Assembly: GCA_945916235.1 (NCBI GenBank) | Contig: CAMEGQ010000018.1 | Coordinates: forward strand, 1-38,140 | From: an uncultured Porphyromonadaceae bacterium | GTDB taxonomy: Bacteria > Bacteroidota > Bacteroidia > Bacteroidales > Muribaculaceae | Direction of reading: 5' to 3' | DNA length: 38,140 nt | Part shown: positions 1 to 38,140 of the stretch, in pieces | Position numbering within the stretch: position 1 is the first letter of the stretch | Layout of the letters: each line of letters begins with the position of its first letter | The notes under the pieces: generated by a model | Told to the model about the DNA's origin: nothing | Seen by the model: only the letters and a program-made list of their open reading frames with translations | The model's database searches: none | Translations under genes and position numbers: made by a program

Positions 1-59
1 ACGTAGACGGAGCCGGAATGACGCGCCGGCATCCTTCCTCCCGAGGGGGGAGGGGCGGG
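1..59. repeat. 59-bp direct repeat, copy 1 (window edge)
   Basis: This block matches 394-452 at 58 of 59 positions; the only difference is G at 25 against A at 418. It begins at the first base of the window, so the repeat may extend further left. Both copies contain a short C-rich/G-rich inverted repeat around CCTCCC...GGGAGG. Confidence 0.9.
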
Positions 60-393
60 CGAGAGGGGAGGCCGGCTGAGCATCGAGCTGGGCGTGATGC
101 TCATGGAAACGGGGAGAGTCCGCTGGTGGCTCGGGAGGAGGGGAGGGCGGTTGCGGCATGTAGGCGGAGGCGGAGTGAGCCGGGGGCGATGGCTTGGCTG
201 TGGGATGGAGTGCCCTCGCCATGCAGGAGCGTCAGACGCGCTGTGTGGCCGGTAGCGGAGGCTGAGGGGGTCGCGCGACGATAGGAAGCGCGTCTCCCTC
301 ATCCGGAACGGACGGGTGCACTGCGCGGCCAGCGGGCATTGCGAAAGGCACGTGGCTTGTCCCCATCCGACAGCCGGGACATTGTCGGCGGCC

Positions 394-452
394 ACGTAGA
401 CGGAGCCGGAATGACGCACCGGCATCCTTCCTCCCGAGGGGGGAGGGGCGGG
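394..452. repeat. 59-bp direct repeat, copy 2
   Basis: This is the second copy of the block at 1-59, 393 bp away (58/59 identical). Sequence on either side is unrelated to the flank of copy 1. On the minus strand the block contains GGGAGGAAGG directly followed by ATG, so it could be a duplicated translation start, but no convincing protein follows. Confidence 0.9.
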
Positions 453-463
453 TGCCGGTTGGG

Positions 464-487
464 CATTTTCGTGAGGGCACGAAAATG
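464..487 (-). terminator. hairpin after the amidase gene
   Basis: A perfect 10-bp stem (CATTTTCGTG with its complement) and a 4-base loop start 2 bp past the amidase stop codon. There is no clear T-run, so it may end or protect the late transcript rather than act as a classic intrinsic terminator. Confidence 0.5.
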
Positions 488-489
488 GC

Positions 490-942
490 TCACGCGTTTT
501 TGTATTCCGTTTTTGCGTCGAAGCAGGGGCAGGCCTTGGGGGCGTAGTCGCGGTGGCCTACCACCTGCGCGTGCGGATAGCGGCCTTTCAGCGTGCGCAC
601 GAGCGTCAGCAGGGTCTTCTTCTGCGGCTCGGTGCGCGTGTCGCAAGGTTTGTGGTTGTTGTCCGAGCCGCCGACGTAGCAGATGGCGATGGCGCGGTTG
701 TTCATGTTGCCCTGCTTGCAATGCTGGCCGCGCTGGTCGTCGGGGCGTATGCGCTCGTAGCTGCCGTCGAGATGCACGAGTATGTGATACCCGGCGTAGA
801 CCTTGCGGCCTTTCGGGTCGACATACGGTTCGAAGTTCCGCGCCTTGTGCCATGCGTCGAGCTCCTTCACGCTCACCTCCCTGCGCGGAGGGGTGTCCGT
901 GCAGTGTATCATGATCGTGTCTATTTCAGCTTTCCGTTTCAT
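490..942 (-). CDS. N-acetylmuramoyl-L-alanine amidase (phage endolysin)
   Basis: This 150-aa protein is a stand-alone Amidase_2/T7-lysozyme-type domain that cuts the bond between N-acetylmuramic acid and L-alanine in peptidoglycan. The zinc ligands appear to be His13 (IHCTDTP), His130 (VVGHRDY) and Cys138 (KACPC), and the central GYHILV segment is typical. It has no signal peptide, so it would depend on the holin for access to the wall. The start at 942 is chosen over an upstream in-frame ATG because GAGGAGGT lies 7 bp before it and ATGA overlaps the preceding gene's stop. It is the last gene of the leftward late region, far from the holin and spanin at 9.7-10.5 kb. Confidence 0.93.
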   Translation of the reverse strand: MKRKAEIDTIMIHCTDTPPRREVSVKELDAWHKARNFEPYVDPKGRKVYAGYHILVHLDGSYERIRPDDQRGQHCKQGNMNNRAIAICYVGGSDNNHKPCDTRTEPQKKTLLTLVRTLKGRYPHAQVVGHRDYAPKACPCFDAKTEYKNA

Positions 943-1304
943 TCCGCCACCTCCTCTCCGTTTTCGGCGCGGGCGGCAAGCTCGGCCTTGGCCTGCTGCT
1001 TGCACTGCTCAGCGTAGGCGTTGTAGGCGGCAAATTCATCTGGTTTGCTGTCGCGCTGACGGAGCACGGCAAGCTCTGCATTGACATCGTATCGCTCGCG
1101 TATTTTTGCCGATACGGCCGCGTTGTAGTCGGCCTGCGAGTAGGCCGGTATCGCGTCCTCGGCAATCTCCTCCCACTGGTCTGGATTCGGGGTCGAAGCG
1201 CGATGCACGGCGGGATATGTGTCGCTGCCTATCTGATGCAGGATGTGCCCCTCGGCGGCTGTGAGGTGATACATACCCGTTGCTTCTTCATATCTCTTTT
1301 CCAT
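939..1304 (-). CDS. hypothetical phage protein next to tail fibre
   Basis: This 121-aa acidic protein is rich in Ala and Glu. The C-terminal half is predicted to be helical, with many Gln, Lys and Glu residues. No domain is recognised. It lies directly downstream of the short tail-fibre gene and overlaps the amidase start by 4 bp (ATGA), so it is translated as part of the late operon. Its place behind a fibre gene would suit a fibre-assembly or accessory protein, but the sequence itself does not show this. Confidence 0.7.
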   Translation of the reverse strand: MEKRYEEATGMYHLTAAEGHILHQIGSDTYPAVHRASTPNPDQWEEIAEDAIPAYSQADYNAAVSAKIRERYDVNAELAVLRQRDSKPDEFAAYNAYAEQCKQQAKAELAARAENGEEVAE

Positions 1305-1319
1305 AATGTTATGATGTTT

Positions 1320-2198
1320 TTAAGTTGTGGCGAAAGTAATGTTTTTGGCTGCGGCGGAAGTCATGAGCGCGTGCCAGTCGGCGTTGCTCTCGTCGGTGAG
1401 CTTCGCATAGACATCCGCGTGCACCGTGATGGTGACTGGGGAAGTGTTCAAGGCGTGCTCGACCATGTATCTCACGCTCTCAAAGGATAGCTTTGGCGCT
1501 TGCGAGAGTGAAACGCTGTAGCGAGTGATTCCCAGCGACAGCTCTTCAAGAGCCAGGCAGTTGTAGAAGATATTCTCCCCGTTGGCACCGAGTGTGAATC
1601 TTCCCAAGATTTTCCGCAGCTTCGTGCATCCCCCGAACACTCCCGAAGTGTCTGTTGACATTGAAACCCTGTAGTTCGCATAAGGTGAGCGCCAACCGGG
1701 ATGCACGCAAGCCACTTCCATGTCAATCTGTCCTCCAAACAGAGATTTGCAGTCGGCCTTGATGGTATCATTCCCCAACGGAGGCAGATTGGTGCGTATA
1801 TACAAAAACGGATGATAGGATGACGAGTAACCGTAATTTTGCAGCGGCTTGCGGCCAAAGAGCAATATTCTCCTTGCATCCGAGAGAGTGAGGTCTGTCA
1901 ACCCGTTCAGCTCGCCGAAGCCCGTCTTGGCGTTGTATCCGCCGTCTGAGCCGCAGGCCGTATTCCATTCGGCAATCGTCGACTCCGGCCACTCTTCCCA
2001 CTTTGCATCCTTGGCCTCGATGGCCGACCGCTCGGCAGGCGTCACCTCCTTGTAGTCGTCGGCGCTCTGGCCGTTGAGCAGGATGCGTCGCGGAGCGAAC
2101 GTGTGGAAGTTCGTCGGATAAGCCTCCGTGACGAAATTACCCCCCCCAGCATATATCTCTGTTAATGAGCCGTTTACAACTCTGTTTTGTAGTGCCAT
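1320..2198 (-). CDS. tail fibre / receptor-binding protein with BspA-like C-terminus
   Basis: This 292-aa protein ends in a region resembling BspA-type leucine-rich repeats, with segments such as VFGGCTKLRKI and IFYNCLALEEL. The extreme C-terminus (VTITVHADVYAKL, then an ITFA ending) closely follows that of the 702-aa fibre just upstream, so the two share a terminal module. The central part (LTLSDARRIL, RTNLPPL) also has a counterpart there. BspA-like repeats bind host surface molecules in other proteins, so receptor or glycan contact by the fibre tip is a reasonable inference. It follows the long fibre gene after about 40 bp. Confidence 0.72.
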   Translation of the reverse strand: MALQNRVVNGSLTEIYAGGGNFVTEAYPTNFHTFAPRRILLNGQSADDYKEVTPAERSAIEAKDAKWEEWPESTIAEWNTACGSDGGYNAKTGFGELNGLTDLTLSDARRILLFGRKPLQNYGYSSSYHPFLYIRTNLPPLGNDTIKADCKSLFGGQIDMEVACVHPGWRSPYANYRVSMSTDTSGVFGGCTKLRKILGRFTLGANGENIFYNCLALEELSLGITRYSVSLSQAPKLSFESVRYMVEHALNTSPVTITVHADVYAKLTDESNADWHALMTSAAAKNITFATT

Positions 2199-2239
2199 AT
2201 TTTCTTGAAATTAGTAATGAGTAATTAGTAATGAGTAAT

Positions 2240-4348
2240 TTAAGCCGAGGCGAAGGCGATGTGTTTGCCTGCCGCTTTGGTGAGCAGAGCCTGCCATTGC
2301 GAGAGCTCGTCGGCTGTCAGAGCCGCAGCCGCCTCGTTGGTGGTGTCACCCGTCAGCTTGGCGTAAACGTCGGCATGAGCTGTGATGGTGATTGCCGTAT
2401 TGCCGTTGGCCGCGTTGGTGACTATCGAGTCGAGCGAGTCGAGCTTAAGGAGCGGCGAGTTGCTGAGCAGTAGGTTACTTTTCAGTTTGCGCAGGTCGAG
2501 CGTCTCCAGCTTGGGGCAGCCGAGAAATGCGCCATCGTCAATCTTAACGATTTCGTGGCGGATTGGCCCGCGAATCTCGCGGAGATTCTTGCAGCCGTAG
2601 AAGGCTAATTGCAAATAATCGCCGCGGATAACGCAATTGACATTTGCGACCTCCAGCGAGGTATTATTCTCGGCGAAACGGCTCAGGTTGATTGTTGACC
2701 AGTTGGAATATAGAGGCAAGTTGGTTCGCACGGTGTGATGCACCAAATCCTCGGTGTGGTCGCCGCCCGTGTGGTATATGCTGAGAATCATCACCGCCTC
2801 GTCGTAAGAGAGCGTCAGTCCGTTGAGCTTGCAGTCCCATACCCCGTTGGTGAACTTGGCGTAGCCTGCCGTGCCTGCCGCGGCGTTGAAGAGGTCGCAG
2901 AAAAGCGACTTGCGAGCAGCCTCCGTCAGATTCAGCTGCACGGACTGCCCTGCCGTGCCGGGGTTGGCGATGGTGGTGTGGATGTCGTCCGACTCCTTGA
3001 TGGCCGGGCGGAGAGGCCGCAGCGCGTTGCCGTGCCAATAGAGTGCGTCGCCCTGCTTGTCGTTGACGTAGAGCTTGCCCGCCGACGGTATCACCCCGTT
3101 CTCGTCCGCGCTCTCGCCGAAATTTTTCCAGCCGTCTATCTTGCAGAAATAGGCGAGCCGTCCGAGTCCGTCAGCAGGAGTGTAACGGAAGAGGAATCGC
3201 TTTGAGGCCTCGCAAAAGACCACATCCACTTCATCGTCTCCCACAGCACCGGGAGCCGTGTCCGGAGACACCGCGCCCGGCTTGCTGTCGATCACCTCCG
3301 CGAAATGCGCCACATTGCGGAACGTGGCCGGAATATGCTCGGCGGGAATCATGGTGTTCGCGTCGAGCGGCGCGAGGCCGTTGGCGCGTCCTTTCGTGGA
3401 TTCGAGCGCATCAACCAAGTCCTCGGCGTAATTGTCGATATGGAACAGCATTAGGTCATACCAAACATAGGGATAGCCGCGCTCTCCCTCGATGTAAATC
3501 TTGCCTTCTACAGGGCAGACACCATCGATGCCGGGGGTGCCGTAACGCTCAGAATCGCGAAAGTTGTTGAAGTAAGTATATGTAGGCTGCAGCACTCCGG
3601 CATCGCGCACTCGGAGCAGGAATCGGTCGAGATTGTCGGAATAGACGACTGCCGCCCCCTCGTCGCCATAGCCGAGCGTAGACGATGAAGCCGATACCGT
3701 GACCTCCTCGTCGACAACCGAGTCGAACATCAGCACGTCGAAGAACTTCGGGGCGATGTTTTCGTCGGGCACGTGCTTGTTGGCGTCGAGCGGCGCGAGG
3801 CCGTAGGCGTGTCCTTTCGTGGCAATGAGACCCTTTGCGAGCTTGAGGTCTTTGACCTGCTGGGCGGTCATTGCTCCGGCGGCCTCTTCCGTGGCTCCGG
3901 GGAGCAGGACGATCTCGCGCTCGTCCTCCTCGGAGGACCAGGCGTTGACGCGGCGCATCTTCGCCTTGACGGAGTCAGGGGCGGCGGTGCCGGCGGAGAT
4001 TGACTTGAGGACCCAGTCGACGATCTGGAGATTCCCCTGGAGCTGGCTGATGAGCCTGAAGTTGTTGTCGGTTCGTGTGATAGCCGCATCGGCTTTGCCA
4101 TCGGCCGACTCGGCGGCTGTCTGTGCGGCCTGTGCGGCAGTCATGGCTGCGGAGGCCTGCTCCAGGGCGTCCGTAGCCTTCTCGAGCGCCGCCGAGACAT
4201 TGGCCGGCATGTCGGTCATGTCGATGCCGTGCATCGCGAGAAGAAAATCGTTGAGCAGAGAGCCGAGATAGAGCGGCGTGATCGACGACTGCTCGATCTT
4301 GGCTTTCAGCGCGTCGACCTTAGAGATGAGAGTGGAAAAATCATACAT
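2240..4348 (-). CDS. long tail fibre protein with internal repeats and BspA-like tip
   Basis: This 702-aa protein has an N-terminal part (1-60) that probably attaches to the tail. An Ala-rich coiled-coil stretch follows (about 60-110), then two tandem modules each opening with TKG.A.GLAPLDAN and P..HI/NI. A segment resembling leucine-rich repeats makes up the last 200 residues (FYGCKNLREI, FLGCPKLETLDLRKL). The GLAPLD motif is common in Bacteroidales phage fibres. The C-terminal module is shared with the 292-aa protein downstream. The repeated modules are also similar as DNA (38 of 40 bp). Role: host recognition at the tail tip. Confidence 0.8.
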   Translation of the reverse strand: MYDFSTLISKVDALKAKIEQSSITPLYLGSLLNDFLLAMHGIDMTDMPANVSAALEKATDALEQASAAMTAAQAAQTAAESADGKADAAITRTDNNFRLISQLQGNLQIVDWVLKSISAGTAAPDSVKAKMRRVNAWSSEEDEREIVLLPGATEEAAGAMTAQQVKDLKLAKGLIATKGHAYGLAPLDANKHVPDENIAPKFFDVLMFDSVVDEEVTVSASSSTLGYGDEGAAVVYSDNLDRFLLRVRDAGVLQPTYTYFNNFRDSERYGTPGIDGVCPVEGKIYIEGERGYPYVWYDLMLFHIDNYAEDLVDALESTKGRANGLAPLDANTMIPAEHIPATFRNVAHFAEVIDSKPGAVSPDTAPGAVGDDEVDVVFCEASKRFLFRYTPADGLGRLAYFCKIDGWKNFGESADENGVIPSAGKLYVNDKQGDALYWHGNALRPLRPAIKESDDIHTTIANPGTAGQSVQLNLTEAARKSLFCDLFNAAAGTAGYAKFTNGVWDCKLNGLTLSYDEAVMILSIYHTGGDHTEDLVHHTVRTNLPLYSNWSTINLSRFAENNTSLEVANVNCVIRGDYLQLAFYGCKNLREIRGPIRHEIVKIDDGAFLGCPKLETLDLRKLKSNLLLSNSPLLKLDSLDSIVTNAANGNTAITITAHADVYAKLTGDTTNEAAAALTADELSQWQALLTKAAGKHIAFASA
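3360..3399. repeat. in-gene direct repeat in the fibre gene, copy A
   Basis: This stretch matches 3783-3822 at 38 of 40 positions and encodes the TKG.A.GLAPLDAN opening of a fibre module. The copies are 423 bp (141 codons) apart and in frame, so recombination between them would delete or add exactly one module. Confidence 0.85.
3783..3822. repeat. in-gene direct repeat in the fibre gene, copy B
   Basis: This is the partner of 3360-3399 and encodes the opening of the first fibre module. It is the strongest stretch of DNA identity between the two modules; the rest is similar mainly at the protein level. Confidence 0.85.
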
Positions 4349-4402
4349 ATCTTACGGAATTTTATGCTAATAAAATGGAATAAGATCAGACGGTAAAAGA
4401 CA

Positions 4403-4849
4403 TCAGGCGAGGCCGTGTTTTTTGTAATAGCCCGACTGCCGGCGGAGATCGTCGGAATCGAGATTTGCGAAGAGTCCGACGAACTCATAGCCGAGCGACT
4501 CGGCGTAGAAATCTCGGAGGTTCATCACCGAAGCATAATACTTCGGGGAGAACCAGGGGCGGCGTTGCCGCACCTTTTCGCGGCCGATGTCGCCGCCGTT
4601 GCCGATAGGCACCTCTCGGCCTGTGCCGAGGTCCTGCCAGATACCATACTCCAGGAACGTCTGCGAGAGGGTGATGTCGTAGAAACGACCATCTGCCTTT
4701 ATTGAGAGCGCCTTCGGGGAAGCGTAAAGATTCCCAGTGTCGATGATGTGGTATTTATATATTTTCTCCTGCCAGATGTCGATCATTGTCTTGTTCCATG
4801 CCTCGACAAATTTTTTGCGGGCTTCGATGGGGTCGGTTACTGATTCCAT
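4403..4849 (-). CDS. putative neck / tail-completion protein (HK97 gp10-like)
   Basis: This 148-aa protein has the segment LEYGIWQDLGTGREVPIGN followed by RRPWFSPKYYASV. That pattern is seen in small phage head-tail or tail-completion proteins of the gp10 type. It overlaps the preceding 164-aa gene by 13 bp and lies between the connector block and the fibres. Function is inferred from size, motif style and place; no catalytic residues are expected. It may instead be an unrelated tail accessory protein. Confidence 0.55.
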   Translation of the reverse strand: MESVTDPIEARKKFVEAWNKTMIDIWQEKIYKYHIIDTGNLYASPKALSIKADGRFYDITLSQTFLEYGIWQDLGTGREVPIGNGGDIGREKVRQRRPWFSPKYYASVMNLRDFYAESLGYEFVGLFANLDSDDLRRQSGYYKKHGLA

Positions 4850-5331
4850 TCTTCTGGGTTATAAGAGAGATCTGCGAAGGTGTCGATCGCGATCTGGAAG
4901 AAGGCGCACGCGCCACCGGAATAGAAATATTTGTCGATCTCGTGGAATTTCACGTAAGGGTCGATATAGATGCAATCCTCGGCGAGGCGAGTCTTCTCCT
5001 GAATGAGCACCGAGAGGAACTGTCTGAAAAGCTCGTTCATCGTCTCGAGGCACGACTGGCGGGCGCGCATGTCGTTGGCCGCGTGGCGCATGAAGAGGAA
5101 GACGGTCTTGACGCGCCTGGTGTGGGGAGAATTATTCAGTTCGGTGCCTCCTTCGGAAGTATCTGAGACGGCCACACAGGCCGTCATCGAGAGTGTGGTG
5201 GAGATGAGCGTGTGATACCCCTCGAGCGATGAGACGCGTTCGAAGCGGAAGCCGTGTTGGGCGGCGAGTTTGTTTGAGGATGTGAGCCGTTCGAAGAATC
5301 CGGCGGCATCCCAGTTGAAGCCGTTGATCAT
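4837..5331 (-). CDS. hypothetical structural protein, possible tail terminator
   Basis: This 164-aa protein of mixed alpha/beta character has no recognised domain. It starts at an ATGA overlap with the 260-aa gene upstream and overlaps the 148-aa gene downstream by 13 bp. Tail-terminator or neck proteins of similar length usually sit at this place, next to a gp10-like gene, so that role is a guess from context. Confidence 0.5.
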   Translation of the reverse strand: MINGFNWDAAGFFERLTSSNKLAAQHGFRFERVSSLEGYHTLISTTLSMTACVAVSDTSEGGTELNNSPHTRRVKTVFLFMRHAANDMRARQSCLETMNELFRQFLSVLIQEKTRLAEDCIYIDPYVKFHEIDKYFYSGGACAFFQIAIDTFADLSYNPEEWNQ

Positions 5332-6110
5332 TTTGACGGATATTTTCGGTTGAGATCCTCATACTCCCGGGCGAGAGCGTCGAGCTCCGTGAGCGCACGG
5401 ATGGCCGGGAGCGAGAGGATCATTTTTTCTTTTGTGATATCCCCCTTTGTGAGCGCGCGGATCTGCGAGTCCATGCTTCGGCGCAGCGTCAGCTCGTCGA
5501 CATGAGGCTCGGCTTGGTCCACCGGCGACGTCTGCAGGAAGTTCGGGTATCTCACCGAGAGCATAGCTTTGAGCGATGCCCACCAGTAGAAGATCGAGAG
5601 CAGCTCGAAATTCTGGAGCCGGATGTCCTCCTTGCGGTATAGGATAGCCGCCATCGAGCGGAGTAGCCGGTCGTCGTTAGTCTGCTGCCACACTTGCCAG
5701 AGAGCCTCGATGGCGAGGTAGTCGTCAAATGAGAGGTCCTCCTCCACATCCGCGGAGATGGCCCGGGCGCCGTCGATGACGTCGAGGCGGACAGGCGCTT
5801 CCGGGATGCGCGACATCCAGGACAGCATCGAGGCGGCGGTGGCGAGGTCGCCGGCGGAGACGAGATACTCCTTGCCGTCGCGGGCGAGGATCCATCCTCC
5901 GGCATAGGGGGTGATTACCTTCAGACGGTTCCAGTGGAGCAGGCAACGTGTGGCCACGTTTGCCGAGACCTGCCAGCCGCAGTCCTCCTTCGAGCGGAAG
6001 CTGCGGTTGAGGGTCATGCGGTTGACAATAGACATCGCCTTCAGCATGTAGGAGAGCTGCTCCTGAGTCAGCTCGCTCCAGGATTCGGGGGCGGTGAGAT
6101 TGAGCGTCAT
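5328..6110 (-). CDS. hypothetical phage protein in the connector block
   Basis: This 260-aa, mostly helical protein has a Trp-rich middle and C-terminal half (LSWMSRI, YWWASLKAML). The start at 6110 (MTLNLTAPESW) is chosen over an upstream ATG because that one would run 80 bp into the previous gene; the chosen start lies 4 bp past that gene's stop. I do not recognise a family. Its place after the portal and a 273-aa protein suggests a head-tail joining role, unproven. Confidence 0.6.
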   Translation of the reverse strand: MTLNLTAPESWSELTQEQLSYMLKAMSIVNRMTLNRSFRSKEDCGWQVSANVATRCLLHWNRLKVITPYAGGWILARDGKEYLVSAGDLATAASMLSWMSRIPEAPVRLDVIDGARAISADVEEDLSFDDYLAIEALWQVWQQTNDDRLLRSMAAILYRKEDIRLQNFELLSIFYWWASLKAMLSVRYPNFLQTSPVDQAEPHVDELTLRRSMDSQIRALTKGDITKEKMILSLPAIRALTELDALAREYEDLNRKYPSK

Positions 6111-6114
6111 GATG

Positions 6115-6933
6115 TCAAAAATAGTAAGAGCCTTTGATATTGTTGTCAAAAGGCTTGGTGAGTACTCCGCGCATTTCGGCGGTCCAGATCTCAAGATATT
6201 CCGGGCAGTCGTCGACAGCGTTGATCACATGGCTGCACTCCTCCCAGATTGCATTGTAATGGGGCACCGGGTCGGGTGCGGCCACGAGTGCGGCCACAGC
6301 CTTTTTGCAGAGAGATCGGCAAAGAGCCTCCTGCGGGCTGCCGGCCTCACGGCGCGCGTTCTCGGCGTCGCGCATGGCGGACATTAGATTATGGCCGAGG
6401 AAACGGTCGGCCATCTTCTGCTCCACAATGAGAGCCTTCAGGCGCATATCCTCGAAGGTGACGCCTTTGGGCATCGCCCGGAGGTCGAGGAGCGAGGAGA
6501 GGAAAGTGGCGCAGAAAAAGCGGCCCGGCTCCGACTCTCGCCATGCCGGATATTTGTGGCAGAGGTCGACGAGGAGTGTGAGATTGTCGTGAAGAATATC
6601 ACGGAGGGACTTCACCAGGCGCTCCACGCGCTCCTTGGAAGCCGGGGCGATAGTGTCGGTGTTGACCACACCGATTCCGGTGGGTGTGACAACGATATCA
6701 AGTGATGGGAGCGCGTCGGCGTAGGCCTTCGTCACGACCACGCGCACGGCAACCTTATTCTCCTCCGGAGAGAGGAAATCGTCCGGGCCGAGATATTCGG
6801 CCTCGAGCCATGCCTTGGCGGAGGCGAGGAATGGGGCGAGCTTTTCGGAGAAGGGCGTTTCGCCCGTGACTTCGCGTAGGATGTTCGGGGCGAACTGCGT
6901 GATATTTTCAGCGGTTAGAATTTTCAGGTTCAT
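6115..6933 (-). CDS. putative virion structural protein (DUF6712-like)
   Basis: This 272-aa protein begins MNLKILTAENITQFAPNI. That opening, its length and its place directly after the portal resemble structural proteins of Bacteroidales phages that I recall as DUF6712; I could not test this. The start at 6933 is preferred over an ATG at 7020, which would overlap the portal gene by over 100 bp; the chosen start overlaps it by 26 bp. Predicted mostly helical. It probably sits at the portal-neck interface. Confidence 0.55.
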   Translation of the reverse strand: MNLKILTAENITQFAPNILREVTGETPFSEKLAPFLASAKAWLEAEYLGPDDFLSPEENKVAVRVVVTKAYADALPSLDIVVTPTGIGVVNTDTIAPASKERVERLVKSLRDILHDNLTLLVDLCHKYPAWRESEPGRFFCATFLSSLLDLRAMPKGVTFEDMRLKALIVEQKMADRFLGHNLMSAMRDAENARREAGSPQEALCRSLCKKAVAALVAAPDPVPHYNAIWEECSHVINAVDDCPEYLEIWTAEMRGVLTKPFDNNIKGSYYF

Positions 6934-8302
6934 GGGAGTGTGGATTAGCGGTGACTTCTTTTGCATCCTTATGTTCGTCGAGGGTGGTGAGCTGGATGAA
7001 GGGGCAGTCCGGGCGGACACCCTTCCAGCCGTTGTAGCGGATGATTATCTGATGGGGAAGAAAGAGGAGGTCGCGATAAGGCTTTTTAAGAGCCTGGGCG
7101 ATGGTGTAGAGCTCGCGCTTGTCGGAGCCGGAATTGTTTGTCTGCGACTTGCCCGGCACCGACCCCACAAGGTTCGAGTGCACGCGCATCGTGAAACAGA
7201 CCATGTTCACGGCCTCGGCGATATCGGACTCCCAGTCGCCTCCCTCCTTCGTCTTGGAGTCGATGGGGACGACGGTAATGTCCGGATTCTCCCCCTTGCC
7301 GTCGATCGAGATCGACTTGCCGGTAAAGAGGACAGCTCCCGAGTTCTCCGTGTCTGTGAGGAATTCCATCATCTCGCGCTTCTTCTCATTCATGAGCTCG
7401 CGCTTTTTCTCCGGACTGGAGACGCGCTCGCGCATGAACAGATTGTCCCAATAGCGTTGGGAAATCTCGATCACGTATTTTATCGGCGCGGCGTTCTGAA
7501 GCTTGGCCATCTTGGCCTGCCCTATAAGCCGCTTGATGTTGTACCAGGATCCACGGAAGAGCGCGGCGTAGTGGGGAATCGGGTAATAAGGGGAATCGAC
7601 TCCCGGGAAGCGGGAGAGTATTGCGAACTTGCGGAGATGTGTGGCCGGCTTCCCGGAACGGGACGCGCGGTGGCCCATGCGATATTGCAGATCGCGCCAT
7701 GGAGAGCGCGGGTCGAGCAGCTCGATCTCCTCGAAGCGGTCGGAGGGCTGCGAGTCGCGGAACGGGCCGAAGATTATTTTAGTGAGGCGTCCGGTCTTGG
7801 GATCGGCCGGCGCAAAACGGCAATAGCAAGCCGGCTTGCGGTGGAGCTCCACGATCTCCGTGCCGTCGTCATTGAGGATAATGACAGACACTGCGAAGTT
7901 AAAGTGCATGATATCCTGGCAGACGCCGAGGAAATAATCTGGGAGGGGATTGTCGAGAAGGAAATTTTCCACCTTCCCGGCGATGGCCTGATCGGCCTGC
8001 GACGTGTCGTAGCGGAGTCCGGCGCCGTAGCAGACTTCGGCGTTGAACATCTGACAGGTCGAGACCGTCTCATCATCCTCGATCATCCGGATGATGTTGT
8101 AAGGCATCTGGTCGTCGCCGCCCCACGACTTATACTCCTTGCCGTCGGGCGTGATCATGGTGTCGTAATGGCCGTAATCGCGGAAGAGCTCGGTGGTCTT
8201 GTTGACAAAAGCCACCCGGGCGTTGGAGCGGGGGAGCATCTCCACCGACGAGCAGTCGATGAAGCCGGAATGTTTATCCTGTATGTTTTTTGATCTGTCC
8301 AT
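6908..8302 (-). CDS. portal protein
   Basis: This protein of about 464 aa forms the dodecameric ring through which DNA enters and leaves the head. Portal-like features are the N-terminal region with a WGGDDQMPYNI segment, the clip/stem region after FAVSVIILNDDGTEIVELH, and the late helical part (EAVNMVCFTMRVHSNLVG) with a disordered charged tail. The ATG at 8302 is preferred because it lies outside the upstream gene and follows a CTCTCTCC stretch. An in-frame ATG at 8332 would add 10 residues and overlap that gene by 17 bp. It lies unusually far from the terminase, with lysis genes between. Confidence 0.8.
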   Translation of the reverse strand: MDRSKNIQDKHSGFIDCSSVEMLPRSNARVAFVNKTTELFRDYGHYDTMITPDGKEYKSWGGDDQMPYNIIRMIEDDETVSTCQMFNAEVCYGAGLRYDTSQADQAIAGKVENFLLDNPLPDYFLGVCQDIMHFNFAVSVIILNDDGTEIVELHRKPACYCRFAPADPKTGRLTKIIFGPFRDSQPSDRFEEIELLDPRSPWRDLQYRMGHRASRSGKPATHLRKFAILSRFPGVDSPYYPIPHYAALFRGSWYNIKRLIGQAKMAKLQNAAPIKYVIEISQRYWDNLFMRERVSSPEKKRELMNEKKREMMEFLTDTENSGAVLFTGKSISIDGKGENPDITVVPIDSKTKEGGDWESDIAEAVNMVCFTMRVHSNLVGSVPGKSQTNNSGSDKRELYTIAQALKKPYRDLLFLPHQIIIRYNGWKGVRPDCPFIQLTTLDEHKDAKEVTANPHSHEPENSNR

Positions 8303-8315
8303 TTGGAGAGAGAGA

Positions 8316-8552
8316 TTATAAGTAAACGTCATAACCGTTGATGCCGATGATCAGGCAGTCGTGAATCGACCGGATCTGGCCGCTGCGGAGGAATTTGATA
8401 GTCCGCATTCCGGTGTAAAAATCATAGCGGAGCGAGACAACGTCCTCGCCCTCGATGATCGAGCCATTTTTCCGCTTGCAGTAGGTGATCGAGACCGGCT
8501 GGCCGGCGTCGAGCATCGCTCGCGCCTGGGATATGTGGATCGCCTTAGTCAT
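8316..8552 (-). CDS. small conserved phage protein
   Basis: This 78-aa protein has a beta-rich pattern (PVSITYCKRKNGSIIEGEDVVSLRYDF, TIKFLRSGQIRSIHD). It overlaps the upstream 352-aa gene by 8 bp and lies just before the portal gene, so it is co-translated with the structural genes. No family is recognised. The compact beta fold would suit a small adaptor or regulator. Confidence 0.65.
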   Translation of the reverse strand: MTKAIHISQARAMLDAGQPVSITYCKRKNGSIIEGEDVVSLRYDFYTGMRTIKFLRSGQIRSIHDCLIIGINGYDVYL

Positions 8553-9603
8553 ACTCCTCGGAATATTCGGCGGAGAAGACTCCCCGGTTCGAGGGAGCGA
8601 CTCCGAACATTTCGGACTCGAACTTCACCGGACGGCGGCCAGTGAAGCGCCACGTAAACTTGTAGGCGGTGAGGGTGTCGTCGGCGGTGGATTGCTCGCA
8701 AGTGTGGTCCTCGATGGCGATATCGTAGGGAGTGCCGTTGACCAATACTTGTGCCTGGTGGGAGGCTATGAGCTGCTCGTACGACTCCGCCTCTTCGGCG
8801 GTGACCGGGCCGGTGGTGACCTGATATGTGCGGTCCGTCTTGCGGTCATACTGCACAATCCGGCCACGGCAGGAAGCCGAGTCGCGCGATGTCTCCGTCT
8901 TGGTGACCATCACGCCTTCGACGTCGAGGAGCTCCGGGATGTTGAAGACATTCCGAAAGCAGAAGGTCAGGTAGGCCGGTGACGGAGTGATATAGCAGAG
9001 GAGCTGTCGCTTGCCGAGAGTGACGGCGAAGTAAATGACGTCGACGAGTGGCTTTTCCTCGATGTTGAGTAATGTTTTTATCATGCTGTCGACATCAAGC
9101 TCGGTGTAAAGCGAGTCCGGAATCGGACGGGTGCTTGTGTAGCTGAAAGAGGCTATATAGCCGCTGCTGTCATGGCCTACTGCCTTGATTATGAAATTGG
9201 CGTTGGCCTGCGCCGGAGCTGCGGCGAGTCTTACGACCGAGCCGCGATGCACGCGCCTCACGGAAGAAGAGAGGAGAAAATTTTTCGATGGTGAAAAATT
9301 TGCAATGAAGAGCTGCTCGCAATAGATGAAAGTGACTTCGGCCGAGGTGTTGCCGAATGCGATCACCACCGGAGCCATGGTTAGTCCTCGGGCGCGGAAA
9401 TGATCCTCGATCAGCGTGCCGGGGTCGAAGAGCTCCACGACGCCGTTGTAGGCGTAGAGGTCGGCGGAGAAAAAGGTGATGCCGCCGCATGAGAGGGAGA
9501 CGGCGAGCTTTGCTTCCGTGGTGGAAGCCTTGATCGAGTCCGCGTCGGCGGTGGGCACGGTGGACCCGGAAAGGATCGGAGATTCTATGAATGTCGTGGC
9601 CAT
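8545..9603 (-). CDS. hypothetical virion protein upstream of portal
   Basis: This 352-aa, beta-rich protein begins with a Ser/Thr-rich stretch (ATTFIESPILSGSTVP) and has many alternating hydrophobic segments. It is probably a virion component. Its place just before the portal cluster and just after a strong terminator suggests that it opens a separate transcription unit. I recognise no domain. A baseplate or distal-tail role is possible but not shown. Confidence 0.6.
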   Translation of the reverse strand: MATTFIESPILSGSTVPTADADSIKASTTEAKLAVSLSCGGITFFSADLYAYNGVVELFDPGTLIEDHFRARGLTMAPVVIAFGNTSAEVTFIYCEQLFIANFSPSKNFLLSSSVRRVHRGSVVRLAAAPAQANANFIIKAVGHDSSGYIASFSYTSTRPIPDSLYTELDVDSMIKTLLNIEEKPLVDVIYFAVTLGKRQLLCYITPSPAYLTFCFRNVFNIPELLDVEGVMVTKTETSRDSASCRGRIVQYDRKTDRTYQVTTGPVTAEEAESYEQLIASHQAQVLVNGTPYDIAIEDHTCEQSTADDTLTAYKFTWRFTGRRPVKFESEMFGVAPSNRGVFSAEYSEEYD

Positions 9604-9667
9604 ATCACAAAAATAATCGCGTATCGGGATGGGTAAAAAGACAAAGACCGCGGCGGGGTTGCAAAAC

Positions 9668-9694
9668 GGGCCGTCCCGGATTAAGGGGCGGCCC
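9668..9694 (-). terminator. terminator after holin-spanin genes
   Basis: A 10-bp GC-rich stem (one G-T pair) with a 7-base loop lies about 20 bp past the spanin stop. GTTTTG follows on the minus strand. It would separate the packaging-lysis genes from the portal genes downstream. Confidence 0.7.
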
Positions 9695-9715
9695 GGCTGC
9701 AGGAAAGGGGAAGAG

Positions 9716-10207
9716 CTACATTCGGAGGTGGCACAAAAGGCGCAAAAGTGGCTTGCGAAATATATAAACCAGTAAAAGAAGAAGTGCGATAGAGGATATC
9801 CAGAAGCCCGATAGGCGAAATTTCTGCCATGCTGTAAGGGGCTTTTCGACTTCGACCCGTTTCTCCTTCACCACAGGATAGGGGATGATGTGGTCGATAG
9901 AGTCGCGGATAAGCCTGACTTTTTCGCTGGTCAGGAAGACTGTGTCGGAGCGGATTCTGATGCGCTCTCGCCATCTCACTGTCTCCTTGACGACGGTGTC
10001 TCCGCGGAGCATGAGGAAAACTGAGTCGCGTATCACTACTGAATCGACGCGGACGGCGGCGGCAGTCCGGTCAGTGGAGTCCGCCGAGAGCTCGATGTGG
10101 CGGAAAGTCGACTCGGGAGGGACGTAGTCTTCCCGTGAGCATGAAGCTGCAGCGGCGGCTATCAGAACGCCCAATATAATCAGGAATTTTTTAAGCCAAC
10201 GGTTCAT
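9716..10207 (-). CDS. one-piece spanin (u-spanin) candidate
   Basis: This 163-aa protein has a lipoprotein signal peptide with the modified cysteine at residue 23 (AAAAASC). A long Arg/Val-rich alternating beta-like middle follows (about 45-110), and one C-terminal membrane segment lies at about 133-150 (FWISSIALLLLLVYIF). An outer-membrane lipid anchor at one end and an inner-membrane segment at the other is the defining layout of u-spanins, which fuse the two membranes in the last step of lysis. It overlaps the holin gene by 17 bp. The function is inferred from topology and neighbours, not from a sequence family. Confidence 0.68.
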   Translation of the reverse strand: MNRWLKKFLIILGVLIAAAAASCSREDYVPPESTFRHIELSADSTDRTAAAVRVDSVVIRDSVFLMLRGDTVVKETVRWRERIRIRSDTVFLTSEKVRLIRDSIDHIIPYPVVKEKRVEVEKPLTAWQKFRLSGFWISSIALLLLLVYIFRKPLLRLLCHLRM

Positions 10208-10517
10208 TGTCGGAAGTATTGGCAGGCTGTTCGGTGACTGTGGAGGAAACGGCTTTGCGCCGGTGGCCGGAGTGTCGTCCGGACGATGCCTGCAGTGAGT
10301 TGAGATAAGTTTTCAGCTGGAAATTGAGGTCGATGCCGAGGAAAGCACCGGCGGCGACGAGCGTCATGCCGAAGACGGTGATCACCGACGGGTGAATCTC
10401 GCCCTTCGGGGGCATGAAGACCGCGAGCATAACGAGTGCCATGCCGAAAATGATCAGCAGGAATGCGAGCACTGTCTGCGTGGTGATCTTGCGGCGTATT
10501 ATTATGTGGTGGCTCAT
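10191..10517 (-). CDS. putative holin
   Basis: This 108-aa protein has two predicted membrane segments (about 13-35 and 44-65) and a hydrophilic, Ser- and His-rich C-terminal tail, as in class II holins. It would form lesions in the inner membrane and release the endolysin. It lies just upstream of the spanin candidate, overlapping it by 17 bp, and downstream of the terminase. CTCTCTCC precedes the ATG. The endolysin is not adjacent but about 9 kb downstream, which is unusual for a lysis cassette. Confidence 0.65.
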   Translation of the reverse strand: MSHHIIIRRKITTQTVLAFLLIIFGMALVMLAVFMPPKGEIHPSVITVFGMTLVAAGAFLGIDLNFQLKTYLNSLQASSGRHSGHRRKAVSSTVTEQPANTSDNEPLA

Positions 10518-10561
10518 GAGGAGAGAGTTTTAGGCCAGAAGTCAGAATTATTAAGTCAGAG

Positions 10562-10588
10562 CAAAAATAATGACTGTGCGCGGGCAAA
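10562..10588 (-). promoter_or_regulatory. possible promoter for holin-spanin genes
   Basis: On the minus strand a -7 match, TATTTTTG (10562-10569), lies 15 bp after a TTTG (10585-10588). The spacing is shorter than the usual 19-21 bp, so this is a weak candidate. It sits in the 153-bp gap between terminase and holin. Confidence 0.3.
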
Positions 10589-10605
10589 AAAAAGACAGCT
10601 GCATA

Positions 10606-10682
10606 CTGTAAAGAAAATTGAAAATTCTTTACAGCATTTTCGGAATACTGTAAAGAAACCCCGATTTTCTTTACAGTATTCC
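10606..10682. repeat. two hairpins built from four CTGTAAAGAA units
   Basis: The unit CTGTAAAGAA occurs four times in alternating orientation. The first pair (10606-10615 with 10625-10634) forms a 10-bp stem. The second pair (10642-10658 with 10666-10682) forms a perfect 17-bp stem with a 7-base loop and spans the stop codon of the terminase gene. The block could work as a tandem terminator for leftward transcripts, or as a protein-binding site. Confidence 0.85.
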
Positions 10683-12317
10683 GCCAGTATCGATCATGGC
10701 GACGCCGGAATATGGGCGGCGCTCGCATCCGATGTAGAGGGTGTCGAAGGCGTCGGTGCCGTCCGTACGGTGCTCGAGCAGGTCTTCCTCCGACTCTGCG
10801 AGCTTCTCCCCCGACTTGTTCTTGCGGAAGCCGTTGCGTCCGCGCTCCACACCGGCCGACTGGATGGCGAGAATCAGGTCATCGTTATTCTGTCGGTTGA
10901 AGTATGGGGTGAGACGGTTCTTTCCGGCGAACCCACGGTTGATCAAGTTATATTTTTCATCATGGCGCATTGGGTTGCCGAGAGGCACAGGCACCACGCG
11001 CCAACCATGACGCTCGAATTCCGAGATGATAGAATATCTGAAGTCGATGTTGTTGACGGCGTAGTTAGAGCCGAGAGCGGTGGTATCGTAATAGAAGACC
11101 ACCGTCTTCTCCCGATGGTGGGCGTAATACTGGCAGAAGTTTGCAATCAGCGCCGGGATCTTACGGTCAAACTTGACGTAGAAAGATTTTAGGACGTTGA
11201 GACGGCCGAGCCTCTCATCAGGCTGGCCGGCCACTATCCAGTTGATGTTGGCGTTGTAGTCCATGCCGATGCAGATGGGTGCGTAGCGGTCGAGGTCGCG
11301 GTCCGCGCGGCAGTCCATAGCCTCCGGAACGAACTCATAATCGAATGAGTCGAGATACTCGAAGTCCGAGGCGTTGTATTTGTGATCCTCCTGCATCGAG
11401 GAGTAGAAGCCATCCTTGGCGATGCCGATCTTGCGGCACATGATGGATGTCTGGAATGTAAGCGGCGTTAGGTCGCGCTTCATGTCGCGCAGATATTGCT
11501 CGCCGAGGAGCTCCACATTTTCCACCGAGGAATATTCGCGGTAGTATGTGGCCACGGAGCGGAGGCGGTTGACGTTGCGGTCGAGGCGCCGGAGGTGCCC
11601 CTTGAGATAGTCTGGCGGCTCAATGCCGGCCTTGCGCATCTCGAGGATCTTTTGCTTGAGGCGCCAGATTTCATAGACGCCGCCGCCGATAGCGTCGATG
11701 ACCCGCTTATCCATTTTTTTCTCATACTCCAGGAACCACGATCCCTTTTTAGACTGCGGCATATCGGAGAGAATGAGCATCGCATGGTTGAAGGAGTGGC
11801 GGCAGAAATGCGTCTTGATGCCGCCGTTGGCCGGCAGTGTTTCCTGAGTGAGCTTGACAGGGTCGACGAACTTTGCCTCGTCGACCAGGACCCAAGAAAG
11901 AGTCAGAGAGTTTGCGGCTCCGGGCCTGTCCTGCGAAAGGATCACGGCCACGGAGCCATTGTAAAAGGCGATGACGTTTTCCCACTGGAGCGGCTCTGTG
12001 ATAGGCTGGGCGAAAGATTTTGGCGGTTTCCGCCCCACCACATAATGGATGCCTCTCTTATATCCCCATCGGGTCCATGCCGCGAAGAGTCCGGGGAGAG
12101 TATTAGTGAGGCCGTGCTTGAAGGTAGGCACGACAATGCCTCCCGTAGAGCCCGGCATCCTCTGGATCATTTTCAGGATGTATGGAGCTGCGATGGAGTC
12201 CGTCTTGCCCGTACGACGTCCTGCCACGATGACTGTAGTCCTCGCGGCTATCAGTTGTGTTGTCAGCTGCGGGCGGTTGAAATATACCTGCTTCGCTTTG
12301 GGATTCGTCTGGATCAT
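10671..12317 (-). CDS. terminase large subunit
   Basis: This 548-aa DNA-packaging motor has an N-terminal ATPase with Walker A GRRTGKT at residues 33-39 and Walker B LVDEA at 144-148. The C-terminal RNase H-like nuclease has candidate metal-binding Asp353 (GMDYN), Asp411 (YYDTTA) and the Asp cluster at 519-525 (DGTDAFD). It uses ATP to drive DNA into the prohead and cuts the concatemer. It overlaps the small-terminase candidate by 4 bp (ATGA), so the two are translationally coupled. Its last codons lie in a long hairpin. Confidence 0.95.
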   Translation of the reverse strand: MIQTNPKAKQVYFNRPQLTTQLIAARTTVIVAGRRTGKTDSIAAPYILKMIQRMPGSTGGIVVPTFKHGLTNTLPGLFAAWTRWGYKRGIHYVVGRKPPKSFAQPITEPLQWENVIAFYNGSVAVILSQDRPGAANSLTLSWVLVDEAKFVDPVKLTQETLPANGGIKTHFCRHSFNHAMLILSDMPQSKKGSWFLEYEKKMDKRVIDAIGGGVYEIWRLKQKILEMRKAGIEPPDYLKGHLRRLDRNVNRLRSVATYYREYSSVENVELLGEQYLRDMKRDLTPLTFQTSIMCRKIGIAKDGFYSSMQEDHKYNASDFEYLDSFDYEFVPEAMDCRADRDLDRYAPICIGMDYNANINWIVAGQPDERLGRLNVLKSFYVKFDRKIPALIANFCQYYAHHREKTVVFYYDTTALGSNYAVNNIDFRYSIISEFERHGWRVVPVPLGNPMRHDEKYNLINRGFAGKNRLTPYFNRQNNDDLILAIQSAGVERGRNGFRKNKSGEKLAESEEDLLEHRTDGTDAFDTLYIGCERRPYSGVAMIDTGGIL

Positions 12318-12946
12318 GATTCCGGTGGTGTTTGTAGGTCGGGCGCCTTGTCGGGGAAGATCTTCTCCTCCTCGAGGTCGACTTCCTCGAAATCGACGTC
12401 TGTAATATCGGCGAAGTCGCGCGAGAGCTCCTTTGTGAGCTTGTCGATATGTTCATACACATTCGGGATGGCCGGCAGACCGAGCACGGTGACGTCGAGC
12501 GTGGCGCAGAAAGGCTGCGGCACAATCTCGTCGTATGGCACGGCCATCTCGTCCTCGAGGTCTACACGGTTATATTTCGCATAGGAGGAGGCTGCGCGCT
12601 CCATCGTCTTGGTATCCTTCCGGGCCTTCGCCATGGCGTAGGTCTCGAGAATCATTTCATTATAGCGTACTCGGTGGAAATCGCGTGAGTTCTGCTGCAT
12701 CATCGGCGCTATCTGGTGTATGATCGCGATGTCGGAGTAGGCGCACGACTGCGAGACATCATAGCGCGACATTATCTGGTCGCGGAGCTGGCGGTCTTTG
12801 ATAGCAGGGTTCGCAAGCCAGTAGTTATACATGTCGCGTATGCGGAGGATGCGTTCGGCGAATGCGGCGGGGTATCTTTCGCGGAGTTCCTCTTCGGGGG
12901 TGAAGAGGTCGGTTCGGCAGGCGTCAATGGCTGAGGGGAGTGGCAT
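12314..12946 (-). CDS. putative terminase small subunit
   Basis: This 210-aa protein has a helical N-terminal half with an HTH-like stretch (RQLRDQIMSRYDVSQSCAYSDIAII), a long helix, and an acidic C-terminus (DFADITDVDFEEVDLEEEK). That layout and the ATGA overlap with the large terminase make it the best candidate for the DNA-recognising small subunit. The 91-aa HTH protein just upstream is an alternative. The ATG follows TCTTTCTCCC rather than a Shine-Dalgarno sequence. Confidence 0.6.
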   Translation of the reverse strand: MPLPSAIDACRTDLFTPEEELRERYPAAFAERILRIRDMYNYWLANPAIKDRQLRDQIMSRYDVSQSCAYSDIAIIHQIAPMMQQNSRDFHRVRYNEMILETYAMAKARKDTKTMERAASSYAKYNRVDLEDEMAVPYDEIVPQPFCATLDVTVLGLPAIPNVYEHIDKLTKELSRDFADITDVDFEEVDLEEEKIFPDKAPDLQTPPES

Positions 12947-12958
12947 GGGAGAAAGAAT

Positions 12959-13234
12959 TTATTCGTCGTCCTCCATATCGAGGAGCGCCTTTTCAGACAT
13001 TTCGATAGCCGCCGGAGAACCTACGCGGGCAAGGGTGGCCATCTGCTTGCGGATCTCGAGCTTCTGCGAGAGTTTGCCCTTGATATATGCCTTTCGGGCA
13101 GGGTGGCCCTCTGACTGAATGTCGGCCTTGAAGAGCTCTTCGGGAATGTCGAGATAGATTGCTATCTCCGACGGCTTCGTGTAGAGCTGGGCGAACTGCT
13201 CAATCTTTTCCAACTGTTCGGCTGAATACTTCAT
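12959..13234 (-). CDS. small helix-turn-helix protein, terminase-associated
   Basis: This 91-aa, all-helical protein has a pattern (FAQLYTKPSEIAIYLDIPEELFKADI) like the DNA-binding helices of small terminases, and a C-terminal helical part (ARVGSPAAIEMSEKALLDM) often found behind such domains. It overlaps the PLD-like gene by 35 bp and lies 12 bp before the 210-aa candidate. It may be the true small terminase or a partner of it. Confidence 0.6.
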   Translation of the reverse strand: MKYSAEQLEKIEQFAQLYTKPSEIAIYLDIPEELFKADIQSEGHPARKAYIKGKLSQKLEIRKQMATLARVGSPAAIEMSEKALLDMEDDE

Positions 13235-13718
13235 TGAATGGCACTGACTGGCGTGTTATTACATAATTTATTTGCTCTGTGAGCGAGTCGAAGATCTCCG
13301 GCGAAGTGGAGATGCATCCCGACTCGTATCGGTTGCCGCGCGTGAGATTCTGGGAGGTGACGACCGAAACTTTCCAACGGTCGTTGCCGACGAGTAGAAT
13401 CTTGGCATGGCTGGAGGCGAGATAGCAGTTTCTTACCGTCTGGGCGATGAACGGCCATAAGATAAGCGTCTTGTTGGTGGCTTTGAAGTCGAGCACGATA
13501 TCGATATCGGTGACGAGCCCCTCCTGCCGGATGAAATAGAGGCGACGTAGGAACTCCTCGGAGATCGAGAAGGAGGTCATCTTGATGGCCGCCGGACCGG
13601 TCTGTTCGAGAACCCACTGCAGAATGTCGGCGACCTGCAGGAGGTTCGACATGTAAGCCTGCTGCGGCTTGTCGGCGAGCGGCTTTAATACGGTGTTGAT
13701 GTAGTCGGCATGGTTCAT
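13200..13718 (-). CDS. phospholipase D-like (PLD superfamily) protein
   Basis: This 172-aa protein has a single PLD-type half near its end: SHAKILLVGNDRWKVSVVTSQNLTRGNRYESG. This matches the order His-x-Lys then S-x-N-(L/T) seen in PLDc_2 domains, but the Asp after Lys is displaced and the usual Gly before Ser is Thr. Family members are nucleases or lipases that act as dimers, so this could be a weak or altered nuclease. It sits between an unknown gene and the terminase genes, which would fit a role in packaging or in dealing with host DNA, but this is inference. Its ATG overlaps the upstream stop (ATGA). Confidence 0.6.
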   Translation of the reverse strand: MNHADYINTVLKPLADKPQQAYMSNLLQVADILQWVLEQTGPAAIKMTSFSISEEFLRRLYFIRQEGLVTDIDIVLDFKATNKTLILWPFIAQTVRNCYLASSHAKILLVGNDRWKVSVVTSQNLTRGNRYESGCISTSPEIFDSLTEQINYVITRQSVPFNEVFSRTVGKD

Positions 13719-14443
13719 GACAGCTTGAGTTCTGACATTTTTGCCTTGACTTTCTCCGACGGCGCCGGAATCTGCGCGTATAGTTTGCGGATTCTGTCGG
13801 CCATGGATTGCGACGGCTCCTTGGCATATTTGCCGAGGAGGAGATTGATCGTCTTGGCGGCATTCTTGGCCGAAGTCCGGGCGTCGACGGCGCGGACGGT
13901 GGCGGCAAGCGGAGTACCCTTAACGTAGTGATCATAGAGATTCCAATTGTCGCGATACTGGAGATCCAGCTTTATGATATCCTTTGCAAGAGGATAGCGG
14001 TCCGAGTCCGGGCATGTTGAATTCGTGGAATTGATCATTCGGAGGCGGGTGTGTGCGTCGCGCATTCGGCGCATGATGTCGGCGTTGTCGATATAGAGCT
14101 GCTGCACCTCCGGGGGGAGCATGTCGTGGTCGGCCCGTTTGCCGCGCTGGAACTCCGAGCGTGTCGATCGTGAGAAACCATGCTGCTCGGCGATGCCGTC
14201 GACGGTGGCCATCATCCGCGCCACTTCCTCGTGAGTGGTGTCGATGAGACGCTGCTTGAGTATCTTCTGGAGATGATATTCAAGCGTAGGCGCATGTTTG
14301 GCTGGATTGCGCAGGATGTTATTGTAGAGGATGCGGTTGCGATTGACCCGCAGCAGCAGCTCTGCACCGGCGGCGATGTCACGCTGATCAGCCGGAGTGT
14401 CGAGCCATTCCTTAATTTTGGGAGTCAGTTCGAGATTGATCAT
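13715..14443 (-). CDS. hypothetical phage protein (242 aa)
   Basis: This 242-aa, strongly helical and basic protein has segments rich in Arg and Asn (LLLRVNRNRILYNNILRNP) and an extended linker. No domain is recognised. It overlaps both neighbours by 4 bp (ATGA at 13715 and 14440), so it is coupled to the phosphoribosyltransferase before it and the PLD-like protein after it. The three may act together. Confidence 0.65.
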   Translation of the reverse strand: MINLELTPKIKEWLDTPADQRDIAAGAELLLRVNRNRILYNNILRNPAKHAPTLEYHLQKILKQRLIDTTHEEVARMMATVDGIAEQHGFSRSTRSEFQRGKRADHDMLPPEVQQLYIDNADIMRRMRDAHTRLRMINSTNSTCPDSDRYPLAKDIIKLDLQYRDNWNLYDHYVKGTPLAATVRAVDARTSAKNAAKTINLLLGKYAKEPSQSMADRIRKLYAQIPAPSEKVKAKMSELKLS

Positions 14444-15117
14444 AGCTTGTTGTTGATTCCTGAAACGAACAATAAATTTTTACCGAGAGGAAGGAGCAGC
14501 TCCTTCATCGCCTTGAGCGTGGAGCCTGTGGTAACGAAATCGTCGAACACTATTACGTTAGGCTCCTCGGGCATGATGTTGAGGGTAAAGCTCGCGTTAA
14601 TGCGCTGTCGGGAGTGGCAGAAGGCCACGTCCTCGTAGAATGGGATTCCGAGGCGCGCGGCGATTTCGGCGCTGATCAGTGTCGCAAAGTTGCGGACTTT
14701 GTGGCGGCGCTTCGGGGAAGTGCAGACGCACCAGTGGCCGGAGGCGAAAGAAGAGCCGAGCACCTGAAAAAGCAAGTCCGACACGGCCTCCGCGAAATGC
14801 GGTATTTCAGCCGGGTCGGACTTGATTTCCGTCAGGGTTCGCCCCATGAGGGATTTTTGCCATACGGAGAGGAACCAGACGCCGGCGCGGCGTGTGATTC
14901 GCGGTCGGTAGTCGAAGTTGCAGCGCGCCTCGAGGCTGTTGTCCCATGCCTTCCGCTTTTGGACCGCGAAGATATCGCGGACCGGGTCAGCCGGCGCGAG
15001 AGCCGGATCGATGCCGAGGGGACGCACGTCTGTCAGGATGGCGTCAATGGCATCGGTCAGGCTCCCGTGGTGGTCAGACTGATGAGCCTGATGAGGCTCC
15101 TTCGTTGATGGTTCCAT
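14440..15117 (-). CDS. phosphoribosyltransferase-like protein (ComF-type)
   Basis: This 225-aa protein has the PRPP-binding signature at about residues 190-201 (VFDDFVTTGSTL): two acidic residues and a T-T-G-S-T loop preceded by hydrophobic strands. The upstream part contains CVCTSPKRRHKVRNFATLISAEIA, as in ComF-like enzymes. Such enzymes transfer or release ribose-phosphate groups on bases; the substrate here is unknown. The start at 15117 overlaps the tail-tube gene by 44 bp, so a later non-ATG start is possible. A much longer in-frame ATG at 15279 only adds low-complexity shadow. Confidence 0.75.
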   Translation of the reverse strand: MEPSTKEPHQAHQSDHHGSLTDAIDAILTDVRPLGIDPALAPADPVRDIFAVQKRKAWDNSLEARCNFDYRPRITRRAGVWFLSVWQKSLMGRTLTEIKSDPAEIPHFAEAVSDLLFQVLGSSFASGHWCVCTSPKRRHKVRNFATLISAEIAARLGIPFYEDVAFCHSRQRINASFTLNIMPEEPNVIVFDDFVTTGSTLKAMKELLLPLGKNLLFVSGINNKL

Positions 15118-15655
15118 CCTCTGTCGGGATTTCGCCCTCGTAGAACGGCATCGAGCACTCGTCGGAAGCGGTGACCGTGAGCGTGGTGGAAGAGGTGCCG
15201 GTGGCACCCTGGCCGAGCGCCTGGGCGGGAGCGACGCGGGCGCCCCAGTCCACGTTGCCGAAGCAGCGGAAGCGGCCATACATATCCTCTACGAGCACGA
15301 TGCACTCTGTGTTGAGGAATGGAGAGATGGCGGCGGTTGCCTCCGGGCCAACGTCAGGATGGACGAGCGTAAGCTGGTTGTTGAATGTCTGCGAGGGGAA
15401 CTCTCCCTGGGGGTCGGACTTCGGTTCGGCCTTGTCGGGGAGATGGTCGATCACCAGCCACTTCTTCCCCTCCACGAGGGTGAATTTGCCCTTATAGGTG
15501 GCGGTGGTGGGTCGGCCGAGTTCGTCTCGTTCCAGCGTGGGGAACGTGGCGACGTCGGCTTTTGCTACTATATAAGCCCTGCGGCGGATGCCCGGCTTGA
15601 CGGGCTTCCCTTCGCACCAGGGCATTGACTTGAGAATTGATGTGCACTTAGCCAT
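15074..15655 (-). CDS. putative major tail tube protein
   Basis: This 193-aa protein begins MAKCTSILKSMPWCEG and contains GIRRRAYIVAKADV, KGKFTLVEGKKWLVID and a late GQGATGTSSTTLTV stretch, with a beta-rich pattern. Proteins of this length and style directly downstream of the capsid gene in Bacteroidales phages are tail-tube candidates; this matches family features I recall but could not search. CCTCTCC lies just upstream of the ATG. Abundant virion proteins are expected in this slot. Confidence 0.5.
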   Translation of the reverse strand: MAKCTSILKSMPWCEGKPVKPGIRRRAYIVAKADVATFPTLERDELGRPTTATYKGKFTLVEGKKWLVIDHLPDKAEPKSDPQGEFPSQTFNNQLTLVHPDVGPEATAAISPFLNTECIVLVEDMYGRFRCFGNVDWGARVAPAQALGQGATGTSSTTLTVTASDECSMPFYEGEIPTEDGTINEGASSGSSV

Positions 15656-15723
15656 AATTGGAGAGGTTACTGTTTTTCGGGATCAGTTGTTGTAGTGGAG
15701 CCGTCTGCCTATGGTTTGGAGGG

Positions 15724-16695
15724 TTAGTCGGCGAGCTCGATGATAGCGAGGCAGCGCGGGTCGATGGAGCGGAACTGTGCGCCGAGCCACATGTTAGTGG
15801 CGAAGGAGAGCGTATAGTGGTCCTTGCGCATGATGTCGACAGCCTTCTCGTCGTTGGCGTTGTCGGTGCCCCACCACATGTTCTCTTTCTGTGTGAGGAT
15901 CATTCGCTTCTGGCCTGCCAATTCGGGGAGGCCTACGATAGTGATCTTTCTGTTCGACCCCTCGAGATATGGCTGGTTGTATGCGTCGTTATAGCTTACT
16001 GCCTGATGCGTGGCAAGGTAAGACTCGTTATACATGTCGGCCACGAGCGGGTCGCAGAGCAGGAGGTTGTTCTGGGCGCGGAGGAAGGGATTGATGCGGA
16101 ACACTACCTCTTCTTTCAGGAGGTCGCAGGCGTTCGCAAACGTCATCTGATTCTGGAGCTTGAAATAGTTTCCGGCAGCGGCGGAAATCTTTTCTGCGGT
16201 GATCTCCTTTCCGGCGATGGTGAGCAGGCCGTCGCAGAGGTCGATGGTGCGGTCGCCGTTGGGATTGCGGACGCCGAGCAGGACGGCCTCGGCGATATGC
16301 TGGCCGCGAGCCTTTGCGAGCTGGAAGAGGACGAGCGCCGTAGTGGAGGCTCCCTTGATGGCCTCGCCGGCGATTGGGTCGTCGTAGCCCATCGTATATG
16401 CGGCGTAGTCGACCGGGGCGAATTCCTCTACAGAATTGCCAAGGAATGTCTCTAATTCGCGGAAAGCGATGTTCACCTGGGCGCTGCCGGATCGGTTTTT
16501 CTTAAACGGCGCGATCTGGGAATCGGCCGAGACTGACGGGAGTTTCTGTTTCCCGCGCAGTTTGTTGACGCCATACATGTACTTGAGCACGTCCATGGCG
16601 GTGCGAACTGGAAGATCAAGAAGTGTTGTGCCCCACTTGACGGCGGTTTTTTTGTAATCTTCGAGTTCGCTTTCGCTAATGATAATCTGAGCCAT
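15724..16695 (-). CDS. major capsid protein
   Basis: This 323-aa protein of HK97-like size lies directly after the protease-scaffold gene. It has the expected order of an N-terminal arm, an alpha/beta P-domain and a C-terminal run with LILTQKENMWWGTDN, DIMRKDHYTLSFATNMWLGAQFRSIDP. The last part is typical of capsid proteins of Bacteroidales siphoviruses. It builds the icosahedral shell. The ATG follows ATCTCTCC. The 68-bp gap downstream before the tail-tube gene has no clear structure. Confidence 0.82.
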   Translation of the reverse strand: MAQIIISESELEDYKKTAVKWGTTLLDLPVRTAMDVLKYMYGVNKLRGKQKLPSVSADSQIAPFKKNRSGSAQVNIAFRELETFLGNSVEEFAPVDYAAYTMGYDDPIAGEAIKGASTTALVLFQLAKARGQHIAEAVLLGVRNPNGDRTIDLCDGLLTIAGKEITAEKISAAAGNYFKLQNQMTFANACDLLKEEVVFRINPFLRAQNNLLLCDPLVADMYNESYLATHQAVSYNDAYNQPYLEGSNRKITIVGLPELAGQKRMILTQKENMWWGTDNANDEKAVDIMRKDHYTLSFATNMWLGAQFRSIDPRCLAIIELAD

Positions 16696-16716
16696 AATAG
16701 GAGAGATGGTTAATGG

Positions 16717-17034
16717 TTACTTGAATGCTTTGAGGAATGCCTTCGAGGCGGCGATGCCGTCGGCATAGGAAACGGGGGCGTAGGGATCGGCCTCGTCTTT
16801 CTTGGATTCGACGACTTCGGAGGTGGGAGCGGCGGGCTCTTTGCGGAGCTGGGCGATAGTTCGGTCGCGTTCGGCGAGCTGCGACTTTAGCTCTGCAATC
16901 TCGGCATCCTTTTCGGAGGCCTGCTGTGCGGCTGCAGATTCAGGCGCGGCCTGAGGCTCGGCCTGCTGAGCTGCCTGTGCCTGCGACTCCGGAACGGGAG
17001 CCGGCTGTGCGGAGGGAGAGGTAGGTTTGTCCAT
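16717..17034 (-). CDS. possible nested scaffold protein (internal start)
   Basis: An ATG at 17034 inside the protease gene would give a 105-aa protein made only of the linker, coiled coil and C-terminal tail. The 20 bp before it are strikingly A/T-rich (AAAATTTATCATCT) within a GC-rich gene, which is the usual look of a Bacteroidales start. Separate scaffold made from an internal start is known in lambda (C and Nu3). Not proven here. Confidence 0.4.
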   Translation of the reverse strand: MDKPTSPSAQPAPVPESQAQAAQQAEPQAAPESAAAQQASEKDAEIAELKSQLAERDRTIAQLRKEPAAPTSEVVESKKDEADPYAPVSYADGIAASKAFLKAFK

Positions 17035-17778
17035 AGATGATAAATTTTCTGGCTCGGAGCCGGGAGTGCCGTCATTGTCGGCATGTTCCGTCGCCGGAGC
17101 ACTGTTGCTGTTGAATGATCTGAGGAATGCGAAGAAGCGGTCGAGCATCGAGCCCTTCTTCCCTGAGTAGCCGGGAGGGAGTGGAATGCCCGCCGAAGAG
17201 ATGGCTGCTGCCGATTCGGGGGAGAGAGGCTGTTTGTCCTCTGCGTCGTCGGTGATTTCGTCGACGAAGCCCCATTCGAGCGCCTCCTGCGCGGTGAGCC
17301 AGGAATCCTTGCTCATGAGCTGAAGAAGCTCCTCCTTCGACTTTTTGCAGCGGCGGGCGTAGAGCCCGGCGACGATGGCGTCGATGTTCTGCTGATCCTC
17401 CTTCTGCTTTTCGAGCTTGCGGATATGTTCGTCGAGCTGATCGGCGTTCATGTAGTCCCACTCGAAAACGAGGTTCGAGCAACGGTGCACGAGGAAGGCT
17501 GCGTCGGCGTCGATGGTGATGCGCTTCGCGCCCATGGCGGCGATAGTGGCTGCGGAGGCCGACTGGCCGATAAAGTGCACGTGTACGTTGCCGTGGATCT
17601 TGAAGAGCGACGAGATGGCAAGCCCCTCGTGGGTGTAGCCACCGAGGGAATTGATCAGCACGTTGACCTCCGTGTCTTTGTACTTCTCGAGGATCCAGTT
17701 TACCATGTCGGAAGTGAAGTTGCCCGACCAGCGGGAGCCGACTTCACCCTTGAGGAAGATGTGGAAATTTTTTGGCAT
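16717..17778 (-). CDS. Clp-type head maturation protease with scaffold tail
   Basis: This 353-aa protein has an N-terminal S14 (ClpP-like) domain with catalytic Ser75 (GQSASAA), His98 (LVHRC) and probably Asp158 (KDSWLTAQEALEWGFVDEI). A Pro/Ala/Gln-rich linker and a coiled coil (about 285-320) follow, as expected for a fused capsid scaffold. It would shape the prohead and then cut itself and the capsid arm. The start at 17778 is used because the upstream in-frame ATG (17976) only adds shadow residues of the previous gene. Confidence 0.9.
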   Translation of the reverse strand: MPKNFHIFLKGEVGSRWSGNFTSDMVNWILEKYKDTEVNVLINSLGGYTHEGLAISSLFKIHGNVHVHFIGQSASAATIAAMGAKRITIDADAAFLVHRCSNLVFEWDYMNADQLDEHIRKLEKQKEDQQNIDAIVAGLYARRCKKSKEELLQLMSKDSWLTAQEALEWGFVDEITDDAEDKQPLSPESAAAISSAGIPLPPGYSGKKGSMLDRFFAFLRSFNSNSAPATEHADNDGTPGSEPENLSSMDKPTSPSAQPAPVPESQAQAAQQAEPQAAPESAAAQQASEKDAEIAELKSQLAERDRTIAQLRKEPAAPTSEVVESKKDEADPYAPVSYADGIAASKAFLKAFK

Positions 17779-17834
17779 AGTTCGGCAAAGAATTATGCAC
17801 CAAAAATAAGCATCCCGCAGGGAGGCAAAAAAGA

Positions 17835-18248
17835 CTATAAAACGCAGGGGATCGCCGATTTCAGGGCGATATGGGTGATTTTGTAGGTCCTGACGGCGGC
17901 ATCGCCGGAGGGAGAGCCGGCGGTTTCGGAATAGTTGACCTGGGGATATTTCGGCTCGCGCGTGCCGACGAGCCATTGCTTTCCCGAAGCGCCGGTGAGG
18001 ATGAAGGCGAGATGCCTTCCTTCTGGGAGGATGTCGGATGTGGCGAATTCGAGAGTCGTTTTTTCCTGACGGCCGCCGGAAGAGAGCGAGCCTTCGGTCT
18101 CGAACTTCGGGTCGCCGTAGAAGCGGACCTCGACGGCAGGGAGGGCGAGATCTACGACGGCGCCGCAGATAGACTGCTGCATTGCGTGCGGCTGGATGTT
18201 GGCGCAGTCAGTGTAACGGATGGAGACAATACCGGGGAGAGTGTTCAT
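17835..18248 (-). CDS. hypothetical phage protein (137 aa)
   Basis: This 137-aa, beta-rich protein has Cys residues near the N-terminus (TDCANIQPHAM, ICGAVVDLAL) and a C-terminal KITHIALKSA segment. It precedes the head protease by 56 bp. No family is recognised. Its place suggests a head-assembly or minor virion protein. Confidence 0.6.
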   Translation of the reverse strand: MNTLPGIVSIRYTDCANIQPHAMQQSICGAVVDLALPAVEVRFYGDPKFETEGSLSSGGRQEKTTLEFATSDILPEGRHLAFILTGASGKQWLVGTREPKYPQVNYSETAGSPSGDAAVRTYKITHIALKSAIPCVL

Positions 18249-18273
18249 GAGCTTTACGTTTTGAGCCCGCTCC

Positions 18274-18309
18274 GGGCGTTTTGGTCGGTTTGGGCGTTTT
18301 GGTCGGTTT
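18274..18309. repeat. 18-bp perfect tandem repeat (two copies)
   Basis: GGGCGTTTTGGTCGGTTT occurs twice head-to-tail in the 91-bp gap between two late genes. No coding role is visible. Confidence 0.9.
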
Positions 18310-18339
18310 GGTAATTTTCGCGCCTGAAGTCAACGCGAT

Positions 18340-18810
18340 TTAACAAATTTTAACGCGGCTTCTGATCGACTTGTCGCGGAGCCGTTTGAACATCTGGCGT
18401 ATGGTCTCCCAGTTCTTCTCTGTCGGCTCGATGCCATGGGAGGCCATGAAGGCGTAGATGATGTCGGTGATCACCACGTCGCGGGAGTAGAAGCATGAGA
18501 GTTCTCGGTCGACGAGCGCCTTGAAATTGCGCTTGATGGCCGAGACAAGGGCTTTCTCCCCCTCCGCTGTCAGAAAGTTGTGATGGTCGGGGTTCATGCC
18601 CTTGAACGTCGGCACTTCGACGGGGAGGAGGCCGGTTGTGTCGCCTTCGGCATACTCCGGCGGACGGCGGCGCAGGAAGCGCGAGAGGATGGCGTGACAG
18701 TTGGAGCCGCGCTCGAATTCCACCCGTTTGAGGCCGGGATTCCAGAAATCGTGTCGCAGCCATTGGTCGAGATACTCCGGCACGCTGATATAGATGTTGT
18801 ATTGCGACAT
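18340..18810 (-). CDS. hypothetical protein, first gene of the late operon
   Basis: This 156-aa protein begins MSQYNIYISVPEYLDQWLRHDFW; the C-terminal third is helical and basic (FKRLRDKSIRSRVKIC). It starts about 15 bp after a predicted transcription start. Its rank as first late gene and the basic helices would suit a regulator or DNA-binding protein, but I recognise no HTH. The larger in-frame ATG at 19098 runs through the A/T-rich promoter region and is not used. Confidence 0.65.
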   Translation of the reverse strand: MSQYNIYISVPEYLDQWLRHDFWNPGLKRVEFERGSNCHAILSRFLRRRPPEYAEGDTTGLLPVEVPTFKGMNPDHHNFLTAEGEKALVSAIKRNFKALVDRELSCFYSRDVVITDIIYAFMASHGIEPTEKNWETIRQMFKRLRDKSIRSRVKIC

Positions 18811-18831
18811 GTAATATCCTGAATAACAATG

Positions 18832-18839
18832 CAAAGATA
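18832..18839 (-). promoter_or_regulatory. late promoter -7 box
   Basis: On the minus strand TATCTTTG followed by CA matches the Bacteroidales -7 box TAnnTTTG exactly. No TTTG is found at the right distance; a CGTTTTC lies about 14 bp upstream. It lies 21 bp before the first late gene, so it probably starts the leftward structural transcript, perhaps with an activator in place of the -33 box. Confidence 0.55.
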
Positions 18840-18990
18840 ATATAAAATTTCTGAAAACGAGGAATTTGACATTAACAAAACGCGATATTATGTCGGGATC
18901 GCAGAAAAAATTTCTGAGCCAACCTCCACTTTTTTCTGATGCGGTAGTGCTGATTGGGTATAAATAGCTGAATAATAGATAGATATTACA

Positions 18991-19140
18991 GTACTTTTTA
19001 CTAAAAAAATTCGTACTGTAATAGTACTTTCTGCGATAAAGTTTGTACTGCTGTACTTTTGTACTGAAAAGTGCTGAAAAAGTACTTTTGTAAATCACTG
19101 ATTTACAAATGAAAACATCGGCACAGTACTAAAGTACTTT
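18991..19140. promoter_or_regulatory. cluster of GTAC sites upstream of the late promoter
   Basis: Nine GTAC tetramers occur in 147 bp, mostly as AGTACTTTT or GTACTG. They include a perfect 10-bp palindrome (AAAGTACTTT, 19131-19140). A 9-bp inverted repeat with a 5-bp spacer lies at 19087-19109. A rightward promoter-like pair, TTTG (19058-19061) and TACTTTTG (19083-19090), 21 bp apart, overlaps the cluster. This looks like a multi-site operator, an activator-binding region or an origin. Confidence 0.55.
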
Positions 19141-19185
19141 TATTTTAGACTATTGCACACAAGAAAAAAATAATTATAGAAAAAT

Positions 19186-19201
19186 TGTTTCACGTGGAAC
19201 T
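19186..19201. promoter_or_regulatory. parS-like site
   Basis: TGTTTCACGTGGAACT matches the ParB-binding parS consensus (TGTTTCACGTGAAACA) at 14 of 16 positions, with an intact CACGTG centre. No parA or parB gene lies in the window, so any ParB would come from the host or another part of the genome. Confidence 0.45.
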
Positions 19202-19567
19202 TAAATATTTGAAAAATAGCGAGATAACCCCGAATAACGTACGATAGAGGGGTGCGCGCCCCCGCGCCCCCTTTTGATTGATCGTTGGAAATCGTGCTGC
19301 TGTGCCGGAGCACTTCCGCACCCTCGGCCCCGTTTCTCTTTCTCAGGGGCGCGGGGAGCGTCGGCAGGCAGGCTGCCAAGGTGTGCGTAACTTGCTGGGA
19401 AATACCTTGCTCAGGTGATTTATAACAGCTAACTTTGTACCTGACATTGATAATCAGTAAGTTCATATTCTGTTTTGAGTTTAGTTGGGTTTCAAGATTG
19501 TCGTTTTTTCAGTTTTGTTAAGCATCTCCGAAATCTTTTTCATCAAAGTACCTGTCATCGAAAATTA
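19202..19567. other. gene-poor intergenic stretch
   Basis: I see no gene here. A GC-rich island (about 19240-19385) interrupts A/T-rich DNA. It contains a hairpin at 19249-19271 (GGGG, bulged T, GCGC and complements) followed by TTTT in the rightward sense, a possible rightward terminator. A 108-codon minus-strand open frame (19140-19466) crosses the border of the two base compositions and has no protein-like features. Confidence 0.5.
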
Positions 19568-19600
19568 AGAGCCGCTTCTGCGAGATGCAGAGGCGGCTCT
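19568..19600 (-). terminator. terminator at the end of the early region
   Basis: A 14-bp stem (one G-T pair) with a 5-base loop lies 31 bp after the stop of the last early gene. TTAATTTT follows on the minus strand. Confidence 0.8.
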
Positions 19601-19631
19601 GGTTATATTACCACTGTTGGCTATTGGCCGG

Positions 19632-19931
19632 CTATTCCGGACGCATGAGCCATCCGAACGAGCCGGAGCTGTTGCGCCCGGGACGGAAACCGTAGAAGAG
19701 CATGGCGGCGTTGACTTCGTCGTGAGTGAGGTCGGCCATCTCCTGGAGGTCGGCTATGATGTCGGCGGTGGGGCGCACCAATACCCCTTTCTCAAAAACG
19801 AGGGGGGCGGAGAATCCGGTGAGATACTCACCGAGGATCTGCATGTTTGGCGACGCTTTGACTTCGCCGCTGTCGGGGATGTCTTTCCCGGCGGTGGTGC
19901 GCATGAAGTCGTCGATCTTCTTATTGTCCAT
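19632..19931 (-). CDS. hypothetical protein (99 aa)
   Basis: This 99-aa protein (MDNKKIDDFM...) has a helical C-terminal part and a final RNSSGSFGWLMRPE. The start at 19931 is chosen over ATGs at 19937 and 20132 because AGGAGG lies 8 bp before it, the best spacing. It overlaps the upstream gene by 11 bp. No family is recognised. It is the last of three small genes behind the structured leader at 20.5-20.7 kb. Confidence 0.7.
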   Translation of the reverse strand: MDNKKIDDFMRTTAGKDIPDSGEVKASPNMQILGEYLTGFSAPLVFEKGVLVRPTADIIADLQEMADLTHDEVNAAMLFYGFRPGRNSSGSFGWLMRPE

Positions 19932-20223
19932 CTCCATCACCTCCTTCCTCGTCGACTTCGTCTTTGTCCTCGACGATATCGGCATCGGCGACGAAGTCAT
20001 AAACCACATTAGGGTAGGCGAGGCCGTGCATCCTGATGTAGGTGCCGAGGACGTTGTGGAGAGTGACCAGGTCGGCCGCGTTCTCGAGGTCGATGCTGCC
20101 GAGACCGGTGATCTCGTCGTATGTTTCGACATACGCCGAGACTGAGAAATGCTCCTTGTCGGGAGTGCCTTCCGGCGAGAAGCTCACCTCCCGGGCGATC
20201 TTGAAATCAGGCTTCGGGCTCAT
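19921..20223 (-). CDS. hypothetical acidic protein (100 aa)
   Basis: This 100-aa protein ends in a strongly acidic tail (VADADIVEDKDEVDEEGGDGDGQ). A canonical AAAGGAGGTG lies 6 bp before the ATG, and ATGA overlaps the stop of the membrane-protein gene upstream. No domain is recognised. Acidic tails occur in DNA mimics and in protein-interaction tails; nothing more can be said. Confidence 0.7.
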   Translation of the reverse strand: MSPKPDFKIAREVSFSPEGTPDKEHFSVSAYVETYDEITGLGSIDLENAADLVTLHNVLGTYIRMHGLAYPNVVYDFVADADIVEDKDEVDEEGGDGDGQ

Positions 20224-20471
20224 GCTTCACCTCCTTTCCGGCAGGCGAGACGGACGAAGCCGAGGGCGACGAACGCGGCGGCGAAGGTGATGGGATCAGA
20301 GCCGAGAAGCGCACCTGCATAGCAAGCGGCGGCGCTGATGACGGCGAGGGTCAGAGACTTGCGGCGTGCGAGTGAGATAGCACGTGCGCACATTTTCCGT
20401 ACATTGACGGCACGGAGGGCGCGGGAGGCGCGGACTGCGGGCGCATGGCCCTGGATTGTTAATGCATTCAT
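20220..20471 (-). CDS. small membrane protein (83 aa)
   Basis: This 83-aa protein has a basic N-terminus (RASRALRAVNVRKMCARAISLARRK) and two hydrophobic segments (about 40-56 and 60-74). It is the first gene after the structured leader RNA. The ATG lies only a few bases after the last repeat of that leader, so leader folding could control its translation. Function unknown. Confidence 0.6.
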   Translation of the reverse strand: MNALTIQGHAPAVRASRALRAVNVRKMCARAISLARRKSLTLAVISAAACYAGALLGSDPITFAAAFVALGFVRLACRKGGEA

Positions 20472-20499
20472 ATAGCATCAGTGATGTAGCAGGCAGACT

Positions 20500-20577
20500 A
20501 AAAAAACGGCTGCCGTTCCGCTGCTACACCACTGATGCCGTCTCTTGCGAGCGCAACCTTGATACGGAACGACAGCC
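20500..20577 (-). terminator. terminator 2 of the leader
   Basis: A 13-bp stem (20565-20577 with 20508-20520, one G-T pair) has a 44-base loop and is followed by seven T on the minus strand. The loop holds arm A', which can pair with arm A downstream or A3 upstream. Confidence 0.65.
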
Positions 20578-20603
20578 TTATAAGTGCTATCGATTACGGG
20601 CAT

Positions 20604-20645
20604 AAAAAAAGCCCGAAAGAAGTCGAGCATTAACCGCGCTCGGGC
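20604..20645 (-). terminator. terminator 1 of the leader
   Basis: GCCCGA pairs with TCGGGC, followed by seven T on the minus strand. It lies about 25-65 bases after the predicted start, so it would release a short RNA of about 65 bases. An inner CGAGC/GCTCG pair competes for some of the same bases. Confidence 0.7.
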
Positions 20646-20676
20646 GAGACAGGCAGCTGTCAGTGATGTAGCACTG

Positions 20677-20708
20677 CAAATTTACGACAAAAAAACGACA
20701 GTGCCAAA
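20677..20708 (-). promoter_or_regulatory. promoter of the leader and three small genes
   Basis: On the minus strand TTTG (20705-20708), 20 bp, then TAAATTTG (20677-20684) matches the Bacteroidales promoter in both boxes and in spacing. GTCG precedes and CAGT follows the -7 box, as at 21899. Confidence 0.8.
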
Positions 20709-20726
20709 CAAAATGGGAAATAATTT

Positions 20727-21656
20727 TTATTTCCCGGCATTGAGCATTTCGAGGAAGTCTTGCTCGTCGATAATCTCAATGGCGCATCCCTTTTCCTTGT
20801 ACTTTGCGGCAGTCTTCATCTTTCCGCTCAGACCTTTTTCGCCCACTACGCGGAGATCCTGGACTCCGACAACAAGAAAGTCTGTGTCCATGGTGAGACG
20901 CTCCGGGGCGAAACCTCCAATGCGGACGACAGCAGCACGAGCGTCATCACGCTTCATGGACTCCATCTTGCCGGTAAAAACTACGTTCATGCCGTAGAGA
21001 TCATTGTCGGGTTGAGCGTCGACAGGGATTGATGACTGGTCGAATTCCGGACGATCCTTGCGCTTTGAATAGTCTCTCTTACATAATGACGGAGTGAATG
21101 TTTCCGGAGATAATAGTCCTTCCTGGATCTTGGCGGTCGAGAGGAATGCTTCGAGGGATTCCTCGGCGACATTCTCCAGTCCCTTCAATGCGAGGTCAGC
21201 CCAGCGTTCCGCGATGGCTACCGGTTCATCTGTTGTGATGCAGTCGTTATACAACAGATAACTCAGATAGTCGAGGCTGTACGATACTTCGTCCATGGTC
21301 TTTCGACATATTGCCTTCGCGTTACAGTATCGAATAGGCTTGAAATCCACTCCCAGGCGTGTGAGCGTTCCGTGTAAGCTCCTGGCCGCATATCCCTCAG
21401 CGGATGACATACACATGTCGTATCGGTCGAGAATGGACTGAACTTCGGCCCACTTGTCGCTGTACGACGGGGAAGAATTCACATCCGTTTCTTTGATTCC
21501 GGACATGACGAAATAAAACGGTGCCTCCGGGTTCAGGAAAAACTCTTGAGACTGCTGGCGGATTCCATCAACGACCGGGACGATTATAAGGTGACATACG
21601 GAGTCCTGATCCATATTGACGTTCTCTGCGTGTATTAATGCGAATGTCGGTTTCAT
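20727..21656 (-). CDS. degenerate DnaQ-like exonuclease fused to a BRCT domain
   Basis: In this 309-aa protein residues 1-180 follow the order of a DEDD 3'-5' exonuclease (FALIHAENVN at the start; strand and helix pattern to ITTDEPVAIAERW). However, the first Asp of the D-x-E motif is His, the H-N-x-x-F-D motif is missing, and the last metal ligands are not clear. Residues about 222-309 form a BRCT domain (GMNVVFTGKMESMKRDDARAAVVRIGG). The exonuclease half is probably inactive, leaving a protein-binding or DNA-end-binding BRCT. It lies in the early region, last before the leader promoter. Confidence 0.72.
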   Translation of the reverse strand: MKPTFALIHAENVNMDQDSVCHLIIVPVVDGIRQQSQEFFLNPEAPFYFVMSGIKETDVNSSPSYSDKWAEVQSILDRYDMCMSSAEGYAARSLHGTLTRLGVDFKPIRYCNAKAICRKTMDEVSYSLDYLSYLLYNDCITTDEPVAIAERWADLALKGLENVAEESLEAFLSTAKIQEGLLSPETFTPSLCKRDYSKRKDRPEFDQSSIPVDAQPDNDLYGMNVVFTGKMESMKRDDARAAVVRIGGFAPERLTMDTDFLVVGVQDLRVVGEKGLSGKMKTAAKYKEKGCAIEIIDEQDFLEMLNAGK

Positions 21657-21657
21657 A

Positions 21658-21882
21658 TTACTGCCCTTTATCGTTAGGTTCGTCAGGTTGCTTCTTTCGT
21701 AGCAGATCGATTATTGTATCGAGGCGGTCGGTGATCGCCGCCACCAGCAGGATGACTATTCCGGCTCCGATACCGATGGCGGCAATCACGATGCTCGATT
21801 GGATAAGACCACCCACAATAGCGATGGCTATGACGATTGCACCTATCGGACCTATGCTTGATTTTGTTACTTGCGTTGCCAT
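21658..21882 (-). CDS. small membrane protein (74 aa)
   Basis: This 74-aa protein has two hydrophobic, Ile/Gly-rich membrane segments (about 10-27 and 30-48) and a charged C-terminus. The ATG at 21882 is used because an upstream ATG (21912) lies before the predicted promoter box. It is followed by the BRCT gene after one base. Function unknown; a holin-like pore is possible on topology alone. Confidence 0.6.
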   Translation of the reverse strand: MATQVTKSSIGPIGAIVIAIAIVGGLIQSSIVIAAIGIGAGIVILLVAAITDRLDTIIDLLRKKQPDEPNDKGQ

Positions 21883-21898
21883 ATTTGCTTTTTGACTG

Positions 21899-21906
21899 CA
21901 AATATA
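21899..21906 (-). promoter_or_regulatory. promoter -7 box for the membrane protein and BRCT genes
   Basis: TATATTTG on the minus strand matches TAnnTTTG, within GTCGTATATTTGCAGT, nearly the same string as at the 20677 promoter. No clear -33 TTTG is present. The predicted start lies about 10 bp before the ATG. Confidence 0.55.
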
Positions 21907-21932
21907 CGACATAAACGGAACATAGGCAAGAA

Positions 21933-21957
21933 CGCCCCCGCCGGGGAGGCGAGGGCG
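21933..21957 (-). terminator. terminator after the antirepressor gene
   Basis: A 10-bp GC stem (one G-T pair) with a 5-base loop lies 18 bp past the antirepressor stop, followed by TTCTT. It separates that transcript from the promoter at 21899. Confidence 0.7.
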
Positions 21958-21975
21958 CGGTGTGGAAGGGGTGGA

Positions 21976-22491
21976 TCAGAACAGCGTGGGCGTGGTGTCG
22001 AGGCGAGCCTTGCGGATGGCGTCGAGGTGTTCCTCGGCTTCCTTCTGGGCTGCTTTGGCAGCCTTGACACCCTTGATGGCCTCGTTGACGGCCTGCAGGG
22101 CTTTGATCTCGGCCTCGTTCTCCTCGACGCGACGGCGCAGAGACCCGGCGAAGTGGGTGTATAGTGCCTGGTAGCACTCCAGCTGATACTTCTCCACAAT
22201 GTCGCGGCGCTCCTCCGCCACGAGATTTGTGTCGATTGAGAAGAGCCATCCATATATGAATTCAAGAGGCAAGCAGACCATATCATAAGTCTTGCCGTCT
22301 GCTCCAGTTGTGTGTAAGTTACACACAACTGAACCAAGGATGCGATGTCGTTTCACGGCCTGGATCTGACCGGAAACATTTAGTGTGAGAGCGTCACAGA
22401 TAGGACGCACTGGAACGAAGAAGTTGTGCTCTTCGTCACGTACGGCAGCTATTTCGATGCCGTTTACTTTTGCGATGAATTGTTTGTCCAT
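21976..22491 (-). CDS. phage antirepressor (P22_AR_N type)
   Basis: This 171-aa protein has residues 1-110 that match the P22 antirepressor N-terminal pattern: FIAKVNGIEIAAVRDEEHNFFVPVRPICDAL, then KRHRILGSVVC and YDMVCLPLEFIYGWLFSID. The last 50 residues are a charged coiled coil. Antirepressors bind and block the prophage repressor and so favour lytic growth. P22 Ant carries a further C-terminal domain that is absent here. It ends the early transcript and lies 7 kb from its likely target at 29.3 kb. Confidence 0.85.
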   Translation of the reverse strand: MDKQFIAKVNGIEIAAVRDEEHNFFVPVRPICDALTLNVSGQIQAVKRHRILGSVVCNLHTTGADGKTYDMVCLPLEFIYGWLFSIDTNLVAEERRDIVEKYQLECYQALYTHFAGSLRRRVEENEAEIKALQAVNEAIKGVKAAKAAQKEAEEHLDAIRKARLDTTPTLF

Positions 22492-22533
22492 GATTGTTTG
22501 ATGTTATTTTGTTATGCCGATTTTCTCATTTCT

Positions 22534-23274
22534 TCATTGTCTTCTCGACTTTAGCACACTGAACTTATACGGCTCGTCATCCCAAGTCAGATTCGGGAGA
22601 TTCAGCAACTCAATGAGCATCGCCGTTCCCTCTTCGCCAATATACGACCCTCCTGCCGACGGGTCCCATCCCGATCCGTTTGCCCATTGACGGCGCACCG
22701 GCTTGGAGAGAAATGCGTATTGTTTCCCGTCAGGGTCAGTCGCAGTCCAATAGTCCACAACTTCGGGTTCAGAATCATCTACGGGTCGAACATTCATAAG
22801 TTCTCCACCCTCCTCACAAGTGAGCACGGTGCCGGAATGAACATTATGCCAATCATATTCATTGGCTAAAGCGGAGAGTATGGACTTGTATGTGGCATAG
22901 CCTTGCGCAACTTCCTTGCGGACATACTTGTTGGTCGTGTTCCGTCCGTCCCATCCGACGCAGTCGCAGTCACAGCCGAGATCCATCATCGGGCGCACGT
23001 TGTCGCGCATATGCTCGCCTATCTTGCGACCGTTGGGAAAAAGCATTAGGCAGTTCATCATTTGTGGCTGTCCGCCGAGGAAGCGCGTCACGTCCTCAAC
23101 CATGTCGGCTATGAGTCTCAGCTTCTCTTCGGTGCATTCTATGCGCCATTTGCGCTTCGGTGTGTATTCAGTCTTCTTCATTGTCTTCTTCTCTTTGGGT
23201 TGATAGCCTTGCAGAGCCTTAGTATATTCTTCATCGTAATGAGGAAGTGGTGTGGAGATTGACAGAGAGTTCAT
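22534..23274 (-). CDS. hypothetical protein (246 aa)
   Basis: This 246-aa protein has a Cys cluster (LGCDCDCVGWDGRN) and a region of WxxTDPDGKQYAFLSKPV style. Its ATGA overlaps the previous gene's stop. A second in-frame ATG at 23181 (MKKTEYTPKRKW) would give a shorter product that starts with a basic stretch. No domain is recognised. Confidence 0.65.
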   Translation of the reverse strand: MNSLSISTPLPHYDEEYTKALQGYQPKEKKTMKKTEYTPKRKWRIECTEEKLRLIADMVEDVTRFLGGQPQMMNCLMLFPNGRKIGEHMRDNVRPMMDLGCDCDCVGWDGRNTTNKYVRKEVAQGYATYKSILSALANEYDWHNVHSGTVLTCEEGGELMNVRPVDDSEPEVVDYWTATDPDGKQYAFLSKPVRRQWANGSGWDPSAGGSYIGEEGTAMLIELLNLPNLTWDDEPYKFSVLKSRRQ

Positions 23275-23738
23275 TCTGCACCTCCCTTCATGGACTGAGA
23301 GATCAGATCATCAGCGTACAGCAGGGCCACACGGTTGACTTCACTAATGAACTGCCTGCCGATCAAGCTTGGAAATTGAGATCCCGGTAGGTAGTAATGG
23401 AAATGTTCGCCCGGACCAGTCATTATTACGATGGCGAATTGTGCGGCAATTTTCAGACGGAGCATATTGCGGGCTTCCGCAAAATGTTCGACCAATTCGT
23501 GGTCTTGCACGATATGGTTATCGCAATTTGCGGAATCTTGCGATAAATTGCGATGTTCGAATACTGCATCTGAATATGGTTTGTCATTCGCATATGCGAA
23601 TCCCCTGTTGAATCCTGTCTCGAATGCGTCTTGAAATATGGATTTCCAATAATTATTGTCAATCGTATTGATTACGATAGCATCCCAGAATTCTTTCCAA
23701 CGCAATTCCAGCTCTTTTTCATACTGTTCTTTTGTCAT
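23271..23738 (-). CDS. hypothetical protein (155 aa)
   Basis: This 155-aa, mostly helical protein has an acidic, His-containing middle (VQDHELVEHFAEARN) and a C-terminal GPGEHFHYYLPG segment. It lies 3 bp after the upstream 80-aa gene and overlaps the 246-aa gene by 4 bp, so both are coupled. Function unknown. Confidence 0.65.
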   Translation of the reverse strand: MTKEQYEKELELRWKEFWDAIVINTIDNNYWKSIFQDAFETGFNRGFAYANDKPYSDAVFEHRNLSQDSANCDNHIVQDHELVEHFAEARNMLRLKIAAQFAIVIMTGPGEHFHYYLPGSQFPSLIGRQFISEVNRVALLYADDLISQSMKGGAE

Positions 23739-23741
23739 GGT

Positions 23742-23984
23742 TCAGATGATTTGGTTTTGTAGGTCGTGTGCTTCGATGGCGGTGTTGCGTAGATACGGCA
23801 TCAGCTTGTTATCAAGGTACTCGGTAAGCTCTGCCTTAGATGGAGCCATGTATGCCAGAAGTGTGCCGATCACGTCGGACAACACTTCAACGCATTCATT
23901 TGTGGTGCATCCGGAATGCTCCAACTTGCTGGCGATGGTATGAGCCAGCACCTTCTGACCGGATGTGTAATTCTCGTAGTCCAT
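23742..23984 (-). CDS. hypothetical protein (80 aa)
   Basis: This 80-aa, helical protein (MDYENYTSGQKVLAHTIASKLEHSG...) starts at an ATG at 23984 preceded by A-rich sequence. The upstream ATG at 24074 would read through the 45-aa gene out of frame and is rejected. Function unknown. Confidence 0.65.
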   Translation of the reverse strand: MDYENYTSGQKVLAHTIASKLEHSGCTTNECVEVLSDVIGTLLAYMAPSKAELTEYLDNKLMPYLRNTAIEAHDLQNQII

Positions 23985-23989
23985 TTTTG

Positions 23990-24127
23990 TTAGATTTTCT
24001 CCGGAGGCGGGACAATGCCTTGTCCCGGGCCTCCCCAGTTGTTGTTGTATGAGCGAAAGTAATACATGATGCATTCCTCGCGGCTCATGAAGCGGTGCAT
24101 GAGCAGCCGGTCACTCGTCGTTCCCAT
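23990..24127 (-). CDS. 45-aa protein resembling a segment of the phage helicase
   Basis: This small gene overlaps the upstream 130-aa gene by 17 bp. AGGAGGAGG lies 6 bp before the ATG, strong support for translation. Its C-terminal half (SREECIMYYFRSYNNNW...GQGIVPPPEKI) is clearly similar to the region just after the ATPase core of the 1026-aa primase-helicase (AECAMYYLRSFELAW...GEGIVPPPMKNI). It could be a duplicated fragment, a degraded copy, or a small regulator that competes with the helicase for a partner. Confidence 0.65.
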   Translation of the reverse strand: MGTTSDRLLMHRFMSREECIMYYFRSYNNNWGGPGQGIVPPPEKI

Positions 24128-24503
24128 CGTCGGCCTCCTCCTGATTGTTTTTGCCGAAGTCGTAGCCGTTGGCGGCAAGCAGCTCAATGGCCAGCACGCA
24201 CGCCTCGATCGGGTCGTCGGCGCAGGGCATCTGGCCGAGGAAGCCGCTCCAGTCGTAGTCCACGACATATTTTTTGCCGTTATGATAGAGCTGGAGATAA
24301 CCGTTTATAAAGTACGGTGCGCAGCATGTAATAACAAAATCCGCAAACGGTTCATAGCGGTGAGTCATACGATACCCCGTTAGCTCTTTCGGGAGGATGT
24401 CGAGCAATGCGCTGAGGCTCCACGCGGGGGTAATATCCGCCGTGTCAGCCGACACTCCGCAGGCGAGAAGGCGTTGGGATTGTGATTTGTCAGTAGCTAT
24501 CAT
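24111..24503 (-). CDS. conserved hypothetical protein (130 aa)
   Basis: This 130-aa protein has an N-terminal SQSQRLLACGVSADTADI motif that I recall in many small genes of Bacteroidales mobile elements, followed by PAWSLSALLDILP and LQLYHNGKKYVVDYD. No role is known to me. The ATG follows A-rich DNA. It is coupled by overlap to the 45-aa gene after it. Confidence 0.7.
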   Translation of the reverse strand: MIATDKSQSQRLLACGVSADTADITPAWSLSALLDILPKELTGYRMTHRYEPFADFVITCCAPYFINGYLQLYHNGKKYVVDYDWSGFLGQMPCADDPIEACVLAIELLAANGYDFGKNNQEEADDGNDE

Positions 24504-24550
24504 GTCTGTTTTTATTTGAGGTTAATATCTGTCTCATTCTTTTTCATTTT

Positions 24551-24754
24551 TTAGGGATATTCGTTGTCGAAGTTTAGGCGGGGGCTGAGCTGATCGCGCG
24601 TGATTTGCTCTACCCGCTTGATTTCTGAGTCGACTATTTGTTCGTAGCTTTTCGCGGCTCTCAGGGCGTCGCGGTCCTGACCTTTCGAGCGGAAGAAGGC
24701 CCGTTGATACCGTCGCATTTTAACGACGGTATCATAGAAATCTTTATGAGTCAT
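24551..24754 (-). CDS. hypothetical protein (67 aa)
   Basis: This 67-aa, helical and basic protein (MTHKDFYDTVVKMRRYQRAFF...) starts at 24754, chosen over 24778 because AAGGAG lies at the right distance. It overlaps the upstream membrane-protein gene by 11 bp. Function unknown. Confidence 0.65.
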   Translation of the reverse strand: MTHKDFYDTVVKMRRYQRAFFRSKGQDRDALRAAKSYEQIVDSEIKRVEQITRDQLSPRLNFDNEYP

Positions 24755-25016
24755 AGGCGTTCTCCTTTTTATCGTCAATGAGGCGGGGCGGGCGGATGCT
24801 GAGCAGCGACCGGGCGGCGTAGGCGATGATCACGGCATAGCCGAAGGCGGCGAGGTCGAGCAGTGCGACGAGCCAGAGAGGGAGTGTGACGATCCACCAG
24901 GACCACTCCACGGCGTCGAAGAGACGGAGGAAAAGGAAGATCACGAATACAAACGGGGCGAACACGGTCAGTGCGGCCAGGGAGTAGAGAACTGTGGTGA
25001 CTTTGAAAATTTTCAT
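24744..25016 (-). CDS. small membrane protein (90 aa)
   Basis: This 90-aa protein has two long hydrophobic segments (about 8-32 and 40-66) and a charged C-terminal tail. It lies between the DnaA-like gene and the 67-aa gene. The start follows an A/T-rich stretch. Function unknown; superinfection exclusion is one possible role for early membrane proteins, without direct evidence. Confidence 0.65.
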   Translation of the reverse strand: MKIFKVTTVLYSLAALTVFAPFVFVIFLFLRLFDAVEWSWWIVTLPLWLVALLDLAAFGYAVIIAYAARSLLSIRPPRLIDDKKENAYDS

Positions 25017-25030
25017 AATTTTTTAAGTTT

Positions 25031-25342
25031 TTAGATGTTGTCGATGATATCTTTTATCTTGAGATATTTGTCGCGGAATGACTTGGAGTATTCCAGCTGC
25101 GCCCGGGCTTTTCCCCTCGAGCTGCAGATGGTTGCGCGGTCGCGATGGAGAGCGAGGGCGATAGTACCGTCGATGCAGCCGAGGCGGTGCATCATGAGGA
25201 TGACGAGCATCCGGGCCTCTACGAGCGGCCAGAGCCGGGAGGAGGAGAGCATCTTTTCCTTGCTGATACCCGTGACCTTGGCCACAGCGTCGAGAACGTG
25301 TCCGGCCAGTGTCGGGGAGTTGAGTGGTATTGTCTTGTTCAT
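25031..25342 (-). CDS. DnaA domain IV-like DNA-binding protein
   Basis: This 103-aa protein has the pattern of the DnaA C-terminal DNA-binding domain: GISKEKMLSSSRLWPLVEARMLVILMMHRLG, then IALALHRDRATICSSRGKA. This corresponds to the R-D-H-T-T-V signature loop, with RDRATI here. It has no AAA+ part. It lies directly after the primase-helicase gene, which fits an origin-binding or helicase-loading role. It may bind DnaA boxes of phage or host. Confidence 0.72.
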   Translation of the reverse strand: MNKTIPLNSPTLAGHVLDAVAKVTGISKEKMLSSSRLWPLVEARMLVILMMHRLGCIDGTIALALHRDRATICSSRGKARAQLEYSKSFRDKYLKIKDIIDNI

Positions 25343-25360
25343 GAGTGTGAAAAATTATTG

Positions 25361-28300
25361 TTAGAATGGCATATCATCATCTTTGCCCGGCTTCGGGGCT
25401 TCGGCCTTGTTGAAGACTTGGCCGGGGTCGGAACCGTTGTAGATGGAGTTGGAAACTGTGAAATATTCTGTGCTGTTAGACTTGTCGTCGTCGCCGATAT
25501 ACGACTCGTCGGGATGCTTCGGTTTCCAGTCGGAGAAGTAGATCTTCCCGCCGTTTGGAATGTTCTTCGGCCTGTCGCGGTTGAAGTCATACCCCTTGTA
25601 TTTGCAGAAATACTCCATTTTTCGGCGGAAGTTGGTACGGCTTACGCCGTGGCCCTGGAGGCCGCCGGCGAATTGCATGAAGGCCTCGAAGAGATCCTTC
25701 CGGGGGATGCGGCGGTTGAGATTCGGCCCGGTGGGATCGAAATACTCCTCCGCCCACTGCAGGAGCGTTTCCGACATAGACTGCCGGAGGGTGCGGAGCT
25801 CGATGTTTTTCATCGGCGGCGGCACTATTCCCTCCCCCTTCTTATTCCATGCCAGCTCGAAGGAGCGGAGATAATACATGGCGCATTCTGCCATGAAATT
25901 ATCGAAGAGCTGCCACTGATATTCGTCCCAGTCGTAGAAAAACTGATGGCCGAAATCGTCGACGATTGTGTGGTCTTGGTTATACCAAGAAGAGAACTCC
26001 ATATAAGCGATGCGTCGTTTCACGGATCCCTGGTCGGCGTCTCGGATGGCGTGGTTTGTGGAGAGGAGGATTTTCGGCGATTCGTCGGCCTTGATGTTGA
26101 AGCGTGTCTTGCCTTTCGGGTTGACGGCGAGGTCACCGGTGATCCAGTTGAAAATCGACTGGAATTCAAAATTAGGCTTTATATCATCGATGAAGATGTT
26201 GCGCGTGGCCTTGGTGACGCCATCGAGCGCGAAATCGTCGGTAGGTTTGAAGTTTTTTCCGTCGAACACTGTCTGCGACAACACATGGCCGATGGCATAG
26301 CCGAGGATAGACTTGCCGGCGCCTCCCCATGACTGGCCCACTTCCGAGATCTTATGGTCCTGAATGACTACAGCCTTGCGGTCGGAGGGGTATTTCCAGT
26401 CGGTGAGGAGATATCCGAGCGCGGTGATCTTGTTGACCAGATGCTGGTCCCACTCGTAACGCTCGTCTTGCGTGACTTCGCGGGGGGCGTCGTGGGGGAA
26501 GTAGTTGTTTGAGGTGTTGATAAGGTATTGAAGGAACTCGCATTTCAGCCCGTCGGGGGTGAACTGGATGGAGTAATAGTCGCCTGTTGTGTCGATCCAG
26601 TCGATGATTTTTATCCGCTTGAACTTGCGCGGCACTATGCGCTTGCGCCACACGTCGGAGATCGGCTGCTCCGGCTTGATCGAGCGCGAGGTGATTTCCA
26701 CCTGGCCGTTGTTGTAGTATGAGCGCTGCACGTCCGGCTCGAAGTTGTTGAAGTCATCCTTCCGGATTTCGAGGCGTTCGAGCTTCTTATCGGGGAGGAG
26801 GACGTCGAGCTTGCTGTTAAAATATTCCTGAACCATCGGCGATTTGCAGTTGGTCATGATGTAGGAGAGTATATAGTCGCGGATGGCGTATGGCGCCGAA
26901 CGGTCGATGATGCCGTCGTCGATATGGATGAAGTCATATCCGCCGGCGTCGCCCTCTGAGTCGTTCTCGAGACGGTAGAAGCCGGAAGATGCGAGGAAAC
27001 GGAATGTTTCAGTATAGTTGAGCGCCACTTTGTCGTTGTCCTTGGAATCCTTCTCGATGGTGAAGATATCGCCGTCGGAAGAATAGCTGCCGGCGGTGAT
27101 GAGCTTGCCATCCTCCACCTTATAGCGCACGCGCCCGAGTTTGAAGGTCGGCACCTCAGAGAGGCGCGCCTTGTGGATCTCGAAAAAGTTCTGCCAGTCG
27201 TTGAGCGACCAGAAGTCGCGGATCTTTGCCTCGGAGATGGTGGTGATCTTGTGGATATCGAGCCATTTCCCCTTGCCGTCATGCGAATGCATGGTTGTGT
27301 CGATATCCTTCATCAGCTCATCTTCCTTCCCCTTCAGAGAGCCGACGAGGAGGTCGTCGACTCCCTTGTCGCCGTGCTCGTTCTCGTTGACGTGCCCCCA
27401 CCAGGAGTCGACGTCTATTTGAATGTTGTGAAATGTCCGGATATATTGCTGGAACTTGATGACGGCGCAGGCGAATGTATTGGGGCGCATGTCGGCGCGG
27501 TCGCCGACGCGCAGGTGGCGTGAAAGATCGTTCCAGTCGGAATCCATGACCAGCACGATGTTTCGCACCTGGCAGCGTTTCACAAATTCCTGAATGGCTT
27601 GAATAAGGCCGTTCTCCTTGTTGCCGATATTCATTATCCCCTGGATGCCGAGGGACAGCATGCCATGCTTGCAGGCCTTCTCGGCCTTCTTCTCCCCCTC
27701 CTGGAGGAAGAGTGTGTCGACGGGAGTCTTGTTTTTGAAGAGGCGGCGCATTACCTCCGGCACATAGACCGGCGCCGACGATCCCGGAGGCGACTGGTAC
27801 TTCATCGGCTCGCCGTCGGCCGAGGTGTGGAGGTCGGGATTGGCATAGCGCACGCGGACATAGTCGCGAAGCGTCTTGGAGCCTTTCTTGGCATATTGCA
27901 CCGGGCGGCCATAGAGATCATAGTAAAATATGAGCATGTCGTCGCCCTTGAGGTCGGGTGCGAAGTCCGGCTTGATAGATCCGGGCTTGAAGGGGCATGT
28001 GGTATACTCCTGACCCTTTTCGACGGCGGTGGCCATGATATCCTCGATGGTGAGGCCGGAGGCTTCGAGCTGCTGGGCGGCGAAGGTCTTTTGTATCTTC
28101 GATTTCGTCTCCTTCAGCTTCTCCTTGCGGCGCTCCGCCTCGGGAGTGATCACGATGCCGGCCATCTGGGCGACACCCTCGATGATGCTGACATAGTCGC
28201 GCTTTATGTCGAGGCCTTGCATGTGGGCGTAGGCCTCGAGCGGTCCGGAGAAGCCCTCCTTGCAGACCCAGCACCGGGCATTGTTATATTTGCCCCGGTG

Positions 28301-28441
28301 CAGGACGCGGAACTTCTTCTCGGCGCCGCAGAAGGGGCAGGTGATATCCTGTGCCCCCTTCGTTTCGTTAGCCCCCGAAATGAAGAGCCGGATGTCAGCC
28401 TCGCGGACTTTCCGGACGTCAATTTCGCTATACTTGTTCAT
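25361..28441 (-). CDS. primase-helicase (CHC2 zinc finger, Toprim, SF3 helicase)
   Basis: This 1026-aa protein has an N-terminal CHC2-type zinc finger (C35, C38, C57, C60; CPFCG...CWVC) and a Toprim domain with Glu249 (LQEGEKKAEKA) and Asp301/Asp303 (VMDSDWND). The C-terminal D5/SF3 helicase has Walker A GGAGKS at 707-712 and Walker B FIDD at 751-754, with LLSTN as sensor. It would make primers and unwind DNA at the phage fork. ATGA overlaps the LuxR-type gene, so the two are coupled. A copy of the stretch after the ATPase core is found in the 45-aa gene at 24.1 kb. Confidence 0.92.
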   Translation of the reverse strand: MNKYSEIDVRKVREADIRLFISGANETKGAQDITCPFCGAEKKFRVLHRGKYNNARCWVCKEGFSGPLEAYAHMQGLDIKRDYVSIIEGVAQMAGIVITPEAERRKEKLKETKSKIQKTFAAQQLEASGLTIEDIMATAVEKGQEYTTCPFKPGSIKPDFAPDLKGDDMLIFYYDLYGRPVQYAKKGSKTLRDYVRVRYANPDLHTSADGEPMKYQSPPGSSAPVYVPEVMRRLFKNKTPVDTLFLQEGEKKAEKACKHGMLSLGIQGIMNIGNKENGLIQAIQEFVKRCQVRNIVLVMDSDWNDLSRHLRVGDRADMRPNTFACAVIKFQQYIRTFHNIQIDVDSWWGHVNENEHGDKGVDDLLVGSLKGKEDELMKDIDTTMHSHDGKGKWLDIHKITTISEAKIRDFWSLNDWQNFFEIHKARLSEVPTFKLGRVRYKVEDGKLITAGSYSSDGDIFTIEKDSKDNDKVALNYTETFRFLASSGFYRLENDSEGDAGGYDFIHIDDGIIDRSAPYAIRDYILSYIMTNCKSPMVQEYFNSKLDVLLPDKKLERLEIRKDDFNNFEPDVQRSYYNNGQVEITSRSIKPEQPISDVWRKRIVPRKFKRIKIIDWIDTTGDYYSIQFTPDGLKCEFLQYLINTSNNYFPHDAPREVTQDERYEWDQHLVNKITALGYLLTDWKYPSDRKAVVIQDHKISEVGQSWGGAGKSILGYAIGHVLSQTVFDGKNFKPTDDFALDGVTKATRNIFIDDIKPNFEFQSIFNWITGDLAVNPKGKTRFNIKADESPKILLSTNHAIRDADQGSVKRRIAYMEFSSWYNQDHTIVDDFGHQFFYDWDEYQWQLFDNFMAECAMYYLRSFELAWNKKGEGIVPPPMKNIELRTLRQSMSETLLQWAEEYFDPTGPNLNRRIPRKDLFEAFMQFAGGLQGHGVSRTNFRRKMEYFCKYKGYDFNRDRPKNIPNGGKIYFSDWKPKHPDESYIGDDDKSNSTEYFTVSNSIYNGSDPGQVFNKAEAPKPGKDDDMPF

Positions 28442-28998
28442 GAGAATAGATTGTTAGAAGATGCGTATCTGATGAAATCTCCCTTGGAATGCAGCCCGAG
28501 CCGGGCGTAGGCGTTGCGCACGTGGGTGTGGACGGTGTGGGGAGAGAGGCAGAGCCGTTCGGCGATAGCCTCCTCCGTCTTGCCGGCGTAGACCAGGGCG
28601 AGCACCTGCATCTCGGCGGGGCTGATCTGATGGTTAAACTCAGGCCGGCAGACGATGCGGTCGAGCCTGCATTCTCCTCGAAGAGGGCAGGGCACATACT
28701 CGAAGCGGCAATGCATTTCCTGGGAAATGTCTGGGACGTCGTCGAGCGCCCCGAAGTTGCAGCGCACGAAGCGGCTCACTATCCGGAAACGGTAGTAGGG
28801 CTGATTGAGCGAGCTCTGCTTGTACTCCTCGCAGAGCGCCGCGTAGGCTTGCGGATAGAAGGTGCCCAGATACTCGCACATCTCGTTGATCAGGTCGTAG
28901 TCAGCCGGCTCGAGGGGGCGGACGCTGCCGTCGGCGGTGCGGACCAGGACTTCATTGCCGTAGGTGAAAAATTCGATGTTTGTTAATAACATGCTCAT
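28438..28998 (-). CDS. LuxR-type HTH regulator
   Basis: This 186-aa protein has a C-terminal GerE-type HTH (about 125-180: ISPAEMQVLALVYAGKTEEAIAERLCLSPHTVHTHVRNAYARLG). The N-terminal part has Cys residues (CNFGALDD, CRFEYVPCPLRGEC) and no known sensor domain. Such genes are common next to replication genes in Bacteroidales mobile elements. It is second in the early transcript and coupled to the primase-helicase. It probably controls early or late gene expression. Confidence 0.82.
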   Translation of the reverse strand: MSMLLTNIEFFTYGNEVLVRTADGSVRPLEPADYDLINEMCEYLGTFYPQAYAALCEEYKQSSLNQPYYRFRIVSRFVRCNFGALDDVPDISQEMHCRFEYVPCPLRGECRLDRIVCRPEFNHQISPAEMQVLALVYAGKTEEAIAERLCLSPHTVHTHVRNAYARLGLHSKGDFIRYASSNNLFS

Positions 28999-29008
28999 GG
29001 TAATTTAA

Positions 29009-29218
29009 TCAAACAGCGACATCTTCCGATAGGTCGACGCCGACGATTTCGCTAATTTCGTCCAAGGTCTCCGGCTCGAGACGGGTGCGCCCGCGCCTCC
29101 AGTCCGAGAGCACTGACCTCGTAATATTAAGGGATTGACGGATATCGCGCGACTTCGCGATCCGGACATGGTTCGGGAGCAGATTGAAATATCTGTCTAG
29201 GATCTCGTTTGTTGTCAT
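29009..29218 (-). CDS. Cro-like HTH protein
   Basis: This 69-aa protein has an HTH of Xre type in the middle (RDIRQSLNITRSVLSDWRRGRTRLEPETLDEISEIVG). It is the first leftward early gene and lies back to back with the repressor-like gene (114 bp apart), the usual place of a cro gene. It would bind the shared operator region and turn down the repressor. Confidence 0.8.
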   Translation of the reverse strand: MTTNEILDRYFNLLPNHVRIAKSRDIRQSLNITRSVLSDWRRGRTRLEPETLDEISEIVGVDLSEDVAV

Positions 29219-29331
29219 TGTTTCGGATTTTTGTTATATTTACGACAACAAAGGAACATAAAATATTTGAGATATTAACTATCCCAGACATAAATATCGG
29301 AGATAATTAACATGATTTAACATATACAGAC
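29219..29331. promoter_or_regulatory. divergent early control region
   Basis: The 113 bp between the Cro-like and repressor-like genes are A/T-rich. GAGATATTAAC (29269-29279) and GAGATAATTAAC (29300-29311) form an imperfect direct repeat 31 bp apart, followed by ATGATTTAAC. On the minus strand GTCGTAAATATA (29235-29246) resembles the -7 region of the 20677 and 21899 promoters but lacks TTTG. A TTTG lies just before it. Confidence 0.45.
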
Positions 29332-29748
29332 ATGAAGCACATAGGTAAAATTTTGAAAGAGCACATCGAGAGCAACCATCTTGTAAAGGGTGAAGTGGCT
29401 GATAAGGTGGGCATTAGCTATAACTATCTGTCGACAATATTCAAGCAGGAGAGCGTCGACGCGAAATTGCTTGAGAAATTATGTATCGCTACGGGATTAC
29501 ATCCGAACGTGGTGTTCGAGATTCCGGAAGAGCTTGAGAACAGCTACAAGGATATCTGGGCGAAAACGATACTCGGCACGGCGAAAGTGCATATATCGGC
29601 CAATGAGGACCTGAAGGCGATACTCGCCGAGAAAGAGCGGGTGATCGAGGAAAAGGAGCGCACGATCCAGATTTTGATGGCAAGTGCCGGTATTTCCATA
29701 CCGGGACGGGAACGGGACAGCAACGACAATAAAACGACAGCAAAATAG
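29332..29748 (+). CDS. Xre-family repressor-like protein
   Basis: This 138-aa protein has an N-terminal HTH (about 5-60: ILKEHIESNHLVKGEVADKVGISYNYLSTIFKQ), a linker, and a C-terminal charged coiled coil (AILAEKERVIEEKERTIQILM) that would let it dimerise. It has no LexA-type peptidase domain, so induction by self-cleavage is unlikely; the antirepressor at 22 kb is a more likely trigger. Divergent from the Cro-like gene and followed by a terminator and integrase. Best candidate for the lysogeny repressor. Confidence 0.8.
   Translation: MKHIGKILKEHIESNHLVKGEVADKVGISYNYLSTIFKQESVDAKLLEKLCIATGLHPNVVFEIPEELENSYKDIWAKTILGTAKVHISANEDLKAILAEKERVIEEKERTIQILMASAGISIPGRERDSNDNKTTAK
29702..29720. repeat. 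19-bp repeat R1, possible integrase arm site
   Basis: CGGGACGGGAACGGGACAG matches R2 (29863-29881) at 17 of 19 positions. It overlaps the 3' end of the repressor-like gene. Confidence 0.8.
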
Positions 29749-29817
29749 AATAAAATCAGGCACTTAGCAGGCCAAAAAAGCAGTTTTTTACTCTTGTCAC
29801 CCCGACTGAGAAAACGT

Positions 29818-29850
29818 AAACGCCTGTAAGTCTGATGCTTACGGGCGTTT
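29818..29850 (+). terminator. terminator between repressor and integrase
   Basis: A 13-bp stem (one G-T pair), 7-base loop, starting AAACGCC and ending GGCGTTT, works in both directions. It lies 70 bp after the repressor-like gene. Confidence 0.75.
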
Positions 29851-29862
29851 GTCAATTTAAGC

Positions 29863-29942
29863 CGGGACAGAAACGGGACAGTACGTTTCAGCCGGAGAGT
29901 ATTAACCTGCATTATTTGGCGCTTGCACAGTGCTAAATAATG
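29863..29942. other. candidate phage attachment (attP) region
   Basis: Repeat R2 (29863-29881, partner of R1) is followed by an inverted repeat of 10 bp (29910-29919 with 29933-29942, 9 of 10 paired, 13-bp gap) directly before the integrase. Paired repeats flanking short inverted arms are typical of tyrosine-recombinase attachment sites, but the core cannot be fixed without the host junctions. Confidence 0.35.
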
Positions 29943-29950
29943 TTAAAAAA

Positions 29951-31156
29951 ATGTGTGCAAACGAAAGCTCCACACCTGAGAAATATGGTGTGGCCATGAG
30001 AAACGAAATGAGCGGAGTGGCCTCCGCAATCAGTTACACGCTGCCCGTTCCCCGGGAAACGGCATCCGGAAGCTACGTCGAGTTCTACGCCTTCGACCCT
30101 GAGCATGGCCGACTCCGACGTAAACGAATCAAGACAAACAGGGTGAAGGGTGTTGTCAAACGCCGACAGTATGTCCGGGATCTGATAAAGCGACTCGGTG
30201 ATCAGTTAAAAAGAGGATGGAATCCCTGGATCGCCAAAGATATCTCCGAACTTTACATTTTTGAGGAGGTGGTGGAGCGCTACATGGCGCACATCGACAA
30301 GATGTTTGAAAGCGGTTACTACCGAAAAGAGACTTATAACGGATATAAATCCTATTTAAAAATTCTGAGGAAGTATGCGCAGAAAGTGAAGCCTATCTAC
30401 TACGTATATCAGTTCGACCGGACTTACTGCGTTGAGTTTCTGGACTACGTCTTCATCGACCGTGACAACGGTGCGCAGACGCGCAATAACTACCTGCAAT
30501 TTCTCCGACTTTTCTCCGGGTTCATGGTGGAGAAAGGTTATCTGAAGAGCCGTCCGACTGAGGGGATAGCCCCCATCAGCAAACGGCTCTACAAGAAGGA
30601 GCGGACGGTGATCCCTGCCTCGACGGTGTCGAAGATTGCCGACTACTGCAAGGAGCATGACAGGCATTTCCTGCTTGCCTGTTACCTGCTTTACTACTGC
30701 TTCATCCGTCCTGTTGAGATGACGCGCCTCAGAGTGCAGGACTTCTGCCTTAAAAGCGGTACGATCACCATACCTGCCGAATGCTCGAAAAACAAGCAGA
30801 GGCAGACGGTGACTGTACCGAAAAAAGTTCTGAAATATGCGCTGGAGCTGGGGATATTCTCGGCTGCGGTGCAAGATTATGTATTCTCCGACTGGCTGCG
30901 CCCCGGGCCCAATATGATTGATCCGAAGATATTCCGTGACCACTGGGCGAAGCTCCGCAAGCCCTTGCAGCTGAAAAGGGAGTGGAAGTTCTACTCCCTG
31001 AAAGACACCGGTATCACCGAGATGCTTGAATCGAAGCTCGCCTCGATAGAGGTGAGAGACCAGGCACGGCACTCCTCGCTGGCCATAACGGAGATATACA
31101 CCGACCATCGGAGCGAGGCGAATCCTGAGATCTTCGAGATCGACGGTTCGCTTTAA
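29951..31156 (+). CDS. tyrosine integrase
   Basis: This 401-aa site-specific recombinase has an N-terminal arm-binding part, a SAM-like core-binding domain (about 100-200) and a catalytic domain with Arg253 (CFIRPVEMTRL), an LKDTG box in place of the usual HxLRHT, His374 (ARHSS) and nucleophile Tyr383 (IYTDH). It inserts and removes the prophage. ATG at 29951 is preferred over a GTG at 29930, as it follows AAAAAA and leaves the inverted repeat outside the gene. Its stop overlaps the stop of the convergent hub gene. Confidence 0.92.
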   Translation: MCANESSTPEKYGVAMRNEMSGVASAISYTLPVPRETASGSYVEFYAFDPEHGRLRRKRIKTNRVKGVVKRRQYVRDLIKRLGDQLKRGWNPWIAKDISELYIFEEVVERYMAHIDKMFESGYYRKETYNGYKSYLKILRKYAQKVKPIYYVYQFDRTYCVEFLDYVFIDRDNGAQTRNNYLQFLRLFSGFMVEKGYLKSRPTEGIAPISKRLYKKERTVIPASTVSKIADYCKEHDRHFLLACYLLYYCFIRPVEMTRLRVQDFCLKSGTITIPAECSKNKQRQTVTVPKKVLKYALELGIFSAAVQDYVFSDWLRPGPNMIDPKIFRDHWAKLRKPLQLKREWKFYSLKDTGITEMLESKLASIEVRDQARHSSLAITEIYTDHRSEANPEIFEIDGSL

Positions 31157-32970
31157 TCGTCGACGAGAGGCCAGAACTCCCCCTTCATCAGCCGCGACAT
31201 TCCGCCATCTGTGAATGTCGCGGTTATTTTTTCGCAGATGTAGCGTTTCCCCTGAATGTAGAAGACGGCCCGCACGTCGGGGATGGTATCGGAGAGAAAC
31301 TTGAAGGTCGTTTTGGTTTTAGGGTCGACTTTGTGGACGCATTGGCCACGCGCTGCCCTCGCGTTGTTCAGGCGGAGGGAGAAGTGGACGTAGGCGAAGT
31401 TGCTCCAGTTGTCGTCATCGATGACAACATCATCTACATTCGGGTATGGGAGATGGGAGCCCGTGAAGTAGTTAGAGCCGTTATACCAGCCGATATAAAT
31501 GCGGTCGTAATATTCCGATGTTTTTTCCTTTTGTCCGGCATCGAGAGTGGAAACGGTGAGCGTCTGGCGGAATGGGATGCTTCCCTCATCTTCCGCCGTT
31601 GACGTGTCTGTCTCTTCATCATAGTCCGAGAGGTGGAGGAAGAGGACTCGGCCATATTGTTTGTCGGTGTCGTCGATCCATGCCGGCACGAATTCGATCT
31701 CCTCCGATTCGGCATTGTCTGAATCGTCGACAATGCGTCCGCCGAAGAGATTGACCGGTTGCAGGCGGCATTTATATTCAATCCGGATCAGGGTCTCCTT
31801 ATCCCAAGATATGGTGCGCCGGATAGGGTTTATTAAGAAATATGCATCGCAGTCCGCGGCATGGTAAATCCCCTCGAGGAATCTTCTTGACTCGTTGCCC
31901 CCGTCCCAAGTGCTGTATTTCTTGTTTTGCTCCACCAGCTCGCTCATGGTTTTGTATTCATGCATCGCGAAGGGTTGACCTTTGATAAACCAGTCGCAAG
32001 AATAGAACTTCCACATCCGGTGATCGCAATCTTTATAGACGAGATTTTTCATCTCCCGGTATTCGCAATTTCCATCCTCATCCTTGATGGTAGTCGTGTG
32101 CTCGTCGACAACATTTTCGAGGCTTACGGGAGCGAGGCTCTCGAGTGTGGCGCGGGTAAAAGCGAAAGAAACTTTCTTCGCGCGGTGGTCGATCTCGAAT
32201 TCTCCGTCGAGGAAGAGTTCCAGCTTCTCGAAATACTCCTTCACTGACCAGTGGGGTAACGCTGCGGCGAAACCGGGCATATACCAGGCATGAGGCAGGG
32301 TGTTGCAGACGAGCAGATATTTATATTCCTCCTTGGCTTCCCACTTGGAGAAGTCGGCGGCATATCCTACGGCCTTGCATATTTGTTTCGTGAGGTGGAG
32401 GAGATATGGCTGCCATGAGAGGCCGGTGGTGTCCTCGCTCCATTCGAAATGCGACTTCTTTTGTGCCTCGTCGTCGACGATATGATCCGCCTTATTCTGG
32501 ATATTTTTCGAATAGTCATTCACCCACGGCAGTGCCACATACTTGAACTCCGAGAATTCCGGTGACCATGCGTTTGCCGGCGTGATGGCCGTCTTATCCG
32601 TAGTAGGAGGTGAGCCGAGGCGGAGTTCGTTGATGTAGACTTTGTCCCAGGTGTCGTCGAAGTTTTGTTCGGAGCGGCCGGCGAGGAACTGCAGCTTCAC
32701 GTTTTGCTCTGTGATTTCAGTGATTGTGGCGGTGCCGAACTTCGTAAAGTTCGCGCAGCGGATCTCGCAGTCGAAGCGGATTCTTCCGGCCACGACGTCT
32801 GCGCGGTTGATATGGCCGAAGATGCGCTGATTGACGATGCATCCGGCGAGCGGGAGGGTAATAGCGAAGGTGTAGTCGTCGCCGCCGCCGAAGAGACGGT
32901 TTTCCGAGACATACTCGAAGGAGCTGCCGGCCTTTATGGCTGCGACTTTATTGTCGATGATGATCTGCAT
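31153..32970 (-). CDS. putative tail hub / baseplate protein
   Basis: This 605-aa protein starts one base from the tape-measure gene (shared boundary at 32970). Size, place and beta-rich pattern with long acidic segments fit the distal tail or hub protein found after tape-measure genes in siphoviruses. It contains a Trp-rich middle and a DEGSIPFRQTLTVSTL region. No catalytic motif is seen. Convergent with the integrase, with the TTAA at 31153-31156 holding both stops. Confidence 0.65.
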   Translation of the reverse strand: MQIIIDNKVAAIKAGSSFEYVSENRLFGGGDDYTFAITLPLAGCIVNQRIFGHINRADVVAGRIRFDCEIRCANFTKFGTATITEITEQNVKLQFLAGRSEQNFDDTWDKVYINELRLGSPPTTDKTAITPANAWSPEFSEFKYVALPWVNDYSKNIQNKADHIVDDEAQKKSHFEWSEDTTGLSWQPYLLHLTKQICKAVGYAADFSKWEAKEEYKYLLVCNTLPHAWYMPGFAAALPHWSVKEYFEKLELFLDGEFEIDHRAKKVSFAFTRATLESLAPVSLENVVDEHTTTIKDEDGNCEYREMKNLVYKDCDHRMWKFYSCDWFIKGQPFAMHEYKTMSELVEQNKKYSTWDGGNESRRFLEGIYHAADCDAYFLINPIRRTISWDKETLIRIEYKCRLQPVNLFGGRIVDDSDNAESEEIEFVPAWIDDTDKQYGRVLFLHLSDYDEETDTSTAEDEGSIPFRQTLTVSTLDAGQKEKTSEYYDRIYIGWYNGSNYFTGSHLPYPNVDDVVIDDDNWSNFAYVHFSLRLNNARAARGQCVHKVDPKTKTTFKFLSDTIPDVRAVFYIQGKRYICEKITATFTDGGMSRLMKGEFWPLVDD

Positions 32971-35900
32971 TATTTGCGCGATTTGGGGTTTTTGTTAGAG
33001 ATGTATTGCTGATACTCGTCGAGTCCTGCGTTTATGCCGTGCTCGCCGGTGACCGTGACCACGGCACCGATCGGGTGCTCGAGTCGGCGGTCGAGCGCGT
33101 CGATCACCTGGGCGTTGCGTGCCATGGCGGCCACCATTAGCGCGGTGCCGTCATTGATTTCGGCTGCCCGGGCGAGGGAGTCGTTGGCTCTGATCGAGCG
33201 CGACACATCCTCGGAGCGGAGCGAGCCTATGGTGTTTGTGCGCTGCGCATAGTCCAGAGCCTCGATCATCGGACGGGCTACAGGACTTGCGAGAAGTTTC
33301 TGCGAGGCAACCCACTCACCGGCGTGAACCACTCCTGCGGGCTCGTCGACGCGCCCCGGGCGCGTGAAACCACCTTTGGAGTACCCCTGGGACTCCGACG
33401 CCTGCTGCTGCTTCTTGATAGCCGCAATCTGTATGGCACCGGCTGCCACGGCCATGGCTGCGGCAATAGGGGCGAGAATATATCCGACCACCGGTACAGC
33501 TGCGGCGGAGCCGTATGCGTTCAGTGCGTTAGTCGCTGTCTGCGCCACTGCCTGAATGATTTGCATAGCAAACATTTTTCTGTTGGCCTCTTTTTTTGCC
33601 TTGGCCTGCTCAGCGTCGCGCTGCTTCTCCAGCTTCTTGATCTGATAGGTGTTTCCCTCGGCCCTGGAGATCTCGGCGTCATAACGCTTGTTTATGGCTG
33701 CCGTCTGGATCTCCAGTTCGGCCTGCATCATGGTAGAGAGACCGGAAAAGATTGACGACATGCCGGAAGTCAGGGTGTCAAGAGTCCCGGTGAGAGCTTT
33801 TCCGCCATCGCCGTTGAGCCACTCGAGTGAAGACTCTACGGCATCCTTCATGGCGTTTTTCGATCCTTCTCCTGATTCCTGATCATACTGTTTTTGCAGG
33901 GCGAGTTTCGCTTCCTGGTAAGCCTTTTCGATGCGGAGCTTCTCGTCGGCATTATCTTGCGCGGCGAGGAGCTCGGCTTGATAGACCTCGTTAAGCATGG
34001 CGAGATCCTTGTCGTAGGACTCTTTCTTTTCTGTTGCGTTGGGCCCGAAATATTTATCCTTCATAGAGGCCAGCTTCTTCTCATGCTCGGCCTGCGCCTG
34101 CTCATACTCCTGCTGGTGTCGCTTGGCTGCTTTCAGCCGTGCCTCGAGATACTGCTGCTCGGCCTTGGCCCGTGCCTCGGTGCCCTCCTCGGTGAGATAG
34201 GTGAGGACGGATAGATGCTCGAGCTCGGCGAGTTCGAGCGCCTCCTGATGGGCTTTTTCAACAGCCTCCATCTCCTTGGACGAAAGGTTTCCGGCCTCCA
34301 GCTTTTCGGCATACTGTGTTTTAAGAGCGGTAACCTGCTCTTCGTAGGCATCGTTTTCCCACCCTACCCACATCTCACCGGCGGCCTGCGTGCGTTTGTT
34401 GACGGCCTCCCAGTATTGAGCCAATATCTGGAGGCGCTCGTCGCCGGCGACATCGTCACGGTCGAGGAGCTTAGTATAATAATCCTCCTGGATCTGGCTC
34501 ATGCGGAGAGTGTACTGCTCGTAGTCAGACTCTCCCTTCTGATAGGAGATCTTGGCAAGCGCCTCCTCGCGATCCTTCCATGCCTTTTCCTTCTCGAAAC
34601 GGTCTTTGGAAGAGCCGCGGCCGGAACCGCCGGTTGGAGTGGAAGTTGGAGTTGGTTTCGGTGTTGGAGACTCAGTGGCCTCTTCGACAACATCATTAGC
34701 CACATCTTTTCCAAGTTCTTTTTGCTCAATTTCCAGGCCTCGGTTTTTTTCCTGATAGTCGGAGGTTACTTGATTAACAACCCTGTTTAGAAATGAATAT
34801 TCCGGATGCTTGGTAGTGTCGCTTACTTTAAATAGTTTTGCTTGAAGAGGATCGTTTTCTGCACTTAATATCTCTTTGTCTGAAACTTCGACATCTTCGA
34901 GAACCGATTCCAATTTTCTCCTATAGTCCCTTTTTGCCCGGAGAATTTCGGATGCCGTTTCCGCGAGTAAATCTTTACGCGCTTTTGCCCGCGCGCTCCT
35001 GATAATGCTCTCCCTTAGGCGCTCATAGGCATCGGCGGCATTACCCGCAAGTATTGCCTCATTAGATAAGTCTTTAAAGATCTGGGGATATAGCTCCCTC
35101 ATTTTATTTGCTGCAGCTATTCGCTGCCCCATCGCCAATGTCTGATTTTGCGTGGCTTTATACAGCGCGTCGAGCCTTGTTATCTCCACTTTGCAGTCAG
35201 CCTCTGCCTGCTGCTCGGCATCTGCTATTTTTTTGTGAGCATCTGCAAGCATCTCCGCCTCTGTTTTAGTCTTGCGGGATGTAAGGTAAAATGTGAACAA
35301 TACTGCTGTAGCTGTGGCAATGGCTGCTGCAAGAGCCTTCCATGGCGTTGCTGCCAATGCCAGCCTCCACCGCTGCTGCATCTCGTAGTTGACCTGTAGC
35401 CCCTTGGTGAAATATAAGACCGTATTAGTTACGGCTGCGATTGCAAGCCGGAAATGCGGTAAAATCTTGGAACCTAAGAGGACGACAGCATGCCATGCCT
35501 TCGTTGCCAATGTGGCCGCTTTTGTGGTGATTGTGGATATATTCAGCGCGACGGTATATGCCGCAATAGCGGCTGTTATCGTCACGATGGCCACCTTATG
35601 CTTATAGAAGAAGTTAACCATCGCCAATAGCGCACGGATGATGGCTGCGGAAGAGGTCAGGAAGTGAGAAACCACCGGCTGGAGCTTCTGTCCGAGTTCG
35701 ACGCGGATTTCCTCTGCGGCTTTTTTACACTTGTCGAGGCCTGCTTGCACGGTATTGTTTTGAACGTCGAACTCTTTATCGATTGAGGTTGCCTCGCTGA
35801 ATGCCTTGTTGGCCTCTGCCTGCTGCGCCTTGACTTCGTCGATGTGCGTGGCGAGTGTGGAGAGTGCGGAGATGGCGCGTGAGCCGTTCTCCCCCATATC

Positions 35901-37088
35901 CTTGAACATCGGCGAGAGCACGTCCATGCCTCCGGCTTTCTGGAGTGTGTCGAGGAACATCAGGAGTGCCCCGTTGGCATCCTGCTTGAGCATGGTGGAG
36001 AACTTCTGCACGTCGAGGCCTGCGACTCGTGCATATTTTGCGGGGTCTTGCATCATGCGCACGAGCACCTGCGACACTGCTGTTGCCGATGCTTCGACCT
36101 TCTGCTCGTTGCTGTCGAGTACGGCGGCGAAGCCCATGATCTGCTGGATGGTCATGCCCGCCTGAGCACCTACGCCGCCCATACGGGAGGCGAACTCGGC
36201 GAGATATGGCGCGGAGGCGGAGCAGTTCTGTGAGAGTTCGTTGATCACCGAACCGACCGAGAGCAGTGCTTTCTCGGTGCCGAGGCGTTTCTCATCGCCG
36301 AAGATGCCCGTCAGCTTTGAGAGGGTGAGCGTTGCACCCTGCCCGAGGTCGTCGAGGGCGACGTTTATTTTGTCAGCGGCGCGGACAAAACCCTCGATAT
36401 CTTCCGGCGCGGTCTTGCCGAGACGGCCCGCCTCTTGCGCGAGCTTGTTGAGATCCTCGCGGCTGGTGCGAGTGTCCATCCCCTTGAAGACTTCGTTGAG
36501 GTCTGCTACCTGTTCGGCTGTCAGACCGGTAAACTTCCGAACGTTGGCCATCTCCTGGTCCATCGTTGCGAAGGCATTGACGGCATCGCGCGCGAGCTCG
36601 ATGAAGCTGGTTCCCCACTGGTCGAGGAGGTCGAGGGCAGGCCATGCATCCTGCGAAAATGCCTTGAATTTATCCCACAAAGAATCTTTTTCTTTGCCCT
36701 CCGCATTGAGCTCCGCAATGCGGTCTTTGAGCAGCTTTATTTTCTCGATATGAGAGTCCCAGGTTTCCGTACCGGGAGGCATGTCTTTCAGCTGTTTTTT
36801 GAGGGTGCGCAGTGCCTTCTCCAGCTGTCGGGGCGTGGCTGAGTCGAGGTTGCTCAGGGCGTTTTCAACACCCTCGGTAGCGGATTTTATCTCATCGAGC
36901 TGCTTTTCGTAGTTTTTCAGCTCCTTCCTTGCTTTTTGGATCTCCTTCGGGTCGGCCATTCTCCCCTTTAGTTCGGAGATTTTATCCTTGGTGTCGGATA
37001 TTTTCTTTTCAAGTTCGGACATCATCTGCTTCGCCTGAGCACCATTGATGTTAAGCGTAACAGTAGCCGTATCTCTTATTCCACTCAT
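32970..37088 (-). CDS. tail tape measure protein (TP901 type)
   Basis: This 1372-aa protein has an N-terminal coiled coil (15-120) and a TP901 core domain (about 165-480; FTGLTAEQVADLNEVFKGMDTRT, APYLAEFASRMGGVGAQAGMTIQQIMGF). Hydrophobic segments lie at about 490-600, long coiled coils at about 840-1200, and a second hydrophobic stretch near 1230-1265 (AAVPVVGYILAPIAAAMAVAAGAIQIAAI). It sets tail length and reaches into the host membrane on infection. Length suggests a tail of roughly 200 nm by the usual 0.15 nm per residue rule. A hairpin lies 2 bp before the ATG. Confidence 0.92.
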   Translation of the reverse strand: MSGIRDTATVTLNINGAQAKQMMSELEKKISDTKDKISELKGRMADPKEIQKARKELKNYEKQLDEIKSATEGVENALSNLDSATPRQLEKALRTLKKQLKDMPPGTETWDSHIEKIKLLKDRIAELNAEGKEKDSLWDKFKAFSQDAWPALDLLDQWGTSFIELARDAVNAFATMDQEMANVRKFTGLTAEQVADLNEVFKGMDTRTSREDLNKLAQEAGRLGKTAPEDIEGFVRAADKINVALDDLGQGATLTLSKLTGIFGDEKRLGTEKALLSVGSVINELSQNCSASAPYLAEFASRMGGVGAQAGMTIQQIMGFAAVLDSNEQKVEASATAVSQVLVRMMQDPAKYARVAGLDVQKFSTMLKQDANGALLMFLDTLQKAGGMDVLSPMFKDMGENGSRAISALSTLATHIDEVKAQQAEANKAFSEATSIDKEFDVQNNTVQAGLDKCKKAAEEIRVELGQKLQPVVSHFLTSSAAIIRALLAMVNFFYKHKVAIVTITAAIAAYTVALNISTITTKAATLATKAWHAVVLLGSKILPHFRLAIAAVTNTVLYFTKGLQVNYEMQQRWRLALAATPWKALAAAIATATAVLFTFYLTSRKTKTEAEMLADAHKKIADAEQQAEADCKVEITRLDALYKATQNQTLAMGQRIAAANKMRELYPQIFKDLSNEAILAGNAADAYERLRESIIRSARAKARKDLLAETASEILRAKRDYRRKLESVLEDVEVSDKEILSAENDPLQAKLFKVSDTTKHPEYSFLNRVVNQVTSDYQEKNRGLEIEQKELGKDVANDVVEEATESPTPKPTPTSTPTGGSGRGSSKDRFEKEKAWKDREEALAKISYQKGESDYEQYTLRMSQIQEDYYTKLLDRDDVAGDERLQILAQYWEAVNKRTQAAGEMWVGWENDAYEEQVTALKTQYAEKLEAGNLSSKEMEAVEKAHQEALELAELEHLSVLTYLTEEGTEARAKAEQQYLEARLKAAKRHQQEYEQAQAEHEKKLASMKDKYFGPNATEKKESYDKDLAMLNEVYQAELLAAQDNADEKLRIEKAYQEAKLALQKQYDQESGEGSKNAMKDAVESSLEWLNGDGGKALTGTLDTLTSGMSSIFSGLSTMMQAELEIQTAAINKRYDAEISRAEGNTYQIKKLEKQRDAEQAKAKKEANRKMFAMQIIQAVAQTATNALNAYGSAAAVPVVGYILAPIAAAMAVAAGAIQIAAIKKQQQASESQGYSKGGFTRPGRVDEPAGVVHAGEWVASQKLLASPVARPMIEALDYAQRTNTIGSLRSEDVSRSIRANDSLARAAEINDGTALMVAAMARNAQVIDALDRRLEHPIGAVVTVTGEHGINAGLDEYQQYISNKNPKSRK

Positions 37089-37090
37089 AA

Positions 37091-37113
37091 TTTTTGCTGA
37101 TTTTCAGCAAAAA
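37091..37113 (-). promoter_or_regulatory. hairpin just before the tape-measure start codon
   Basis: A perfect 10-bp stem (TTTTTGCTGA with complement) and 3-base loop lie 2 bp from the ATG. On an RNA from upstream it would hide the start region; it may also end transcription from the ART-Xre genes. Confidence 0.55.
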
Positions 37114-37161
37114 TAGAGGCTACGGTGGAGGGAATAAAAGACGGAAAAAATCCTTAGACCT

Positions 37162-37193
37162 AAAAAAATGCCGGCCTCGATGTTGAGGCCGGC
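37162..37193 (-). terminator. terminator after the Xre gene
   Basis: A perfect 9-bp stem (GAGGCCGGC), 6-base loop, followed by seven T on the minus strand, lies 6 bp past the Xre stop. Confidence 0.88.
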
Positions 37194-37198
37194 CAATC

Positions 37199-37453
37199 TC
37201 ATGATGCTATCGGGCCGAGTGGCTCGATGCTGATGTCGAGAGCCAGGGCGGATCGGATAACGGCAAGTGTAGACAGCTTGACATCCGTCTCGCCGCTCTC
37301 TATCTTGCAAATGGCTGCTGACGTTATGCCGGTGAGCTCCGAGAGCTGTGCGATTGTCATGCGCCCCTCGGTGCGGCGCATTTTGATTTGCATGCCGACA
37401 TACTGCGCCAAATCTCGCTGCATGGCGGCCTTTTCTACTTGTGAGTATGCCAT
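37199..37453 (-). CDS. Xre-family regulator, probable antitoxin partner
   Basis: This 84-aa protein has an HTH (about 17-70: VGMQIKMRRTEGRMTIAQLSELTGITSAAICKIESGETDVKLSTLAVIRSAL) and a short C-terminal tail. It starts 6 bp after the ADP-ribosyltransferase-like gene and ends in a strong terminator, so the two form a closed bicistronic unit. Position and type fit the antitoxin and autorepressor of a toxin-first pair; the paired repeats at 37918 and 37939 would be its operators. Confidence 0.8.
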   Translation of the reverse strand: MAYSQVEKAAMQRDLAQYVGMQIKMRRTEGRMTIAQLSELTGITSAAICKIESGETDVKLSTLAVIRSALALDISIEPLGPIAS

Positions 37454-37459
37454 GATTAT

Positions 37460-37885
37460 TTATTTAATTATGATTTGTTCTGTGCTAAAGGGGATGTAAT
37501 CAGTCCCGCCAAATTCCTCATCGTAATCAATGATAAGACCATCATATCCATCGTCAATAAGCGCCTGTTTGCAGTCGGCGGCGGAACCATAATATTCTAT
37601 CATGAGCGCCAAGCATCGGATTGAGTCCAGATGGCAAGGGTTCTCTATGTTCAGATATGCGTCGATTTTCTTGCTGCATAGGGATGAAAGACTATCATCA
37701 GCGCCGACATTGAAAAAGAACCCGATATGAGATGTCTGAGCGAAATTTTCGTCGGAAGCATTGTCATCTGTGTTTTGGCCGAGAAAAGATTCGTCGAACG
37801 CGTCAAAATCGCCATTCGTCCAATGCGACACCACGAGAGGCTCACCTGCCTCATTGATTATTTCTGTATATCTGAGATTTTCCAT
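37460..37885 (-). CDS. putative ADP-ribosyltransferase-like protein (toxin candidate)
   Basis: In this 141-aa protein, VVSHWTNGDFDAFD (His21-Trp-Thr23) stands where ART enzymes have HGT. Then come IGFFFNVG, KKIDAYLNIENP, and near the end DGYDGLIIDYDEEFGGTDYIPFSTEQIIIK. The order (H-x-T, GFFF, YLNI-NP, G-Y-D-G, F-x-x-x-Q-I) follows ADP-ribosyltransferases of the ART-PolyVal type found in phage polyvalent and MuF proteins. These use NAD+ to modify proteins. Here the domain stands alone and is paired with an Xre gene. Family call is by motif order only. Confidence 0.62.
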   Translation of the reverse strand: MENLRYTEIINEAGEPLVVSHWTNGDFDAFDESFLGQNTDDNASDENFAQTSHIGFFFNVGADDSLSSLCSKKIDAYLNIENPCHLDSIRCLALMIEYYGSAADCKQALIDDGYDGLIIDYDEEFGGTDYIPFSTEQIIIK

Positions 37886-37907
37886 ATCATCGTTTATTTC
37901 TGTACTG

Positions 37908-37938
37908 CAAAGTTAATATTATTCTGCGAAATATCAAA
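37908..37938 (-). promoter_or_regulatory. promoter of the ART-Xre unit
   Basis: On the minus strand TTTG (37935-37938), 19 bp, then TAACTTTG (37908-37915) matches the Bacteroidales promoter. The start would lie about 16 bp before the ART ATG. Confidence 0.8.
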
Positions 37939-37954
37939 ATTATTCCGCAAAATA
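37918..37954. promoter_or_regulatory. paired operator-like repeats
   Basis: ATTATTCTGCGAAATA (37918-37933) and ATTATTCCGCAAAATA (37939-37954) match at 14 of 16 positions and are 21 bp apart, two DNA turns. They cover the -33 box, as expected for autoregulation by the Xre protein. Confidence 0.65.
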
Positions 37955-37971
37955 ATTACTTAAAAAATATT

Positions 37972-38004
37972 AAATCGGGGCCGCGTTTCTGCGCCCCGAT
38001 TTTT
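37972..38004. terminator. terminator hairpin between the ART unit and the right-edge gene
   Basis: A perfect 10-bp stem (AAATCGGGGC), 11-base loop, ends in TTTTT in the rightward sense and is followed by A/T-rich DNA in both directions. It would insulate the ART-Xre unit from leftward transcription from outside. Confidence 0.75.
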
Positions 38005-38010
38005 GAGAAT

Positions 38011-38140
38011 ATGAGTACTGAAATCACCAAATATAACGGGCAGCTTGTCAAACAGGCTGCCCGTGAGAATATCGGGACCTTGCTTCGAGCCTACCGTCAG
38101 GCGGCTGGTCTTACGTTGCGTCAGCTTGGAGAGATGACCG
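38011..38140 (+). CDS. partial helix-turn-helix protein at the right edge
   Basis: The first 43 codons (MSTEITKYNGQLVKQAARENIGTL...) run off the window. RAYRQAAGLTLRQLGEMT is the start of an Xre-type HTH. It begins 6 bp after a terminator hairpin, so the true start may lie further right. It is rightward, unlike its neighbours. It could be host DNA, or a second phage regulator. Confidence 0.55.
   Translation, partial: MSTEITKYNGQLVKQAARENIGTLLRAYRQAAGLTLRQLGEMT

What the first reader, a model, noticed from the sequence alone, without database searches (positions are those of the whole stretch)
20472..20708. Leader RNA with tandem terminators and interleaved repeats before three small genes
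A textbook Bacteroidales promoter (20677-20708) fires into 200 bp without genes. There I see two intrinsic terminators (20604-20645 and 20500-20577) and three copies of one 13-17-base arm (A3, A', A). A' sits in the loop of terminator 2 and can pair either with A3 at the RNA 5' end or with A just before the first ATG. Terminator strands and arms interleave, so folds are mutually exclusive or form a pseudoknot. This looks like a built-in RNA switch, an antitermination element in the style of HK022 put, or a small RNA. I know of no described match.
Basis: partly seen in the sequence, partly recalled or inferred. Interest (0 to 1): 0.72.

Follow-up and report, generated by a model that had tools for sequence, protein, structure and literature searches.

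The report
Barcoded antisense RNA leader in phages
Temperate phages of gut bacteria carry, just in front of small-gene and structural-gene operons, a short RNA leader with a guide and two matching targets whose letters differ from copy to copy yet stay matched, suggesting a private RNA lock on phage genes like the RNA immunity of phages P4 and P1, but with no known relative.

Summary
The window element (20474-20708, minus strand) belongs to an undescribed RNA family of Bacteroidales temperate phages: 119 non-redundant members collected, matches in 55 of 297 genomes of the window's family. The shared scaffold is a promoter, target A3 at the RNA 5' end, a four-strand attenuator (T1), and a terminator-type hairpin (T2) whose loop holds the guide A'. 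A second target, A, touches the ATG of the first gene. Arms are hypervariable, yet each A' fits its own A and A3: 97.9% and 92.3% of core positions pair in 93 strong members, against 56% and 55% shuffled. Imperfect pairs are mainly G.U, so pairing is kept in RNA. The order equals phage P4 immunity (seqA, CI RNA, seqC) and the Gifsy-1 IsrK locus. Best explanation: a P4/C4-like antisense leader that shuts its operon by early termination and by covering the start of a coupled first gene. No Rfam family matches, C4 included. New: several orthogonal units per phage, 22 of 45 with a profile-supported structural gene within 6 kb. Expression and trans action are untested.

The parts
20677..20708 (-). 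Bacteroidales-type promoter: TTTG (20705-20708) and TAAATTTG (20677-20684)
   Evidence: Sequence; TAnnTTTG upstream in 83 of 95 strong members vs 4 of 95 shuffled
20660..20673 (-). A3, target arm at the RNA 5' end (seqA-like)
   Evidence: 13 Watson-Crick + 1 G.U of 14 with A'
20648..20661 (-). H1, small hairpin GACAG-CTGC-CTGTC that overlaps the end of A3
   Evidence: Fold; by eye a hairpin of varying sequence follows A3 in many relatives, not counted
20597..20642 (-). T1 attenuator: strands GAGC / GCUC / GGGC + U7 / GCCC; 2:3 is the terminator, 1:2 and 3:4 are alternatives
   Evidence: T1 and H3 core pairs 30-31 of 31
20500..20577 (-). T2, terminator-type hairpin that carries A' in its loop; taken to be the source of the guide RNA
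   Evidence: 20509-20582: z -4.07, 0 of 200; pair counts
20542..20551 (-). H4, CUC-GCAA-GAG mini-hairpin inside the T2 loop
   Evidence: Helix columns 31-33/39-41 paired in 93.5% of cells
20521..20539 (-). A', guide arm (seqB-like)
20474..20492 (-). A, second target arm, 2 nt before the ATG (seqC-like)
   Evidence: 17 Watson-Crick + 2 G.U of 19 with A'
20220..20471 (-). orf1, 83 aa, small and hydrophobic by eye; the A arm is its translation start region
   Evidence: SD-like motif before 0 of 84 orf1 in strong members
19921..20223 (-). orf2, 100 aa, overlaps the end of orf1 and is preceded by an AGGAGG site
   Evidence: SD-like before 60 of 70 coupled orf2 in strong members
19632..19937 (-). 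orf3, about 100 aa; start chosen by eye within the longer frame 19632-20132
   Evidence: its frame is one of a BLAST cluster of 21 proteins behind such units

Best explanation
It is a self-targeting antisense leader, wired like phage P4 immunity and like P1 C4-icd-ant. The host-type promoter fires; transcripts that end at T2 (perhaps then trimmed) release a hairpin RNA showing A' in its loop. That RNA pairs in trans with A3 on newly made leaders, shifting T1 to termination, and with A on transcripts that got through, covering the start of orf1. As orf1 has no Shine-Dalgarno site and orf2 is coupled to it, blocking orf1 stalls the whole operon. The operon is thus held low in the lysogen, and any incoming phage with the same arms would be silenced too. 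Shown here: anatomy, conservation, RNA-level covariation of both pairings, non-matching arms of co-resident units, position of A at the start of orf1. Inferred: that the RNA is made, that it acts in trans, that A3 pairing favours termination, and the immunity role.
For: Self A' x A is the best match of its row in 93 of 119 members, mean score 38.3 against 18.8 with other members; A' x A3 in 87 of 119, 34.1 against 17.3. Core positions pair 97.9% (A) and 92.3% (A3) against 56.4% and 54.7% shuffled, n=93. G.U outnumbers the A.C that the same kind of transition would give: 28 v 6 (A), 98 v 24 (A3). Of 91 strong members with a clear A, 84 have an ORF of 40 aa or more starting a median 1 nt from A; SD-like motif before 0 of 84 orf1 and 60 of 70 coupled orf2. 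T1 is a four-strand attenuator. Order and logic equal P4 seqA-CI-seqC and Gifsy-1 IsrK-STnc1160-orf45-anrP, where an sRNA controls orf45 translation and coupling carries it to anrP (PMC4825925, passages). One relative (L053) places the unit directly before a Rha protein, as C4 sits before icd-ant. Co-resident units do not cross-match: 1 of 80 ordered pairs scores 30 or more.
Against: No transcript, processing or protein data. Arms in cis (a T2-A pseudoknot) would covary just as well, so trans action is not shown. 22 of 119 members, mostly weak model hits, lack a clear A' x A match. The lack of cross-matching within a genome is no rarer than between unrelated members (1.3% of 9232 pairs); among close scaffolds avoidance is only suggestive, 0 of 18 against 19 of 133, one-sided p 0.076. 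In the scaffold test, the number of pairs with any change on both sides is not above shuffles (6 v 5.2, 150 of 500; 5 v 3.7, 79 of 500). The phage also has an HTH regulator gene (29332-29748, weak family hits), so RNA need not be its immunity. P4 and C4 control replication or antirepressor genes (recalled); the genes behind these units are mostly of unknown function.
Confidence: 0.6

Rival explanations
1. Cis-only switch. A' chooses between A3 and A on the same transcript: A'-A3 frees the start codon, A'-A forms a pseudoknot with T2 and shuts orf1. No RNA acts on other molecules.
For: A' ends about 3 nt before the 3' strand of T2 (inspection), and A begins 8-37 nt beyond T2, 12-24 nt in 40 of 50, a spacing that suits an H-type pseudoknot. 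RNAfold of the leader pairs A' with A.
Against: A purely cis helix has little reason to change its letters so fast and to differ between close copies: scaffold about 0.92 identical (17 pairs), arm 0.76, null 0.44; but the scaffold is constrained, and drift with compensation is not excluded.
Confidence: 0.2
2. IsrK-like activator. The short RNA ending at T1 carries A3 and works in trans as a sponge or activator that takes A' away from A and so turns the operon on.
For: Same layout as IsrK, whose short form raises orf45 and anrP translation in trans (PMC4825925 passages). A3 is built weaker than A: A scores higher in 79 of 97, with G.U 1.73 against 0.55 per helix.
Against: Needs an excess of the weaker arm; no expression data.
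Confidence: 0.12
3. Operon attenuator serving phage development only: T1 and T2 keep host-promoter transcription out of structural genes until a phage antiterminator or upstream read-through passes them; arms only tune this.
For: 22 of 45 strong members with at least 3 kb downstream have a PHROG-supported protease, portal or tape-measure gene within 6 kb on the same strand.
Against: Does not explain three coordinated hypervariable arms; 8 of 45 have no structural seed hit at all.
Confidence: 0.05
4. DNA-level inverted repeats (invertible segment or protein-binding sites).
For: A3 and A' are inverted repeats flanking 120 bp in the window.
Against: Mismatches are G.U four times as often as A.C; opposite-strand model hits are weak (about 30 bits or less) and overlap the forward ones.
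Confidence: 0.01
5. Type I toxin-antitoxin with orf1 as toxin.
For: orf1 of the window is small and hydrophobic by eye.
Against: orf1 falls in several unrelated BLAST clusters, hydrophobic and not, and in L053 is a 344-aa Rha protein.
Confidence: 0.02

Closest known systems
Phage P4 immunity (CI RNA; targets seqA and seqC)
   Same: Target upstream, guide RNA in the middle, second target downstream; guide pairs with both; premature termination of an operon (PMC4825925 passage; promoter and kil detail recalled).
   Different: No Rfam match; Bacteroidales phages; guide sits in the loop of a terminator-type hairpin; four-strand attenuator after the first target; several non-matching units in one phage. 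P4 itself was not aligned.
Gifsy-1 IsrK / STnc1160 / orf45-anrP
   Same: Short terminated leader RNA, second processed RNA with complementary sequence, leader ORF whose translation is controlled and coupled to the next gene (PMC4825925 passages).
   Different: There the short RNA activates, and the target is an antirepressor operon; hypervariable multi-copy arms are not described in the passages I saw.
C4 antisense RNA of P1/P7 (Rfam RF01695) and c4-a1b1
   Same: Guide RNA and target made from one promoter; control of a leader gene (icd) coupled to ant (recalled; C4 and Icd regulating Ant seen in PMC8201110 passages).
   Different: No C4 match over cut-off in 6 genomes that carry our element. 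Table 1 of PMC2864571 (passages) lists C4 in Proteobacteria and phages, c4-a1b1 in gamma-Proteobacteria and phages.
HK022 put
   Same: Structured leader near terminators in a phage.
   Different: put has no guide/target arms (recalled, not tested).

Membership tests
P4 CI-type immunity | Target - guide - target order on one transcript, guide complementary to both | tested here: met
   Order and complementarity; that it is one transcript is inferred
P4 CI-type immunity | Guide RNA released by processing and acting in trans | not testable with these tools
   Needs RNA work
P4 CI-type immunity | Controls premature transcription termination | tested here: inconclusive
   T1 and T2 are terminator-type; termination not measured
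P4 CI-type immunity | Homology to the P4 immunity region | tested here: inconclusive
   No Rfam family at the window and only sub-threshold hits in L104/L046; P4 itself was not aligned
C4 antisense RNA (RF01695) | Match to the covariance model over its cut-off | tested here: not met
   0 of 6 genomes over the cut-off and no sub-threshold hit at a unit; the 14 control genomes were not over it either, so no positive control fired
C4 antisense RNA (RF01695) | Target overlaps the start of a leader gene coupled to the next gene | tested here: met
   84 of 91 and 60 of 70; coupling itself inferred from overlap and SD
C4 antisense RNA (RF01695) | Controls an antirepressor | tested here: not met
   In the window, orf1-orf3 have no Pfam or PHROG match and the Ant-like gene lies upstream. 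L053 is an exception (Rha); first genes of other units were not all scanned
IsrK-type dual RNA | Short terminated 5' RNA plus read-through mRNA | tested here: inconclusive
   T1 would give an RNA of about 70 nt; not measured
HK022 put | RNA that modifies polymerase in cis for antitermination | not tested
   No test run

The most novel reading that the evidence does not exclude
Bacteroidales temperate phages lock several of their own operons, structural modules among them, each with a separate, privately barcoded antisense RNA. The barcode (guide plus two targets) changes as a set and diversifies because prophage-made guides silence any incoming phage that shares it, so that RNA barcodes define many overlapping immunity groups, operon by operon, in the gut.
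Probability: 0.27. Interest if true: 0.9.

Novelty: new variant of a known kind. Interest (0 to 1): 0.75.

Why it matters
How gut Bacteroidales phages keep lysogeny and who is immune to whom is largely unknown. If right, immunity groups could be read straight from a 15-18-base arm in metagenomes. It would also show that the P4/C4 style of RNA control, known to me only from proteobacterial phages, arose or spread in another phylum, and it offers dozens of natural guide-target pairs with little cross-matching for gene control in Bacteroides.

Tried and rejected
Rfam at permissive E-value on 20300-20900 gave three hits far under their cut-offs; gathering scan of the window none; L104/L046 two sub-threshold hits, one of them (mir-5615) over a T2, taken as chance. 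BLAST of the window element against phages found only a 28-29-base match in two records of one Agrobacterium phage. Another member (L071) found three unannotated human faecal phage records; the two I fetched carry the element, the third was not fetched. L038 found none in phages, L076 none in plasmids. RNAalifold on the MAFFT alignment found only 10 pairs, as the variable arms spoil the alignment; I named the structure myself, which leans the pair counts towards it. A first arm parser over-extended helices and a first arm anchor was wrong; both were replaced and no number from them is used. T2 hairpins as free-standing guides: tested with a T2-only model; every hit listed lies on a full-model hit (compared by eye), and in 60 held sources only L058 4290 and L071 503 are T2 without T1 and A, both just upstream of a full unit, best cross-score 28.5 and 32.0, no convincing target. 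Tandem satellites: dropped when the genes showed copies inside one prophage. Host targets of the window arm: besides the locus itself only one site with 2 mismatches; the backward control also gave 1. The search for related loci with orf1 found nothing.

Rows dropped: of 52 candidates, L065 (Acetobacter, chance) and L077 (cut off) were left out, giving 50. For one search I copied in sense-strand model hits of about 30 bits or more without most duplicates; left out were L176, L177, L185, L186, L187, L189 (25-31 bits), the unfetched hit in G186, and L223/L224 found later; the script kept 119. One search used the 93 with at least 60 bits and a helix of 12 or more; its register was chosen by the best helix, so the fair control is the off-diagonal comparison. 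first counted 37 of 45 units before 'structural' genes, but several of its seeds came from the units' own neighbours and were labelled by me; on checking, PHROGs supports protease, portal, head, terminase and tape-measure seeds only, and with those alone the count is 22 of 45 (18 of 35 with a full 6 kb).

Full report
WHAT IS THERE. The window is a 38-kb contig with the genes of a temperate tailed phage: a weakly scoring HTH regulator 29332-29748 and a tyrosine integrase 29951-31156 on the plus strand; head protease 16717-17976 and terminase 10671-12317; tape measure 32970-37088. The element lies on the minus strand between genes of DNA metabolism and regulation and the head protease. A second unit with different arms is on contig C20 of the same assembly.

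HOW THE FAMILY WAS FOUND. DNA search of 148 related genomes gave the first relatives. A pattern of T1 plus the start of T2 gave 21 stretches in named genomes, one of them (Acetobacter) a chance match, and 31 in IMG/VR viral contigs. A covariance model of T1 and T2 (R1, 31 sequences) then found matches at E 0.01 or better in 55 of 297 genomes of the window's family and 9 of 295 drawn from the order, the window's own among them. With filters off the window holds one unit.

THE SCAFFOLD. R1 structure: 93.0% of cells pair against 88.2% in shuffles (0 of 500), 50 cells with changes on both sides against 21.7 (0 of 500), while slid versions pair 36-47%; but pairs with any two-sided change are 6 against 5.2 (150 of 500). 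T2 alone: 89.9% against 85.5% (0 of 500), and 5 against 3.7 pairs (79 of 500). T1 is a ladder of four strands, GAGC, GCUC, GGGC followed by the U run, and GCCC. GCUC:GGGC is the terminator; GAGC:GCUC (22-30 of 31 per pair) and GGGC:GCCC (30-31 of 31) exclude it.

THE ARMS. Within each member the guide A' fits its own targets and not those of others. In the first 50 members the self match was best of its row in 47 (A) and 46 (A3); in 119 members, weak ones included, 93 and 87. In 93 strong members the 15-base core pairs at 97.9% (A) and 92.3% (A3), against 56.4% and 54.7% shuffled. Non-Watson-Crick cells are G.U in 28 of 57 (A) and 98 of 205 (A3), while A.C, which transitions make equally often, is 6 and 24: the pairing is kept at the RNA level. 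A3 is weaker than A (79 of 97) and begins close to the likely transcript start.

ORTHOGONALITY. Arms change faster than the scaffold: at scaffold identity about 0.92 (17 pairs) mean arm identity is 0.76, at 0.82 (582 pairs) 0.62, shuffled arms 0.44. The scaffold is constrained, so this alone does not prove diversifying selection. Units in one genome do not match each other: 1 of 80 ordered pairs scores 30 or more, mean 20.5, near the background of 19.0 and 1.3% between genomes. Among pairs with scaffold 0.85 or more, 0 of 18 same-genome pairs and 19 of 133 others cross-match, p 0.076: suggestive only. WM24 has three units (65149, 73468, 86993), which also lie together in one 41,651-base IMG/VR contig. 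Some units are stacked in tandem: L083 two, L150 three.

WHAT THE UNITS CONTROL. Of 91 strong members with a clear A, 84 have an ORF of at least 40 aa starting a median 1 nt from the end of A (range -8 to 7); none of the 84 has an SD-like motif, while 60 of 70 coupled second ORFs do. So A is the start region of orf1, and orf2 probably depends on orf1. Among 45 strong members with at least 3 kb downstream, 22 have a PHROG-supported protease, portal or tape-measure gene within 6 kb on the same strand. Fifteen more hit only seeds that I had labelled structural by position and that PHROGs does not name, and 8 hit none. The window is one of the 22. orf1 proteins fall in several unrelated BLAST clusters; in L053 the first gene is a Rha protein followed by PHROG-supported portal, protease and head genes.

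MECHANISM. The order target - guide - target, with control of a coupled leader ORF, is that of P4 immunity and of IsrK-STnc1160-orf45-anrP. I saw passages of PMC4825925, of PMC8201110 on P1 C4 and of PMC2864571 on c4 and c4-a1b1; other P4 and C4 detail is recalled. I therefore favour an antisense leader that shuts its operon by T1 termination and by covering the orf1 start. Not shown: that the RNAs exist, that A' acts in trans, which way A3 pairing pushes T1, and any immunity phenotype.

NOVELTY. Rfam has no match at the window, only sub-threshold hits in L104/L046, and C4 is not met. Paper searches of the held open library listed nothing that describes this element by title or start of abstract; several lists were capped (27: 20 of 511; 35: 12 of 19; 95: 8 of 644; 96: 8 of 11), and subscription journals are mostly not held. 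I file it as a new variant of a known kind: it appears to work like P4/C4/IsrK, it does not match C4 or any Rfam family, and several private units in one phage are new to me.

Noticed in passing
window 21976-22491 (-): P22_AR_N / Ant antirepressor-like gene upstream of the unit, with a gene matching DNA-ligase-type PHROGs (20727-21656) in between; WM24 has a similar-looking gene by eye (L104 8181-8717).
   Followed up: partly
L053 7477-7632 (-): A unit directly in front of a 344-aa Phage_pRha protein followed by portal, protease and major head genes: the most C4-like arrangement seen.
   Followed up: partly
L150 1460-2784 (-); L083 11541-12043 (-): Tandem stacks of three and two units with different arms; in L150 one unit has almost no gene behind it, in L083 a unit interrupts the orf1 of the one before.
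   Followed up: partly
L071 503-581 (-); L058 4290-4370 (+): T2-like hairpins without T1 and without A, just upstream of full units; guides of unknown target or decayed copies.
   Followed up: partly
L044 8143-8307 (+): The A arm appears twice before the ATG, as a partial and a fuller copy.
   Followed up: no
L223 (MT836146.1) and L224 (MT836345.1): Unannotated phage scaffolds from human faeces (Mexico) carry the element.
   Followed up: partly
window 19632-19937 (-) and the cluster of 21 proteins: Small-protein family with a conserved C-terminal half (about ...GYR...G..W.L, by eye) recurs in cassettes behind many units; the window member and one other tested have no Pfam match.
   Followed up: partly
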